From: Desulfotignum sp.
Lineage (GTDB): Bacteria > Desulfobacterota > Desulfobacteria > Desulfobacterales > Desulfobacteraceae
Length of the DNA: 64,000 nucleotides
Reading direction: 5' to 3'
Assembly: GCA_021737695.1 (NCBI GenBank)
Contig: JAIPDL010000004.1
Coordinates: forward strand, 1-64,000
In this document: piece by piece, positions 1 through 64,000 of the stretch
How positions within the stretch are numbered: the first letter of the stretch is position 1
Layout: each line of letters begins with the position of its first letter
Notes under the pieces: generated by a model
The model's input: the letters and a program-made list of their open reading frames with translations, nothing else
Told to the model about the DNA's origin: nothing
The model's database searches: none
Made by a program: the position numbers and the translations under genes

Positions 1-2
1 TT

Positions 3-2039
3 CCTGCCTATGGGTATGGCATCAATTATGAATACGGGCTGTTTCACCAGGACATCATCAATGACTGCCAGGTGGAGCGGCCGGACAACTGGCTGAGGTT
101 CGGGACCCCGTGGGCATTTGAGCGGGCCATGCCCCTGTACCCCGTCTCTTTTTATGGCAAGGTGCAATCCTTTTATGATGAAGCGGGCCGGTACTGCTGT
201 GAATGGGTGGACACGGATGTGGTGATGGCCAATGCCTGTGATATCCTGGTTCCGGGGTTCCGGAACGATCATGTCATCAATATGCGCCTGTGGAAAGCCA
301 AAGCGTCCAGGGAGCTGGAACTGGGGGATTTCAACCGGGGCGATTACATCGGGGCCGTGGAGGGCAAGGTTCAGTCCGAAACCATCTCCAAGCTGCTGTA
401 TCCGTCGGATGAGGCCTCCGCCGGCAGGGAGCTGCGCCTCAAACAGCAGTATTTTTTTGTGGCTGCCACGTTCCAGGATATTTTCCGGCGATTCAGCAAG
501 CGCAGCCAGGGACTGGATGAACTCCCTGAAAAAGTGGCCGTGCATCTCAACGACACCCATCCGGCCATTGCCATTCCGGAACTGATGCGGCTGTTTCTGG
601 ATGTCCATCACCTGGCCTGGGAAAAGGCGTTTGACCTGTGTGTGCGCACCTTTGCCTACACCAACCATACCCTGATGCCCGAAGCCCTGGAGACCTGGCC
701 CGTGGACCTTATGGAACGGGTCCTGCCCCGGCACATGCAGATCATTTATGAAATCAATCAGCGGTTCCTGGACCAGGCGGCCCGGCGGTTTCCCGGGGAC
801 CCGGGCAGGCTCCGGGCCATGTCCATCATCGAGGAAGGGCCGCCGAAACAGGTCCGGATGGCCCATCTGGCCATTGTGGGGAGCCATTCGGTCAACGGGG
901 TGGCGGCCCTGCATACGGAGTTGCTGAAATCCGGACTGTTCGCTCATTTTCACGAAATGTACCCGACCCGGATCAACAACAAGACCAACGGGATCACCCC
1001 GCGCCGGTGGCTGCTCAAGTGCAACCCGGGACTGGCAGACCTGGTGACACAGACCATCGGGGACGGCTGGGTCACGGACCTGGCCCAGCTTAAGAAACTG
1101 GTGCCGTATGCCGATGATACGGGATTCCAGGAGGCGTTTGCCGCCGTCAAGCGGCAGAACAAGATCCAGCTGATCCGGATCGTCAGGGATCTGTGCCATG
1201 TCAACCTGGATCCGGACGCGCTGTTTGACATCCAGGTGAAGCGGATCCATGAATACAAACGGCAGATGCTGAACCTGCTCCACGTGATTGTGCGCTATCA
1301 CCGCATTATCGCGAACCCGGATCAGGCACAAACGCCCCGGGCCGTGGTGTTTGCCGGCAAGGCAGCCCCGTCCTACTGGAAGGCCAAGACCATTATCCGG
1401 CTGATCAACAGCGTTGCCCGGGTCATCAACAATGATCCCCGGGTGGGTGGGCGGCTGCGGCTGGTGTTTATCCCCAATTACGGGGTTTCCCTGGCGGAAA
1501 GGATTATTCCGGCTGCGGACCTGTCCGAGCAGATCTCCACGGCCGGCACGGAAGCGTCCGGCACGGGAAACATGAAATTCGTCCTGAACGGGGCCCTGAC
1601 CATCGGCACCCTGGACGGGGCCAACATTGAGATCCGGAATGAAGTGGGGGCGGACAATTTTTTTCTGTTCGGCATGACATCGGAACAGGTGCAGTGGGAG
1701 CGGCATGTTCCCGGCCGGACCCCCATGCAGGTCTATGAACAGAACAGCGAGGTCCGGGCGGCCCTGGATGCCATCCGGGACGGGCGGTTCAGCCGGGGGG
1801 ACGGCAGCCCGTTCCACTCCCTGGTGGGGGATCTGCTGGACATTTACCGGGATCCTTACCTGCACCTGCTGGACATCGAAGACTATATCCGGTGTCAGGA
1901 AACCGTGGAAAAGGTGTATGAAAATCCGGCGGATTGGCGGCGCCGGGCCATCCTGAATGTGGCGAACATGGGAAAATTTTCCACGGACCGGACCATCCGG
2001 GAGTATGCCGAAGAGATCTGGGGGATTCCGCTGGATTGA
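3..2039 (+). CDS. glgP: Glycogen/alpha-glucan phosphorylase, 5'-truncated by the window edge
   Basis: Frame is open from base 3 (PAYGYGINYEYGLFHQDIINDCQVERPDNWLRFG), upstream of the listed ORF start at 72. Phosphorylase motifs: KTNGITPRRWL, QVKRIHEYKRQ, GTEASGTGNMKFVLNGALTIGTLDGANIEI. Confidence 0.97.
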   Translation, partial: PAYGYGINYEYGLFHQDIINDCQVERPDNWLRFGTPWAFERAMPLYPVSFYGKVQSFYDEAGRYCCEWVDTDVVMANACDILVPGFRNDHVINMRLWKAKASRELELGDFNRGDYIGAVEGKVQSETISKLLYPSDEASAGRELRLKQQYFFVAATFQDIFRRFSKRSQGLDELPEKVAVHLNDTHPAIAIPELMRLFLDVHHLAWEKAFDLCVRTFAYTNHTLMPEALETWPVDLMERVLPRHMQIIYEINQRFLDQAARRFPGDPGRLRAMSIIEEGPPKQVRMAHLAIVGSHSVNGVAALHTELLKSGLFAHFHEMYPTRINNKTNGITPRRWLLKCNPGLADLVTQTIGDGWVTDLAQLKKLVPYADDTGFQEAFAAVKRQNKIQLIRIVRDLCHVNLDPDALFDIQVKRIHEYKRQMLNLLHVIVRYHRIIANPDQAQTPRAVVFAGKAAPSYWKAKTIIRLINSVARVINNDPRVGGRLRLVFIPNYGVSLAERIIPAADLSEQISTAGTEASGTGNMKFVLNGALTIGTLDGANIEIRNEVGADNFFLFGMTSEQVQWERHVPGRTPMQVYEQNSEVRAALDAIRDGRFSRGDGSPFHSLVGDLLDIYRDPYLHLLDIEDYIRCQETVEKVYENPADWRRRAILNVANMGKFSTDRTIREYAEEIWGIPLD

Positions 2040-2163
2040 CCTCCCCCTGGCCGGTTGGCACATTCTCCTTCAAGGTCAGGATAAATCCAAAATCAAATTA
2101 TGTGCCAATACAGGGTGAGAAAAACCCTTTGCAGGAATTTCGCCTCTGGTTTCAAATTTTTGG

Positions 2164-2202
2164 GTGCGGATTGAAAGTTGAACTTGCAATCCGCACTTTT
2201 TT
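2164..2202 (+). terminator. Rho-independent terminator downstream of glgP
   Basis: Perfect 10-bp stem GTGCGGATTG...CAATCCGCAC followed by TTTTTT. Confidence 0.85.
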
Positions 2203-2218
2203 GGGGTAATGATTTTGT

Positions 2219-2961
2219 ATGACACTGATCGATCGCGCCATTGAACCGGTACTGCACGCCTTGTCAGAAAAATACCCGGTCATCACCATCACAGGTCCCC
2301 GGCAGAGCGGGATGTCAGGCAGCTTGCTGCCATAAAAGATCTGCACCTGTTTCAGCGCTTTGTCCGGTTATGTGCCGGGCGGTGCGGCCAGCTGCTCAAT
2401 CTCAACAGTCTTGCCAATGACACCGGCGTATCTCACACCACGGCCGGCAACTGGATTTCCATACTCGAAGCAAGTTACATCATTTTTTTGCTTCAGCCCT
2501 ATCATGGAAATATCACCAAACGTCTGATCAAATCCCCGAAGCTCTATTTTTTTGATGTAGGACTGGCCGCTTTTCTGCTGGGCATTGAAAATCCCCGGCA
2601 GGTATCACGGGACCCGCTCCGGGGTAGTCTGTTTGAAAACATGGTTGTGGCCGAAGCCCTGAAATACCGGTTCAACCAGGGCAAAAAAAGTAATCTGTAT
2701 TTTTACAGGGACCGCAAAGGAAACGAGGTGGACCTTGTCTGTGTCACGGGTACCGATCTGTTTCCAATAGAAATCAAGGCCGGGATGACCATTACAAGAG
2801 ATTATTTCAAGGGGCTGAACCATATGGTCAGAAATTTTCCCGAAAATGTTCCCAACGGGTGCGGCCTGGTTTATGCCGGAGAAAAAAAACAGCAGCGGAC
2901 CGATGTCACCATTGTGCCTGTCCATCTGTTGAACCACCTTTTTGACACCTGTGGCGGGTGA
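2219..2961 (+). pseudogene. AAA ATPase / DUF4143 family protein with internal deletion and frameshift
   Basis: N-terminus MTLIDRAIEPVLHALSEKYPVITITGPRQSG stops shortly after. In another frame the C-terminal part continues: DVRQLAAIKDLHLFQRFVRLCAGRCGQLLNLNSLANDTGVSHTTAGNWISILEASYIIFLLQPYHGNITKRLIKSPKLYFFDVGLAAFLLG. The middle of the ATPase is missing. Confidence 0.85.
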
Positions 2962-2975
2962 ACATCACGGCCTCA

Positions 2976-3015
2976 GCCGACACGGAGGCATCCGGCATTA
3001 GAAACATGAAGTTCG
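2976..3015 (+). pseudogene. Short decayed fragment of a glgP gene
   Basis: About 33/40 nt identical to glgP 1542-1581; local translation ..[11 protein letters not shown] vs GTEASGTGNMKF. Confidence 0.7.
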
Positions 3016-3726
3016 CTACTTCGTACACCAGTCGGTATCCAGCGTTTCAATCCGGCCGTCCCTGACCCGGACGGACCGGGTGGCATGGCGTTCCATTTCC
3101 CGGTTGTGGGTGACCATGATGACGGTATGGCCCTCCCGGTTCAGCTCCTGGAGCAGGGCCATGATCTCCAGGGCGGTCCGGGAATCCAGGTTGCCCGTGG
3201 GCTCGTCCGCCAGGATGATGGGGGGCCGGTTTACGATGGCCCTGGCAATCGCCACCCGTTCCTGTTCGCCGCCGGAAAGCTGGTCCGGGAGGCGGAGGGC
3301 TTTGTCCGCCAGCCCCACCCGGTCGATCACGGCCATGGCCATGTCGCGTTTTTCCTTTTTTTTGCGGCCCGTGATGGCCATGGGGACCGTCACGTTTTCC
3401 AGCAGCGTGAGATAGGGAATCAGCTGAAACGACTGAAAGATAAATCCCAGGTATTCGCTGCGGAAATCAGCCCGCTGCTCAGGTGTCAGCGCATACAGGT
3501 CCAGGGAGTCCACTTGCACCTGTCCCCTTGTGGGGCGGTTCATGCCGCCCATCACGGACAGGAGGGTGGATTTGCCCGAACCGGACGGTCCCGTGACGGA
3601 GACAAACTCCCCGTCATCAATATAAAAATCCATATGATCGATGGCGGCGACCCCCGTGCCGCCGGAGTCATACATTTTGTTCAGGCTGTTTATTTCTATC
3701 AGATGGTCTGTCATGGGGTGCTCCAT
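3016..3726 (-). CDS. ABC transporter ATP-binding protein (MacB/LolD type)
   Basis: Walker [10 protein letters not shown], signature [14 protein letters not shown], Walker [12 protein letters not shown]. True start probably at [19 protein letters not shown]. Confidence 0.95.
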
Positions 3727-3754
3727 TTTTCAGGTTTTCAGGGATCCATTCATG

Positions 3755-4936
3755 TTACAACGCCCGCAGCGCATCGCTGGGGTCCATGCGGCCGGCTTTG
3801 ACCGCCGGATACAGGCTGGCCAGAAGGCTTAAGGCCGCTGCCATGAGCAGGCAGATACCGCCGGTCCGGAAGTTGACACCGGCAAACCCGCCCGCGTCCA
3901 CCACCAGGGGAGTGATACCCCAGGCGGCGATGTTTCCCAGGGCCACACCGGCCATGCCTCCGAAAATTCCCAGAACCAGGGCCTCCAGCAGAATAATCTG
4001 CATCACGTGGGTCTGGCGGAAACCGATGGCCCGGAAAATGCCGATCTCCCGGGTCCGTTCGTTCACAGACCCCATCATGGTGACCATGACCAGCAGCGCC
4101 CCGACCCCCACCACCAGGACCGACACCCCCAGCGAAAACGACTTGAACAGCTCGATGGACTGCATCTTGGACATCACGGCCTGTTTCATGGCCGTGACCC
4201 GGGCATCAGGGAATTTTTCAGCGATCTGCAGGGTGAGTTCGGTAATGGGACAGCCCCGGCAGAAAGCGGCAATCTCGACCAGGGACACCTTGCCCGGTTT
4301 GCCTAAAACCGCCTGGGCCGCGGTGATGTCGGCAATCACGGCATGGTCTTCTGCCCCGCCCGTGGGCATGAGCACCCCGGACACCTGGAAGGCCCGGCCG
4401 CCTGTTTCCATCGGGTCACCCGGCGCCAGACCCAGCACGGATGCCGCGGTTGATCCCAGCAGTACCTGGTCCGCTGTTTCCGGAAAAGCCCCGTGTTTCT
4501 GCCACCAGGTTTTCAGGGCCAGTTCCTGGTCAAATATCACCCCCATGAGCAGGACCTGCTTTGCGCCGATATCGGCGGCTCCCAGAACCTTGGGTGCCAC
4601 CACCCCGAGATTTTTCGCATTTTTGATGGTGCGGATTTTCGGGATATCGGCCTGGTCGAATTCCCGGACCTCATAGTTGACCCCGCCCACATCGATGCCG
4701 CCGTAATTCAGTGACAAAGCTTCGGTTCTGGGCACCATCACGATGTTTGCCCCGAACTGGTCGAGGCGTTCTTCGATCTCCACGGTCATGGTTTCGGTAA
4801 TGGCCAGCAGGGTGACGATGGTGGAAATGCCGATGATCAGGCCCAGGGCCAGAAAAAGCATTTTGGCCTTTCGCCGCCGGATATTTTTGAAAGAGATGTT
4901 ATAAAGTTTCATTTTCCAGCTCCTTTTCCGATTCAA
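3755..4936 (-). CDS. ABC transporter permease, FtsX/MacB family
   Basis: MacB-PCD N-terminal region plus FtsX C-terminus (SVNERTREIGIFRAIGFRQTHVMQIILLEALVLGIFGG). Confidence 0.93.
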   Translation of the reverse strand: MNRKRSWKMKLYNISFKNIRRRKAKMLFLALGLIIGISTIVTLLAITETMTVEIEERLDQFGANIVMVPRTEALSLNYGGIDVGGVNYEVREFDQADIPKIRTIKNAKNLGVVAPKVLGAADIGAKQVLLMGVIFDQELALKTWWQKHGAFPETADQVLLGSTAASVLGLAPGDPMETGGRAFQVSGVLMPTGGAEDHAVIADITAAQAVLGKPGKVSLVEIAAFCRGCPITELTLQIAEKFPDARVTAMKQAVMSKMQSIELFKSFSLGVSVLVVGVGALLVMVTMMGSVNERTREIGIFRAIGFRQTHVMQIILLEALVLGIFGGMAGVALGNIAAWGITPLVVDAGGFAGVNFRTGGICLLMAAALSLLASLYPAVKAGRMDPSDALRAL

Positions 4937-5342
4937 GGATGACCATGCGCTGCCGGTGGCTCTCCCGGTTCAGCAGGGTGGTATCCAGCCCGTGCCGGGC
5001 GAACAGGGCCTCAATGGTCTCCGGGTCGATGCTGCGGCGGTCAAAGGTCACCACCAGCCTTGTGTCATGGGTGTCCAGGGACGTGCCGGACACCCCGGGA
5101 AGGGCCGCCACCTGGGTCACCAGGGATCTGGGCCAGGCCTGATGGTGTTCCATTTTAAAAATGGCATCGTCCAGGTGACGGGTCTTGAGGTAGGAGAGCG
5201 GGCCGGGCAGAAACAAAAAGACCAGACCCGCAAGAATTATGCACGAGACAGCGAAGGTCAGGGTGCCGAAAGACAGCCCCCGTTTTTTGACTCCCAGCAC
5301 CTTTTCTCTTTTTTCCCGGTATTTTTCCGGATCCCAGGTCAT
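4899..5342 (-). CDS. Membrane-anchored protein with HMA-like C-terminal fold (no CxxC)
   Basis: Single TM segment (TLTFAVSCIILAGLVFLFLPG) followed by LVTQVAALPGVSGTSLDTHDTRLVVTFDRRSIDPETIEALFARHGLD. Overlaps the start of the downstream permease gene. Confidence 0.7.
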   Translation of the reverse strand: MTWDPEKYREKREKVLGVKKRGLSFGTLTFAVSCIILAGLVFLFLPGPLSYLKTRHLDDAIFKMEHHQAWPRSLVTQVAALPGVSGTSLDTHDTRLVVTFDRRSIDPETIEALFARHGLDTTLLNRESHRQRMVILESEKELENETL

Positions 5343-5354
5343 GATCCCTCCTCC

Positions 5355-5825
5355 CTATTTCTTGAATTCGCAAAGCCAGGCGCTGGCGTTGATCTCGGAC
5401 ATGGCAATCAGGAGCTGATCATTGTTGACCGTGCGTGCCAGCGGGGCCGGGTTGCAGCCGCCTTTCACCTCATTGATGCGGTCCGTGGCAAAGCGCATGC
5501 CGCAGTTGGTACAGACCATGGTGCCGCCTTCCTGAACATAGCCTTTGCCCGAACGGTAGCAGACATCGCAGGCATCCACGGCCGCACGGATCACCCCGTC
5601 AGGGCTTTTGACCACAAAAAATTTTACCATGATGCCTTTGTCGGATTTGACCCGGTAATAATGGGCCTTGCCGTCGGAGATCTCTTTCAGGGGCAAAGAC
5701 ACAACCCCGTTTTCTGGTTTCACTTTTTCGAATTTTCCCGTGCCAAACCATGCCTGGGCCGGTCCGGCAGCCGTTACGAGCAGAACGGCCAGTAAACTAA
5801 ACAGTGCATAATATGTTATTTTCAT
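5355..5825 (-). CDS. DUF2318 (Fe-S-containing) protein, exported
   Basis: Signal peptide MKITYYALFSLLAVLLVTAAGPAQA; DACDVCYRSGKGYVQEGGTMVCTNCGMRFATDRINEVKGGCNPAPL is DUF2318-like. Start placed at ATG 5825, preceded by aaaggagaaac. Confidence 0.88.
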   Translation of the reverse strand: MKITYYALFSLLAVLLVTAAGPAQAWFGTGKFEKVKPENGVVSLPLKEISDGKAHYYRVKSDKGIMVKFFVVKSPDGVIRAAVDACDVCYRSGKGYVQEGGTMVCTNCGMRFATDRINEVKGGCNPAPLARTVNNDQLLIAMSEINASAWLCEFKK

Positions 5826-6840
5826 GATTGTTTCTCCTTTTGTTGATGGATATGCCATACCGGTTGCCCGGTTCAAGGGGAATCCGGGAATGGTCTGTGC
5901 AGACAATCTGCTCACCGGATGCCAGTTCAAAAATATGCCGACGGCCCGGGCCTCTGAAATGGGATTTTACCAGCAGGGGCCTGCAGTCGGATTGAGGGTC
6001 TAACACAACGTCTTCCGGCCGGATGAAAACAGCGGGAGTGTCTGCGTGATGAGTCATGACCGGGTGACCGGGTTCAAGACGGCCCACAGGGGTCACCAGC
6101 CCGCCGGAAGGGCAGACCTGTGCCCGGATAAAAGACCCTTCTCCGATAAATCCGGCCACATCTTCTGTGGCCGGATGGTAATACAGATGTTCCGCGCAGT
6201 CCCACTGGCAAAGCTTTCCGTGTTTCATCACACCGATTTTATCCGCCATGGCAAAGGCCTCATGCTGATTGTGGGTCACCAGAAGCCCGGTGGTGCTAAA
6301 TTCATTCAGGATACAGCGCACCTCTTCGGACAGAGATTCCCGAAGGGAGATGTCCAGATTAGAAAACGGCTCGTCCATTAAAAGGAGCGCCGGCCTGGGC
6401 GCAAGGGCCCTTGCCAGGGCCACCCGCTGCTGCTGCCCCCCGGACAGCTCATGGGGATATCTGTTTTCCGACCCTGACAGGCCGGTGATGCCGATCAACT
6501 GATGCAGGTCTTTTCTGTTTTTCGGGGCCGGGCCAAAGGCGATGTTTTCCATGACCGTTAAATGGGGGAACAGGGCATAGTCCTGGAACACCATTCCCGT
6601 GCCCCTTTTTTCCGGACAGACATTGGTCCGACGGTCAAATACCGTTTTTCCATTGATTGCAATTGTACCCCGGTCCGGGGTGTCAAATCCTGCGATCATG
6701 CGCAGCAGCGTGGTCTTTCCGCAGCCGCTCGGGCCCAGAAGCGCGCCCAGTTCTCCTTTTTCAACGACAAAAGAGATATCTTCGGCAACGGTGAGTTTCC
6801 GGTGGTGTGTTTTATGGATATGATCAACCTTCAGGCACAT
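5797..6840 (-). CDS. Iron(III)-type ABC transporter ATP-binding protein (FbpC-like)
   Basis: GPSGCGKTTLLRMIAGFDTPD, LSGGQQQRVALARALAPRPALLLMDEPFSNLD; directly follows permease and SBP genes. Confidence 0.92.
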   Translation of the reverse strand: MCLKVDHIHKTHHRKLTVAEDISFVVEKGELGALLGPSGCGKTTLLRMIAGFDTPDRGTIAINGKTVFDRRTNVCPEKRGTGMVFQDYALFPHLTVMENIAFGPAPKNRKDLHQLIGITGLSGSENRYPHELSGGQQQRVALARALAPRPALLLMDEPFSNLDISLRESLSEEVRCILNEFSTTGLLVTHNQHEAFAMADKIGVMKHGKLCQWDCAEHLYYHPATEDVAGFIGEGSFIRAQVCPSGGLVTPVGRLEPGHPVMTHHADTPAVFIRPEDVVLDPQSDCRPLLVKSHFRGPGRRHIFELASGEQIVCTDHSRIPLEPGNRYGISINKRRNNHENNILCTV

Positions 6841-8464
6841 GTTGTCTTTTGTTCCTTCCGATAAAAGTAAGAAAACCAACGGGGATCATGCCGGCCAGCA
6901 CCAGGGTGACCGCCGGGAGCGCCGCACGTTCCCACTCCCCTTCCGATGTCAGCTCAAAAATTTTCACCGCCAGGGTGTCCCATCCGAACGGCCTGAGCAT
7001 CAAGGTCACGGGCATCTCCTTGAAGATTTCCACCAGCACCAGAATGCCGCCGGTCACCAGACCCCTTCGGATCAGAGGCAGGTGAATCTTTGAAATCAGG
7101 GCGGCTCCGGTGACTTTCATCAATCTGGCTGCTTCGTCAATGGATGGGGTCAGCCGGGTCATATGGCTGTATACCGGGTTGTAGCCCACCGTCAGAAACC
7201 GGATCATGTAGCACAGGGGGAGCAGGATCAGGCTGCCCTGGAGAAGTGCGCCCGGCAGTTGAATCCCCAGCAGGTCCATGGTTCCGTTCACGCGGCTGTC
7301 CAGCCAGGCCACCACGTGGACGATGCCCACGGCAAGAACGGTTCCGGGCAGCGCGTATCCGGACAAAGAGAGTTTGGAAGCGATCCCGGTTTTCAGATCG
7401 GCCCTGCGCCGCGCTGAATAGGACAGGCTCACGGCCACGGCAAGGGTCACGGCTGTCCCCATCAGTCCCAGAAAAAAGGTGTTGGCAACCAGACGGATAT
7501 AGTGGGCCCCGAATTCAACGGCAAATGCTTTTGCCGTCCAGATCAGCAGCTGAACCGCCGGTATGACGAACGATACCAGCAGCACCGTGCTGCAGAAAGC
7601 CGATGCCAGGAAATGACCCGTACCGTTCAGTCGTTTTCTTGAGACCGGCTGGTGTCCGCCCCGGTTGAAGAACCGTTGTTTGCGGCGCAGCCAGGATTCC
7701 GCGGCAAAAATCACCAGGACCATCACCACCAGGATGGATGCCAGCTGGGCCGCGGCATTGACGGAAAACAAGCCGTACCAGGCTTTGTAAATGCCCGTGG
7801 TAAACGTGTCGTAGTTGAACACGGACACCGCACCGAAATCTGCCAGGGTTTCCATGAAAACCAGGATCAGTCCGCCGAAAATCCAGGGCCGGGCCATGGG
7901 CAGGGTGACGCGGAACAGGGTAAACATCCGCCCGCCCCCCATAGACTGGGACGCCTCGATCATGGAACGGCCCATGGACCGGAATCCGGATGAGGCCATC
8001 AGAAACACATAGGGAAAAATGGCCAGAGAGATGACCATGACGGCCCCGCCGCCGGATCTGATTTCAGGAAACAGTCCGGCAAGCTCCGGGGCGTACTCCC
8101 TGACAGCGGTTTGAACCGGCCCGGAATAATCCAGCAGCCCGGTATAGATAAACGCCATCACATAAGTGGGTATCGCCAGGGGAAAAATCAGCCATTTTTC
8201 AAACAGGCGGCGGCCCCAAAACTCATAAAATGAGGTCAGCCATGCCAGAGAAACCCCTAAAGCGGCCGTGACTGAAACGACCCCGGCCACTAGAACGGCG
8301 GTGTTTTTCAAAAGCCCGGGCAGCACATACTGCTTTAAATGAGACCAGATTTCAGGGTCGGCATTCATTCCCGAAGCCAGGATAAACAACACCGGCGACA
8401 GGGTGATAACGGCAATTCCCGACGAAACGATGAAGCCGCCCTGAAATTTGATGGATGAAATCAT
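6824..8464 (-). CDS. Iron(III)-type ABC transporter permease (FbpB-like, two fused permease domains)
   Basis: 546 aa, many TM segments, two BPD_transp_1-like halves; EAARLMKVTGAALISKIHLPLIRRGLVTGGILVLVEIFKEMPVTLMLRPFG. Confidence 0.93.
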   Translation of the reverse strand: MISSIKFQGGFIVSSGIAVITLSPVLFILASGMNADPEIWSHLKQYVLPGLLKNTAVLVAGVVSVTAALGVSLAWLTSFYEFWGRRLFEKWLIFPLAIPTYVMAFIYTGLLDYSGPVQTAVREYAPELAGLFPEIRSGGGAVMVISLAIFPYVFLMASSGFRSMGRSMIEASQSMGGGRMFTLFRVTLPMARPWIFGGLILVFMETLADFGAVSVFNYDTFTTGIYKAWYGLFSVNAAAQLASILVVMVLVIFAAESWLRRKQRFFNRGGHQPVSRKRLNGTGHFLASAFCSTVLLVSFVIPAVQLLIWTAKAFAVEFGAHYIRLVANTFFLGLMGTAVTLAVAVSLSYSARRRADLKTGIASKLSLSGYALPGTVLAVGIVHVVAWLDSRVNGTMDLLGIQLPGALLQGSLILLPLCYMIRFLTVGYNPVYSHMTRLTPSIDEAARLMKVTGAALISKIHLPLIRRGLVTGGILVLVEIFKEMPVTLMLRPFGWDTLAVKIFELTSEGEWERAALPAVTLVLAGMIPVGFLTFIGRNKRQHVPEG

Positions 8465-9462
8465 TTGTACCCTTCAATGTCCATGAGCCTGACGGCGCGG
8501 GCCTGGAGTTCACCTGCTCTGGCAAGGTTGACCGTGCTGGGCTTGAACGCACCCCATTTTCGGACATCTGTATGGGGAAGCACTGCCTGGTTCACGGGGT
8601 ATTCCATGTTTGCGTCGGCAAATATTTTCTGGGCATCTGTTTCAGAAAGCCATTCCAGAAACCGGACGGCCTGATCGATCTTTTTGGAATATTTGACAAT
8701 CCCGGCACCGGATACGTTCACGTGAACCCCGTTATCTGACTGATCGGCCCAGAAAATGCCCAGGGGAAGATCCGGGTTTTCTTTCATGAGGCGGCCGTAA
8801 TAATAGGTGTTCACGATCCCGGCATCTCCCTGGCCCGCGGCAATCGCCTCCAGCACCTTGGTATCGCTGGAATAGGGGGGTGCGGCAAGATTGGTCACCC
8901 ATCCCGAAACCATCGACCGGGTTCTGTCTTCCCCCAGGGTTTCGATAAACATGGCCACCAGGGACTGGTTGTAAACTTTTTTGGAAGTTCTGAGCAGGAG
9001 ACGGCCTTTCCAGTCTTCTCCGGCCAGGGCTTCATACGTGCTCAGTTCTTCTTTCTTGACCCGGTCGGTATTATAGACAATGGTTCTGGCCCTGACGGAC
9101 AACCCGAACCAGCGGTGGGCAGGATCTTTGTAATGATCCGGGATATTGCGGTCCAGCACCGGGGATGTCACGGGAACCAGGATCTCTTTTTCGGCGGCAT
9201 GCCAGAGGTTGCCCGCATCCACGGTCATCAGAATATCCGCCGCCGTGTTTTCTCCTTCGGAAAGAATCCGCTGGAGCAGCACCGGGGCTTTTCCCGTGAT
9301 ATAGGTGATTTTGACCCCCTGTTCCTTTTCATACTTCTCAAACAGGTCCTTGATCAGGTGTTCCTTTCTGGCGCTGTAGACCACCAGCTCATCCGGGGCG
9401 GCGACGGCCTGGCCGGAAAAGAAAATGAAAAGTAATGAAAGTGCGGTCATAATTTTTGTCAT
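8461..9462 (-). CDS. Iron(III) ABC transporter substrate-binding protein (FbpA-like)
   Basis: Signal peptide MTKIMTALSLLFIFFSGQAVA; DELVVYSARKEHLIKDLFEKYEKEQGVKITYITGKAPVLLQRI; NTYYYGRLMKENPD. Start ATG 9462 preceded by caggagaa. Confidence 0.93.
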   Translation of the reverse strand: MTKIMTALSLLFIFFSGQAVAAPDELVVYSARKEHLIKDLFEKYEKEQGVKITYITGKAPVLLQRILSEGENTAADILMTVDAGNLWHAAEKEILVPVTSPVLDRNIPDHYKDPAHRWFGLSVRARTIVYNTDRVKKEELSTYEALAGEDWKGRLLLRTSKKVYNQSLVAMFIETLGEDRTRSMVSGWVTNLAAPPYSSDTKVLEAIAAGQGDAGIVNTYYYGRLMKENPDLPLGIFWADQSDNGVHVNVSGAGIVKYSKKIDQAVRFLEWLSETDAQKIFADANMEYPVNQAVLPHTDVRKWGAFKPSTVNLARAGELQARAVRLMDIEGYK

Positions 9463-9628
9463 GATTATATTTCTCCTGTAAATTTTAAAAATAAGTACCA
9501 CTATGTGGCAATAAAGTCTCTGTTTAAAGGAAAATGAGGCAGGTGTCAATAAAAAAATTAGCTATGGCGAACAATATATCGATTTTTATGAACAGGCAGA
9601 AAAATTACATTTTGAGAGGAAGGAAACA

Positions 9629-9662
9629 GGGGCCGGAACCCCCATAGAGGGGCACCGGCCGG
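9629..9662 (-). terminator. Possible GC-rich terminator hairpin
   Basis: GGCCGG...CCGGCC outer stem with CCCC/GGGG inner stem; weak T-tract. Confidence 0.4.
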
Positions 9663-9707
9663 GGCACTGGGAGGCTATTGCTGAAACCGGAACAGGTGTT
9701 CCCGCAT

Positions 9708-10021
9708 TCAGGCAAGCGGAGGCGGGGGCGGTGGAAGCTCTCCTTTTTCGTAAGCATCCCGGGCTTTTTTTACCGGGATGCGGGATTCACAGGGCACACC
9801 CACCTGGCACAGGCCGCAGCCGTAGCCTTCATAGTTGTAAAAGGACCGATGTACTCCTTGAATTCCTGGAAAAGGGGATCCGCCCCTGAGGCAAACCCCA
9901 CCAAAACCTCTTCCCAGGCCGGGTCTTTGCCTTGATTCTGCAGATTGTTCAGGGGGGACCGGGCCAGGAAATTGTCAATCAGTTCGATGACCCAGGCGGT
10001 CAGGTTTTCGTTTTTTGTCAT
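9708..10021 (-). pseudogene. Epoxyqueuosine reductase-like 4Fe-4S protein, middle deleted and frameshifted
   Basis: N-terminus MTKNENLTAWVIELIDNFLARSPLNNL...VGFASGADPLFQEFKEYIGPF is joined, with a frame change, to the C-terminal motif YNYEGYGCGLCQVGVPCESRIPVKKARDAYEKGELPPPPPPLA*. The intervening domain is absent. Confidence 0.8.
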
Positions 10022-11828
10022 GAATACGCTCCTGTTTCAGTATCTTCATCCGTGAAAAACCGGGGCAGGTAGATGTTGAAGGTGGTCCCCCGCCCGGGTT
10101 CACTGGACACACTGATGAATCCGTTGTTCTGTCGGACGATGCCGTAGACGGTGGCCAGTCCCATACCCGTGCCTTTGCCCACATCCTTGGTGGTGAAAAA
10201 AGGCTCGAACAGATTGTCCATGGTATTCTTGTCCATGCCGCAGCCGTTGTCGCTGACCGAAAGCAGAGCAAAATCACCGGGCATATAGCCCGGGTGTCCG
10301 CTGCAGTAAGCGTCATCAAATGAGTTGATTCCGGTTTCTATGGTAATTCTGCCCACGCCGGAAATGGCATCCCTTGCGTTGATGCACAGATTAACAAGGA
10401 TCTGGTCAATCTGGGACGGATCCATTTTCACGGGCCATACACGTGCGGCTGCCAGCCATTTCAGATTAAGATCTTCTCCGATGAGCCGGCGCAGCATGGT
10501 GAGCATGCTGTCCACCGTCGCATTCAAGTCCAGCTGCCGGGGGGAAATGGTCTGTTTTCTGGCAAAGGCCAGCAGCAGCTTCGTGATACCCGCAGACCGC
10601 ATCGCTGCCGTTTGAATTTCTTTGAGCGCGGAATGCAGATCGTGATCATCTTCGGTCTGCAGCAGTGCCATTTCCGCATGTCCCAGGATCACCCCCAGCA
10701 TGTTGTTGAAATCGTGGGCAACCCCTCCGGCCAGGCGGCCGATGGATTCCAGTTTCTGTGACTGCCGAAGCTGCTGCTCCAATTGGATGATATCTGAAAT
10801 GTCAGTCGCTATCTGTAACTTGACTAAACGGCCGTCGGTCCACTTGATTGCTCTGTCATGGTTTATGTAAAATTTACCGGTGACAGGGTTTTTACCTTTC
10901 CAGACACAGACGCCATTGGGTTTGCCATCGGGTCCTGTCAAACGGTGGCATCAATACTGTTTAAAACCGTTAAAAATCTTTCATGGGAGGCCCGAAGTTC
11001 TTCCTCTGCCTGCCTGCTGTCGGTGATATCTGAAACAATCCCTTCCAGGGCGATAAGGTCACCCGCAGCATTATGCACGGCTACGCAGCGCTGATGAATC
11101 CATCGAGCCGTTTGATCTTTGTGGACAATCTGGTATTCAAGTGCCGGCGTCAGATGCCCTTTCTGAAGCCTGTGCCATTCAGTTTCGAAATAGTCTGACC
11201 AGTCCGGGTGGATGATGTCTTGAATGAGGCGCGGGTTTTCATACCATGCTTTCGGGGGGTATCCGAAAATCATCGTTGCCGCAGGACTGACATATTCATA
11301 TTCCCCCTCCGGCAATGACATGCGGTAAATCATGTCCGGCGAGTTTTCTGCCAGACGGCGGTATCTTTCTTCACTTTCTTTTAGATTTTCCAGAAATGCC
11401 TTATATGACGAGGTATAGGATTTTATGATAGGTATTGTCAGTAAAAGAAAGAAACAGACCGTTACAATAGATTTTACTAAATTTTTCCTTAACAACGCCT
11501 TTACATAGGTGATGTCATAATCGACACCAACAAGATATTTGACCCCACCCGGGGATTTTTCCGGCACTATGATGGTTCGGACGGTTCCCCACTGATCACT
11601 GACCGTTGTATACGTGGGCGTTTTCTTTTCAAAGGCATCGAAAAAACTGTCATCAGCACCTTCATACTCAAAAAAATAGAAGGTCCCTCTCTCATTTTCC
11701 GGGTCTGCGGCAAGATCACTGGCGACGAAAAAAAGTTTGCCATCCTTTTGAACAATGGTGTAATTATATTTAAAATCCGTCTCTTCAACTATTTTTGTCA
11801 GTTTGTCAGCAACATATTTATCCTGAAT
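10018..11828 (-). pseudogene. PAS-domain sensor histidine kinase, N-truncated and split by internal deletion/frameshift
   Basis: One frame gives DKYVADKLTKIVEETDFKYNYTIVQKDGKLFFVASDLAADPENERG...FLTVLNSIDATV* (stop at 10938). The next frame resumes TGPDGKPNGVCVWKGKNPVTGKFYINHDRAIKWTDGRLVKLQIATDISDIIQLEQQLRQSQKLESIGRLAGGVAHDFNNMLGVILGHAEMAL...HATPase. There is an in-frame TGA directly upstream of the N-terminal part. Confidence 0.8.
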
Positions 11829-11929
11829 TCAAATCACATCTCACCGTCATTTTCTCAGAAGGTTCTATCCGTCAGGCATAGATTCTGACAATTATCAACG
11901 CAACCATACCTGCATTGAGCATCCGTGTA

Positions 11930-13309
11930 CTATTTATCATAAACGTCCATATCAGGATAATACTTTTCCGCACACTCGCGGCAGATGCTGTGACTGAACT
12001 GGGCCTCTGAATGCTTTGCCAGATATTCCTCCATCTGCTTCCAGTATCCTTGGTCATCCCTGATTTTTTTACAATGCATGCAGATCGGCAGAAGGCCGCT
12101 TAATTTCTTCACTTCAGCCAGCGCCTTTTGAAGATCCGCAATCAACCGTTCTTTTTCCAGATCTTTCTGCTTCATCTCAGTGGTGTCACGAATGATCCCC
12201 TGGTATCCGTCGATGGACCCATCCACGGAACGGCGAACCGTGGCCGAAATCTGGCAGTCCATCACATTGCCGTTCCTGTCCATGAGCTTGACTTTAAAAT
12301 CTTTTACAAAACCATGTTTCTCTATAATGTCTATGAATTTGGAACGGTCGTTGAGATTTAAATAAATGTCTTTGGCCCAGAGGTTATTCAGGTCTTCTTT
12401 TTCCATACCAAACAGATTAAAAAACGACTGATTGGCCTCAATGAACTTTCCCTGCACAGAGCTGAAATAAAACGCCTCTTTGGAACTTTCAAATAATATT
12501 CGAAATTTTTCCTCGCTGTTTCGAAGCGCTTCTTCCGCTTGGTTCCGTCGAGTGATGTCCCTGGCAATGCCGAGCACGCCGACAAGTCTGCCGTCAGGGG
12601 TTTTCATGGGTGTCTTGATCGTTTCGAACAACCCGTGGTACCCATCGTCTGCAAATGTCAGCCATTCTTCATTGATGGACGGCCCGTCCGCTTCCATGGC
12701 TTTGCGGTCATGCGCGCGAAAAAAATCAGCCAGGTCCCTGTCGACGAAATCATAATCCGTGTTGCCGGCAATGGTTTTTTCTTTTGCCCCAAAAAACCGT
12801 TCAAATGTGGGATTGCAGCCCAGATAAACCCCATCCGGGTCCTTTAACCAGATCAAGTCGGGGATCGTATCGACCAGTGCCCTGAGCAGTGCCCTGGACT
12901 CAATCAGGCGCCGCTCAGTTTTTTTCTGATCCGTCAGGTCGTTGTAGATCGTGACCACTTCCCCCGTGGGGATCCTGAAAATATGGTTTTCATAATATCT
13001 TGAAAATTTTTCATCCGTATAGATTTTCACGGGGAAATAGGCAGGCGCTCCGGTTTTCCATACATTTCTCATGACCGGGATCAAGCCGTACTCATCAATG
13101 TTGGGTCTCAGATCCAAAAGGCTTTTTCCAAGAACTTCTTCCAGGGTTTTACCCTCAATTTCCAAACTTTTCCTATTAAAATTCCTGATAATGTAATCCG
13201 ATCCGTTTAATCCGTCGTTGATCACTTCATAGACGGCACAGCCGCTGGTCATGTAATCGTATAGCCCTCTATAAAGGGAGTCACTCTTTATCAACGATTC
13301 TTTGGTCAT
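11930..13309 (-). CDS. Multi-PAS signalling protein without a kinase domain, Cys-containing C-terminus
   Basis: Three PAS-like domains; ends KKLSGLLPICMHCKKIRDDQGYWKQMEEYLAKHSEAQFSHSICRECAEKYYPD. Confidence 0.85.
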   Translation of the reverse strand: MTKESLIKSDSLYRGLYDYMTSGCAVYEVINDGLNGSDYIIRNFNRKSLEIEGKTLEEVLGKSLLDLRPNIDEYGLIPVMRNVWKTGAPAYFPVKIYTDEKFSRYYENHIFRIPTGEVVTIYNDLTDQKKTERRLIESRALLRALVDTIPDLIWLKDPDGVYLGCNPTFERFFGAKEKTIAGNTDYDFVDRDLADFFRAHDRKAMEADGPSINEEWLTFADDGYHGLFETIKTPMKTPDGRLVGVLGIARDITRRNQAEEALRNSEEKFRILFESSKEAFYFSSVQGKFIEANQSFFNLFGMEKEDLNNLWAKDIYLNLNDRSKFIDIIEKHGFVKDFKVKLMDRNGNVMDCQISATVRRSVDGSIDGYQGIIRDTTEMKQKDLEKERLIADLQKALAEVKKLSGLLPICMHCKKIRDDQGYWKQMEEYLAKHSEAQFSHSICRECAEKYYPDMDVYDK

Positions 13310-13468
13310 ATCTATACCTGTATCTTATATGAAAATCCTGACATCGTGCACCGGCGGTACCGGGCAGGACGGGCGGATTTCCGGATCAATTTTTTGGGAT
13401 GTATTTTATCACAGAGTTTACCACCACCAGGCATGGCATGCAATGTAAATTCCCCGGAAAACAGAAAA

Positions 13469-14329
13469 TCAGGGCCCTCCCGCATTGATCAGGAACACGG
13501 CCACACAGGCCATGGCCAGGAACAGGTAGTTGGCCGGTCTCAGCGTTTCTTTCCAGAAAACCAGGCTGATGAGCGTGGTGACGGCGATGACCCCCAGTCC
13601 CAGGGTGGGATAGGCAATGGCGCCGGGCAGATGGGACAGGGCCCGGATCCAGAACCAGGTGGCCAGGACATTGGTGATACCCAAAGCCGTGCCCCAGAAC
13701 AGGCAGGCCCGGCCGGGCCGTTTCAGGCCCCTGAGCCGGGGCAGGGTGAAGACCAGGGCCGTGCCGAAAATGACGGCCATGAACGCTTTGGGATCGGCCT
13801 TGGGGGCCAGCTCCGCCTGGATTTTAAAGACAAAATCCGTGATGCCATAGGCGACGAACAGCAGCAGGCCCCAGACAATGCCGTGCCAGAAGGGAAGTCC
13901 TGATCGGCCGAAACGCAGCGGTTCCCGGCTGGCCAGGGGCAGGCACAGAAAGGCCAGGCCGATGCCCAGAGACTGGAAGATTCCTGTGGTCTCGTTGAAA
14001 AACACCAGGGAGCCCAGGGTGGGGATGGCTGCGGACAGGCGCATCAGGGTAGTGGACAAAGCCAGACCCTGGGCCTGGATGGCCTTGTTGAAAAGCCACA
14101 GGCACAGCACATACATGAGCCCGGTGAACATGCCCAGAAGCCAGATGAACATGGAGTTGGTTCCCAGGGTTTTCCAGGCCCCCCAGGCGATAAGCCCGGC
14201 CGTGCACACCACATAGTTGACGGCCAAAAACTGCCACAGGTTGACGGACAGCCGGTTCCCGCCTTTCATGCTCAGGGCCACCCCCGTGGAGAACAGGATG
14301 GCCAGAGCCAGATAGATCATTCCCTGCAT
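13469..14329 (-). CDS. EamA/DMT-family transporter
   Basis: About 10 TM segments, 286 aa, DMT-like internal repeat. Confidence 0.85.
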   Translation of the reverse strand: MQGMIYLALAILFSTGVALSMKGGNRLSVNLWQFLAVNYVVCTAGLIAWGAWKTLGTNSMFIWLLGMFTGLMYVLCLWLFNKAIQAQGLALSTTLMRLSAAIPTLGSLVFFNETTGIFQSLGIGLAFLCLPLASREPLRFGRSGLPFWHGIVWGLLLFVAYGITDFVFKIQAELAPKADPKAFMAVIFGTALVFTLPRLRGLKRPGRACLFWGTALGITNVLATWFWIRALSHLPGAIAYPTLGLGVIAVTTLISLVFWKETLRPANYLFLAMACVAVFLINAGGP

Positions 14330-14335
14330 GGGTGG

Positions 14336-15286
14336 TTAAAAATAATTCCTGAGTTTCAGCTCAAACGGATGGGGGTTCAGGTAAGTCTGGGTTTTGAGCC
14401 AGGGGTGATCATATTTCATCACATAGTGCTTGATCAGGGTCAGCGGCACGATCAAGGGCACATACCCGTCCCGGTACTGGTCAAAGCTGGTCAGCAGCTC
14501 CTGTTTTTCCGACGGGTTCAGATCGGTTTTGAAAAACCCCATGGCATGCTGGAGCACATTGATGTTTTTTTTGAGGGTGGTCATCAGGTTCAGGGCCTTG
14601 AGCAGCAGTCCTTCATAGGTATCCAGCAGTTCATTGAAGTCCTGCTGTTTGCCGCCGGCCACCAGCTTGCCCATCTCCCGGTAAATCTCCTGGCTGTGGG
14701 ACAGGATCAGCAGCTTGTTGTCCGTGTGAAAGGCCACCAGTTTCCCTAAGGTGGGACGGTCCTCCAGGAACCGGCGCCAGCGCTGGAGGGTGAAGATGTT
14801 TTCAATAAAATTTTCCCGCAGTTTGGGGTCATTGAGCCGGCCCGCCTCTTCCACGGGAATCCGGGGAAACTTTTCCGTGAATGCCCGGGCAAACAGGCCC
14901 ACTCCGTTGTTTTTTATTTTGCCGTCTTCGCCATACACCTTGATCCGGTAAAGCCCGCTGCTGGGGGATTTGCTCTTGAAAATAAACCCGCACAGGTTTT
15001 CTTTTTCCAGGTCCGGCAGTTTTTTTGCTATCCAGTCCTGCATCTGCCGGGTGTGGTCCTCCCGGGTTTTCCTTGTGATCAGCCGGGGGTTGTCCGGATC
15101 TCCCTCCAGGCGCAGGGAGTTCCTGGGGATGGGCATGCCGCATTCCACTTCCGGGCACACGGGCACATATTCGCAGAACAGCCCCAGGGTCTGGGTGAGA
15201 AACCGGTCGTGGCTGTGGCCTCCGTCATACCGGACGGGGTTGCCCATCAGGCAGGAACTGATACCGATTTTTATGGGTGACAACAT
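14336..15286 (-). CDS. DUF523 + DUF1722 domain protein
   Basis: IKIGISSCLMGNPVRYDGGHSHDRFLTQTLGLFCEYVPVCPEVECGMPIPR (DUF523), then a YbgA/DUF1722-like region. ATG 15286 preceded by aggatg. Confidence 0.88.
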   Translation of the reverse strand: MLSPIKIGISSCLMGNPVRYDGGHSHDRFLTQTLGLFCEYVPVCPEVECGMPIPRNSLRLEGDPDNPRLITRKTREDHTRQMQDWIAKKLPDLEKENLCGFIFKSKSPSSGLYRIKVYGEDGKIKNNGVGLFARAFTEKFPRIPVEEAGRLNDPKLRENFIENIFTLQRWRRFLEDRPTLGKLVAFHTDNKLLILSHSQEIYREMGKLVAGGKQQDFNELLDTYEGLLLKALNLMTTLKKNINVLQHAMGFFKTDLNPSEKQELLTSFDQYRDGYVPLIVPLTLIKHYVMKYDHPWLKTQTYLNPHPFELKLRNYF

Positions 15287-15422
15287 AATAGACATCCTCC
15301 TGGTTTGAATTGAAGTGAACCGATACATATCGCCCGGAACAAATCAGATTGACTTTGCCTGCTTCAATATATAGGTTCTGTGACAGATTGAAACCTCTTT
15401 TTGAAAGGGAGCGGTTATTTTC

Positions 15423-16568
15423 ATGAGATTCAGGGGAAAAAAAGGCAGGTTTCAGGGCCGGGCGCTGGTGATGGCCGGGTTGCTGCTGCTGGCAGGGGGG
15501 ATGGTTGCCTGCACGCCCAAAGAGAAGCAGACATATACTGAAGCCTTGTGGGAAGACCAGGTGGCCCAGACCCAAACAGCGCATCTGTATGCCCCCCATG
15601 TGGCGGCGGACGGTCGGTTTTTCGCTCCCTGGATGCCCATGCCGGACAAGAGCTTTTTGGATGTGGCGTGGTGGAAACTCACATCCTCCACCTCGTACAC
15701 CCAAGAGGAACAGGCGTTTCTGCCGGCCGTGCTGCCGGACACGGCAGAGCGCCTGGCACAGACCAGGGGGGATTTCATCCTCTGGATCGGGCACAACACG
15801 TTTCTGGTCCGTGTCAATGATACATACTGGCTCACGGACCCGATGCTGTCGAAACGGGCCCTGGTGCCGGCCCGGGTCACGCCGCCGGCCCTGACCATTG
15901 AAGCGCTCACCCGCCTGGTGCCGGAAGTGAATATCCTGATCACCCACAACCACTACGACCACCTGGACCGGGCCACCATGAAGCAGCTGCCGCCGGATGC
16001 CCGGGTGTTTGTGCCCCTGGGGTTGAAACGTCCGGTGGAAAACATGAACAAGACCGATGTCCGGGAAATGGACTGGTGGGAGGAACAGGACCTGGGCGCC
16101 GGGGGCCGGCTGATCTGTCTGCCCGTCCAGCACTGGTCCCAGCGCATCACCCAGGGCCGGAACAAGACCCTGTGGGCCTCCTGGCTGTTGATCACCCCGA
16201 ATGTCACCCTGTATTTCGGCGGAGATACGGGATATTTCAAGGGATTTGAGGAGATCGGACGGCGGTTTCCGGATATCGATTATGCGTTTATGGCCACCAC
16301 TGCCTACCATCCCCGGTGGTTCATGGCCTACAACCACATGAACATTCCCGAGGCGGTCCGGGGATTTGAACAGCTGGGTGCAAAATATTTCATTCCCACC
16401 CAGTGGGGGACGTTTCACTTAGGGGATGAGCCCGCCGGATATCCCGGCCTGGACCTGGCCCGGTATATCCGGGACAATCAGCTGGATGCTTCGCAGTTCA
16501 AGATCATGGATATCGGTCAGATTCTTGCCATAGATCCGGAATCTACCCGGAAAAAGACTTTTGAATAA
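15423..16568 (+). CDS. MBL-fold metal-dependent hydrolase, lipoprotein
   Basis: Lipobox LLLAGGMVAC; ITHNHYDHLDRATMKQL, FGGDTGYFKGFEEIGRRFPDIDYAFM. Confidence 0.92.
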   Translation: MRFRGKKGRFQGRALVMAGLLLLAGGMVACTPKEKQTYTEALWEDQVAQTQTAHLYAPHVAADGRFFAPWMPMPDKSFLDVAWWKLTSSTSYTQEEQAFLPAVLPDTAERLAQTRGDFILWIGHNTFLVRVNDTYWLTDPMLSKRALVPARVTPPALTIEALTRLVPEVNILITHNHYDHLDRATMKQLPPDARVFVPLGLKRPVENMNKTDVREMDWWEEQDLGAGGRLICLPVQHWSQRITQGRNKTLWASWLLITPNVTLYFGGDTGYFKGFEEIGRRFPDIDYAFMATTAYHPRWFMAYNHMNIPEAVRGFEQLGAKYFIPTQWGTFHLGDEPAGYPGLDLARYIRDNQLDASQFKIMDIGQILAIDPESTRKKTFE

Positions 16569-16580
16569 ATGCTTGGAGAA

Positions 16581-17042
16581 TTACAGCGAGCTGGTTTTGT
16601 CTTGTGAATTTTTCTCTGATGTGGCTGGTGTGTTGGGGTACTGTTGTAAAAATTGCCCGAGGTTCAGCACACGAATCGCCACATTTTGAAAATCAGGCTC
16701 ATTTCTGGTGATAATGACATCAATCCCTGCCTTTTCAGCTGCACCCACTTGAACAGCGTCTTCAAAATCCGCCAGTCCCAGTTTCAATGCTCGCAGGATG
16801 ACCCATTTATCGACAGCAGCAACGTCAACATACTGCAACAGATCCTCAATGAACGCCAGCGCAATGTCTTTGCCTTTGGCCTTGCGTACTATATAAAAAA
16901 GATCTGTAATGGTGGTGGCCGTCATGTACAAAGGAAACTTTCGGTGTTGGGCGGTGGAGAGCACCTGTGCCGCCTGCTCCACAAAAGGCTGACGTTTCAA
17001 CGCAATGTCCAGCAGAATATTTGTATCCAGCAACAGGTTCAA
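16581..17042 (-). CDS. PIN-domain toxin (VapC-like)
   Basis: MNLLLDTNILLDIALKRQPF... with conserved acidic residues (ADFEDAVQVGAAEKAGIDVIITRNEPDF). Overlaps its partner by 4 bp (ATGA). Confidence 0.88.
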   Translation of the reverse strand: MNLLLDTNILLDIALKRQPFVEQAAQVLSTAQHRKFPLYMTATTITDLFYIVRKAKGKDIALAFIEDLLQYVDVAAVDKWVILRALKLGLADFEDAVQVGAAEKAGIDVIITRNEPDFQNVAIRVLNLGQFLQQYPNTPATSEKNSQDKTSSL

Positions 17043-17281
17043 GTGTATTTCTCCTGAAGATACCGATATTTCAAGTCATCAGGGTCAACGTCTTCCAGAA
17101 AACCAGTCCATTTTTTCAAAAAGTCTTCGATGCTTGGCGACGATTCCTGGCGCTGTTCTTCTGGTGTTTTCAGCACCACAAACACCTCAACTGAGCGATT
17201 GGCAAAACGAGCGCACTCCGGGATGCGGAATGTACCGTCCTGTAATACAGTGGTGTCAAATTTATACGCTTCCATGCTCAC
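17039..17281 (-). CDS. Antitoxin partner of the PIN toxin
   Basis: 80 aa MSMEAYKFDTTVLQDGTFRIPECARFANRSVEVFVVL, immediately upstream of and overlapping the PIN gene. Confidence 0.75.
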   Translation of the reverse strand: MSMEAYKFDTTVLQDGTFRIPECARFANRSVEVFVVLKTPEEQRQESSPSIEDFLKKWTGFLEDVDPDDLKYRYLQEKYT

Positions 17282-17399
17282 GCTCCATTCGTCCTGATAA
17301 AATTCTCTGCTTTTTCAGCGAACCTATCGCTTCTATCACAACACTATATGTGTATAATATCAAAGGAACTATCGCAAGAATTTTATGATGTTCGGGCTG

Positions 17400-17518
17400 C
17401 CGTCGGTTGCAGAGATCCAGAATCACTTCGCTGGCATTGTTATAATAACCGGATGCCACTTTTTGTTTAATCCTGGTTTCAAGTTCAGGTGTGAGTGAGA
17501 TATGCCTTTTATCAAAGG
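17400..17518 (-). pseudogene. ParD-like antitoxin remnant
   Basis: AFDKRHISLTPELETRIKQKVASGYYNNASEVILD resembles a ParD RHH N-terminus. There is no start codon and the frame runs into unrelated sequence. Confidence 0.5.
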
Positions 17519-17520
17519 CT

Positions 17521-18654
17521 TCAGTAGCCGGTCATCTCCAGGTATCCCAGGCCCTGGACATTGTTTCCGGTAAAGCGCATGGCCCCTTCCCAGTAAGCAA
17601 AGGCATGGGTATGCTCCTGGTGGTCGATCACCGGGGTCACGTGCAGGTCCAGGTCATGATCCGGGATCTGAATCCGCCAGCGGAGCGGATAGCGGATCCC
17701 CGTGTCCGGGCTTTTCCAGAAAGATTCCGGTGTCAGGGTCATGTCCGTTTCCGACAGGATCACATAGGTGCCGTCCGAAAGAGAGATGCTGCCGAAACCG
17801 AATCCGTTGGGAGTCCCGTCCGCTTTTCTGATCCGGCACACCATGAGGTCCCGGCCGTCTTCCATGTGGGCGGAAAACCAGTCCCATCCCTGGATGTCTT
17901 CTCCCAGCACCGTGGTGCTCCATTCATGGTCAAACCAGGAATGGCCTTCGACCTGAAACCGGTCCTCTCCGATGGCGATGGTGCCGTGGGTGAGAAGCCG
18001 GGGCAGGGAATAATAATAGGAAGCATTGCCTTTGCCCGGGCCTTTGGGGGAAAATCCCCGGTCCCCCTGGAAAATGGGGGGCTTGGTCTGTACCAGGGTG
18101 AATGACAGGGAGATGTCACTGGCTGCAGCTTCCATCACCAGGTTCGAACCCGTGGTATCGATCTGCTGGACCTGCCAGTCGTCCAGCCAGACAGTGAAGG
18201 GATCGGACCGGGTGCCGGCGATGTTCAGGCTTTGGCGGTTCATGCGGGAAAAGCTGTGGAACTGACGGTTCCGGGTGTCCGTAATTGCAAAATGGGCCAG
18301 GTACAGCTGCCGGGTCCGCCATTGAGACGTTCCTGTGACGGGATCACACGACAATGCCTGGCGGAAAAACGTGAGCTGATAACCGAAATGCCGGCCCGTG
18401 TCCGTGGTCAGGTTGCCCGTGTAGTACCACCATTCCGTGCGGAAGGTGTCGTGAGGTCCGGCATCCTCGGGAAACGTCAGGGGCCGGGGAGACATGACCC
18501 GGTCAAAGCAGTCCGTGCCCCGGGTTTCAGACAGGGCCTGGGCAATATCGATACGGTCTGAATCCTCCGGGGTGCAGCCCCAGAAACAAAGGACGGGCAT
18601 CAGGAGCAGCACGGAGACAAGCATGTGTATGGCAATGATGGACAGACGTTTCAT
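17521..18654 (-). CDS. Lipocalin-like / carotenoid 1,2-hydratase-type lipoprotein (AttH-like)
   Basis: FPEDAGPHDTFRTEWWYYTGNLTTDTGRHFGYQLTFFRQAL, GHSWFDHEWSTTVLGEDIQGWDWFSAHMEDGRDLM; lipobox-like LCFWGC. Confidence 0.88.
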   Translation of the reverse strand: MKRLSIIAIHMLVSVLLLMPVLCFWGCTPEDSDRIDIAQALSETRGTDCFDRVMSPRPLTFPEDAGPHDTFRTEWWYYTGNLTTDTGRHFGYQLTFFRQALSCDPVTGTSQWRTRQLYLAHFAITDTRNRQFHSFSRMNRQSLNIAGTRSDPFTVWLDDWQVQQIDTTGSNLVMEAAASDISLSFTLVQTKPPIFQGDRGFSPKGPGKGNASYYYSLPRLLTHGTIAIGEDRFQVEGHSWFDHEWSTTVLGEDIQGWDWFSAHMEDGRDLMVCRIRKADGTPNGFGFGSISLSDGTYVILSETDMTLTPESFWKSPDTGIRYPLRWRIQIPDHDLDLHVTPVIDHQEHTHAFAYWEGAMRFTGNNVQGLGYLEMTGY

Positions 18655-18656
18655 GG

Positions 18657-21185
18657 CTACTCCATATGAAGGGCTTGGGAAATCCGGGTCCGGCCGGCGG
18701 CCAGGGCCGGGAAAATGCCGGCAGCCAGGGCTGCTGCCGATGACAGCACCAGGGCCTGCACCAGAATTCCGGGAGACAGAATCATGTCATAGGTCCAACC
18801 AAAGGTCCGCTGGTTGATCACATGAATCAGGATCCAGGACAACGCAATGCCCAAGGGGATGGCCATGATCCCGGAGAGCAGGCCGTAGAAAAAACATTCA
18901 TGGATCAGCAGGCGCCGGACCTGGCCGGGCAGGGTGCCGCAGGCCCGCAGAATGCCGATCTCCCGGGTCCGTTCCAGGAGCAGGGCCATGACAGCATTTA
19001 AAATACCGGTCAACGCCACAATGGCCGTGAGCACCTGCAGGGCGGAAGTGATGACAAAGGTGTTGTCAAACACGGCAAGGATGCTCTGTTTGATATCTGT
19101 TCCGGACCGCAGCCGGATCAGCGATCCCGGCGGGAGCATCTGTTTGATGGTGTTTATCACGGGGGTGACGGACACTTCGTTTTCCAGAAACAGCTGCATG
19201 GCCGTGATGTCATCATGTCCCCAGTATCGGGCCATGGTCTCCCGGGACATCACCACCCGGCCTCCGCCCATGAAAAAATCCCGGAAAATACCGGCGATCT
19301 GAAAAGATATCGGCCCCTGGCGGGTTTCCAAGACCACAGCCGCACCTTGTTCCGGGGTCACCTGGTGCTGCCGGGCAAAGATTTCCGACACAAAAATCCA
19401 TCCGTTTTCCAGCAAAGCTCCCAGCGCCGGTTCCGGGGCCGCCGTCCAGGACCAGCGGTTTTTGGACTGATTCGACTGATAGGAAAACAGATGCACCTTG
19501 CCTGCGGCCCGGGAAAACACGGGATGAATGTTGTAGGCGGACACGGCAGCCACTTCCGGCAGACGGCTTATTTTTTCCACCAGTGCCGGGTCCAGGGACG
19601 GGTTTCGTTCATCTGCCGAAGACACGTGAACATGGCCCCCGATATGATCATCCACCCACTGGACAATGGACTGCCTGAAACTGCCGGTCATCACCCCGAT
19701 ACCGATGTAGACGGAAGTGACCACCATGAGAGAGGCCATGAGCACGCTGGTCTGGCGCAAAGACCGGGTAATGTTTCTCAACGCCATTTTTATCATGATT
19801 CCCAGCACACGGGAGCCGGCTGCCAGCAATACCCGGACCAGCATACGGATGATCAGGGGGGTTAAAAGGGCGGTCCCGAAAAAAATCATGAACAGGCCGG
19901 AAAAATCATACCCGGCATGGTCATGACCGGCCCGCATCAACAGCCCGGCAGCGGTGAGAATGATCAGGCCCAGGAGGAACAGGCCGGGAATCATCCGCTG
20001 GGACCGGTGTTCAGACACGGATTGGTGCATCAGGCTCACAGGCCGGGTACCGGCCGCGGCAAGAGCCGGGAAAAGACCGGCAATCAGGGACGTCCCAACA
20101 CCGGCCACCAGTCCTTTGGCAAGGGTGCCACCGGATATCTGGGTCTGACCCACGGTCAGGGTGAAATACATTTCCGACACCGTGGCCGTGACAGCCTGTA
20201 CGGCGGCTGTGCCCATCACAATCCCCAGCACCACCCCGCACACGGCACCGATCACAGCATACAGCATCACTTCCGCCATGACCGTGAAAAAAACGTCGTT
20301 CCGGGTGGTGCCCAGGGCCCGGAGGATGGCATGGAGCCGGTGGCGGCGGGAAACGGAAAAAGACACGGTGTTGTAAATCAGAAAAATGCCCATGAACAGG
20401 GCCAGCATGGAAAACGCGGTCAGGCTGTTTTCAAAGGATCGGGAAAGGCTTCGCACGGCAAGGTTCTGCTGGTCCGTTTCAACCAGAAACATGCCGTTTT
20501 CCAGGTGGGCCTGAATATCGGCGGCCGTGTCTTGGGATGACAAAATCAGGTCGATGCGGGTGATGTTATCTTTCATGTCCAGAATTTCCTGGGCCACAGA
20601 GATGTCTGTGACCATCAGGCCTTCCAGAACTAAATTGGATCGGGTGTCCCGGCCTTCCAGAAACCCGGCAAGGGTGACCGTGATCTGCCGGTCCCCCAGG
20701 GCGATGGTCAGGGGGCTGCCGATTTCCAGACCGAATGTTTCTGCATGGGTCCGGGCAATGAACACCCCGGATGATCCGGTCATGACAGCTGACAGGTCCC
20801 GGTTTTCCGATCCCAGGGGCAGGGTCCTGAAATGGGTTTCTGAAAACGGGTCCACCCCCATGAGCGTAAAGACCCGGTCTTCCAGTTCCGGGATTGTCAC
20901 ATGACGGGAAATCACGGGGGCGGATTCGTGGATGCCCAGCCGGGTCCGGATCATTGTGAACACGGCCTGGGGGATGTCCAGATCAGCGCCCAGGATCTGG
21001 TGGGTGGACCGGGATACCAGGGCCGTGGTGGACAGGTCAAAGGATTTTTCCACGGATGTTTTTGCAATGTCAATGGCCACGACCCCGGCCACGCCCATGG
21101 CAATGCCGAAAATCAGCAGCAGGGTCCGCAGCAGATGGCGCCGGTTGTGGCGCAGGCTGATGCGGATCAGTACGGGGCTAACCAT
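18657..21185 (-). CDS. ABC transporter permease, FtsX family, two-domain (AttF/G-like)
   Basis: 842 aa, two FtsX-like halves, ERTREIGILRACGTLPGQVRRLLIHECFFYG. Confidence 0.92.
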   Translation of the reverse strand: MVSPVLIRISLRHNRRHLLRTLLLIFGIAMGVAGVVAIDIAKTSVEKSFDLSTTALVSRSTHQILGADLDIPQAVFTMIRTRLGIHESAPVISRHVTIPELEDRVFTLMGVDPFSETHFRTLPLGSENRDLSAVMTGSSGVFIARTHAETFGLEIGSPLTIALGDRQITVTLAGFLEGRDTRSNLVLEGLMVTDISVAQEILDMKDNITRIDLILSSQDTAADIQAHLENGMFLVETDQQNLAVRSLSRSFENSLTAFSMLALFMGIFLIYNTVSFSVSRRHRLHAILRALGTTRNDVFFTVMAEVMLYAVIGAVCGVVLGIVMGTAAVQAVTATVSEMYFTLTVGQTQISGGTLAKGLVAGVGTSLIAGLFPALAAAGTRPVSLMHQSVSEHRSQRMIPGLFLLGLIILTAAGLLMRAGHDHAGYDFSGLFMIFFGTALLTPLIIRMLVRVLLAAGSRVLGIMIKMALRNITRSLRQTSVLMASLMVVTSVYIGIGVMTGSFRQSIVQWVDDHIGGHVHVSSADERNPSLDPALVEKISRLPEVAAVSAYNIHPVFSRAAGKVHLFSYQSNQSKNRWSWTAAPEPALGALLENGWIFVSEIFARQHQVTPEQGAAVVLETRQGPISFQIAGIFRDFFMGGGRVVMSRETMARYWGHDDITAMQLFLENEVSVTPVINTIKQMLPPGSLIRLRSGTDIKQSILAVFDNTFVITSALQVLTAIVALTGILNAVMALLLERTREIGILRACGTLPGQVRRLLIHECFFYGLLSGIMAIPLGIALSWILIHVINQRTFGWTYDMILSPGILVQALVLSSAAALAAGIFPALAAGRTRISQALHME

Positions 21186-21963
21186 GGGTCTGTCCGGAAG
21201 GCATCTGTTTCAAGGAGGTCAGGGTCCGGTCAGCCACGGTAAACATCTGGTCGGCCCAGACCGCGGCATCCGGGCTGTGGGTCACCATGATCAGGGTCTT
21301 GTTCTGTTTGCGCACCAGATCTGAAATCATTTCCATGATGGTCCGGCCGGATTCCTGGTCCAGGTTGCCCGTGGGTTCGTCCGCCAGCACCAGATCCGGA
21401 TCATTCACCAGGGCTCTGACAATGGCGACCCGCTGCTGCTCCCCGCCGGACAGGGTTTCAGGAAAATCTTGGGCCCGGTCCCAGAGTCCCACCTGTTCCA
21501 GCAGGGCCTGGGCCCGGTTCCGGCAGGTTTTTTTAGCTGTTTTGTCCAGCTCCGCGATCAGTGTGACATTCTCCAGGACCGTCAACACGGGGATCAGGTT
21601 GAAAAACTGGTAGATGAACCCGATATGCCGTCGTCTGAACAATGTTCTGTTTGTGTCGGTCATGGTGTTGATGCACTGGTTACCCACCAGAATTTTTCCC
21701 TGGTCCGGCAGGTCGATACCGGATATCAGATTCAGCAGAGAACTTTTGCCCACCCCGCTTTTTCCCATGATCATGCAGACGCTGCCGGAGACAAACCGGG
21801 CCGATGTCCGGGAAAATATCGTTCTGCGGGTGCCGCTGTCATCAAAGGATTTATCAATTTCCAGCATTTGAACGTCCACAAATCCTCCCTTAAGAAAACA
21901 GGTGTTTGATTCAAATTTCCAAAAAAGGGCCGTGCCGGTATCAACAGCACTGGTTGCAATCAT
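21178..21963 (-). CDS. ABC transporter ATP-binding protein (LolD/MacB type; AttE-like)
   Basis: [59 protein letters not shown]. True start probably internal (around MLEIDKSFDD). Confidence 0.92.
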   Translation of the reverse strand: MIATSAVDTGTALFWKFESNTCFLKGGFVDVQMLEIDKSFDDSGTRRTIFSRTSARFVSGSVCMIMGKSGVGKSSLLNLISGIDLPDQGKILVGNQCINTMTDTNRTLFRRRHIGFIYQFFNLIPVLTVLENVTLIAELDKTAKKTCRNRAQALLEQVGLWDRAQDFPETLSGGEQQRVAIVRALVNDPDLVLADEPTGNLDQESGRTIMEMISDLVRKQNKTLIMVTHSPDAAVWADQMFTVADRTLTSLKQMPSGQTHG

Positions 21964-22117
21964 AAGCTGATTCAGCCCGGGACGTCAATGCCCGGGCGTA
22001 AAATCGGCCTTAAGCAAATATCCATGGCCTTGCATTGATCACATTGACATGACACACAATCAGGCTTAGTTTGATGGGACAGCTGAATGACAAATTCATG
22101 CATGGAGGACTCATATA

Positions 22118-23185
22118 ATGACATCACAGTTATTTTCACCATTCACGATCAAAAATAAAACAGTTAAAAACCGCATCGGTGTGGCACCCATGACAAGGAT
22201 GTCCGCTGCCGGCGACAGCATTCCCAGGGAAGATGTGCTGGCATTTTTAAAAACCCGGGCTGAAAACGGGGCCGGTATGGTGTATACCGAAGCCATTGTT
22301 ACTGATTATGAAAGCGCCCAGGGATATCCCGGCCAGGCCCGGATTTTAAATCAGGTCCAGGTGGATGCCTGGAAAAATGTAACGGATGCGATCCGGAGCC
22401 ACGGGGCCATGTCCATCTGTCAGGTGTTTCACTGCGGTCGGATGGCCTATGAAGGAATCAATCCGGCCAACCGGGTGATTGCTCCGAGTCCCGTGGCCCC
22501 GATGCAGGAAAATCCCATGACGGGCATGGCTTATCCCGTGCCCGAACCCATGTCCCGGTTTGACATGGATCATGTGATCAACGGATTTGTGGAAACGGCC
22601 AAAGGGGTGGTGGCCGCCGGATTTAACGGCCTGGAACTGCATTGTGCCCATGGCTATCTGCTCAGCCAGTTTCTGTCTTCCTATTCCAACCGGCGAACGG
22701 ATACCTACGGCGGGTCCATGGAAAATCGGTATCGTTTCATCCATGAGGTGATTCAGGCGGTCCGGCCCGTCATCCCCGAAGACTGCCTTCTGCTGGTGCG
22801 TATTTCCAACTGGGGGATTGCAGATATGGATGTGTCCCTGTTTTCAGACGTATCCGAGTGGCAGGCCATGGTCCAATTATTTTCCCGGGAACCCATTGAT
22901 GCCATTTCCGTTTCAACCTATGATTTTTCTGCGCCCGCCTTTGATACGGGCCGGAATATGGCTCAGATCACCCGGGATGTCACAGATCTGCCGTTGCTGA
23001 TCTGCGGCAGGATTCATGACCGGAAAACTGCGGAAGATGCGCTGAAACATGCGGATTTGGTCCTGTCCGGCAAATCCATGCTGCTGAATCCCGACTGGGT
23101 GGCGGATATTGAAGCAGATCGAGAACTGCCTTTGTATAAATCTGACGAAGCTGGCGTGGCATACACGACTACCCCGCTTCCCTGA
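22118..23185 (+). CDS. NADH:flavin oxidoreductase / old yellow enzyme family
   Basis: LFSPFTIKNKTVKNRIGVAPMTRMSA, FNGLELHCAHGYLLSQFLSSYSNRRTDTYGGSMENRYRF. Confidence 0.93.
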   Translation: MTSQLFSPFTIKNKTVKNRIGVAPMTRMSAAGDSIPREDVLAFLKTRAENGAGMVYTEAIVTDYESAQGYPGQARILNQVQVDAWKNVTDAIRSHGAMSICQVFHCGRMAYEGINPANRVIAPSPVAPMQENPMTGMAYPVPEPMSRFDMDHVINGFVETAKGVVAAGFNGLELHCAHGYLLSQFLSSYSNRRTDTYGGSMENRYRFIHEVIQAVRPVIPEDCLLLVRISNWGIADMDVSLFSDVSEWQAMVQLFSREPIDAISVSTYDFSAPAFDTGRNMAQITRDVTDLPLLICGRIHDRKTAEDALKHADLVLSGKSMLLNPDWVADIEADRELPLYKSDEAGVAYTTTPLP

Positions 23186-23256
23186 CATCAAACAAGACAA
23201 AATTTGTGGACGTGGCCTATCCGGAAGTGTGGTAGGCAGAGATCCATCCGATTTTT

Positions 23257-24231
23257 TTATCCGGACAATTCCAGTTTCAACGCAATGGAATAGAGCTTTG
23301 CCAGCCGTGTGACCATTTTGACCATTTCCTGGGAATAAGGGGTTGCCGGATTGGCAAGGATCAGCAACTTTCGGGGTCGGTGGTTGACGGGCAACGGAAT
23401 CGCCAGAATGCCATGTATCGGAATATGGCCCACAAGGAATCCGGGTGCGGGGGAATCTTTCGGCGGCTGAGTGGTGAAAATCGGCTTTCCCGTGTTGACG
23501 GCTTTTCCCAGAGAGTCGTGAATACCGTCCCTGCCGTCCGGGGACAGGGTCAAGGTCAAAGACGCAAGACCGCATTTTTCCGGATAGACTTGTTCGAAAC
23601 CCAGTTGAACGGTCGAATGAGAGGTTTCGGAAATCCTGGCCATGAATGCGTTGGCGCTTTGGGTCAGGTCGGCAGCAGCGGTCAGCACGATCCGGGAGAT
23701 CCGGCTGTAATCCGGGTCCTGCTGGGTGATGGCATCCGTGATGGCATCCATTTCCCGGGTTACCCGCAGTTGCCAGCCCAGTTCTTTTTCTGTCTGTTTC
23801 TGGGTGGTGATGTCGGTGAAAATCAGGGACAGGGCCTGGTGATCTGAAAAATCGGTTTCCATCACAGATGCCTTGATCCAGGTTCTGCCGCTGACTGCCT
23901 GGATGCGCAGATTTACCTGGGAAGCGCTCTTCATATCCTGAAGACCGTACTCGCTTTTTTCCATGATTTTCAGGTCTTCAGGATCCAATAGCGTGAAAAA
24001 GTCTCTGCCGGTCAATTCCTGTTCGTCAAACCCCAGTATCCCCGCAGCCACCCGGTTGATATCCACAATCCTTCCTATTTTGTCCAGGGTGAGATACCCC
24101 ATGGGAAGAGAATCGTAATTCCATGGGCTGCGGTCCCTGAGAAAATCACACAAATCTGCCGATTCTTGTGACGGTGGCTTTCCGCTGGTCAGTGAATTGT
24201 TTTCCCAAAACTCCGGCATGCTGACAGTCAA
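23257..24231 (-). CDS. PAS + GAF-like domain signalling protein without output domain
   Basis: PAS region DSLPMGYLTLDKIGRIVDINRVAAGILGFDEQELTGRDFFTLL; C-terminal GAF-like region. TTG start at 24231 supported by AGGAGG 7-8 nt upstream. Confidence 0.8.
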   Translation of the reverse strand: MTVSMPEFWENNSLTSGKPPSQESADLCDFLRDRSPWNYDSLPMGYLTLDKIGRIVDINRVAAGILGFDEQELTGRDFFTLLDPEDLKIMEKSEYGLQDMKSASQVNLRIQAVSGRTWIKASVMETDFSDHQALSLIFTDITTQKQTEKELGWQLRVTREMDAITDAITQQDPDYSRISRIVLTAAADLTQSANAFMARISETSHSTVQLGFEQVYPEKCGLASLTLTLSPDGRDGIHDSLGKAVNTGKPIFTTQPPKDSPAPGFLVGHIPIHGILAIPLPVNHRPRKLLILANPATPYSQEMVKMVTRLAKLYSIALKLELSG

Positions 24232-24281
24232 TGGATAGCCTCCTGTGAATCCCCTTTTTCATTTGCAACAAATTTAAATGT

Positions 24282-24297
24282 CGCAAATAGTGTGCCG
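24282..24297 (-). promoter_or_regulatory. Candidate sigma-54 promoter of the PAS/GAF gene
   Basis: Minus-strand CGGCACACTATTTGCG vs consensus TGGCACGNNNNTTGCW: GGCAC...TTGC exact, with GG/GC spacing correct. Predicted +1 near 24271, about 40 nt before the TTG start. Confidence 0.65.
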
Positions 24298-24481
24298 GAA
24301 CCCGTGGCAGGGTGCTTATATTGTAACTATCTGATTTCAATATAAATTTCTGTGTCGAACAAACGATCTGCAAAGCCAGGATTGCCCGGATTCATGGGCT
24401 GTTTTTCAGTGATCGTCAGGCATTTTTTCATAACCATTTGTAATCGTAAATAAAAGAAGCTGCACATAAAACTGGGCAATG

Positions 24482-24499
24482 TGCACAGATCTGTGTGCA
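24482..24499. promoter_or_regulatory. Dyad site 1, TGCACA-GATCTG-TGTGCA
   Basis: 18-bp dyad; a second copy of the same 6+6 arrangement lies at 24596. Another TGCACA (24461) / TGTGCA (24480) pair overlaps it. Confidence 0.65.
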
Positions 24500-24562
24500 A
24501 GGGGGTGGGTGGAGGTGGAGGGTTCCTGGCATAAACCCACCTTGTTTCCGGCGTTCAGATTT

Positions 24563-24640
24563 CCGGCTTCTGTTTTTCGTGCCACCTGAATCAGGTGCAC
24601 ATGAAGATGTGCAAACCGGAAGAAAAAAAACAGAAGCCGG
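24563..24640. repeat. Perfect 15-bp inverted repeat with 48-nt loop enclosing dyad site 2
   Basis: CCGGCTTCTGTTTTT (24563-24577) and AAAAACAGAAGCCGG (24626-24640). Confidence 0.9.
24596..24613. promoter_or_regulatory. Dyad site 2, TGCACA-TGAAGA-TGTGCA
   Basis: Same TGCACA-N6-TGTGCA layout as site 1 (7-bp arms TGCACAT/ATGTGCA). Confidence 0.65.
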
Positions 24641-24709
24641 TTGGGGTATTAAATAATTTTTTTCTTTTATTTAAATAGGTTATATAAAATTTTGATCGAT
24701 TTTTAAACC

Positions 24710-24725
24710 TGGTCCAGGCCTTGCT
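24710..24725 (+). promoter_or_regulatory. Candidate sigma-54 promoter of the micropeptide ORF
   Basis: TGGTCCAGGCCTTGCT vs TGGCACGNNNNTTGCW: TGG and TTGCT exact, correct GG/GC spacing. Predicted +1 near 24736, about 55 nt before ATG. Confidence 0.65.
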
Positions 24726-24790
24726 ATGGGGTATAGGTAAAGATAATTGAAGGATGCAAATCATACCAAACCCCAAAAAGGAGACCTGAA

Positions 24791-24886
24791 ATGAAACATC
24801 TGTGGATCAACGTACTGGTTATCGGAACGATCGTAGCTGGATATGCATTGCCGGCACTGGCAGTAGGCGGAGGGGGACCTTATTAG
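24791..24886 (+). CDS. 31-aa putative secreted micropeptide
   Basis: ATG...TAG translation MKHLWINVLVIGTIVAGYALPALAVGGGGPY. RBS aaaaaggagacctgaaATG. Signal peptide with ALA|V cleavage site. Too short for the supplied ORF track. Confidence 0.75.
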   Translation: MKHLWINVLVIGTIVAGYALPALAVGGGGPY

Positions 24887-24890
24887 TCAT

Positions 24891-24911
24891 ACAAATTAAT
24901 AAATAATTTGT
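24891..24911. repeat. 8-bp inverted repeat just after the micropeptide stop codon
   Basis: ACAAATTA-ATAAA-TAATTTGT. Confidence 0.7.
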
Positions 24912-24927
24912 ACAGACAAATTCTGAA

Positions 24928-24967
24928 AACAGCGGCGCAGCCGGATAACGGCCGGGCCGCTGTTTTT
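24928..24967 (+). terminator. Rho-independent terminator after the micropeptide ORF
   Basis: AACAGCGGC...GCCGCTGTT with inner GCCG/CGGC pairing, then TTTTT. Confidence 0.85.
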
Positions 24968-25051
24968 ATGGACGTCTGGAAATCTTGCTTTCACGATTTT
25001 TGTGTGATAGTTTTTTTCTTCATAAAAAAATCGGTTGACAAGGGAGAGCAC

Positions 25052-26680
25052 ATGAAAGGTTTCCAGACCCTGTGTGGTATCATCCTGGGGTTGTTCCTGA
25101 TTGGATGCATTGCGGCCGGCTGCTCCGGCCCTGAAGAAGTGGATCATCCCGGAAATGAGCCGGAAAGCACGGCCCCGGTCCATGGCGGAATATACCGGAT
25201 ACCAATGCCCAGCAATCCAGCGACCCTGGACCCGGCCCGGGTCAAGGACCAATATGGCGCTGCGGTTGTCAGGCAGGTGTTTGACGGCCTGGTCCGGTTT
25301 GATTCCTATCTGACCATACTGCCGGCCCTGGCCCGGACCTGGCAGGTGGAGGCGGATGGCCGTGTGTACCGGTTTACGCTGCGAGAAAATGCCCGGTTTC
25401 ACAATGGTGATCTTGTGACAGCGGCGGATGTGGTTTTTTCCATCTCCCGGCTCCTGCGGCTGAGTCCAGCGCCGTCGGTTTTGCCCCATCTGATGATGAT
25501 CGTCGGGGCGGAAGCGTTCCGGAATCAGGACCAGGACCGGGTCGAGGGGTTGACGGTCATTGATCCGCACACAGTGGAAATTCGCCTGGTTTCTCCCCAT
25601 ATGCCACTGCTTACCGCCTTGGGCATGCATGAAGTGGCGATTTTGCCCCAAAAAATTGTGGAGGACTCAACGTCCGAATTTGCCAGACATCCCGTGGGAA
25701 CCGGGCCGTTCCGGTTTGTGACATGGGACCCGGACCGGTCCATCGATCTGGAGCGGTTTGACGATTATTTCGGAGAGACCGCCCTGCTGAAAGGGATTCA
25801 TTTCAAAATTTATGCCGAAGGACAGGATTCATCAGAACTGTCGGATTTTTTGGCAAAGAATATTGACGAAATGGCGGTCTACGGCGATGTCAGGGAAAAA
25901 CTGGGGGATCAGGCAGATGTGCAGTGGTTTCACCGGCCGTCCCTGAGCCTGTTTTTTTACGGCATGAACTGCGATCACCCCCACCTGACGCATCCGGAAT
26001 TCCGCAAAGCCCTGTCTGCTGCCATTGACCGGACCGCTTTTGTGACCCAGGTTTATAACGGGCAGTTTGATATTGCCAGGACCATTCTGCCCCCGGGCAT
26101 GCCCGGATACAGCCCGGCTTCCCCGCTGCCGGACAATGACCCGGATCTTGCCCGGCAGCATCTGGACCAGGCCCTGGCAACCGGTCTGGATCAGGTGCCG
26201 GAACTGGAGCTGGTGTCGGCATTCCAGACTTCCCGGGTGGCGGCTGAAATGGAGATGATCAAAGCGTTCTGGGCGGAACTCGGGGTTCACGTGCGGGTCC
26301 GGTACATCACGGACTGGACCGAGTTTGAAACCTATATCCGGTCGGATGCCGTGCAGCTCTACCGATATGCCTGGTTTGCTGACATGCCTGATCCGGACAG
26401 CATCCTTCATCCTTTGTTTGCATCCGATTCCCCCAACAATTTCATGCAGTATCATGATCCGGTCACGGATACCCTGCTCAGACAGGCCCGGGAAACCATC
26501 GATCCCGTGGCCCGGGCCGAAATTTACCGGGACACTGAAGCGCGCATCACCACGACCCTGCCATTGATTCCCTTGTTTTACATGAGCGTGGACCGGGTGT
26601 ATCAGCCCGATGTCAGAGGGATTCAGGTCAGTGCCCTGGGAGCCCATGCCATGCCCCTCAACCAGGTATGGGTGGATTGA
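25052..26680 (+). CDS. Family-5 (peptide/nickel type) ABC extracellular solute-binding lipoprotein
   Basis: Lipobox FLIGCIAAGC; GGIYRIPMPSNPATLDPARVKDQYGAAVVRQVFDGLVRFD; VYRFTLRENARFHNGDLVTAADVVFSISRLL. RBS agggagag. Confidence 0.93.
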   Translation: MKGFQTLCGIILGLFLIGCIAAGCSGPEEVDHPGNEPESTAPVHGGIYRIPMPSNPATLDPARVKDQYGAAVVRQVFDGLVRFDSYLTILPALARTWQVEADGRVYRFTLRENARFHNGDLVTAADVVFSISRLLRLSPAPSVLPHLMMIVGAEAFRNQDQDRVEGLTVIDPHTVEIRLVSPHMPLLTALGMHEVAILPQKIVEDSTSEFARHPVGTGPFRFVTWDPDRSIDLERFDDYFGETALLKGIHFKIYAEGQDSSELSDFLAKNIDEMAVYGDVREKLGDQADVQWFHRPSLSLFFYGMNCDHPHLTHPEFRKALSAAIDRTAFVTQVYNGQFDIARTILPPGMPGYSPASPLPDNDPDLARQHLDQALATGLDQVPELELVSAFQTSRVAAEMEMIKAFWAELGVHVRVRYITDWTEFETYIRSDAVQLYRYAWFADMPDPDSILHPLFASDSPNNFMQYHDPVTDTLLRQARETIDPVARAEIYRDTEARITTTLPLIPLFYMSVDRVYQPDVRGIQVSALGAHAMPLNQVWVD

Positions 26681-26718
26681 TCAGCCATGCCGTGAGTCAA
26701 AGAAACACGGGGTGATAT

Positions 26719-28584
26719 GTGAAGAAACCGGCATCTTTCCCCTTGCGCTACCGGTTTATGCTCATCAGCTCATTGATGCTGATTCTGCTTCTCGGGACCC
26801 TGGCCCTGGTGCTGGGGTCGCTTCAGACCCAAACCATTCAGGGCCGCATTGAAAAACAGGGGCTGGATATCGCCCGGAACCTGGCCGCCGTATCCAGAGA
26901 TCACTTCATCACCTACAATTATGTGGCGTTAGAAAAGCTGGCCAACCAGGTGGTGGATATTTCCGATATCCTGTATGTGGTATTTTATGACAAAGAGGGC
27001 CGGGTTGCCGGATACAGCCGTCGACCGGATCTCCAGAACCGGATCCTCACGGATGAGATCAGCCGGAAAGCGATGGATGCGACAACCCCCCTGGTGGTGA
27101 CCCAAAATCAGAAAAATTCCGGTCAACCGGTCCTGCATGTTGCGGTCCCGGTGATCCTGGCGGATTCCCAGGCCCGCTGGGGAACGATCCGGGTCTGTCT
27201 GTCCCTGGACCTGATGCAGCAGCAGATCCGGCAGACCCGATGGATCATCGGTGTGCTGGGGGTCATTGCTCTGGGAGCCGGGATACTGATATCCAACTGG
27301 ACGGCCCAGCGGGTGACCCGGCCCCTGGAAAAGCTGGCCGCCACCACCATGGATGCGGCCCGGGGCGATCTGACATTAAAGATTTTTGTCAACACCCGGG
27401 ATGAAGTGGAAATCCTGGCAGCCAATTTTTCATTCATGATCCAGGAAATTCTGGCCCAGAAGAAAAAGCTGGAGGAACAGCTCCAGGAGATCCGGCGGTG
27501 GCAGCAATACACGGAAAAAGTGCTGGTCACCATGGGGGACGGGCTGTTGGCCATTGACATGGCAGGAAGGGTCACCACAGTGAACCCGGCGGCCCGGCGC
27601 ATTCTGGAAATACCGGATGAGCGGCCTGTCCGGTCAAAGCCGGTATGGGATCTGATGGATCCGGGATCCCAGATGGCCGGGTATATCCGGGAGGTACTGG
27701 CGGATCCGTCTGTGGAGAAGCAGCGGGAGCTGGGCGCGTATGCCGGAAAAAACGAGCCAGTGATTCTGGTCAATGCCGGGGTCCTGGAAACCCGGCACAA
27801 AGCGTCCCGGGAGATCATTTTTTCTTTGACCGACATCACCGCGTTAAAGCGCCTGGAGGCCCAGGTCCGGCAGGCCCAGCGGCTGGCGGACTTAGGGATT
27901 CTGGCTGCGGGTATGGCCCATGAGATCCGCAATCCCCTTTCCGCCATCAAAACCTTTGTGGCTTTGCTGCCTAAAAAACTGGAAAAACCCGGATTTCTGG
28001 AAAAGTTCCAGCAGACCGTTCCCAGAGAGATCAACCGGCTCAATACCCTGATCGAAGAGATGCTGGAGCTGTCCCGGCCCCCCCGTTACCGGCTCAAGCC
28101 CACAGAGATCAGTGCCCTGGTTACCCATTGCACCACATTGCTGGAAGCGAATTTCAACGGCCGGGATATTTTTTTTCAGGCAGATCTCCCGGACGATCCC
28201 GCATGGGTCCAGGCAGATGCGGACCAGCTGGAAAAAGCATTTATCAACCTGCTTCAGAACGGGGCCCAGGCCATGCCCGGGGGCGGCACCCTTCAGGTGT
28301 CGGTTTCCCGGGATCAGGACCAGGTGGGGTTGGAATTCAGGGATACCGGGCAAGGCATGTCCCCGGAAATGGTCGACAACATCTTTAATCCGTTTTTCAC
28401 CACCAAGGCCAAAGGCACGGGCTTAGGCCTGGCCATCACCCATAAGGTGATCACGGAACACGGGGGCCGGATCAGTGTGACCAGCCGTGAGCACGAGGGG
28501 ACCTGTTTCACGGTTCGCCTGCCGGGGATCGGTCCGGCCCGTCTGTCCCTTCCTTCTGATCCGGCATCAGATCCAGGGACTTGA
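26719..28584 (+). CDS. Membrane sensor histidine kinase (periplasmic sensor, HAMP, PAS, HisKA, HATPase)
   Basis: Two TM segments, HAMP (NWTAQRVTRPLEKLAATTMDAARGDLTLKI), H-box MAHEIRNPLSAIKTF, ATPase GTGLGLAITHKVITEHGG. GTG start. Confidence 0.93.
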   Translation: MKKPASFPLRYRFMLISSLMLILLLGTLALVLGSLQTQTIQGRIEKQGLDIARNLAAVSRDHFITYNYVALEKLANQVVDISDILYVVFYDKEGRVAGYSRRPDLQNRILTDEISRKAMDATTPLVVTQNQKNSGQPVLHVAVPVILADSQARWGTIRVCLSLDLMQQQIRQTRWIIGVLGVIALGAGILISNWTAQRVTRPLEKLAATTMDAARGDLTLKIFVNTRDEVEILAANFSFMIQEILAQKKKLEEQLQEIRRWQQYTEKVLVTMGDGLLAIDMAGRVTTVNPAARRILEIPDERPVRSKPVWDLMDPGSQMAGYIREVLADPSVEKQRELGAYAGKNEPVILVNAGVLETRHKASREIIFSLTDITALKRLEAQVRQAQRLADLGILAAGMAHEIRNPLSAIKTFVALLPKKLEKPGFLEKFQQTVPREINRLNTLIEEMLELSRPPRYRLKPTEISALVTHCTTLLEANFNGRDIFFQADLPDDPAWVQADADQLEKAFINLLQNGAQAMPGGGTLQVSVSRDQDQVGLEFRDTGQGMSPEMVDNIFNPFFTTKAKGTGLGLAITHKVITEHGGRISVTSREHEGTCFTVRLPGIGPARLSLPSDPASDPGT

Positions 28585-29950
28585 TTTTCTGAATCAGGGT
28601 GTTTCTGTGAATGCCCAGCACCTGGGCGGTCTGGGTCTGGTTCCAGTGGCAGCCCTTCAGTGCCCGCAGGATATAATGCCGTTCAAAGGTCTGGCGGGCC
28701 TGGATCAGGCCTTTGCTCTCCCGGGCCTCTTCCGCGGCTTCCCGGCCGGAATCGGTATGGAACAGCAAATCAAAGGGCAGGTCTTTTTCATCAATGGGCT
28801 GCTGGTCGGACCCCAGCACCACCAGCCGCTCCATCAGGTTTTCCAGTTCCCGGATATTACCCGGCCAGGGATAGTCCTCCAGCACGGTCAGGGCGCCGGG
28901 GGTGATGCCGGTGATATGTTTGTTCATCCTGCGGTTGAACCGGTCCAGAAAATATCCGGCCAGCACAGGCACATCCCCTTTTCTTTTTCGCAGAGGCGGC
29001 AGGTCCACGGGGACCACATTGAGTCTGAAATACAGGTCATCTCTGAACTCTCTGGTTTTGATCATTTCATCCAGCCGGGTGTTGGTGGCGGCGATGATCC
29101 GGATATCCACCTTGATGGTCCGGTTGCCGCCCACCCGGGAGAATTCCCGTTCCTGGATGAACCGCAGCAGTTTGGCCTGGAATTCCGGTTTGAGGCAGCC
29201 GATTTCATCCAGAAACACCGTGCCCTGGTGGGCAAACTCGAATTTTCCCGTGGTCTGGCGGTATGCCCCGGTAAACGACCCTTTTTCATGGCCGAACAGT
29301 TCGGCTTCCATCAGTTCCGAGGGAATGGCCGCGCAGTTGATGGCCACAAACGGATTTTCCTTCCGAAGGCTCAAATTATGGATGGCCCGGGCGATCAGTT
29401 CTTTGCCCGTGCCGCTTTCGCCGGTGATCAGCACATTGCTGCCCGATCCGGCCACCTTTTCCATGAGCTGGAACACGGCGGTCATATGGGGAGACCGGGT
29501 GATGATTTTCGGCTCAAATGCACCGGCCGCCACCTGGGAGCGGTGATACCGGACTTCTCTGGCCAGGCGCTGCCGGTCCACGATTTTTTCCACCCGGTTC
29601 AGGATGATCTCATGGTCAAACGGCTTGGTGATATAGTCATAGGCTCCCAGTTTCAGAGAGTCCGTGGCTTCCTGGGCCCGGTCAACCGCTGACACCATGA
29701 TGACGTCCAAATCCGGGTCAATCTGCTTGATCTGTTTCAAAGTTTCAATACCATCCATTTCCGGCATCACAATATCCAGAAAGATCAGATCAAACCCGTG
29801 GGAACGGGTTTTTGAAAGCGCTTCAGGGCCGCTTTTTGCGCAGGTGACATCATAATCATCTTCCAGAATTTCCTTGAGTGCATCCCGGATGGCTTCATCA
29901 TCATCCACCACAAGAATCTGTACCGGGTTGGGATCGTCCTTGATATCCAC
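28508..29950 (-). CDS. NtrC-type sigma-54-dependent response regulator
   Basis: Receiver domain (ILVVDDDEAIRDALKEIL; D at FLDIVMPEMDG), AAA+ GESGTGKELIARAIHN, GSFTGAYRQT (GAFTGA loop), Fis-type HTH (WNQTQTAQVLGIHRNTLIQKIK). Confidence 0.96.
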   Translation of the reverse strand: MDIKDDPNPVQILVVDDDEAIRDALKEILEDDYDVTCAKSGPEALSKTRSHGFDLIFLDIVMPEMDGIETLKQIKQIDPDLDVIMVSAVDRAQEATDSLKLGAYDYITKPFDHEIILNRVEKIVDRQRLAREVRYHRSQVAAGAFEPKIITRSPHMTAVFQLMEKVAGSGSNVLITGESGTGKELIARAIHNLSLRKENPFVAINCAAIPSELMEAELFGHEKGSFTGAYRQTTGKFEFAHQGTVFLDEIGCLKPEFQAKLLRFIQEREFSRVGGNRTIKVDIRIIAATNTRLDEMIKTREFRDDLYFRLNVVPVDLPPLRKRKGDVPVLAGYFLDRFNRRMNKHITGITPGALTVLEDYPWPGNIRELENLMERLVVLGSDQQPIDEKDLPFDLLFHTDSGREAAEEARESKGLIQARQTFERHYILRALKGCHWNQTQTAQVLGIHRNTLIQKIKSLDLMPDQKEGTDGPDRSPAGEP

Positions 29951-30180
29951 CAGTCTGTCTCCCTGAAATAAAAATTGTTTGTGTTTGGGGTTACGGGCCT
30001 GGACAGGGGAATACTATAAATTTGGGTTTTTTTCCAGAATTTACAGCACTTTTCTCTTTTCATGGTTGATTTTGTCGGTGCCACCCGATAAGAAGAGAGT
30101 CGGAACTCCGCTGCATGGCATCCCGGATCAGCGGGGTGTGATTCGGTTGTCACGGAATTGATAACACAAGGAGACAGGTC

Positions 30181-30981
30181 ATGGAAAATTATATGGAGCA
30201 GATGGTGGTGTTTTTAACCAAATATGGGCTGAATATTATCGGTGCCATAATTATTCTGATTCTGGGCCGGATTGCCGCCGGTATCGGCAGAAAGATCATT
30301 GAGAAGCTCATGGGCCGTTCCAGCGTTGATCCATCCGTGACCTCTTTTTGCGGCAGCCTGGTTTATTTCGGTATTCTGGCATTTACTGTCCTGGCGGCGT
30401 TGGCAAAATTCGGTATTCAGACTGCGTCGTTTGTGGCGGTGATCGGTGCCGCCGGTCTGGCCGTGGGCCTGGCGCTTCAGGGATCCTTGGCCAATTTTGC
30501 CGCAGGGGTTCTTATCCTGATCCTGCAACCATTCAAAACCGGGCATTATATTGAAGCCGGGGGAGTTGCCGGCACGGTCAAGGACATTCAGATGTTTACC
30601 ACCACCCTGGCCACACCGGACAATATCAAGATTCTGGTGCCCAATGGTAAAATTTTAAATGATGTCATTAAAAATATTTCCGGGTATGATACCCGCCGAA
30701 TCGATCTGGTGATCGGCATCGGATACGGGTCTGATATTGAAAAAGCCTGGCAGATTCTGGAGGATATCATCAAATCCGATGACCGTGTTCTCAAAGATCC
30801 CGCCTACACCATTGCCGTGTCCGAACTGGCGGATTCCAGCGTGAATTTTGTGGTACGTCCATGGGTGAACAGCACTGATTACTGGGCCACCCGATATGAT
30901 CTGATCAAAACCATCAAACAGTCGTTTGACGAGAACGACATTGAAATCCCGTTCCCCCAGGTCACTGTTCACAAAGGATAA
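30181..30981 (+). CDS. MscS-family small-conductance mechanosensitive channel
   Basis: VAVIGAAGLAVGLALQGSLANFAAGVLILILQPFKTGHYIEAGGVAGTVKDIQMFTTTLATPDN. Confidence 0.95.
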   Translation: MENYMEQMVVFLTKYGLNIIGAIIILILGRIAAGIGRKIIEKLMGRSSVDPSVTSFCGSLVYFGILAFTVLAALAKFGIQTASFVAVIGAAGLAVGLALQGSLANFAAGVLILILQPFKTGHYIEAGGVAGTVKDIQMFTTTLATPDNIKILVPNGKILNDVIKNISGYDTRRIDLVIGIGYGSDIEKAWQILEDIIKSDDRVLKDPAYTIAVSELADSSVNFVVRPWVNSTDYWATRYDLIKTIKQSFDENDIEIPFPQVTVHKG

Positions 30982-31002
30982 ACAAAATAAGGGATAGACA
31001 AA

Positions 31003-31049
31003 AAAGACAGCTGTGATTGATGTGAAAATACCGGTTACAGCTGTTTTTG
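31003..31049. terminator. Terminator between mscS and the CHASE2/HD-GYP gene
   Basis: AAAAAGACAGCTGT...ACAGCTGTTTTT between convergent genes. Confidence 0.7.
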
Positions 31050-31057
31050 TTTATATT

Positions 31058-33064
31058 TCAGGCGGGATGTTCTTCCGTGTCCTGGAACGCATGGGCAATC
31101 TCAAGGATTTTGTCTTCGATCCGGCAGAAGGCATCCACGATGACGGGGTCAAATGATTTTCCTTTTTCTTCAAGAATAATGGCCATGGCGTTGTCATGGG
31201 AAAATGGGGGTTTGTAGCATCGTTCACTGATCAATGCATCATATACGTCGGCAATGGCCATGATTCTGCCGGCCAGCGGAATCTGGGTGCCGGCCAGACC
31301 GGACGGGTAGCCGTTGCCGTTCCATTTTTCATGATGGGTGCCGGCGATCTGGGACCCCAGAGCCAGAAAATTACTTCCCTGGTGGTCTTTGGCTGCCCGG
31401 GTGATAATTGTTCTGCCGTGCTGGGCATGCTGTTTCATGATCTTAAACTCTTCTTGTGTGAGCCGGCCGGGTTTGAGCAGTATCCTGTCCGGGGTTCCCA
31501 CCTTGCCGATATCATGCAGGGGCACGGATAAAAACAGATTTTTAATAAATTTTTCCGTCAGGATCTCTTTGAAAAAACCGGTATCTCTGAGATGTTCGGC
31601 AATGGCCCGGGCGTAATGCTGGGTTCTGACAATATGTTCTCCGGTTTCCGGATCCCGGGTCTCCACCATGGATACCATGGCTTCCATGGTCAACTGCTGG
31701 GCGGAAGACAGTTGCCGATACCAGGTGAATGCGGCCCGTTTTTCCATGGCGAACCGGCAAAGAGAAATCAGGGAAAACAAAACCAGCACTGTCACAATCG
31801 GGGCTGCCGGGGAGATAAATACGGATGCTTCCCCATAGGCGAGCAGGCTGGCACCGGTCAGGCCGGCGGCCCATGCCAGACTGGCTGAAAACAGCATGCC
31901 CGGCCCAATGAACCGGTAAAACAATCCCCCCATGAACAGGCCGGTGAGCATACAGGCAAAGCCTTTTAGCACCCCGGCCCATGCCGGCAGAATGATCAGG
32001 TTGTTTTTCAGGATATTGTCGACCACCACGGCACTGATTTCAACACCCGGAAAATGTGGATCAAGCACGGTCTGGTGAATATCGTTCAATCCCATGGCTG
32101 AAGATCCCACAAGAACAATGCGGTCCCGGAGGTCTGATTTTTCAAACTGCCGGTTTAAAATATCCACGGCAGACAGATAGGAAAAGGAAAATCCGGGCCG
32201 GGTGAAGCGGATGGCGGCATATCCTTCACGGGTGACGGGGATTTGACAGGTGCCTGCCGCAATACAGGGACCGGTCCGGGTCTGGATCACCCGGGCAGTG
32301 GAAATGCCCTGAGCCTCCAGAAACAAAGCCAGAGAGAGATGGGGAAAAATCTGTGACCCGTGCCGGATCAAGAGGGGGATTCGGCGCAACAGTCCGTCAA
32401 GATCATATTGACTGTTGATGAATCCCGTATTTTTCAGCCGGGTTTCAATGGCCGGGGTATTACACAAAGCCCCGGTGGCCTGGTGCAGGGATAACAGATG
32501 GTCCGGATCCGTGATTTCAACGGTGGTTTGTTTGCACACCGCCCCTTTGCCGGTATGATTAAAATAAAAATACCGGGCCCCCACCATGGGGGTTTCAGCC
32601 AGCACCGAGCCAAAGAAAATATCATTGTTTTCCATTCCCCGGGGCAAATCTGTCACGGGCAGGTGGACATTGAGATCCGTTTCAAGCCGCTGGATGATAT
32701 TTTGAAGTGAGGTCTGATCCGGTTCGGGAAACAAAATATCCAGTGCCATGGCCCGGGGTTCGGACTGATGGATCAGCCGGATCAGGCGGGCGAGCCGGTA
32801 TCGGGGCCAGGGCCATTGACCCACGGCAGCCAGGCTGGTTTCATCAATGTCCACGATGGTGATGCGTTCTGCATCGTTCGCCCGGAGATCAGAGGACGCG
32901 CCCATCCGCATATACCGGTCATAAAAAAAATGATCCAAAGATTGCAGAAAACCGTTTTCAGAAGATGCGGCCAGAGCAATGATCAGGGTGATTATCAGTA
33001 TCGTTCCTGCCCAGATGGTGCGAATTTTTTTCGACAGATCTATTTTAGGGGGGGGCTCCATCAT
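31058..33064 (-). CDS. CHASE2 + HD-GYP domain protein (putative c-di-GMP phosphodiesterase)
   Basis: CHASE2-like extracellular domain (ITIVDIDETSLAAVGQWPWPRYRLARLI), TM segments, HD-GYP motif region (HDIGKVGTPDRILLKPGRLTQEEFKIMKQHAQHG). Confidence 0.92.
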   Translation of the reverse strand: MMEPPPKIDLSKKIRTIWAGTILIITLIIALAASSENGFLQSLDHFFYDRYMRMGASSDLRANDAERITIVDIDETSLAAVGQWPWPRYRLARLIRLIHQSEPRAMALDILFPEPDQTSLQNIIQRLETDLNVHLPVTDLPRGMENNDIFFGSVLAETPMVGARYFYFNHTGKGAVCKQTTVEITDPDHLLSLHQATGALCNTPAIETRLKNTGFINSQYDLDGLLRRIPLLIRHGSQIFPHLSLALFLEAQGISTARVIQTRTGPCIAAGTCQIPVTREGYAAIRFTRPGFSFSYLSAVDILNRQFEKSDLRDRIVLVGSSAMGLNDIHQTVLDPHFPGVEISAVVVDNILKNNLIILPAWAGVLKGFACMLTGLFMGGLFYRFIGPGMLFSASLAWAAGLTGASLLAYGEASVFISPAAPIVTVLVLFSLISLCRFAMEKRAAFTWYRQLSSAQQLTMEAMVSMVETRDPETGEHIVRTQHYARAIAEHLRDTGFFKEILTEKFIKNLFLSVPLHDIGKVGTPDRILLKPGRLTQEEFKIMKQHAQHGRTIITRAAKDHQGSNFLALGSQIAGTHHEKWNGNGYPSGLAGTQIPLAGRIMAIADVYDALISERCYKPPFSHDNAMAIILEEKGKSFDPVIVDAFCRIEDKILEIAHAFQDTEEHPA

Positions 33065-33183
33065 GGTTGTCTGATCATTTCCTGAATTATCGGTTTCGCT
33101 ATTATAGGCAGGGCATCCGGGCCTGTCAAGGTGATGGGAGCCAGGCGGTTTTCAACATGGTTTTCAAACACCGTTTCCCACGG

Positions 33184-33840
33184 TCAGGTATGGGACAGTC
33201 CCAGAAACGTATTCCGGATCCGTTCCACATGGTCCAGAAGCTGGGTTTTTCTGGCTTTGCCCACGATATCCGGAGACGCTTTTGCCAAAAGGTCGGTTAA
33301 TGCCAGCAGATCCGATTCCAGGCAACGGCTTTCCGTATGCCAGCCATGGGTATCCATTTTCATCAGATTGAAATACCACAAACGAAATGTCAGCACATAG
33401 AAGCGGTCCGACATTTCTGTCAAGAATGGATTTCCTGCGGCATCGTGGAACAGGTGTTTCAGATCCATATCCAGTCGGGCCAGCTTTTCCGGATCATGAT
33501 GAACCACCAGATCCCGGCACCTGTCGGTCAGTTGTGCCAGCCGGTTGAAGTGTGCCTTGTTAAACCGTTCTGCTGCCATGACCCCGATGACGGATTCCAG
33601 TTCCAGCCGGGCCTGGAACAGGTGGGTGATGGTATTGAGTTCCAGCTCAGATACCTGGATACCGGTTCGGGGCAGTATTTTAAGCAGATGTTCCCATTCC
33701 AGACGAAACAGCACCGTGCGCAACGGGGTTCTGCTGACACCGAATTCTTCTGCCAGGGCCTGTTCCTTGAGAATCTGACCCGGGTTGTATGCCAGGAAAA
33801 TGATTCGTTCCCGCAGGGTATGATAAATTTTTTGATTCAT
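33184..33840 (-). CDS. GntR-family transcriptional regulator (FCD type)
   Basis: LRERIIFLAYNPGQILKEQALAEEFGVSRTPLRTVLFRLEWEHLLKILPRTGIQVSE. Confidence 0.92.
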   Translation of the reverse strand: MNQKIYHTLRERIIFLAYNPGQILKEQALAEEFGVSRTPLRTVLFRLEWEHLLKILPRTGIQVSELELNTITHLFQARLELESVIGVMAAERFNKAHFNRLAQLTDRCRDLVVHHDPEKLARLDMDLKHLFHDAAGNPFLTEMSDRFYVLTFRLWYFNLMKMDTHGWHTESRCLESDLLALTDLLAKASPDIVGKARKTQLLDHVERIRNTFLGLSHT

Positions 33841-33916
33841 TTTTTGTCAGTTTTAAATGAATAATCCATTAATTTTTAAGGAGCATAACACAAATAAATA
33901 GTAAAAAAATAATATA

Positions 33917-33945
33917 TTGACAATAGAAATTTTTTTGGTATACCA
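33917..33945 (+). promoter_or_regulatory. Candidate sigma-70 promoter overlapped by a palindromic operator
   Basis: TTGACA (33917-33922), then TGGTATACCA palindrome (33936-33945) over the -10 position, upstream of the FAD oxidoreductase and divergent to the GntR gene. Confidence 0.55.
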
Positions 33946-34013
33946 TAAAAATATTAAAAAATCACGCCATGCGTGTAATGGCAGAATGTAAATCAATTTC
34001 AGGGAGAGGAACT

Positions 34014-35195
34014 ATGGAAACATATGATGTGGTAATCATCGGCGGGGCCGTCATGGGAAGTGCAACCGCCTATTTTCTTGCCTGCAATCCGGATTTCACC
34101 GGAAAAGTGCTGGTGATTGAAAAAGATCCCACCTATGCCAAATCATCCACATGCCTGTCTGCCGGCGGCATCCGCCAGCAGTTTTCCAACACGGAAAATA
34201 TCCAGTTATCCAAATTCGGTGCTGAATTCATCAAAAATATCAATTCGTATCTGCAAGTGGAAAACGATGATCCCGTGAATGTGGATTTTACGGAAAACGG
34301 GTATCTGATTTTAGCGACGGACGCAGGGATGCCTGTACTGATGCAGAATCACGAAACACAGATTGCGGCCGGGGCCAATGTTAAAATTCTGGAAAAAGAC
34401 CAGTTGAAACAAACGTTTGAATGGCTCAACGTCGATGATATTGTTGCCGGCTCCTACAATATTCCGGATTCGGGATGGTTTGATCCCCATTGTTTTACCA
34501 TGGGGTTCAAAAACAAAGCCAAGAGTCTCGGGGTCACCTATCTGAACGATGAAGTGGTGGGTATTGACCGGTCCGGTGATCAAATCACGGCCGTTCAACT
34601 GAGTTCCGGAAATAAGATCAACGGCGGCATGTTTGTCAATGCAGCCGGGCCCAAAGCCGCACATGTGGCTGCAATGGCCGGTATAGACGATCTGCCGGTC
34701 CGTTCCCGGAAACGGTTTGTTTTTTTGTACAAATGTAATTCTCAGCTGCCCAACTGCCCCCTGGTGGTGGATCCGACCGGGGCCTATTTCCGGCCCGAAG
34801 GACAGCATTTTATCTGCGGAATTTCTCCGGAAGCGGACAATGATCCGGACTGTGATGATTTTGATATGGATTATTCCGTGTTTGAAGAAACCTTATGGCC
34901 GATTCTGGCGGAACGGGTGCCTGCGTTTGATGCCATCAAGCGGATTTCATCCTGGGCCGGTCATTATGAATACAACATAAAGGATCAGAATGCCATTATC
35001 GGACCCCATCCGACAGTGAAAAATTTCATGTTCATCAACGGGTTCAGCGGTCATGGACTTCAGCAGGGTCCGGGCGCGGGCCGAGGAATTTCAGAACTGA
35101 TCACCTACGGAAAATACAAAACCCTGGATTTAAGGTGTTTTGAATTTGAACGGTTTGCCAAAAATCAGCTGTACATTGAGCTGAATATCGTTTGA
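34014..35195 (+). CDS. FAD-dependent oxidoreductase (DAO / sarcosine oxidase-like)
   Basis: METYDVVIIGGAVMGSATAYFLA; SSTCLSAGGIRQQFSNTENIQLS; FINGFSGHGLQQGPGAGRGISELI. RBS gagagg. Confidence 0.92.
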   Translation: METYDVVIIGGAVMGSATAYFLACNPDFTGKVLVIEKDPTYAKSSTCLSAGGIRQQFSNTENIQLSKFGAEFIKNINSYLQVENDDPVNVDFTENGYLILATDAGMPVLMQNHETQIAAGANVKILEKDQLKQTFEWLNVDDIVAGSYNIPDSGWFDPHCFTMGFKNKAKSLGVTYLNDEVVGIDRSGDQITAVQLSSGNKINGGMFVNAAGPKAAHVAAMAGIDDLPVRSRKRFVFLYKCNSQLPNCPLVVDPTGAYFRPEGQHFICGISPEADNDPDCDDFDMDYSVFEETLWPILAERVPAFDAIKRISSWAGHYEYNIKDQNAIIGPHPTVKNFMFINGFSGHGLQQGPGAGRGISELITYGKYKTLDLRCFEFERFAKNQLYIELNIV

Positions 35196-35344
35196 CCGTC
35201 AGAAAAACAAACAATGCGCCAGCCACAGGTCCTTTGAATTCGCTGCCAGGCAGACAACACTGGTATGTGAATTAACATTGATACGGGTTCCCTCTTTGTG
35301 ATATATTTGTTTCATTTTAATTGTGCAAAGAAAAAGAATCTTGA

Positions 35345-36712
35345 GTGAAAAACAAGGACAAGCTGATATATCGATGTAAAACCTGCGGCAGCCAGACATT
35401 CAAATGGATGGGGCGGTGCCCGGACTGCGGGGACTGGGATTCCCTGGTACAGGAGCGCCAGGTTTCAAAACCAGCGGGGAATTCCGGATCCTTGTTGACT
35501 TCAGAACCGGTTCCCATCGATTCCGTCAAGACAAGCCGGTCATTGCGGATCTGCACGGGTATGAGTGAGTTCGACCGGGTTCTGGGCGGCGGGGTTGTGG
35601 ATGGATCCCTGGTGCTCATCGGCGGTGATCCGGGCATCGGCAAGTCCACGCTTATGCTCCAGGTCCTGTCGGCTCTGGCCCAATCCGGTAAAACCTGTCT
35701 GTATGTATCCGGCGAAGAATCCATTCGCCAGCTTTCCATGCGGGGGCAGCGCCTTGAAAAAGGGTGCTGCCCCTCTTTGCTGATCGTATCGGAAACCAAT
35801 CTGGACGCCATTGCCGCCATGATGGCGAAAACCGCCTATGATGCCGTGGTCATCGACTCCATTCAAACCGTGTTCCAGCCGGATGTCAATTCCACCCCGG
35901 GCAGCGTCACCCAGATCCGGGAGGCGGCCATGCGGTTCATGCATCTGGCCAAATCCAGCGGTACCCCGATTTTTCTGGTGGGGCATGTGACCAAGGTCGG
36001 GGCCATTGCCGGTCCCCGGATCATGGAGCATATGGTGGACACGGTGTTGTATTTTGAAGGCGATAAAAGCCATGTGTTCAGAATATTGCGGGCCGTGAAA
36101 AACCGGTTTGGCTCCACCAATGAAATCGGGGTGTTTGAAATGCGTGAAAAAGGGCTGGTGGAAGTACCCAATCCATCGGCCGTGTTTCTGGCTGAACGGA
36201 CATCCGTGGCACCGGGATCCGTGGTCACGGCCTGTATGGAGGGAACCCGTCCCATTCTGGTGGAAATCCAGGGACTGGTCTCCACTTCCAGCCTGGGCAA
36301 TCCCCGGCGCACCGTGCTCGGGCTGGATATTCAGCGGGTGGCACTGATCGTGGCGGTTATGGAAAAACGTCTGGGAATGAATCTGTCCGGCCTGGATCTG
36401 TTCATGAACGTCACCGGCGGGGTCCGGATTGTGGAACCGTCTGCGGATCTGGCCATTGCAGCGGCCCTGGCAGCCAGTTTTCTGGACAAACCCGTTCCCG
36501 GAAACACCACGTTGATCGGAGAAATCGGCCTGACCGGTGAGATCCGGGCGGTGAGTCATGCCCAGGCCCGGATCAAGGAGGCTGCAAAAATGGGATTTAC
36601 CACCTGTCTGGTGCCGGCCTCGGCATTAAAACAATTGTCAAAAGTTCGCGGCATGACCATAGAAAGTGTCCGATTTTTAAAAGAAGCCATGGAGGTATTG
36701 TTTGGCAGCTAA
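35345..36712 (+). CDS. radA: DNA repair protein RadA
   Basis: Zn finger CKTCGSQTFKWMGRCPDCGDWDSL; GGDPGIGKSTLMLQVL; KNRFGSTNEIGVFEM. Confidence 0.97.
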   Translation: MKNKDKLIYRCKTCGSQTFKWMGRCPDCGDWDSLVQERQVSKPAGNSGSLLTSEPVPIDSVKTSRSLRICTGMSEFDRVLGGGVVDGSLVLIGGDPGIGKSTLMLQVLSALAQSGKTCLYVSGEESIRQLSMRGQRLEKGCCPSLLIVSETNLDAIAAMMAKTAYDAVVIDSIQTVFQPDVNSTPGSVTQIREAAMRFMHLAKSSGTPIFLVGHVTKVGAIAGPRIMEHMVDTVLYFEGDKSHVFRILRAVKNRFGSTNEIGVFEMREKGLVEVPNPSAVFLAERTSVAPGSVVTACMEGTRPILVEIQGLVSTSSLGNPRRTVLGLDIQRVALIVAVMEKRLGMNLSGLDLFMNVTGGVRIVEPSADLAIAAALAASFLDKPVPGNTTLIGEIGLTGEIRAVSHAQARIKEAAKMGFTTCLVPASALKQLSKVRGMTIESVRFLKEAMEVLFGS

Positions 36713-37343
36713 AAAACGCGGGACAAAATCCGGGAACCGGTCCGGGAGGGCCGGCGGTTCAAAATGGGAAGATCACCTCACCCGGCAGGCCCGGGCTGAA
36801 AATTATCCGGCCCGGTCCGTGTACAAACTCAAAGAGATTCAGCAGAAATTTCATGTGATCAAAAAAGCGGATGTGGTTCTGGATCTGGGATGCGCGCCCG
36901 GATCCTGGCTGTTGTATGCATCAAAACAGACAGGGCCCAAAGGCCGTGTCTTCGGTATTGATATTCAAGCCGTCACCATTGATCTGCCGGCAAATGTATC
37001 TGTGATGCAACAAGACATCCTTGACATGACGGATAAAACATTTTTTGATCAGGTGTCCGGATGCGGTGTGGTGCTCTCGGACATGGCACCGGCCACCACG
37101 GGTCGAAAAGATGTGGATGCCTTTCGTTCCTTTGAACTGTGCCGCATGGCACTGGAAACGGTGGATCGTTTTCTGATGGAAAAAGGGCATTTTGTGTGCA
37201 AGATCTTTCAAGGCAATGATTTTGCCCGGTTTGAAAAACAGGTGAAAAAACGGTTCACGGAATGCCGGGTTTTTAAACCGGAAAGTTGCAGAAAACAGAG
37301 CAAAGAAATATATATTATCGCAAAACAAAAACGAGCAACATAA
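36702..37343 (+). CDS. rlmE: 23S rRNA 2'-O-methyltransferase RlmE (FtsJ family)
   Basis: [42 protein letters not shown]. Confidence 0.95.
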
Positions 37344-37359
37344 TGTAAGGAGTGGATTC

Positions 37360-38103
37360 ATGTCAGGACACAGCAAATGGTCGACCATCAAACACAAAAA
37401 AGGGGCGGCCGATAAAAAAAGGGGCAAGATTTTCACCAAGCTGATCAAAGAGATCACGGTGGCGGCCCGCATGGGCGGTGGAGATCAGGAGGCCAATCCG
37501 AGACTGCGCCAGGCCGTTGCCGCGGCCAAGGCCCAGAACATGCCCAAGGAGAATTTTGAGCGGGCCATCAAAAAAGGGACGGGTGAGCTGGAAGGGGTCA
37601 GTTATGAGGAAATCATTTATGAAGGATACGGCCCCGGCGGGGTGGCCGTGCTGGTGGAATGCCTCACTGACAACCGGAATCGTACCATCGCCGATGTCAG
37701 ATACATGTTTGCCAAGGCCGGCGGCAATGTGGGCACGGACGGGTGTGTGGCCTGGATGTTCGACAAAAAAGGGCTGATCGCCGTCAACAAGGAAGGGATG
37801 GATGAGGATACCCTCATGGAAGTCGCATTAGATGCCGGTGCGGAAGACATCAAAGATGAAGGGGACGTGTATGAGGTGATCACGGAACCCGCAGAGTTCG
37901 ATGCCGTGCAGAACGCTCTGGATAAAGCCGAAATCTCCTATGAAGTGGCGGAGATCACCATGATTCCCCAGACCATGACAGCGGTCACGGGCAAGGAGGC
38001 CGAGCAGATGATTCGGTTCATGGAGGCCATCGATGATTGTGATGATGTCCAGAACTTTTATACCAATGCCGATATTCCGGATGAAGTTTACGAAAACATG
38101 TGA
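37360..38103 (+). CDS. YebC/PmpR family protein
   Basis: [50 protein letters not shown]. Confidence 0.97.
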
Positions 38104-38139
38104 TCGTTTTTCTCGATTTTTTTGCTGCACCCATGAATC

Positions 38140-38170
38140 AAAGGCCGGCATGACCCCATGCCGGCCTTTT
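38140..38170. terminator. Bidirectional terminator between yebC-like and nadA genes
   Basis: AAAGGCCGGCATG-ACCC-CATGCCGGCCTTTT. Confidence 0.88.
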
Positions 38171-38175
38171 GAATG

Positions 38176-39078
38176 TCAGGCCAGATGGATCATTTTCTGT
38201 ACCGCGCCCAGGGCGTTCTTTCGGATATCTTCCGGCACTCTGATTTCTCCTGACAGGGTTTCCAGACTGTTTTTAATATCTTGCAGACGGATTTTTTTCA
38301 TATCCGTGCACCGCATTTTTTCGGATGCCGGAAAAAATTGCTTGTCCGGGTTGGCTTTTGAGATGGGATACAGCAGGCCGACTTCCGTACCGATGATGAA
38401 CTGGCGGTGCGCACTGTTTTTGGCGTACCGGATCATACCGGAGGTGGACTGGATGGTATCGGCCAAAGCCAGGATTTCGGGCGGACATTCCGGATGGGCC
38501 ATGAACAGCGCCTCCGGGTACTTCTGCCTCGCGTCTGCCACATCTTCCAGGGTCAGGTTGTTGTGAAACGGGCAAAACCCGTCCCATAAATGGATTGTTT
38601 TGTCCGTGTGCCCGGCCGCATATTGGGCCAGGTTTCGGTCCGGTGTCATGAGTACCTCATCTTCAGACTGGGCATTGACCACATCGATCACATTGGCCGA
38701 GGTGCAGCAGATATCAGATACGGCCTTGACCGCGGCAGACGAGTTGACATAGGTGATGACGGGAATGTTTCCCAACGCCTTTTTTCTGGTGCTCAACGCT
38801 TCGGGTGTCACCATGTCCGCCATGGGACAGCCGGCTTCCGGGTTGGGCAGCAGCACGGTTTTATCCGGGCACAGAATGGCGGCCGTCTCCGCCATGAAGT
38901 GGACCCCGCAGAAAACGATGATTTCTGCACTGGTTTTTGCGGCCTTGATACTCAACTCCAGAGAATCACCGCACAGATCCGCTATGTCCTGGATCTCCGG
39001 GGGTTGGTAGTTATGGGCCAGAATGATGGCGTTTTTTTTGCGGGCCAGATCCCGGATCAGTTGTTTCATTTGTTTCAT
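38176..39078 (-). CDS. nadA: Quinolinate synthase
   Basis: AIILAHNYQPPEIQDIADLCGDSLELS; FCGVHFMAETAAILCPDKTVLLPNPEAGCPMADM. Confidence 0.97.
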   Translation of the reverse strand: MKQMKQLIRDLARKKNAIILAHNYQPPEIQDIADLCGDSLELSIKAAKTSAEIIVFCGVHFMAETAAILCPDKTVLLPNPEAGCPMADMVTPEALSTRKKALGNIPVITYVNSSAAVKAVSDICCTSANVIDVVNAQSEDEVLMTPDRNLAQYAAGHTDKTIHLWDGFCPFHNNLTLEDVADARQKYPEALFMAHPECPPEILALADTIQSTSGMIRYAKNSAHRQFIIGTEVGLLYPISKANPDKQFFPASEKMRCTDMKKIRLQDIKNSLETLSGEIRVPEDIRKNALGAVQKMIHLA

Positions 39079-39094
39079 CCTTTAATCGTGCGTT

Positions 39095-39745
39095 TCAATT
39101 CATGTCAATGATGTGGGTTCCCGAAGGAATCTCAAACTCAAACCAGTTATCAGGCATGTCCTGAAATTGGATATCACTGAGTTCAAACCGGGTGATATCC
39201 TTAACATTGTTCACCGTGGTGACCGTCTGAATCTGAAAATCAGTTCTGCTCACCTGGATGCGGATGGATTGGATATCCGTATTTCCAGGGGGGGCTTCCA
39301 GTTGCAGTGCCACCCACTGGTCCGTGGTTTCAGCGACGGACACAGAAAAATTGTCTCTGATTTGTGAGATATCGGATAAAAAAGCCCCCCCGGCACCGGA
39401 CGCAAAAAACGGGGCTGCATCGCCGATCATGACCTGGTTTTCATCCGGCCTGAAAATCCATAGGGTCTGGCCGTTGGTGATGATGTCATGGCGCTCGGGT
39501 GCCAGATACTGCCATTTCATTTTTCCGGGATGGCTGAACCAGGCTTTGCCTGAAGCGGTTTCGCTGATGTCCAGAGCGGACAGAACCGAAGTTTGTTTAA
39601 ATTCAGCGGAGAAACTGCGGCCGGCATATTGATTTTCAAGCCCGGCCAGGACGGTCTGTTCCAGGGAACGGGTATCTGAAGCAGCGGCCCCATGGATCCA
39701 TCCGGAACATAACAGGACAAAGAAAAGAATTCGGAATAATTTCAT
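39095..39745 (-). CDS. lolA: Outer-membrane lipoprotein carrier protein LolA
   Basis: Signal peptide; FSAEFKQTSVLSALDISETASGKAWFSHPGKMKWQYLAPERHDIITNGQTLWIFRPDENQV. Confidence 0.9.
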   Translation of the reverse strand: MKLFRILFFVLLCSGWIHGAAASDTRSLEQTVLAGLENQYAGRSFSAEFKQTSVLSALDISETASGKAWFSHPGKMKWQYLAPERHDIITNGQTLWIFRPDENQVMIGDAAPFFASGAGGAFLSDISQIRDNFSVSVAETTDQWVALQLEAPPGNTDIQSIRIQVSRTDFQIQTVTTVNNVKDITRFELSDIQFQDMPDNWFEFEIPSGTHIIDMN

Positions 39746-39761
39746 AATGAATTTCCTTGTT

Positions 39762-41351
39762 TTAATGCATCAGTTTTTGCGGGTCTTTTCGTTTGTCATC
39801 CGCATACAGGCGCCGAAGCTTGGGTTTTTCAATTTTTCCGGTGGGATTTCGGGGCACATCGCCAAAAAATATTTTTCTTAACCGTTTGTACCGGGGCAAT
39901 GCCTGCTGAAAATCCAGTATATCCTGTTCGCAGATCATGCAATGGGGTTTGACACTGATGATGCCGGCGGGAATTTCCCCGAGCCGTTCGTCCGGCACTC
40001 CGATAACGGCAATGTCTTTGATCTTTTCATGGGTGAGAAAAAAATTTTCGATTTCATTGGGAAAAATGTTTTCCCCCCCGTAAATGATCATATCTTTTCT
40101 CCGGTCCACCAGCCAGATGAATCCGTCTTTGTCATACCTGGCAATGTCACCGGTGTAAAGCCAACCATCCTTGAGCGCTTCTTTTGTGGCAACCTCATTT
40201 TTGTAATAAGCTCTCATGACGCCGGGCCCCCGGACGATCAGTTCTCCGGTTTCACTGGCAAACAGATGGTTGCCCTGCTTGTCCACGATTCTGGCTTCCC
40301 ACCCATATCCGGCCTTGCCGATGGGTCCGACGTGGTGGCTGTTTTCAATGCCTAAGTGAATACACCCGGGACCCGTGGATTCCGTCAGACCATAGTTGGT
40401 GTCATATGCCTGAAACGGAAAATGTTTTTTCCAGCGCTCCACGAGGCTGGGCGGAACGGGTTGGGCCCCGGAGTGCATGAGCCGCCATTGTTCCAGGCGA
40501 TATTTAGATAAATCAATGGTGCTGTTTTCAATGGCAATGAGAATATCATGGGCCCAGGGAACCAGGAGCCAGGCAATGGTACACTGTTCTTCGGAGATCG
40601 CCTCCAGGATCCATTCCGGTTTCACCCCATTGAGCAGAATACATTTGCCCCCCATCAGCAAACTGCCCATCCAGTGCATTTTGGCTCCCGTGTGATACAG
40701 TGGTGGGATACACAGGAACACATCATCATGGGTCTGGCCGTGATGCCTGTTTTCCACTTCACAGGCATGGGTCAGATTCTGGTGCGTGATCAGCACGGCT
40801 TTGGGCGCGCCCGTGGTACCGGAGGTAAAATACAGGGCTGCGTCATCATCCGGACCGGCATCTATGTCCGGGGGATGATCCTTTTTATGGCCGGCAATGA
40901 ATGTATCATAACAAACCGCCCAGTCCGGACAGGTTTCATCAGGTCCTGCAAAGATCCAGAGGGTGACACTATCGGTCAGATTCTGCCGGATGCCGTCAAT
41001 GCGCTCAATGAATTCCGGCCCGAAAATAAAGGCTTTGGGTTCTGCCGTTCGGGCGCACATCAGAATTTTGTCTGCCTCAAACCGGAAATTCAAAGGCACG
41101 GCCCAGGCACCGGTATAAAGAATTCCGAAATAAATGGGCAGCCATTCCAGATTGTTGGTCATCAATTGTACGACAGTATCTGTCTTTTTAATGCCATGCT
41201 GCCAAAGCCCGTTGGCCAGTTGGCAGGACATGGTATAAAATTGATGCCAGGTGAGCTCTTTTCGGGCGGCCAAGGCGGGTATCCGTTCAACCAGTGCGGT
41301 TTTGTCCCTGTAAAGCCGGCTGTTCTGGGCCAGTATGTCTGTAATTCTCAT
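39762..41351 (-). CDS. AMP-dependent acyl-CoA synthetase/ligase
   Basis: AALYFTSGTTGAPKAVLITHQNL; DGWLYTGDIARYDKDGFIWLVDRRKDMIIYGGENIFPNEIE; start MRITDILAQ. Confidence 0.94.
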   Translation of the reverse strand: MRITDILAQNSRLYRDKTALVERIPALAARKELTWHQFYTMSCQLANGLWQHGIKKTDTVVQLMTNNLEWLPIYFGILYTGAWAVPLNFRFEADKILMCARTAEPKAFIFGPEFIERIDGIRQNLTDSVTLWIFAGPDETCPDWAVCYDTFIAGHKKDHPPDIDAGPDDDAALYFTSGTTGAPKAVLITHQNLTHACEVENRHHGQTHDDVFLCIPPLYHTGAKMHWMGSLLMGGKCILLNGVKPEWILEAISEEQCTIAWLLVPWAHDILIAIENSTIDLSKYRLEQWRLMHSGAQPVPPSLVERWKKHFPFQAYDTNYGLTESTGPGCIHLGIENSHHVGPIGKAGYGWEARIVDKQGNHLFASETGELIVRGPGVMRAYYKNEVATKEALKDGWLYTGDIARYDKDGFIWLVDRRKDMIIYGGENIFPNEIENFFLTHEKIKDIAVIGVPDERLGEIPAGIISVKPHCMICEQDILDFQQALPRYKRLRKIFFGDVPRNPTGKIEKPKLRRLYADDKRKDPQKLMH

Positions 41352-41386
41352 AACCCGTGTGTCACCTTTTATCCTTGGGTCGGGGT

Positions 41387-41427
41387 AAAAAAAATCCTGC
41401 CGGATCAATATAGACCACGGCAGGATT
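41387..41427 (-). terminator. dnaK terminator
   Basis: Perfect 10-bp stem AATCCTGCCG/CGGCAGGATT followed on the minus strand by a T-run. Confidence 0.85.
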
Positions 41428-41458
41428 ATGTTCAACCCGATGGGTTTAAAAAAGGGTG

Positions 41459-43372
41459 TTATTTGTCTTTTTGCACCTCTTCAAAGTCGGCATCCACCAC
41501 ATCGTCATCTGCCTGGGCATCGGATCCACCGGCATTGCCGCCGGCATCACCCTCCTGGGAGGATGCCGCCTGCTGGTACATCACTTCAGCCAGTTTGTGA
41601 GACGCCTGGGACAGGGTTTCGATTTTCTGTTTGATGTCTTCGACATTATCGGAATCCTTGGCCTGTTTCAACGCTTCCACAGCAGATTCAATATTTTTTC
41701 TGGTGTCTTCGTCCACTTTGGAACCGTGTTCCTTTAATGTTTTTTCCGTCTGGTCCACCAGGGCTTCCGCCTGGTTTCGGGTATCCACCAGAATCCGTTT
41801 GTTTTTGTCGTCTTCTGCATGCATTTCCGCATCTTTGACCATTTTTTCGATTTCTTCATCCGACAGACCGGAGGCGGCAGTGATGCGGATGGACTGTTCT
41901 TTGGCCGTGGCTTTGTCTTTGGCAGATACCTGGACGATACCATTGGCATCGATATCAAAGGACACCTCGATCTGGGGAACCCCGCGGGGTGCCGGCGGGA
42001 TATCCGCCAGTTCAAACCGGCCCAGGGTTTTGTTGTCCGCCGCCATTTCCCGTTCCCCCTGAAGCACATGGATGGACACGGCCGGCTGATTGTCCGCCGC
42101 CGTGGAGAACACCTGGCTTTTCTTGGTGGGGATGGTGGTGTTCTTTTCTATGAGTTTGGTCATGACACCGCCTAAGGTTTCAATACCTAAGGAAAGCGGG
42201 GTGACATCCAGCAGCAGTACATCGTTGACATCCCCTTGCAGGACACCGGCCTGGACGGCCGCGCCCATGGCCACCACTTCATCCGGGTTCACCCCTTTGT
42301 GGGGCTTTTTCCCGAATATTTTTTCCACCCGCTCCTGAACGGCCGGCATACGGGTCATGCCGCCCACCAGAACCACTTCATCCACACCGCCGGAACTCAG
42401 TCCGGCTTCTTTTAATGCCTTTTTGCAGGGGCCTTCCAGGTTATCCAGCAGATCCGCCACCAGAGATTCCAGCTTGGCCCGGGTCAGCCTGACGTCCAGG
42501 TGTTTGGGGCCGGAAGCATCCGCCGTGATAAACGGCAGATTGATATTTGTTTCTGTTGAGCTGGACAGTTCCATTTTGGCTTTTTCCGCCGCTTCCTTGA
42601 GCCGCTGAAGTGCCATTTTATCGTTGCGGACATCAATGCCCTGATCTTTTTTGAATTCATTGGCAATATATTCGATGATTCTCAGATCAAAATCTTCACC
42701 GCCCAGGTGGGTGTCTCCGGAGGTGGATTTCACCTCAAACACCCCATCCCCGATTTCAAGGATGGATACATCAAAGGTGCCGCCTCCTAAGTCAAAGACC
42801 GCAATTTTTTCTTCCCCTTTTTTGTCCAGGCCATATGCCAGAGAAGCGGCAGTGGGTTCGTTGATGATCCGTTTGACTTCCAGACCGGCAATTTTGCCGG
42901 CATCTTTGGTGGCCTGGCGCTGACTGTCATTAAAGTAGGCCGGCACGGTGATGACGGCTTCTTTGACCTCTTCACCCAGATAATCCTCAGCCGTTTTTTT
43001 GATATTGGCCAGGATGAATGAAGAAATTTCAGCCGGGCTGTACTGCTTGCCCCTCAAGCTGATCCGGGTGTCCCCGTTGGAGGCCGCTTCAATCTTGTAC
43101 GGCAGGTTGGGGATGTCGGTTTGAATCTCTTTTGAGTTGAATTTCCGGCCGATCAGGCGCTTGACGCCAAATACGGTGTTTTCGGGATTGGTGATGGCCT
43201 GGCGTTTTGCCGTCTGACCCACAATCCGTTCTCCGCCTTCAGTGATGGCGACAATGGAGGGCGTCGTCCGTCCGCCTTCCGCATTGGTGATAATTTTTGC
43301 TTCTCCGCCGGTTTCCATGATTGCTACGCAGGAGTTGGTGGTTCCCAGGTCTATTCCGATTATTTTTCCCAT
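41459..43372 (-). CDS. dnaK: Molecular chaperone DnaK
   Basis: [42 protein letters not shown]. Confidence 0.99.
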
Positions 43373-43393
43373 AACATTTCCTCCAATATATCT

Positions 43394-44014
43394 TTATTTT
43401 TCTTCGGGTTCGTCAGTATCATTGCCTGTTGATTTTGAAACGACAACCATGGCAGGCCGGATCAATCTGTCATTAAGAAGGTATCCCGTCTGAAGTACAT
43501 CAGTTACCGTATTTTCCGGGACCTCATTGGTTTCCTTTTGGGTGACGGCCTGATGGAAATTCGGATCAAACAGCTGATTTTCAGCCTGAATCGATTTGAC
43601 ATGGAATTGCTGAAATACTTTCAGAATTTCTTTGTGGGTCAATTTTACCCCTTTTAACAGGGTTTCAAGATCCTGGTTGTTTTCAGCAGAAGCCATGGCC
43701 CGTTCCAGATTGTCCACAACCGGGAGAAATTGTTTGAAAACCATTTCATTGGCAAATTTTTTAAATTCGTCAATTTCTCTTTGCTTTCTTTTTCGGTAGT
43801 TGTCGAATTCTGCAGAAAGTCTGATAAATCGATCCTTTTCAGCTTCAAGCGCTGCTTCCAGCGAAGCGATGTCTGTTTCCTGAGAAGTGGAATCAAGACC
43901 GTCTGTGTCTTTTTCTTCTACAGCCGATTCCGTCTCCTTTAAGGGAGACGGGTCTTTCCCGTTGGGTCCTCCCCTGGACTTTTCTTTCAGTACCAATGTA
44001 TTCTCCTGATCCAA
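43394..44014 (-). CDS. grpE: Nucleotide exchange factor GrpE
   Basis: ERFIRLSAEFDNYRKRKQREIDEFKKFANE-type coiled coil, NQLFDPNFHQAVTQ; directly upstream of dnaK. Confidence 0.96.
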   Translation of the reverse strand: MDQENTLVLKEKSRGGPNGKDPSPLKETESAVEEKDTDGLDSTSQETDIASLEAALEAEKDRFIRLSAEFDNYRKRKQREIDEFKKFANEMVFKQFLPVVDNLERAMASAENNQDLETLLKGVKLTHKEILKVFQQFHVKSIQAENQLFDPNFHQAVTQKETNEVPENTVTDVLQTGYLLNDRLIRPAMVVVSKSTGNDTDEPEEK

Positions 44015-44159
44015 TAAAAATTATAAAATTCAATTGGCAAATAATTAGTTTTTAAATTGATGGCTGAAAAGTAAGTCTGTTTGATTGCATGTCAAGACAT
44101 AAAAAGCGGTGGGAAAAAATAAACCGGCCGGCAGGAGATGCAGATAAATTGCATGATCG

Positions 44160-44262
44160 GGATCGATCCTTGACACAGAAGAGATCACTTATCGCTGCTT
44201 CCTTCCGGACCTGACGAGGTTCATGTCCTTCTGTTACAAGGCGACCGATCAGAATCGATCCA
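44160..44262 (-). ncRNA. ffs: Signal recognition particle RNA (small bacterial type)
   Basis: Minus strand contains GTCAGGTCCGGAAGGAAGCAGC with flanking pairing GGATCGAT...ATCGATCC. Ends approximate. Confidence 0.9.
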
Positions 44263-44389
44263 TATCCGGTCTGCCGGCCGGAATTTGTATATATATAGGG
44301 TTTGAAACGTTTTTTCAAGATGTATATGAAATTTTTAAACTGGACCGGCCCCGGGGAAAAGTGGCGATTCGGTTGTCTGACATGTCTGG

Positions 44390-44463
44390 TCGGGGCGGAG
44401 AGATTTGAACTCCCGACATCCTGCTCCCAAAGCAGGCGCGCTACCAGACTGCGCTACGCCCCG
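44390..44463 (-). tRNA. tRNA-Pro (anticodon TGG)
   Basis: Minus strand CGGGGCGTAGCGCAGTCTGGTAGCGCGCCTGCTTTGGGAGCAGGATGTCGGGAGTTCAAATCTCTCCGCCCCG folds as a cloverleaf. Confidence 0.93.
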
Positions 44464-44693
44464 ATTCAATAGACATAACCACATTCAATATCATTTTAAG
44501 ACCGGTGGCGCAAGTTGTTTTTTTGGGCAATTTTCTTGACACTGAATGGTATAAGCGTTATTTTAGTTAACTTTATTATTTGGGTGTATGGTATGGTGTG
44601 ATTTGATATGCATCACAAGATTTATGCAAATGGTTTGCATTCGGCCCGGGATATAGATGGTTCACTATTAATGGAATGTAACAGGACAAAAAA

Positions 44694-46037
44694 ATGCAGG
44701 TAAAAATTGAAGACAAGAGCGCTGTCAAAAAGGTACTCTATTTTGAAATTCCCAAGGAAAAAGTGGCGAAAGAGCTTGACAAGGCATACAACGAACTGAA
44801 GAAAAAAGCGGATATCAAAGGGTTCAGAAAAGGGAAAATTCCCAGAAAAGTCCTTGAAAATCGTTTTTCCAAAGACGTTCATGCCGATGTCGCCCCCCGG
44901 TTGATTCAGGATTCCTTTGTTGAAGCCATCCAGGAACACAATCTGAACATTGTGGGGGGGCCCCAGCTGGATCCGCCGGAATTGAATCCGGATTCAGACT
45001 ATGTGTTTGATATCACCGTTGAAGTGAAACCGGAACTGCCTGAGATCGATTACAAGGACATGGCCCTTGAAAAAAATCGTTACGCGGTTTCTGATGCTGA
45101 GATCGATGCCCAGATTCATATGATTCAGAAAACCATGGCAAAAAAACAGAAAGTGAGCGAAAGCCGGGCTGTCAAAGCGTCTGATTTTGTCCTGATCGAT
45201 TATCAGGGATTTTTGAACAACGAGCCGTTTGAGCCCACGCCCAAAATAGAAAATTTTCTCTACCAGATAGGGCAAGATAACTTACCTGAAGCGTTTGCCG
45301 AAAAATTGACCGGGTGTGTGCCTGTTCAGGACATAGAGGTTGAAGTGGCTTATCCTGAAGATCATCCGGATGAGAACATGAAGGGGAAAACCATTTTATA
45401 CAAGGTGACGCTCAAAGAAATTCAGGAAGAAATTCTTCCTGAGATCAATGACGATCTGGTCAAGGGCTTAGGCAAGTTTGAGACCCTGGATCAGGTCAAG
45501 GATTCCATCCGGGAAAACCTGGAAAAAGGAAACGAGCAGCGTGTGAAGCACGAGCTCAGTGAACAGATTTTTCAGCACCTGCTGGAAAAATATGAATTCG
45601 AAGTACCCGAAGCCATGATCGAAGGAGAGCTCAACGGGATTATCAGTGAGACAGAGCAGGCGTATTCAGCCAATAACACCAGTCTGGAAGAACATGGATT
45701 GAGCCGTGAGAAACTGTCTGAACAGTACCGGGATGTGGCCGAAAAGCAGGCCCGGCGGCATTTGATTCTCGATAAAATCATCACCCAGGGAAAACTGGAT
45801 CTCACCGACGAAGAGATGGACAAAAGCCTGGAAGAAATGGCCCGGGGCATGAATGCCACTGTGGATGCCATAAAGAATTTTTTCAATATGGATCCCAAAC
45901 AGATGGAATATTACAAACATACCCAGCTTGAAAAAAAGGCGATCGATCTTATCATTGAAACCAGTCAGGTGACGGAAAAAGATCTGGAATCCGACGTTCA
46001 GGAAACATCGGTTTCGGACCCGGAAACTGACGCCTGA
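44694..46037 (+). CDS. tig: Trigger factor
   Basis: MQVKIEDKSAVKKVLYFEIPKEKVAKELDKAYNELKKKADIKGFRKGKIPRKVLE; FKBP-like middle domain; followed by clpP. Confidence 0.96.
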   Translation: MQVKIEDKSAVKKVLYFEIPKEKVAKELDKAYNELKKKADIKGFRKGKIPRKVLENRFSKDVHADVAPRLIQDSFVEAIQEHNLNIVGGPQLDPPELNPDSDYVFDITVEVKPELPEIDYKDMALEKNRYAVSDAEIDAQIHMIQKTMAKKQKVSESRAVKASDFVLIDYQGFLNNEPFEPTPKIENFLYQIGQDNLPEAFAEKLTGCVPVQDIEVEVAYPEDHPDENMKGKTILYKVTLKEIQEEILPEINDDLVKGLGKFETLDQVKDSIRENLEKGNEQRVKHELSEQIFQHLLEKYEFEVPEAMIEGELNGIISETEQAYSANNTSLEEHGLSREKLSEQYRDVAEKQARRHLILDKIITQGKLDLTDEEMDKSLEEMARGMNATVDAIKNFFNMDPKQMEYYKHTQLEKKAIDLIIETSQVTEKDLESDVQETSVSDPETDA

Positions 46038-46128
46038 TCGAATTTGTAAAAACAGATTCATCACAGCCTTGCTCCGAACTGTTTTCGGGACAGGGTTCAG
46101 TAAGAACAGATAACCAAGGAGTTTTATT

Positions 46129-46731
46129 GTGCCATTAGTTCCAATGGTGGTTGAACAAAGCAATCGGGGCGAGCGGGCCTATGATATTTATTCGCGTCTG
46201 TTAAAGGACCGGATTATATTTTTGGGTTCTGCCATTGACAGTGAAATTGCCAACCTCATTGTGGCCCAGCTGCTTTTCCTGGAATCGGAAGATCCGGAAA
46301 AAGACATCAGTTTTTATATCAACTCTCCCGGTGGTGTGGTCACTGCCGGACTGGCCGTGTATGATACCATACAGTACATCAAGCCGGATGTATCGACGGT
46401 TTGTATCGGACAGGCTGCCAGCATGGGGGCATTGCTGCTTGCTGCGGGGGCCCCGAAAAAACGGTTCGCCCTGCCCAACGCCAGAATTATGATCCATCAG
46501 CCTTTAGGGGGTGCCCAGGGCCAGGCAGCGGATATCAAAATTCAGGCCACGGAAATTCTTCGTATGAAAGATACGTTAAACGAGATTCTGGCACATCATA
46601 CCGGCCGGGAAATCGAAAAAATTGCCAAGGACACGGATCGCGATTTTTTCATGTCCGGGGATGAAGCAAAAACCTATGGTATTGTTGACCGGGTGGTTGC
46701 CGACAGAAGCCAATTGGAAGTGGAAGCCTGA
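46129..46731 (+). CDS. clpP: ATP-dependent Clp protease proteolytic subunit
   Basis: [59 protein letters not shown]. Confidence 0.98.
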
Positions 46732-46758
46732 TTCCGGCTTCAAAGGAGTGCTATTAAT

Positions 46759-48018
46759 ATGGCCAAAAAAGATGACACCAATGATCAATTTTTCTGCTCT
46801 TTCTGCGGGAAAAACCAGAAAGAAGTCCAGAAACTGATCGCCGGTCCCAGTGTCTATATCTGCAACGAATGCATCAAACTGTGTGGTGAAATCATTGAGG
46901 ATGAAGAAAAGGAAAAAGCGGCTGAAATTGAAAGCACCAGAGAGTTTTATGTGCCCAAGCAGATCAAGGCAATGCTTGATTCCTATGTGATCGAGCAGGA
47001 TGCGGCCAAAAAAGTGCTTTCTGTGGCAGTGTACAACCATTATAAACGCTTGACCTCCCGCATTGAAAAACCGGCGGATGATATTGAAATTCAGAAAAGC
47101 AATATTCTGTTGATCGGTCCGACGGGATGCGGTAAAACCCTTCTGGCCCAGACCCTTGCCAGATTTCTGGATGTGCCCTTTGCCATTGCCGATGCCACGG
47201 CTTTGACCGAAGCCGGTTACGTCGGAGAAGATGTGGAAAACATTGTTTTGTCTCTGGTTCAGAACGCGGACTATGATATTGAACGCGCCCAGAAGGGAAT
47301 TATTTATATTGATGAGATCGATAAAATTTCCCAGCGGGGTGATAACCCTTCCATTACCCGGGATGTGTCCGGAGAAGGGGTCCAGCAGGCATTGTTGAAA
47401 ATCATCGAAGGCACGGTGGCCAGCATTCCTCCCAAGGGCGGCAGAAAACATCCCCAGCAGGATTACGTCAAGGTGGATACCTCCAATATTCTTTTTATCT
47501 GCGGGGGCACGTTCACGGGACTGGAAAAAATCGTTGAGAGACGTATTTTACAGAAAACCATGGGATTCGGTGCCAAGATTGCCGACAGAAAACAGGTAAA
47601 TATCGGCACATTGCTGCAGCAGCTCAAGCCGGAAGATTTGATCAAGTTCGGACTGATCCCGGAATTTTTGGGACGGCTGCCCGTTGTCACCACCATCGGA
47701 GAACTTTCAGAAGCATCCCTGGTCAAGATTTTGACGGAACCTAAAAATGCATTGGTGAAACAATACCAGGAACTGTTTAGAATCGAAGGGGTCGATCTCC
47801 AGTTTACTGATGAGGCCCTGGAAGCCATGGCCAAGGAAGCGGTGATCAGAAAATCGGGTGCCAGAGGATTGCGGGCCATTATGGAAAAGACCATGCTGGA
47901 CATCATGTATGAACTGCCTTCCAAGGAAGATGTGAAAGAATGCGTGGTGGGAGAAGAAGTGGTGTTGAAAAACGAGCCGCCGATTCTTTTGTATGAACAA
48001 CCCAAAAAACAGGCCTGA
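46759..48018 (+). CDS. clpX: Clp protease ATP-binding subunit ClpX
   Basis: Zn finger [47 protein letters not shown]. Confidence 0.98.
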
Positions 48019-48041
48019 CAAAAGAAATCGAGATTGAATCA

Positions 48042-50411
48042 ATGATCAATATTTCCAGATTGTTCAACCAGGACGGCTCCGAATATATCAAAAAAACATT
48101 GCCTCTGGTTCCGTTGCGGGACATGGTGCTGTTTCCTTTTGTCACCACCTCTGTTTTTGTGGGAAGAGAAAAATCCATCAAGTCTCTGTCCGAAGCCATG
48201 GCCGGAGAAAAAAAGATATTTCTCACCACCCAGAAAGATCCGGAAGTGCTGAAACCCACGATTCAGGACATCTTCCAGGTGGGAACCGAAGCGAAGATTA
48301 CCCAGTTGCTTCGCCTGCCGGACGGAACGGTCAAGGCGCTTGTGGAAGGCGCCAGCCGGGGCAAAATTGTTAAATTGAGTGATGAACGCGGTTTTCTGAC
48401 GGTGGATTTTATTCCTGTGCAGGAGATGCCCATGTCTGACGCTATATCCAAAGCCGCATTTAGAACGGTTCTGGAAGCGTTTGAGCACTATGCAACTTTG
48501 TCCGGCGCAGTGTCCAAAAGTTTTTTTAAAAACCTGGAAATTCTGGAAGCCGACCCGTCCCGGTATGCGGATGCCATTGCGGCCCAGTTGCCGTTCAAGG
48601 TGAACGACAAGCAGCAGTTACTGGAATGCACGGATATTGAAAAACGGTTTTATCTGCTGCTTCAGTTGATTCAGCAGGAAACCGAAGTGTTTGCCATGTC
48701 CCAGAAGATCAAGGGACGGGTAAAAGAACAGATGGAAAAACTCCAGAAACGCCATTATCTCACCGAACAGATGCGGGCCATCAAAAAAGAGATGGGAGAA
48801 GACGGCGAATCCGGAGAATATGCTGAACTTGAAACCCGGATACGAAAAAAACGCCTGCCCAAAGAGGCGGCCGGGGTTGTCAGGCGGGAGCTGGAGAAGC
48901 TTAAGATGATGGCCCCCATGTCCTCGGAAGCAACGGTCATCAGAAATTACATCGACTGGATGATTTCCCTGCCATGGTATAGAAAAAACCGTCCGAAAAA
49001 TGACCTGGCCACTGCAGAGCGCATTCTGGATCAAGACCATTACGGCTTGAAAAAACCCAAAGAAAGAATTCTGGAATATCTGGCCGTACAGATGCTGATC
49101 AAGAAAATCAAAGGGCCGATCCTTTGCCTGGTGGGGCCTCCCGGTGTCGGGAAAACGTCTCTGGTAAGATCTGTGGCATCCGCTACCGGTCGATCGTTTG
49201 CCAGAATATCGCTGGGCGGAGTTCGGGATGAAGCGGAAATCAGAGGGCATCGCCGGACCTATGTGGGGGCCATGCCCGGTAAACTGATTCAGACCATAAA
49301 AAAAGTCGGGTACAGCAACCCGGTCCTGTGTCTGGATGAAATCGACAAGATGACAGCTGATTTCAGAGGAGATCCCTCTTCGGCGCTGCTTGAGGCCCTG
49401 GACCCGGAACAGAACCGGCATTTCAATGATCATTATATGGAAGTGGATTACGATCTGTCGGAAATCCTGTTCATCACCACGGCCAATACCCTGTTTGATA
49501 TTCCGGCACCCCTGCGGGACAGAATGGAGATCATTCAGATTCCCGGATATACAGAGTATGAAAAAGCGCAGATAGCCAAAGGGTTTCTGATTCCCAAGCA
49601 GATCAGAGAAAACGGGCTTGACCAAGGGGATGTGACCTTTTCGGATAATGCCGTTCAAACCATTATCCAGAGGTATACCCGTGAAGCAGGGGTTCGGAAT
49701 CTGGAACGGGAAATATCATCGGTCATCAGAAAAATTGCTACCCGGATCGTTCGCACCAAAGAACGTAAAAACTATGCCGTGAGTACCGTCAGTGTGATGA
49801 AATATCTGGGACAGCCGAAATTTCGCAACAAACCCCTGGAAGTGGAAGATAAAACCGGGATTGTGACTGGGCTTGCCTGGACCCAGGCCGGCGGCGAACT
49901 TCTGACCATCGAGGCGGTGACCATGCCGGGAAAAGGGCGCATCATGGTGACCGGAAAACTGGGGGATGTCATGAAAGAGTCATCCCAGGCCGCTGTCAGC
50001 TATGTTCGCTCCCGAAGCAAAGCCCTGGGGATCCATGAAGATTTTTACAAGGACCTGGACATTCATATCCATGTGCCGGAAGGGGCGATCCCCAAGGATG
50101 GTCCGTCTGCCGGTATAGCCATGTGCACGGCCGTGGTCTCAATTTTAACAGGCCGTCCGGTTTACAGAAATTTGGCCATGACCGGTGAAATTACCCTCAG
50201 AGGCAGAGTACTTCCCATCGGCGGGGTCAAGGAAAAATTACTGGCTGCCCACACCCACGGGATTCGGAAAGTGGTGATGTCGGCGGAAAATGAGAAAGAT
50301 ATTCAGGAAATCCCCAGATCCATTCAAAAACAGCTGGATATTGTTTTTGTGGATGACATGAGCCAGGTGCTGGAACATGCCCTGATTCAAACTGCCGCTG
50401 ATTCCCGTTAA
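48042..50411 (+). CDS. lon: Lon protease
   Basis: [52 protein letters not shown]; protease [12 protein letters not shown]. Confidence 0.98.
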
Positions 50412-51487
50412 AAATCTAAATCTTCCAGAAGAGAAATGAATGACGTCATGGCGGACACTTCGTCCATGGGAGCCACTTTTCTGCGAATATCAACAATTTT
50501 TTCATAGGCGGCCGAATCCATGAGCAGGTCTTCTTTTCTAGTGCCGCTCTGATTGATGTTAATGGCTGGCCAGATTCGACGTTCGGCGCATTCCCTGGAC
50601 AGAAACAGGTCCATGTTGCCCGTGCCCTTGAATTCCTGAAATATGACCTCATCCATGCGGCTGCCCGTATCCACCAGGATGGTGGCGATGATGGTCAAAG
50701 AGCCCCCGTTTTCCAGTTTTCGGGCCGCACCGAATATTTTTCTGGGAAATTCCATGGCATTGGCGCCCAGACCCCCGGACAACGTTTTCCCGAAACTGTC
50801 CGTATCTGCATTGAACGCCCGGGTCATCCGGGTCAAAGAATCGATGAACACCACGGCATCCTGGCCGATTTCCGCACATCGAATGGCGGTATGCATGGCC
50901 AGGCGTGTCATCCTCATGTGCTGGCCGATTTGCTGATCAGCGGATGAATACAGTACATGGGCATTGACCAGTCCCCTTTGAAAGTCGGTGACCTCTTCGG
51001 GCCGTTCGTCCACCAGCAGAATAAATACATTGGCATCCGGATGATTGGTGACCACTGAATTGGCCATATGGCGCAAAATAAAGGTTTTCCCGGATTTGGG
51101 CGGCGCAATAATCAATCCCCGCTGTCCCATGCCGATGGGAACAATTATATCCAGGGCCTTTCCCACCGTATCCTCATCATTTTGAGTCAGAACATATCGT
51201 TCATAGGGATTGATGCTTACCTGATCCTGAAGCATGGGAATGGCGGCAAATTCGTCGAAAGGAAGTCCATTGATCGTTTCAACCCGTACCAAAGCCAGGT
51301 TCGGGTTTCTCGGGTCTTTTTTTTCACCCAGACCCTGAATTACGCTGCCTTCCCGCAGATTTAATTTACGGATCAAGCTGTTGGGCACATAAGGGTTTTC
51401 CGGACGGGGCTGAAAATTGTCATCAATTTCCCGCAGAAATCCAAACCCTTTATCCATGATTTCCAGATATCCTGACACAGGTTCCAT
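50408..51487 (-). CDS. rho: Transcription termination factor Rho, short form lacking Rho_N
   Basis: Cold-shock-like RNA-binding region GYLEIMDKGFGFLREIDDNFQPRPENPYVPNSLIRKLNLREGSVIQG; RGLIIAPPKSGKTFILRHMA; ALDIIVPIGMGQ. In-frame TAA three codons upstream of ATG. Confidence 0.95.
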   Translation of the reverse strand: MEPVSGYLEIMDKGFGFLREIDDNFQPRPENPYVPNSLIRKLNLREGSVIQGLGEKKDPRNPNLALVRVETINGLPFDEFAAIPMLQDQVSINPYERYVLTQNDEDTVGKALDIIVPIGMGQRGLIIAPPKSGKTFILRHMANSVVTNHPDANVFILLVDERPEEVTDFQRGLVNAHVLYSSADQQIGQHMRMTRLAMHTAIRCAEIGQDAVVFIDSLTRMTRAFNADTDSFGKTLSGGLGANAMEFPRKIFGAARKLENGGSLTIIATILVDTGSRMDEVIFQEFKGTGNMDLFLSRECAERRIWPAININQSGTRKEDLLMDSAAYEKIVDIRRKVAPMDEVSAMTSFISLLEDLDF

Positions 51488-51785
51488 AATTACTTAAACT
51501 CCTTGATAAACGTGTGCTGCTGCTGAAAGAACAGGGTAAGGATTCAACTTGCGAATGCCCGTGCATCACAAGGTCATAAGAAACCCGGCATCACATTTTT
51601 ATCGGATTGACGTTATTCGAATTCAATTTTATAGCGTACAAGGTATATACCATTAAAAACCGGGGCTTGCAAGATACTAACGCAACAAAAAAGATGGATT
51701 TTTTACCTGGCAACAAGAAAACCAGAAATTTGTTAAAATTTGCTTGACACGCATTTTTAATATTGATATAAGTGCTCTGTTTTTC

Positions 51786-51861
51786 GGGCGATTAACTCAG
51801 TTGGGAGAGTGCAACCCTTACAAGGTTGAAGTCGCAGGTTCAAGCCCTGCATCGCCCACCA
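51786..51861 (+). tRNA. tRNA-Val (anticodon TAC), CCA encoded
   Basis: GGGCGATTAACTCAGTTGGGAGAGTGCAACCCTTACAAGGTTGAAGTCGCAGGTTCAAGCCCTGCATCGCCCACCA. Confidence 0.95.
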
Positions 51862-51879
51862 GGAGACATAAGTGATTAC

Positions 51880-51956
51880 GGGGGTGTAGTTCAGTTGGTT
51901 AGAACGCTTGCCTGTCACGCAAGAGGCCGCGAGTTCGAGTCTCGTCACTCCCGCCA
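51880..51956 (+). tRNA. tRNA-Asp (anticodon GTC), CCA encoded
   Basis: GGGGGTGTAGTTCAGTTGGTTAGAACGCTTGCCTGTCACGCAAGAGGCCGCGAGTTCGAGTCTCGTCACTCCCGCCA. Confidence 0.95.
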
Positions 51957-51963
51957 CCATATA

Positions 51964-52004
51964 AAAAAGAGGGTGTTAGCTAATGGCTGACACCCTCTTT
52001 TTGT
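51964..52004. terminator. Terminator between tRNA-Asp and leuB
   Basis: AAAAGAGGGTGTTAGC-TAAT-GGCTGACACCCTCTTTTT. Confidence 0.88.
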
Positions 52005-52024
52005 TTGCCCGATATTTTCGCCAA

Positions 52025-53167
<1,143 letters not shown>

Positions 53168-53204
53168 AGATTTTGCGTTAAATTATCGATTGTTTGTTAC
53201 ATCA

Positions 53205-54380
53205 TTATTTCCGGTTGCTGTATTCTGCATATGCCATGGCTGTTGTTCTGTAAACCAGATGGGCCATTTTTGAAAACGGCAGAAAAGCGAACAGATTGAA
53301 GATGGCAATCAGGTGCAGGTAATACAGAATGTAGGACGTCCATTCCAAATGGGCCAGGCGGGCCATCTGGGTCAACATGCCTGTGACGCCTAAGGCAAAG
53401 ACAATTCCTAAAATATACCAGTCTTTGTAGGTGCTGACCTGATCTTTGTTATCCAGACGGCTTTTGATCATCAGACCCGATCCGATCACCAGCGCCACAC
53501 CCGCAATATTGCCCAGCCATTTGACCGGATTCAACTGGGAATAGGGACCCGGGGTCTGGAATACATACAGCACAAAAAAGAAAATACCGGTGACAATGAA
53601 CAGACCGATAAAGGAAAACAAAACCATCATATGAGGCGTGGCCCGCTCCTTGTTGGTTTCACATTCATTGAATTTTTCATGTTTAAGAATGGTGGGAACG
53701 GTTTTGACCAGCGCCTGGACCAAAGATTTATAATCAATATTCTTTTTGTCGGTTTTACCCTCCATCACGGCATTTTCATGAATATCCGTGATAAACCGCC
53801 GCAGACTGAGCAGAAAAATGATGACCACGGCAGTGGCCAGGGGCACAAACGTCAGATCCACAAACCAGGTGGAAAAGAAATTGGCCTGGGCAATGACACC
53901 CTCGTGGGCATGGGACCAGGCAATGCCGAAGACGTTGAATATTTTGGTCATGACATCACTCTGGGCCATGGTGATATAGGCGAGAATGGCAAACCAGATG
54001 GCCGGAATCCCCAGCAGCCAGGGAAGCTTTTTGGGATCATTCACCGCTTTGGCCAATGCTTTGGGCTGGGCATATTCAGTAATGGCTGCAGCACGGACCG
54101 CCGCCAGTACATCACCCGGAGCCGCGCCTCGCGGGCACAGATCAGTACAGTCACCGCAATTGTGACACAGCCAGATATCCCCGTTTTTAATGAGGCGATC
54201 CTTCAATCCCCATGAGGCGGCAATCATTTCCTTTCTGGGAAACGGGCTGTTTTCCGGTGCGATGGGACAGGCCACGGAACAGGTTGCGCACTGGTAACAT
54301 TTTTTCAGGGTGTCTCCGCCAAGACCGCGGATCTGTGCAATAAACCCCAGATCGGGTTGGGCAAGATATGTGTCAGTCAT
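53205..54380 (-). CDS. qmoC: Quinone-interacting membrane-bound oxidoreductase subunit C
   Basis: N-terminal HdrC-like 4Fe-4S motifs (CYQCATCSVACPIAP, CHNCGDCTDLCPRGAAP) plus TM cytochrome-b-like region; follows qmoAB. Confidence 0.95.
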   Translation of the reverse strand: MTDTYLAQPDLGFIAQIRGLGGDTLKKCYQCATCSVACPIAPENSPFPRKEMIAASWGLKDRLIKNGDIWLCHNCGDCTDLCPRGAAPGDVLAAVRAAAITEYAQPKALAKAVNDPKKLPWLLGIPAIWFAILAYITMAQSDVMTKIFNVFGIAWSHAHEGVIAQANFFSTWFVDLTFVPLATAVVIIFLLSLRRFITDIHENAVMEGKTDKKNIDYKSLVQALVKTVPTILKHEKFNECETNKERATPHMMVLFSFIGLFIVTGIFFFVLYVFQTPGPYSQLNPVKWLGNIAGVALVIGSGLMIKSRLDNKDQVSTYKDWYILGIVFALGVTGMLTQMARLAHLEWTSYILYYLHLIAIFNLFAFLPFSKMAHLVYRTTAMAYAEYSNRK

Positions 54381-54416
54381 ATTAAAAAACCTCCATTTGG
54401 TTTGAAAGTTGCGACA

Positions 54417-56753
54417 TTAGAAACCCTTGAACGGGTTTGGACCCAGGGCATCCACTTCTTCAACAAAGTCATTGATGATCTTGGGCAGTTTGTCGTATTC
54501 GTCAATAGCTACTTCCACAAATGCCACGCGTTCTTCTTCCAGGGCCAGACTGGACAAGGCGTCTCCGATTTTTTTCACCCGGACTTCCGCCAGCTCAGAG
54601 CCTTTGACAAAATGGCACTGATAATCATCGCCATGCTTGCAACCGATGAGAATCACGCCGTCCATGCCCTGGGCCAGGGCATCCTTGATCCAGATGGTGT
54701 TCACGGATCCCAGGCACCGAACCGGTATAAAACGAACATCCGGCGAATACTCGATCCGGTTCAATCCCACCATATCCAGAGCCGGGAACGCATCGTTTTC
54801 GCAGATCAGTGCCAGGAAACGGAAAGGCGGTTCATCAAAGTCATCTTCAGAAGGCACTTTGACGGCTTTGATCTGGGACCCGATGGAGTCGATGGTGTAG
54901 TCGGCAAACGAAATAATCCGTTCCGGGCAGGCTCCCATGCAGGTGCCACATCGGCGGCACCGGGTCGGATTGGCTTTCGGGGTCCCCTTGGCATCATCAT
55001 CCAGCGCACCGAACGGGCATTCCACGGTACAGCGTTTGCACTGGGTGCATCTCTGGAAGAAAAATTCCGGAAACGTCATATCCCCGGATCTGGGATGGAC
55101 CGACATACCCCGGTTGGCACTTTCCACACACTGGATGGCTTTAAGAGCGGCACCGGTGGCATCTTCAATGGATTCTTCAATGGTCATGGCCCGGCGAATG
55201 GCACCGGCCGCGTAAATACCGGTTCTCTGGGTTTCATAGGGAAAACAGATATAGTTGGAGTCGGCATACTGGCCGAAAATATCATTGTCACGGAATCCCG
55301 GTCCCTGGCGGTATGCCAGGTTCACTACGGGATCATCCTTGGTGACCGGGACCATGCCGCCGGCAACGACCACCATGTCCGCTTTCAACGCCAGATTGTC
55401 GCCTAACAGGGTGTTTACAGCCGTCACCTCCAGGCCATTGCCCTGGGTTTTGACTTCAGTGACCGACCCTTTGGTCATGAATACACCATCTTCCTGCTGC
55501 ATGCTCTTGTAAAAATATTCCTGCAATCCGGGGGTCCGCATGTGCTGGTAAATCACAAAGGCTTTGCCGTCAGTATAGTCTTCAGTGACATACCGGGCCT
55601 GTTTTAAAGCGACCTGTGAGGTGACGGATCCGCAATAGTCAAAATCGGCATCATCCTCATCCTTGCCGGGGGACTGGATGAACACTACATTTTTGGCCGG
55701 CTTGCCGTCGGACGGTCTTGCAATTTTGCCTTTGGCGGCAATTTGTTCAAATTCATGGTTGCTCACCACATCCGGAAGGTCGAATCCCAGATGATCAATG
55801 TCCATTTTTGACAGGTCCGCCGGCCGCCATCCGGCCGCCAGAATGACAGCCCCGTAGAGTTCACCATCCGGGTCAAGATTGAGAATATCCTTACGGCCTT
55901 CATTGTATTCCAGAAATTTGGCATGGGCCGCTTCCGGATCCAGTTCCTTGCCGGTTTCATCCACCAGCATCTCTTCGGGCAGGGGGAACGGCACATCAAA
56001 GGGGATTCTTTCTCCGGGTTTTTTAAAGGTCACGGTGAACTCGCCGGGTTGACCGGCAATGCGTGCCACCTCACAACCGGTTCTGACATCGATGTTGGGA
56101 TATCCCTGAATTTCCTGAATCAGTTTGTCCGCCACCGGGGCCTGCAGGGTTTCAAAAGGGGCAGATACCGGCATCTGACTGCGCAGTTTTGCTGCGTAGC
56201 CGCCCAGGGCTTCGGTTTTCTCTACAATGGTCACATCATACCCGGTCTTGGCCGCATCCAGAGCCGCTGCCATGCCGGTGACGCCCCCACCTAAAACCAG
56301 AATTTTCTTGGAAAAAGATTCCGGTTTATAAGGGGTCGGCAGTTTTACTTTTTCCAGGCGGATCATTCCCATCCGGATGTAATCTTCGGCTTTCATCTGA
56401 ATCCGGTCAAAATGTTCTTCATCGTCTTTCTGTTCTTCGGTCAAAGCGGGGTAGGTTTCTCTGGAATGCGGCCATACCACACCTTCTCTGAGGTTGACCC
56501 GTTCCACGATGCAATTGTCAAACCGGAACACATCAAAGTTGACCCGGCGGGAACAGGCACCGATCACCATGGCATTCACCTTGCCGTCATTCACATCTTT
56601 CTGGATCAGGGCCACGCCTTCCTTGGAACACAGGAAAGGATGCGTGGTACAGTTCAATCCTTCTTCCTCAGGGATCTCCACCAGATCTTCCATATCCAGG
56701 GTGTCTCCGATTCCGCAACCTGTGCAGATATATACGCCGTATTTTTTATCCAT
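54417..56753 (-). CDS. qmoB: Qmo complex subunit B (HdrA-like + MvhD-like)
   Basis: GVYICTGCGIGD, FAD motif LGGGVTGMAAALDAAKTGYDVTIVEKTEALGGYAAKLRSQMP, C-terminal ferredoxin and MvhD-like domain. Confidence 0.95.
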   Translation of the reverse strand: MDKKYGVYICTGCGIGDTLDMEDLVEIPEEEGLNCTTHPFLCSKEGVALIQKDVNDGKVNAMVIGACSRRVNFDVFRFDNCIVERVNLREGVVWPHSRETYPALTEEQKDDEEHFDRIQMKAEDYIRMGMIRLEKVKLPTPYKPESFSKKILVLGGGVTGMAAALDAAKTGYDVTIVEKTEALGGYAAKLRSQMPVSAPFETLQAPVADKLIQEIQGYPNIDVRTGCEVARIAGQPGEFTVTFKKPGERIPFDVPFPLPEEMLVDETGKELDPEAAHAKFLEYNEGRKDILNLDPDGELYGAVILAAGWRPADLSKMDIDHLGFDLPDVVSNHEFEQIAAKGKIARPSDGKPAKNVVFIQSPGKDEDDADFDYCGSVTSQVALKQARYVTEDYTDGKAFVIYQHMRTPGLQEYFYKSMQQEDGVFMTKGSVTEVKTQGNGLEVTAVNTLLGDNLALKADMVVVAGGMVPVTKDDPVVNLAYRQGPGFRDNDIFGQYADSNYICFPYETQRTGIYAAGAIRRAMTIEESIEDATGAALKAIQCVESANRGMSVHPRSGDMTFPEFFFQRCTQCKRCTVECPFGALDDDAKGTPKANPTRCRRCGTCMGACPERIISFADYTIDSIGSQIKAVKVPSEDDFDEPPFRFLALICENDAFPALDMVGLNRIEYSPDVRFIPVRCLGSVNTIWIKDALAQGMDGVILIGCKHGDDYQCHFVKGSELAEVRVKKIGDALSSLALEEERVAFVEVAIDEYDKLPKIINDFVEEVDALGPNPFKGF

Positions 56754-56761
56754 GGTTTGTA

Positions 56762-58036
56762 TTACCTCCTTACAAGGGTCTGAATGGCTTTAAGTGCCAT
56801 GCCGGTAGCATTCTGGTTGGATGTGACAACATCGGCCGGCTTGTTGGCGCATCCTGCCGCAAACATACCGCCTTTTGAAAAGTCGTTGACGATAAATCCA
56901 TCCGCATCAAAAGTCAGGTCCGCGGCGGGTTTGTCAACGGCGGCCGTGGGCTGCATACCGGTGGCCAGTACCAGAAGATCCACGGTCTGCCTGATTTTAT
57001 CGCCGGAAATGGTGTCTTCGGCCACCAGGTTGATATTGCCGGTGCCATCTTCTTCACTGACTTCAGCCACTTTTCCCTTCACAAAAAAGATGTTTTTATC
57101 TTCCTTGAGTTTGGCATAGAATCGCTCGTACTTCAGACCGGGGGTGCGCAGATCAATGTAATAGATGTAAATTTTGGCATCCGGATATTGTTCCCGCAGA
57201 TAGGTGGCGTGTTTTAAAGACGCCATACAGCAGATATAAGAGCAGTAGGGCAGATGGTTCTCATCCCTGGAGCCGGCACACTGGGCAAACGCGATGGTTT
57301 CAGGCGCTTTGTCGTCCGACGGCCGGACAATTTTTCCCTGGGTGGGCCCGTTCAATGACGCCAGTCTTTCCAGCATCATGTTGGTGACCACATTCTGATA
57401 CCGGCCGAAACCTAAGTTGTCGATCCGGGTGGCGTCATATGGTTTCCATCCGGTGTTCCAGACAATGGCACCCACTTTCAGATCCATGGTTTTTTCTTCC
57501 ATGTCAAAATCGATGGCGTCATATTTACAGGCAGCCTTGACCTTGTCACGGTCATCCGTGCTCATGGACGGATCCATGACATAGCGCATGGGAAACGCCA
57601 TGTTGTGGGGCAGGTACGCGGCTTTCCGGCGGTCCATGCCGAAATTGAATTCATTGGAAATTTCGGTGTCACAGACCTTGGCACATTCTCCGCAGGCGGT
57701 GCAGTTCTCGTTCACATACCGGGGGGCCGTTTTAACCGTTACGGTATAATCCCCGGGGGTACCGGCCACATTCTGGACTTCGGTCATGGTGAAGACATTG
57801 ATGTTTTTGTTGTCTTTGATCCGCCGGTAGTTGATTTCAAGGCCGCATGTGGGCGGGCAGAGTTTCGGAAAATAGTGTTTCAGCTGAGACACTCTTCCAC
57901 CAAGGGATGCTTCCTTTTCCACAAGGAAGACCTCATAGCCCACTTCAGCAGCTTCCAGGGCGGTTGTCAGGCCGCTGATCCCCCCACCAACCACCATAAT
58001 GCTTCCACTGACCGGAGCTGAATTATCTGTTGTCAT
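56762..58036 (-). CDS. qmoA: Qmo complex subunit A (HdrA-like)
   Basis: MVVGGGISGLTTALEAAEVGYEVFLVEKEASLGGRVSQLKHYFPKLCPPTCGLEINYRRIKDNKNI. Confidence 0.95.
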   Translation of the reverse strand: MTTDNSAPVSGSIMVVGGGISGLTTALEAAEVGYEVFLVEKEASLGGRVSQLKHYFPKLCPPTCGLEINYRRIKDNKNINVFTMTEVQNVAGTPGDYTVTVKTAPRYVNENCTACGECAKVCDTEISNEFNFGMDRRKAAYLPHNMAFPMRYVMDPSMSTDDRDKVKAACKYDAIDFDMEEKTMDLKVGAIVWNTGWKPYDATRIDNLGFGRYQNVVTNMMLERLASLNGPTQGKIVRPSDDKAPETIAFAQCAGSRDENHLPYCSYICCMASLKHATYLREQYPDAKIYIYYIDLRTPGLKYERFYAKLKEDKNIFFVKGKVAEVSEEDGTGNINLVAEDTISGDKIRQTVDLLVLATGMQPTAAVDKPAADLTFDADGFIVNDFSKGGMFAAGCANKPADVVTSNQNATGMALKAIQTLVRR

Positions 58037-58245
58037 GCTGTCCCTCCGTGCATTTTAAGTTATATTTAAAATTCTGTTAAATGATATATGGCCAATGCCA
58101 GGTTGTCATAATCCCAATCAGGATTCGATGTGCTGTCATCCTCTCTCCTGTTTTGGCAGCCTGCAAAATCGACCATTGAATTGATTCTGGTTTGCAGACA
58201 ATCAAAAAAGGAGACAGGTACAGGAATTTCAAACAGATCCCGGAA

Positions 58246-58286
58246 TTTGAAAAAACCCCCAGGCACCGGACTGCCGGCACCTGGAG
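58246..58286 (-). terminator. Hairpin/terminator between aprA and qmoA
   Basis: Minus strand CCAGGTGCCGG-CAGT-CCGGTGCCTGG-GGGGTTTTTT; two G-U wobble pairs complete the stem. Confidence 0.75.
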
Positions 58287-58331
58287 GTTATGGTCATGCC
58301 AATCACATATGTGTCAGATCAGATGTCACCA

Positions 58332-60293
58332 CTAGTCGGCAATGATCTTGACATACGGAACCTTTTTGAGGCTCCATTCATTGCTCTCTTTGTTGTAGGA
58401 AGAGTTGGTGAAGCAGAACCACTCGTCATCATTCTGACCCATGAAGTCGCCTCTGTAGTAGAAGCCCGGGTACCGGGATTCTTCACGGAACTGAATATGA
58501 CGGGTATGTGCCTGAACCGTATAGAGACGATGGGTGATTTCCCAGGCTCTCATCAGTTCATGCAGGTCACCGGCACCAATGTTTTCCAGGTCTTCACGGA
58601 ACATTTCAAACAGGTCCATGAGCACTTCCAGATTCTTGCCGGAGGTCATGTAGTAAGTACCGGTACCGCCGCCGTACTCATTGGTCATCTTCATGAGACG
58701 CAGGGCCATGCCGGCCGGTTTGCAGTAGTTGGGGTTGATGTCCTGGGCTGTGGTATACGCACAGTGATCCAGGTAATTTCTCACCGGTTTGTACACATAA
58801 TCCACCAGCTCCTGATCGGTTTCCTTGAATCCGGTGACCTTGTCGCCTTCGGCTTTCAGGTACTGGACCATGGATTTGGCAACGATCCGGCCTTCGGCAT
58901 GGGAACCGGAGGAGAATTTATGCCCGGAACAGCCCACGCCGTCACCGGCGGTGAACAGTCCGCGTACGGTGGTCATTCTGTTGTAGCCCCATTTGTAATC
59001 TGCGGGTACCCAGTCTTCGTCCGGACCGGAGCACCAGATACCGCAGCAGCCGGAGTGTGATCCCAGCAGGTACGGTTCGGTGGGCATGACTTCTGAGTCT
59101 TTCTTTTCAGGCTCAGTGTTGGTAGCGCACCACAGGCCGGCCTGGCCCACAGACATGTCAAGGAAGTCTTCCCATGCTTCGGATTCCAGGTGCTTGAGCT
59201 CTTTTTTGCTCATGGTCTCACCCAGTTTTGCCAGGGCATCAGATGTTTTCATGATGATGGGCCCGCGGCCTTCTTTGTACTCTTTCATCATGAGATGGTT
59301 TCTCAGACAGGTGGGGGTTACTGCTGCCGTGCCGTAAGGGGCATATTTTTCCAGCTCAGCTTTGGCTTCGTCAGAGGCTGCATAGTTTTCACCCAGTCCG
59401 TTGACTGTCTGGGCCTTGAACAGCAGGAACCACGCACCCACAGGGCCGTAACCGTCTTTAAAGCGGGCCGGGGTGAACCGGTTTTCCATCATGGACAGCT
59501 CCGCACCAGCGCGCAGGGCCATGGTATAGGTGGAGCCGGCATTCCATACCGGATACCATGCACGGCCTTTTCCCTCACCAACAGAACGGGGCTGATAAAC
59601 GTTCACCGCGCCGCCGCAGGCACACATAACCGTTTTTGCACTGATGATGTATACTTTGTTTTCCCGCACAGAGAAGCCCACAGCACCGGCAACGCGATTG
59701 GGGTCTTCTTTGTCGTTGAGCAGTTCGACGATGAAACACCGTTCAATGATGTTGTCTTCACCCAGCGCTTTTTTACCGGCTTCCGCAACAATTCTCTTGT
59801 AGGATTCACCATTGATCATGATCTGCCATTTACCGGTACGAACCGGTGTGGCACCGGCTTTAAGGCTGCCGAGCTTCAGGCCTTTTTTGCCGTCCATGTT
59901 TTTGCCGTCATCGGTTTTCTTCCAGACAGGCAGACCCCATTCTTCGAACAGGTGAACCGAGTCATCCACGTGACGACCCAGGTCATAGATCAGGTCTTCC
60001 CGGACGATTCCCATCAGGTCGTTTCTGACCATGCGGACATAGTCTTCAATCTTGTTTTCACCGATATAGGTGTTGATGGCGGACAGACCCTGGGCAACAG
60101 CGCCTGATCTTTCCAGCGCCGCTTTGTCGCACAGCAGGATTTTGGTGCCTTCATCCGCCCATTTCTTGATTTCAAATGCAGTACCACAGGCAGCCATACC
60201 GCCACCGATGATCAGGATGTCAACATCTCTTTTGTCAACTTCCGGGTCTCTAACTGCTTTAAGTTCTCCAACAGGTTTGTTCGGTAATGCCAT
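58332..60293 (-). CDS. aprA: Adenylylsulfate reductase alpha subunit
   Basis: VDILIIGGGMAACGTAFEIKKWAD; LCDKAALERSGAVAQGLSAINTYIGENKIEDYVRMVRNDLMGI; FREESRYPGFYYRGDFMGQNDDEW. Confidence 0.99.
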   Translation of the reverse strand: MALPNKPVGELKAVRDPEVDKRDVDILIIGGGMAACGTAFEIKKWADEGTKILLCDKAALERSGAVAQGLSAINTYIGENKIEDYVRMVRNDLMGIVREDLIYDLGRHVDDSVHLFEEWGLPVWKKTDDGKNMDGKKGLKLGSLKAGATPVRTGKWQIMINGESYKRIVAEAGKKALGEDNIIERCFIVELLNDKEDPNRVAGAVGFSVRENKVYIISAKTVMCACGGAVNVYQPRSVGEGKGRAWYPVWNAGSTYTMALRAGAELSMMENRFTPARFKDGYGPVGAWFLLFKAQTVNGLGENYAASDEAKAELEKYAPYGTAAVTPTCLRNHLMMKEYKEGRGPIIMKTSDALAKLGETMSKKELKHLESEAWEDFLDMSVGQAGLWCATNTEPEKKDSEVMPTEPYLLGSHSGCCGIWCSGPDEDWVPADYKWGYNRMTTVRGLFTAGDGVGCSGHKFSSGSHAEGRIVAKSMVQYLKAEGDKVTGFKETDQELVDYVYKPVRNYLDHCAYTTAQDINPNYCKPAGMALRLMKMTNEYGGGTGTYYMTSGKNLEVLMDLFEMFREDLENIGAGDLHELMRAWEITHRLYTVQAHTRHIQFREESRYPGFYYRGDFMGQNDDEWFCFTNSSYNKESNEWSLKKVPYVKIIAD

Positions 60294-60347
60294 TATATAC
60301 CTCCAAAAATATAAGTGTCAGAATTCGTGTTTTGGTAACGGTTTGAA

Positions 60348-60785
60348 CTATGCCAGTTCTGTGGGGGTCGGAAATTCATACCCGTCTGCTTCCTGGGTGG
60401 AGAGCAGGCCGGAATTCAGATCTTTACCCTTGAGATCGTCATAGGAATTGGCTTCTCCTTCAGGGGTGGTCCTGATGGGGAACTTGAACCGTTTAACAAC
60501 ACCATTTCTGAACTTGCAGGTCCACATGACATCTTCGGTTCCCAGCATGGGAACAACAGATGCGCCCATGGGTACGAAGTCATTGTAGCCTCTGACTTCA
60601 ATGGCCTGGGACGGGCAGATTTTTACACAGGAATAACATTCCCAGCACTGATCCGGTTCCTGATTATACGCTTTCATTTCATTGGGATCCAGAACCATCA
60701 GATCATTCGGGCAGATGTACATACATGCTGTTTTATCCCCGCCTTTACAGCCGTCACATTTTTCTGTGATTACAAAAGTCGGCAT
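60348..60785 (-). CDS. aprB: Adenylylsulfate reductase beta subunit
   Basis: MPTFVITEKCDGCKGGDKTACMYICPNDLMVLDPNEMKAYNQEPDQCWECYSCVKICPSQAIEVRGYNDF. Confidence 0.99.
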   Translation of the reverse strand: MPTFVITEKCDGCKGGDKTACMYICPNDLMVLDPNEMKAYNQEPDQCWECYSCVKICPSQAIEVRGYNDFVPMGASVVPMLGTEDVMWTCKFRNGVVKRFKFPIRTTPEGEANSYDDLKGKDLNSGLLSTQEADGYEFPTPTELA

Positions 60786-61247
60786 TTAGAATACCTCCAT
60801 ACGTTAAGTTAATCAAAAAAGCACAATACCGTTGTGCAACTATGTTTTATATCAAATCCAGAACCAGGGCCCCTCCCTGTTCTGATATTTTTCAAACGCC
60901 TGCGACCTCTTTTAGCTTCTGAAACATGTCAAACAAATGCAGGCATCAAATAAATGCTATGGCAATAGCACTGGCATATAGTTTTTGTCAAGATTTTTTA
61001 AAAAAAGATGCATGAGATTTTTCAATTACTTAAGGTTTCATCAGACACGTCCATATGTTAGGATTAACTAAATCCCGCAGCTTTAATTACAGACACGTTT
61101 GAACGGATAAATCAGATGGTAAAAAATATTAATTTTTGATAGGTTGTCCCGGGTTATATCACCATGCTTTAACACACAGTAATGGGTGCGGTATCAATTG
61201 TTTGGTATTGTCATGGATCAATTTTAACAGATCACCAGGGAAACATA

Positions 61248-62066
61248 ATGGATGTAAACCATAAAATCGCATTGGTGCTGGGCGCGGTCAAAGGGATCGG
61301 AAAAGGCATCGGCCTGGCTCTGGCAGAACGGGGGGCCAATTTGATTTTGACCCGGCATGACTGGGAGGATGCATTTGACCGGATGGAGGCAGACTTTGCC
61401 GATACCGGTGCAGAACATCATATACTGACGGCGGACTTGCGGCAGATTGATCAGGCGGCTCGAATTGCAGACTTTATCCGGAAGCGGTTTGGCAGACTGG
61501 ATATTCTTGTCAACAACATTGAACGGGGGGGGTGGCCTGTCGTTCACGGGCCGTATGTGGAAGAACAATGGGATCTGGAAATCGAAACCACCCTGAAAGC
61601 CAAGCGCTGGGTGTTTGATGCCATGTTTCCTTTGCTCAAGGCATCTGAAGACGCCGTGGTGATCAATCTGTCTTCCGTGGCAGCCATCACCGGCCGGTCC
61701 GGCCCGGCGGCCCTGGTGTTCAATGACGGATATGCAGCAGCCAACAAAGGGATTCAAAGCCTCACTGAAACCTGGGCTCGCATGGGTGCCCCCAATGTCC
61801 GGGTGAATGAACTGATGCTGGGGGTATTCGAGACCCGTCATGCCCAGGGAACAAGGGGATGGGAACAGGTGCTCACTGGGGCGGAAAAACAGGCCCTGGT
61901 GGACCATACCCTTGCCGGGCGGACCGGCACCATCGAAGATGTGGTCAAGGCCTGTCTGTTCATGATTCAGGACGCCCCGTATCTGACCGGCAGTGTGCTC
62001 CGTCTGGACGGCGGATTTGTGCTGGGCGGGGAAAATGTGCCGCCCATGCCCCGGGGAGTGCTGTGA
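61248..62066 (+). CDS. SDR-family oxidoreductase (atypical active site)
   Basis: KIALVLGAVKGIGKGIGLALAERGANLILTRH; INLSSVAAITGRSG; ALVFNDGYAAANKGIQSLTETWARMGAPNVRVNEL; C-terminal TGSVLRLDGGFVLGG. Confidence 0.88.
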   Translation: MDVNHKIALVLGAVKGIGKGIGLALAERGANLILTRHDWEDAFDRMEADFADTGAEHHILTADLRQIDQAARIADFIRKRFGRLDILVNNIERGGWPVVHGPYVEEQWDLEIETTLKAKRWVFDAMFPLLKASEDAVVINLSSVAAITGRSGPAALVFNDGYAAANKGIQSLTETWARMGAPNVRVNELMLGVFETRHAQGTRGWEQVLTGAEKQALVDHTLAGRTGTIEDVVKACLFMIQDAPYLTGSVLRLDGGFVLGGENVPPMPRGVL

Positions 62067-62137
62067 CGTTGATCTGTATGCCTGAAATACTTTTTCCCGG
62101 TATTGTATCAAAGAAAACTTGGGTGGGGGTGTTGGTT

Positions 62138-62698
62138 TCATTTCCCGGGGTCGAGCAACATCTGGGCAATGGTCTCCCGGGTGCGGCCGGTCCGATGTTC
62201 CTGAGTTTTGAACTGTTGTTCCAGGGCCGCCATTTGGGTATAAAACGGCGTTCTGTCAAAAGGAATATAGTCTCGGACGTCAAACTGCCCGGCATCGCAT
62301 CCCGGGCCCCGGATCACCTGGCGGCCGGGCGGGTGCAGTTCATGGGGCAATCCATGGAGCCGGCAGATCATGGGTCTGTATGCATACAGTGTGCAGCGGC
62401 CTTTGTGGTTGAGCGGACACATCAATTTCAGGGACTGGCCGGCGTTATCGTGGGCAAAAGTCTGTTTGACATAGTCGGCGGCTTTGTTTTGAATCTTTTT
62501 TCTGCATGTTGTCGCCATCTGCAAAAATCCCTGAATCAGATACGCTTTTTCAATAAAGGTATGATGGAAAAACAAAGAGGTGCAGCAATTGTCACTGCAC
62601 CCGTCACAGTGAAAATTATATAGATCCGCCACCCGGTCATAGGATCGGTCCATGTTTTCATACAGCTGTATCAGAAAAGAAAAATTATATGGGATCAT
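62138..62698 (-). CDS. YkgJ-family cysteine cluster protein
   Basis: FHCDGCSDNCCTSLFF...CPLNHKGRCTLYAYRPMICRLHG Cys pattern. Confidence 0.85.
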   Translation of the reverse strand: MIPYNFSFLIQLYENMDRSYDRVADLYNFHCDGCSDNCCTSLFFHHTFIEKAYLIQGFLQMATTCRKKIQNKAADYVKQTFAHDNAGQSLKLMCPLNHKGRCTLYAYRPMICRLHGLPHELHPPGRQVIRGPGCDAGQFDVRDYIPFDRTPFYTQMAALEQQFKTQEHRTGRTRETIAQMLLDPGK

Positions 62699-62712
62699 TA
62701 TGGTCTCAAAAA

Positions 62713-63810
62713 CTATACCAGCGGATTGGGTAAAAACAGTTTGGAATAAACCTCTAAGGCATATCGGTCCGTCATGCTGGCGATCACATCGCAAACCGAT
62801 CGTTTTAAACTGTTGTTTTCAGCATCCCAGGGAGCCATTTCCATTTTTTCAAGTTCCAGCTGCAAGTGGTCCGGATGGACAATAAAGTGCCGATACAGTC
62901 CTTCAATAATTTTTTTGGCTTTGACAAATTCATTGTGCACCCCGGGGGACCGGTAAACCTTTTCATAGAGAAATTTTCTCAAAATGGTCATGGCGTTGAA
63001 AATGTCCGGGCCAAGCTCCAGAATGAACCGGCCGTTTTTCGGGCCGCTGTGGCTCACCAGGTTCTCGATCATGGTGCTGGCCCGGACGGAATGGGTTTTC
63101 CCCAGTTTTTTCAGACAGATGTCGGGCACTTCATCCATGGTGACCACCTTGCCTCGAAGGGCATCGTCCAGATCATGGTTCAGATAGGCCATGATATCGG
63201 CAATCCGGACAATCCGTCCTTCCACAGTGACCGCAGTCTCACCGGGCACGGCGGGAATGATGTTGCCGAATCCTTTGGAGTGTTTGAGAATTCCGTCTCT
63301 GACTTCCCGGGTCAGGTTCAGTCCCCGGCCTTTGTTTTCAAGGGTGTCCACGACCCTCAGGCTTTGGTTGGAATGGGTGAAATACGGGGAATGGACTTCA
63401 GTGAGTGCAATTTCCCCGGCGTGTCCGAACGGGGTATGGCCTAAGTCGTGGCCCAGTGCCACGGCTTCTGCCAGGTCTTCATTCATGCGCATGGCCCGGG
63501 CGATATTTCTGGCAATTTCCGACACCTCAAGGGTGTGGGTCAGCCGGGTCCGGTAATGATCTCCCAGCGGCGAAAGAAAGACTTGCGTTTTATATTTGAG
63601 CCGTCGGAAAGAATTGGAATAAACGATCCGGTCCCGGTCCAGTTGGAACGGGGTCCGTATATTGCAGGCATTGGTTTCGGGAAGCCGCCGGGTGACCTGC
63701 CGGCTCAATGTGCCATACCGGGACAGAAAATCCTGCTCCCGTTTTTGAAAACTTTCCCTGATGCTCAGATCCGGTGGGGCTTCAGATGATTTTTTTGATA
63801 ACGCTTCCAT
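62713..63810 (-). CDS. dgt: Deoxyguanosinetriphosphate triphosphohydrolase-like protein
   Basis: RDRIVYSNSFRRLKYKTQVFLSPLGDHYRTRLTHTLEVSEIARNIARAM; ALGHDLGHTPFGHAGE. Confidence 0.93.
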   Translation of the reverse strand: MEALSKKSSEAPPDLSIRESFQKREQDFLSRYGTLSRQVTRRLPETNACNIRTPFQLDRDRIVYSNSFRRLKYKTQVFLSPLGDHYRTRLTHTLEVSEIARNIARAMRMNEDLAEAVALGHDLGHTPFGHAGEIALTEVHSPYFTHSNQSLRVVDTLENKGRGLNLTREVRDGILKHSKGFGNIIPAVPGETAVTVEGRIVRIADIMAYLNHDLDDALRGKVVTMDEVPDICLKKLGKTHSVRASTMIENLVSHSGPKNGRFILELGPDIFNAMTILRKFLYEKVYRSPGVHNEFVKAKKIIEGLYRHFIVHPDHLQLELEKMEMAPWDAENNSLKRSVCDVIASMTDRYALEVYSKLFLPNPLV

Positions 63811-63905
63811 AAATCCTTATTGCAGTTTTTTCAAGATAGTATAAAATACTACATTTTTAAAAAAAAGCAAGAAATGCGGGAAAAGGGGAACAAAAAGAAA
63901 CAAAT

Positions 63906-64000
63906 ATGGATTCAATGCACCGCCATGAAAATAAAAATGCCGGCAGCGATGACGTCTTTATGCTGTCTGCTCTGGCTCAGGCAGCAGAAGCCCTTGAACA
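63906..64000 (+). CDS. Start of a possible nucleoside deaminase (TadA-like), truncated by window edge
   Basis: MDSMHRHENKNAGSDDVFMLSALAQAAEALE..; only 31 residues, weak similarity. Confidence 0.35.
   Translation, partial: MDSMHRHENKNAGSDDVFMLSALAQAAEALE

Follow-up and report, generated by a model that had tools for sequence, protein, structure and literature searches.

Response regulators of the NtrC, AtoC and ZraR type combine a receiver, a sigma-54 activation domain and a Fis-type helix-turn-helix (HTH), and NtrC enhancers take the form of paired dyads 100 to 230 bp upstream of a sigma-54 promoter. In the Gram-positive Agr, Com and Phr/Opp systems, a short exported pre-peptide is encoded beside its receptor, kinase and regulator, with positive feedback on its own production. 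Peptide quorum sensing is, to our knowledge, regarded as mainly Gram-positive, and we know of no sulfate reducer with an established native autoinducer. Further precedents are LuxP-LuxQ, TorT-TorS and ChvE-VirA, where a periplasmic binding protein is coupled to a membrane sensor kinase, and MgrB-PhoQ, where a tiny hydrophobic protein is controlled by the neighbouring two-component system.

The locus described here, which lies in a 64-kb stretch of Desulfotignum DNA (the window), resembles each of these systems in part. A peptide gene is followed by the genes of a binding protein and a kinase and then by the convergent gene of an NtrC-type regulator (Table 1). The domain set of the regulator is that of NtrC, AtoC and ZraR, the paired dyads upstream of the right promoter recall NtrC enhancers in their placement, and the half-site contains TGCAC, which we take to be common to the NtrC consensus. 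Unlike in NtrC-type systems, the main target in the window is a micro-peptide gene and the site is TGCACA-N6-TGTGCA. The locus also has the genetic trait of peptide quorum sensing, namely, a conserved short pre-peptide gene beside a kinase and a regulator, with export predicted from the sequence. As in Agr, Com and Phr/Opp, the pre-peptide neighbours a putative receptor and there is apparent positive feedback; as in the Phr/Opp pathway, there is an OppA-like protein, OppA being the protein to which Phr peptides bind. The differences are the Gram-negative phylum, the sigma-54 output, the lack of a cytoplasmic peptide receptor and the nature of the proposed receptor, a periplasmic lipoprotein beside which we recognised no oligopeptide transporter genes in the window. 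Finally, as in LuxP-LuxQ, TorT-TorS and ChvE-VirA, a periplasmic binding protein is proposed to present its ligand to the kinase, but here the partners of this putative coupling would be an SBP_bac_5 protein and a genetically encoded peptide.

Table 1. Features of the locus, with positions numbered from the first nucleotide of the window
Feature	Position	Strand	Remarks
Divergent PAS-GAF protein gene	23257-24231	-	Proposed second target
Left sigma-54 promoter candidate CGGCACACTATTTGCG	24282-24297	-	14/16 positions; would serve the divergent PAS-GAF gene
Third dyad TGCACATAAAACTGGGCA	24461-24478	n/a	One mismatch; 21 bp from site 1
Dyad site 1 TGCACAGATCTGTGTGCA	24482-24499	n/a	Distal enhancer (proposed); exact match; conserved in relatives L028 and L080
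Dyad site 2 TGCACATGAAGATGTGCA	24596-24613	n/a	Proximal enhancer (proposed), 114 bp before right -24 element; exact match
Right sigma-54 promoter TGGTCCAGGCCTTGCT	24710-24725	+	15/16 positions; position and sequence conserved
Ribosome-binding site of peptide gene, AGGAG	24779-24783	+	AGGAG-like sequence before nearly all homologues
Peptide gene MKHLWINVLVIGTIVAGYALPALA-VGGGGPY	24791-24886	+	Leader, predicted cut after Ala24, Gly-rich tail
Intrinsic terminator after peptide gene	24926-24967	+	Strong hairpin, then T run; RNA fold of 24887-24985
Oligopeptide-binding lipoprotein (SBP_bac_5)	25052-26680	+	PF00496, 1.3e-81; proposed periplasmic peptide receptor
Sensor histidine kinase	26719-28584	+	sCache, HAMP, PAS, HisKA, HATPase
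NtrC-type response regulator	28508-29950	-	Receiver, sigma-54 activation domain, Fis-type HTH; proposed dyad-binding protein

The peptide gene has 31 codons, translates to MKHLWINVLVIGTIVAGYALPALAVGGGGPY and is missing from the list of open reading frames (ORFs) that accompanied the sequence. The initial annotation had referred to the right promoter; the promoter itself proved to be conserved, but the gene behind it had been overlooked. Neither Pfam nor NCBIfam returned a match to the peptide. Across 35 distinct peptide genes, differences amount to 0.32, 0.16 and 0.58 at the three codon positions, and pS is 0.70 versus a pN of 0.25, indicating selection at the protein level. Nearly all homologues are 30 to 31 codons long, and the residues around the predicted cut site are strikingly uniform, with Ala at -1 in 36 of 37, V, A or L at -3 in all 37, and Pro at -4 in 36 of 37. 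The tails mostly read xGGGGP or xGGGGPx (x being C, S, G, V, T or R), with GGGGN, GGGGD, GGGGR and GGAGP as further versions; among cultured carriers, the predicted tail is TGGGGP in Desulfocicer vacuolatum and CGGGGR in Desulfoferrobacter suflitae DRH4. Tandem peptide genes occur in several relatives: there are three in Desulfocicer (L095), four in L102 (one partly masked), two each in L104 and L105, and three in genome G750. Judging from these comparisons of sequence, the gene is almost certainly real, and its product is probably exported and cut. We also considered that the peptide might be a lipoprotein, some homologues having Cys at +1, and rejected this reading because the +1 residue may also be V, S, G, T, R, A or Y. 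As a separate observation, genome G097 carries extra peptide genes on separate contigs (L126 4189-4597, L127 4242-4547); two of these genes, with tails GGGGGPW and SGGGGPW, adjoin secreted-protein genes, with no binding protein in view.

Of 98 genomes searched, 23 contain a homologue of the binding protein, and homologues also occur at 34 named loci of the genome collection, the carriers including Desulfotignum, Desulfobacula, Desulfocicer vacuolatum, Desulfogranum marinum, Desulforhabdus, Desulfoferrobacter and Desulfofustis. When the 34 named loci were examined together with L028 and the window, a peptide gene was seen upstream of the binding protein in 33 of the 36, one of them truncated by a contig end; the contigs of the remaining three start at or inside the binding-protein gene and thus hold no upstream DNA. 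The kinase gene always comes next after the binding-protein gene where the sequence allows. Conversely, a strong peptide hit was obtained in 20 of the 98 genomes, and every one of these 20 also encodes the binding protein. Three genomes have the binding protein and no hit to the peptide profile; two of these (G047 and G023) show a complete or truncated peptide gene by eye, while the third (G068) has merely a 36% binding-protein homologue.

A phylum-wide profile search returned more distant versions, whose binding proteins are 35 to 38% identical (L151, L152, L154 and L155) or 41% identical (L153). All five loci keep the order regulator, peptide, binding protein and kinase, with tails of EGGGY, EGGGW, TGGGW or QGGGGA, and in L152 to L155 the peptide gene has a perfect sigma-54 element before it, as does a small single-receiver gene that lies beyond the kinase gene. 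A single-domain receiver with a VDDDQGILDSF motif (L152 11044-11430, L093 1961-2329, L097 5042-5410, and others) is likewise found beside many of the closer loci, its gene often having a sigma-54 element of its own. Because the order is kept despite 35 to 41% identity, the unit of peptide, binding protein, kinase and regulator looks old and inherited as a block. An illustrative variant is L099 (9703-16876; same record as L160), where the tail reads ASGSSYP and four tandem binding-protein genes, their products 46 to 50% identical to the one in the window, lie between kinase and peptide gene; dyads and regulator are retained. This single case could reflect co-evolution of ligand and receptor.

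What might the binding protein bind? Its lipobox, IAAGC, can be read in the sequence, and its structural model (pLDDT 88) is nearest in fold to oligopeptide-binding proteins, with Bacillus subtilis OppA carrying a PhrE-derived pentapeptide (8are) as top match. In addition, D444 (in WFADMPDPDS) aligns with the Asp of the GD..DP / WxxDxxDP motif of OppA and DppA. In both of these proteins, the Asp of the WxxDxxDP motif anchors the N-terminus of the peptide. These predicted features fit a periplasmic peptide receptor, the ligand of which we infer.

We propose that the components form a loop. The phosphorylated regulator, bound to the dyads, would activate two divergent sigma-54 promoters. From the right promoter, the 31-residue pre-peptide would be made, exported and cut after Ala24, releasing a short Gly-rich peptide (VGGGGPY here; xGGGGP(x), GGGGN/D/R or EGGGY/W elsewhere), which the oligopeptide-binding lipoprotein would capture in the periplasm. 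The loaded lipoprotein, together with the Cache domain of the kinase, would then activate the kinase, and phosphorylation of the regulator would yield more peptide, that is, an autoinducing, quorum-sensing-like loop. Outputs would be the divergent signalling gene here and giant secreted surface or RHS-type proteins in some relatives. The dyads, their geometry and conservation, the peptide gene, the gene order and, in relatives, the remote dyads at sigma-54 promoters are established at the level of sequence. Export, binding and feedback are the steps that we infer.

On balance, we lean toward this whole account of an autoinducing peptide-signalling loop run through the dyads, and we find it rather likely that the peptide is the ligand of the binding protein and kinase, thereby closing the loop. 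The tandem peptide copies, the preserved gene order and the OppA-like fold with its conserved Asp all favour the loop. Two observations on the peptide speak against it. The leader is strongly conserved, whereas signal sequences usually drift, and could thus be functional itself; in addition, the Gly-rich tail hardly varies from species to species, although diversification is frequent among known peptide pheromones.

The unusual conservation of the leader also lends weight to a different role for the peptide, as an uncleaved small inner-membrane protein that tunes the adjacent kinase in the manner of MgrB and PhoQ, with the dyads providing local feedback and no signal passing between cells. That the peptide gene always adjoins the kinase, and stands under the regulator of that kinase, would suit such a role, and a tiny hydrophobic protein controlled by its neighbouring two-component system is what MgrB represents. 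However, the resemblance does not extend to the signal-peptidase-like site, whose -3 and -1 residues are nearly invariant and followed by a conserved Gly-rich tail, nor to the tandem copies and the obligate partner, an oligopeptide-binding protein. We therefore regard an uncleaved membrane protein as unlikely.

We also think it improbable that the cell secretes the peptide as a product or effector (an antimicrobial, say, or a precursor from which a modified peptide is made) and that the binding protein and kinase sense other ligands such as environmental peptides. SBP_bac_5 proteins do take many ligands and secreted proteins are among the remote targets in relatives, so the peptide could be one output of several. 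Yet peptide gene and receptor genes go together throughout the phylum, the peptide gene is among the few targets in the genome of the window, and its neighbours in the window include no gene that we recognised as serving maturation or transport. A peptide that signals back to its own kinase remains our preferred reading.

Control of the proposed signalling loop would run through the dyads. The initial annotation had described a pair of 18-bp dyads at 24482 and 24596, and both are exact copies of TGCACA-N6-TGTGCA at these positions, with starts 114 bp apart. Their centres lie ~106 and ~220 bp from the right -24 element and ~194 and ~308 bp from the left one, within several bases of the distances first given. 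An extra TGCACA/TGTGCA pair (24461/24480), reported at the same time, is present as well but is better read as the third, one-mismatch dyad of Table 1; its arrangement with site 1 recurs in relative L080. The two exact dyads are the only ones in the window, and none of 100 dinucleotide shuffles contained any. The whole-genome motif scan that had been suggested gave the same answer: in 4.21 Mb, there are two exact copies, both at this locus, compared to 0.1 to 0.25 expected. With two mismatches allowed, the window holds four matches against a chance mean of 3.1, which is not above chance, and the significance of the dyads is therefore based on exact matches, scarcity in the genome, position and conservation. 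(The genome search also had a control with the mirrored pattern; that pattern contains CpG, and the control, unfair at two mismatches, was left unused.) The window has 22 TGCACA hexamers in all, six of which fall inside this 153-bp stretch.

The initial annotation had tied its claim to conservation of the motif at orthologous loci. Indeed, the motif is retained: all 30 loci that have a peptide gene and an upstream sigma-54 match carry one or more dyads with no more than one mismatch. In 17 of these 30, the proximal dyad starts 113 to 116 bp before the sigma-54 promoter; other loci show dyad spacings of about 185-187, 193-196, 205, 217-218 or 229-230 bp, tandem dyads 19 to 21 bp apart are common, and Desulfocicer has one dyad 105 bp from the promoter. 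Information over the 17 loci is 1.95 bits for the half-sites, somewhat inflated by the fact that these loci were chosen by the dyad itself, 0.91 for the spacer and 0.55 for the flanks. Exact dyads also track the system across genomes, being found in 18 of 20 genomes with it versus 4 of 20 relatives without it (p = 1.7e-5). The single exact dyads in genomes without the system were treated as chance occurrences; four of the five are inside coding sequence, and the fifth (L162) is just upstream of a long ORF, with no recognised sigma-54 element.

As for the protein that would bind the dyads, the regulator encoded in the window matches Response_reg, Sigma54_activat and HTH_8 in Pfam, which fits a sigma-54 enhancer-binding protein. 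It scores below the curated cut-offs of the NtrC model TIGR01818 (422 bits; cut-off, 558.6) and the AtoC model NF008469 (452 bits; cut-off, 714), as well as those for ZraR and the PEP-CTERM regulator. Orthologues (E <= 1e-150) are present in 8 of 39 genomes, all 8 of which carry the binding protein. The recognition helix reads IHRNTL (once VHRNTL) in every readable locus with TGCACA dyads, L153 included, and changes to INRNTL in L152, ISRNYL in L154 and ISRIYL in L155, from all of which the dyads are absent. The kinase and regulator genes, we note in passing, are convergent, with 3' ends that overlap by 77 bp (28508-28584).

Conservation, co-occurrence and the covariation of helix and dyad together support the original claim that the dyads are enhancers of the adjacent NtrC-type regulator, and they are very probably binding sites of the 28508-29950 product. 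The exception is L151, where the helix is unchanged and there is no clear dyad; it slightly weakens the covariation and, together with the many related activators that the genome encodes (196 first-look candidates), would be in keeping with binding by some other regulator. With regulator and dyads co-occurring, the regulator gene inside the same cluster and a helix change going with dyad loss in three distant loci, we consider another regulator very unlikely. That the dyads are functionless chance palindromes, as the chance-level number of loose matches in the window might suggest, is refuted by the comparative data, in which exact matches, conservation and fixed geometry coincide, and we give this reading practically no credence.

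Sigma-54-type matches are likewise at chance level across the window, so that the reality of both promoters rests on conservation. At the divergent position, full-consensus matches (TGGCACAATCATTGCT and similar) are found in many relatives. Another recurring match, TGGTGTTTTGGTTGCC near -255, was discarded as a promoter since it lies inside the peptide gene (codons for VLVAG). In many relatives, the divergent position is occupied by kinase-receiver or single-receiver genes, the kinase-receiver type being that of Desulfobacula-type loci. The divergent gene of the window, with PAS and GAF domains only, may be a reduced form of the kinase-receiver protein.

With no further exact dyad beyond the two in the 4.21 Mb searched, the output in the genome of the window is perhaps small. 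Some relatives, by contrast, have extra dyads before other genes, several of them with sigma-54 elements, and the targets, assigned here by domain names only, are mostly large. In L114, the remote dyad precedes the gene of a 1,233-aa cadherin/Ig/PKD/teneurin-TTR protein with a pretoxin HINT domain. In L117/L171, the targets are a subtilase and a 1,964-aa cadherin/FG-GAP protein, the gene of the latter being followed by one for a protein with SpvB- and TcdB-middle-like domains; in genome G779 (L168/L172), a dyad and a sigma-54 element precede the gene of a related protein of 1,885 aa. Similarly, L120 and L123 have teneurin-TTR proteins with perfect sigma-54 elements behind their dyads, L124 has an RHS-repeat protein and L119 an FG-GAP protein. 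The tandem exact dyads of genome G074 (L115 4119-4156, L116 4022-4252) have no obvious sigma-54 element or secreted-protein target. In those relatives, such predicted targets point to a circuit in command of secreted proteins of contact or surface type.

There is nothing unusual in enhancer dyads for an NtrC-type protein, but the module that they serve is apparently new. We found no description of this system in the literature on peptide signalling, sulfate reducers, GGGGP, Rhs and sigma-54, in a search that covered few subscription papers, and there is a reasonable chance that this peptide-responsive two-component module is the first of its sort in Desulfobacterota. It is, to our minds, an even call whether the Gram-negative Desulfobacterota, sulfate-reducing and related, possess here a dedicated peptide-pheromone system in which a signal-peptidase-released Gly-rich peptide of 5 to 7 residues would act through a periplasmic OppA-type lipoprotein and a Cache kinase on sigma-54/NtrC autoinduction and, in some species, on giant secreted RHS/teneurin/cadherin proteins, amounting to density-controlled contact or competition. 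The locus adds a conserved family of ~30-codon genes without Pfam or NCBIfam match and, if the loop is true, would offer concrete predictions for the signal, its receptor, the regulator and the DNA site in cultured strains, Desulfocicer vacuolatum DSM 3385 being one.

Follow-up and report, generated by a model that had tools for sequence, protein, structure and literature searches.

A conserved, putatively exported micropeptide encoded with a binding protein, a kinase and an NtrC-type regulator forms a candidate peptide signalling loop in Desulfobacterales

The exported peptide signals of Gram-positive bacteria, such as Phr/CSF, SHP and the enterococcal pheromones, are made as tiny Sec precursors that yield a short C-terminal or signal-derived peptide, to which an OppA-type solute-binding protein (SBP) binds; the enterococcal sex pheromones are fragments of the signal sequence. 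These peptides are imported and then bind cytoplasmic receptors. MgrB, which acts on PhoQ, and DbfQ, which acts on DbfS, are small exported products whose genes lie next to a two-component system or are controlled by one. DbfQ belongs to the PepSY-domain proteins (PMC12714742). In Vibrio, the LuxP-LuxQ-LuxO relay combines a periplasmic binding protein, a membrane kinase and a regulator working on a sigma-54 promoter, LuxO belonging to the group I class of sigma-54 enhancer-binding regulators (PMC10162802). We analyzed a 64,000-nucleotide stretch of a Desulfotignum sp. contig (JAIPDL010000004.1, positions 1 to 64,000; hereafter the window) and found a locus that shares the layout of the Vibrio relay. 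Its SBP is a family-5 protein and not a LuxP-type receptor, LuxP being a sugar binder; its signal would be a ribosomal peptide that the cassette itself encodes, whereas that of LuxPQ-LuxO is AI-2; and its proposed target is the peptide's own promoter instead of the Qrr RNAs. Unlike in the Gram-positive systems, a kinase accompanies the SBP, and we propose that the peptide is read at this kinase through the SBP. Unlike the loci of DbfQ and MgrB, the cassette includes an SBP, and its mature product would have 5-7 residues. Our literature search, limited to open-access papers, found no published description of the peptide or the cassette, which looks like a previously undescribed Gram-negative peptide signalling loop. 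The features of the locus are as follows.

24482-24499, no strand: distal palindrome TGCACA-GATCTG-TGTGCA, a candidate enhancer to which the sigma-54 activator would bind, conserved upstream of the peptide
24596-24613, no strand: proximal palindrome TGCACA-TGAAGA-TGTGCA, candidate enhancer site 95 nt before the promoter
24709-24725, forward strand: -24/-12 (sigma-54) promoter CTGGTCCAGGCCTTGCT, with transcription expected to begin close to 24736
24778-24783, forward strand: ribosome-binding site AAGGAG, called from the sequence and kept in most homologues
24791-24886, forward strand: 31-codon micropeptide gene, predicted signal sequence 24791-24862, tail VGGGGPY 24863-24883
24926-24967, forward strand: intrinsic terminator of the peptide transcript (fold -28.8 kcal/mol, z = -5.9 against shuffles)
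25052-26680, forward strand: family-5 solute-binding lipoprotein of the peptide type, candidate receptor (PF00496, E 1.3e-81), adjoining the peptide in relatives
26719-28584, forward strand: histidine kinase with sCache_3, HAMP, PAS, HisKA and HATPase domains (domain profiles; conserved synteny)
28508-29950, reverse strand: NtrC-type response regulator with receiver, sigma-54 activation AAA+ and Fis-type HTH domains (domain profiles; conserved in the locus)

The initial annotation had described the 31-aa ORF (translation MKHLWINVLVIGTIVAGYALPALAVGGGGPY*) as carrying a strong ribosome-binding site, a good terminator within 45 nt and a transcript of about 230 nt with no other ORF, and each of these statements held. 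AAGGAG lies 7 nt before the ATG, the stem-loop begins 39 nt past the stop and the predicted transcript spans about 24736-24967. The stem-loop contains internal mismatches and was passed over by a simple terminator scanner, but was recovered by folding against shuffles; three relatives have terminators at the corresponding position, with z between -3.8 and -9.4. On inspection, the predicted cleavage after ALA in the window peptide agreed with the -3/-1 rule, and an A-x-A or V-x-A signal peptidase I motif was seen in nearly all homologues. Homologues vary at residue +1 (V, C, S, G, T, Y, R, E or Q) and thus lack the constant cysteine of a lipobox, for which reason a lipoprotein reading of the micropeptide was rejected. 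The neighbor upstream of the locus varies among relatives; in the window it is a divergent PAS-GAF protein (23257-24231, reverse strand) that lies upstream of the palindromes and might share them.

That the ORF is a real gene was borne out by comparison between genomes. In a protein search of 39 genomes the best other match had an E-value of 3e-14, and pN/pS within groups was 0.06-0.40, which indicates strong purifying selection on the coding sequence. Homologues occur in more than 30 Thermodesulfobacteriota genomes. By profile search the micropeptide was detected in 21 of the 86 genomes of the window's family (19 clear matches at E < 1e-14, the divergent G085 and a contig-edge fragment in G023) and, at the level of the order, in 29 genomes out of 391, with E-values down to 5e-19; additional members lie elsewhere in the phylum, beyond the order. 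A scan of the GTDB representatives of bacteria and archaea, with patterns that reach close relatives only, returned sulfate reducers and other deltaproteobacterial records only, including Desulfobacula, Desulfobacteraceae, Desulfobacterales and the isolate Desulfoferrobacter suflitae, and one record labelled just Proteobacteria. The homologues follow the consensus MKKLxVxLFVIGVLVAxYAxPVLA before the predicted cleavage site and xGGGGP after it, often with an extra Y, W, F, C or G. The micropeptide matched no Pfam or NCBIfam profile. Phr family membership was rejected: Phr_nterm (TIGR04429) gave 12.1 bits for one relative against a cut-off of 25 and no match for the window peptide, and the conserved cassette contains no Rap partner.

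Several genomes carry 2-3 tandem copies of the micropeptide gene, each with its own ribosome-binding site, and the copies differ from one another by anything from no bases to 28 of 90. At a locus in G125 (L084, C171:9241-9543) there are two extra peptide copies, MRKLIVQITVVGITLLATAMPLLAGGGGGPW and a variant, with no SBP, kinase or regulator of the cassette type close by. One of the three roles offered by the initial annotation, that of a regulatory leader (attenuator) of the SBP gene, is argued against by the tandem copies. The terminator between the micropeptide ORF and the SBP gene is what such a leader would have; on the other hand, conservation of the signal sequence and tail is at the protein level, a sigma-54 promoter of its own precedes the gene, no antiterminator was seen, and the locus matched no Rfam family and is thus not a known riboswitch or leader. 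We consider an attenuator very improbable.

The conservation of the signal sequence bears on the two other offered roles, a signal and a membrane micropeptide. As mean identity over 13 loci, with the SBP lipobox located by pattern, conservation was 0.64 for the signal sequence of the micropeptide versus 0.33 for the SBP's own signal and 0.58 for the mature SBP. By this comparison the micropeptide's signal sequence is conserved beyond the needs of a disposable export tag, and this may reflect a membrane role of the precursor, a pheromone derived from the signal sequence or the involvement of a special protease. An uncleaved or periplasmic micropeptide could modulate the SBP or kinase directly as feedback while the kinase senses another peptide or stress. 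This live rival fits the excess conservation of the hydrophobic segment and the position of the candidate regulator sites at the peptide's promoter, and small periplasmic proteins that regulate kinases exist (PMC12714742). It agrees less well with the Pro at -4 and the A/V-x-A before the tail, which suit a signal peptidase I site, with a conserved GGGGP tail followed by the stop, with a partner that includes a peptide-type SBP and not a kinase alone, or with tandem copies, which suit a diffusible product; we regard it as unlikely, though the most serious of the alternatives. Similarly, the signal could be a fragment of the signal sequence freed by intramembrane proteolysis, the GGGGP tail merely fixing cleavage. 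Residues 8-24 are indeed highly conserved, but the tail is under equal constraint within genera and its type tracks the SBP tree, and we think a signal-sequence fragment improbable. The comparative evidence most favors the remaining role, that of a signal, on account of selection on the amino acids, the tandem copies, the gene's own sigma-54 promoter and terminator, and its association with the SBP, kinase and activator.

We then compared the SBP with characterized peptide binders. Besides its PF00496 match, which places it in the SBP_bac_5 peptide-binding family, its closest PDB match was OppA (8are, E 1e-40). In OppA and DppA a conserved Asp pairs with the alpha-amino group of the peptide, and an Arg of DppA binds the carboxylate of dipeptides (PMC9967938, PMC12136057). 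The equivalent of OppA Asp419/DppA Asp408 was kept in 34 of 35 SBP orthologues, while that of DppA Arg355 was absent from all 35, which have A, G, N or T instead. The Asp of the window SBP lies in an AWFAD motif. The kept Asp and the missing DppA-type Arg suggest that the SBP binds peptides of more than two residues, which would fit a tail of 5-7 residues. At the deep splits of the SBP tree the tail type varies with the SBP (GGGGP; D, N; A; GGGY/W), an agreement that co-inheritance alone could explain. The AlphaFold model of the SBP had a pLDDT of 69.5 and was left out of our reading. In G085 (L077, C367:40520-47678) the divergent peptide has the tail ASASGSSYP in place of GGGGP, and four SBP copies in tandem are followed by one kinase and regulator; this arrangement is possibly one of signal and receptor diversification.

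Comparison of neighbors gave the order peptide, family-5 SBP, kinase at almost all loci whose contig was long enough. The regulator, which combines a receiver, Sigma54_activat and HTH_8 and is thus an NtrC-type activator, lies either convergent downstream or divergent upstream, and its linkage with the SBP, kinase and peptide is kept. The exceptions were contig ends, G758, where no regulator of the NtrC cassette type was found within 10 kb, and the extra peptide copies in G125. D. suflitae DRH4 has the complete cassette: peptide MKKIAVQLFVWAAVIATYALPVLACGGGGR, SBP and kinase, a regulator placed upstream, the promoter and the palindromes as a pair. Of the 391 genomes compared across the order, 30 had the cognate SBP (at least 49% identity), and 29 of those also had the peptide; in the thirtieth, G075, 12 bp separate the SBP from the end of its contig. 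None of the other 361 genomes had the peptide. Five genomes had remote paralogous SBPs (33-36% identical) that also lie beside kinases and keep the same Asp motif, and upstream of these we found no small exported ORF, -24/-12 element or TGCA-N10-TGCA. The peptide therefore goes with the cognate SBP clade and not with SBP-kinase pairs generally. A family-5 SBP next to a histidine kinase without the micropeptide occurs at L244-L249, part of a wider class of SBP_5-kinase pairs.

The initial annotation had caught no more than a glimpse of the conserved cassette of receptor, kinase and activator, and had missed the sigma-54 promoter and both palindromes. The element at 24709-24725 has the correct GG-N10-GC spacing and fits YTGGYAC-N5-TTGCW, and RpoN is encoded in the genome. 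YTGGYMC-N5-TTGCT was found 77-118 nt before the ATG in 35 peptide copies, and nearly every copy has a -24/-12 promoter and TGCACA-N6-TGTGCA palindromes upstream and a terminator downstream. Measured from the ATG, the palindromes of the window's family stand at about -200 and -300, and in other families they form a close pair at about -280/-300; the two in the window precede the -24/-12 element by about 110 and 225 bp. The exact palindrome occurred 1-12 times per genome in all but one of 25 genomes, whereas a reversed control pattern gave 0. The two in the window are the only exact copies in its genome, and in its family the canonical palindrome is almost confined to peptide loci. In G083 (L135:3979-5089) a radical SAM gene of 242 aa that lies away from the peptide locus has a palindrome and a sigma-54 promoter in front of it, which may be chance or a real second target in that single genome. 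In the window's family the palindrome has hardly any target besides the peptide, which would suit a small antimicrobial or envelope-acting peptide that is the output of a two-component system sensing something else. Since the conserved cassette contains no immunity or export gene and its linkage with a peptide-type SBP is strict, we give an output peptide little credence.

In the families f3, f17 and f22, extra palindrome copies precede genes for very large exported proteins and sensor kinases, several with a sigma-54-like element downstream of the palindrome. The large proteins have FG-GAP, carboxypeptidase-regulatory (CarboxypepD_reg), cadherin, teneurin-like, RHS and HINT domains and are encoded at the following loci.

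L125, L129, L131, L134, L126, L130 and L122 (f3, f17, f22): palindrome with giant exported protein

For those families, though not for the window's genus, this suggests giant exported proteins as an output of the circuit.

Taken together, these genomic comparisons make it probable that the micropeptide is a self-produced signal in an autoinduction loop that runs through the SBP, the kinase and the NtrC-type regulator. Sigma-54 RNA polymerase would produce the mRNA encoding the micropeptide alone, Sec would export the precursor, and signal peptidase I would cut after ALA to leave the 5-7-residue tail (here VGGGGPY). The family-5 lipoprotein would capture the tail by its free amino terminus and present it to the histidine kinase with its Cache domain, in much the way that LuxP serves LuxQ. 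The phosphorylation state of the regulator would be set by the kinase, and the regulator would bind TGCACA-N6-TGTGCA upstream of the -24/-12 element and activate the promoter of the peptide itself; genes for the giant secreted proteins would be further targets of the regulator in other families. Comparison between genomes establishes the genes, the sites and their linkage, while we infer the molecular contacts of this scheme, the sign of the feedback and release of the peptide beyond the outer membrane; the loop may be cell-autonomous instead of cell-to-cell. We counted in favor of the autoinduction loop the co-occurrence of peptide and cognate SBP, the SBP-kinase-regulator linkage kept despite relocation of the regulator, the conserved promoter and palindromes (the latter unique to this locus in the window genome), the peptide-type residues of the SBP together with the lack of a permease gene between SBP and kinase in the window, the paralogous pairs that are without peptide, promoter and palindrome alike, the tandem copies, and the tail type tracking the SBP tree. 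Against it we counted the high conservation of the signal sequence relative to both parts of the SBP, and a palindrome that in the window's family sits almost solely at the peptide's own promoter.

Short-peptide signalling is conventionally seen as a Gram-positive trait. A review reported no conventional signal synthases or receptors in non-Desulfovibrio Gram-negative sulfate reducers (PMC5187520). The cassette could represent a new class of Gram-negative quorum sensing, a suggestion that we make tentatively, in which a ribosomal, unmodified, GGGGP-tailed autoinducer acts through an SBP-kinase-NtrC relay and sigma-54, with giant FG-GAP/teneurin-like/RHS/HINT secreted proteins as output in some families. 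The micropeptide is absent from normal annotation and exemplifies the genes that annotation length cut-offs drop. Because ligand, receptor, kinase, activator, binding site and promoter are all predicted within one compact, self-contained cassette, peptide communication in these bacteria becomes directly testable.
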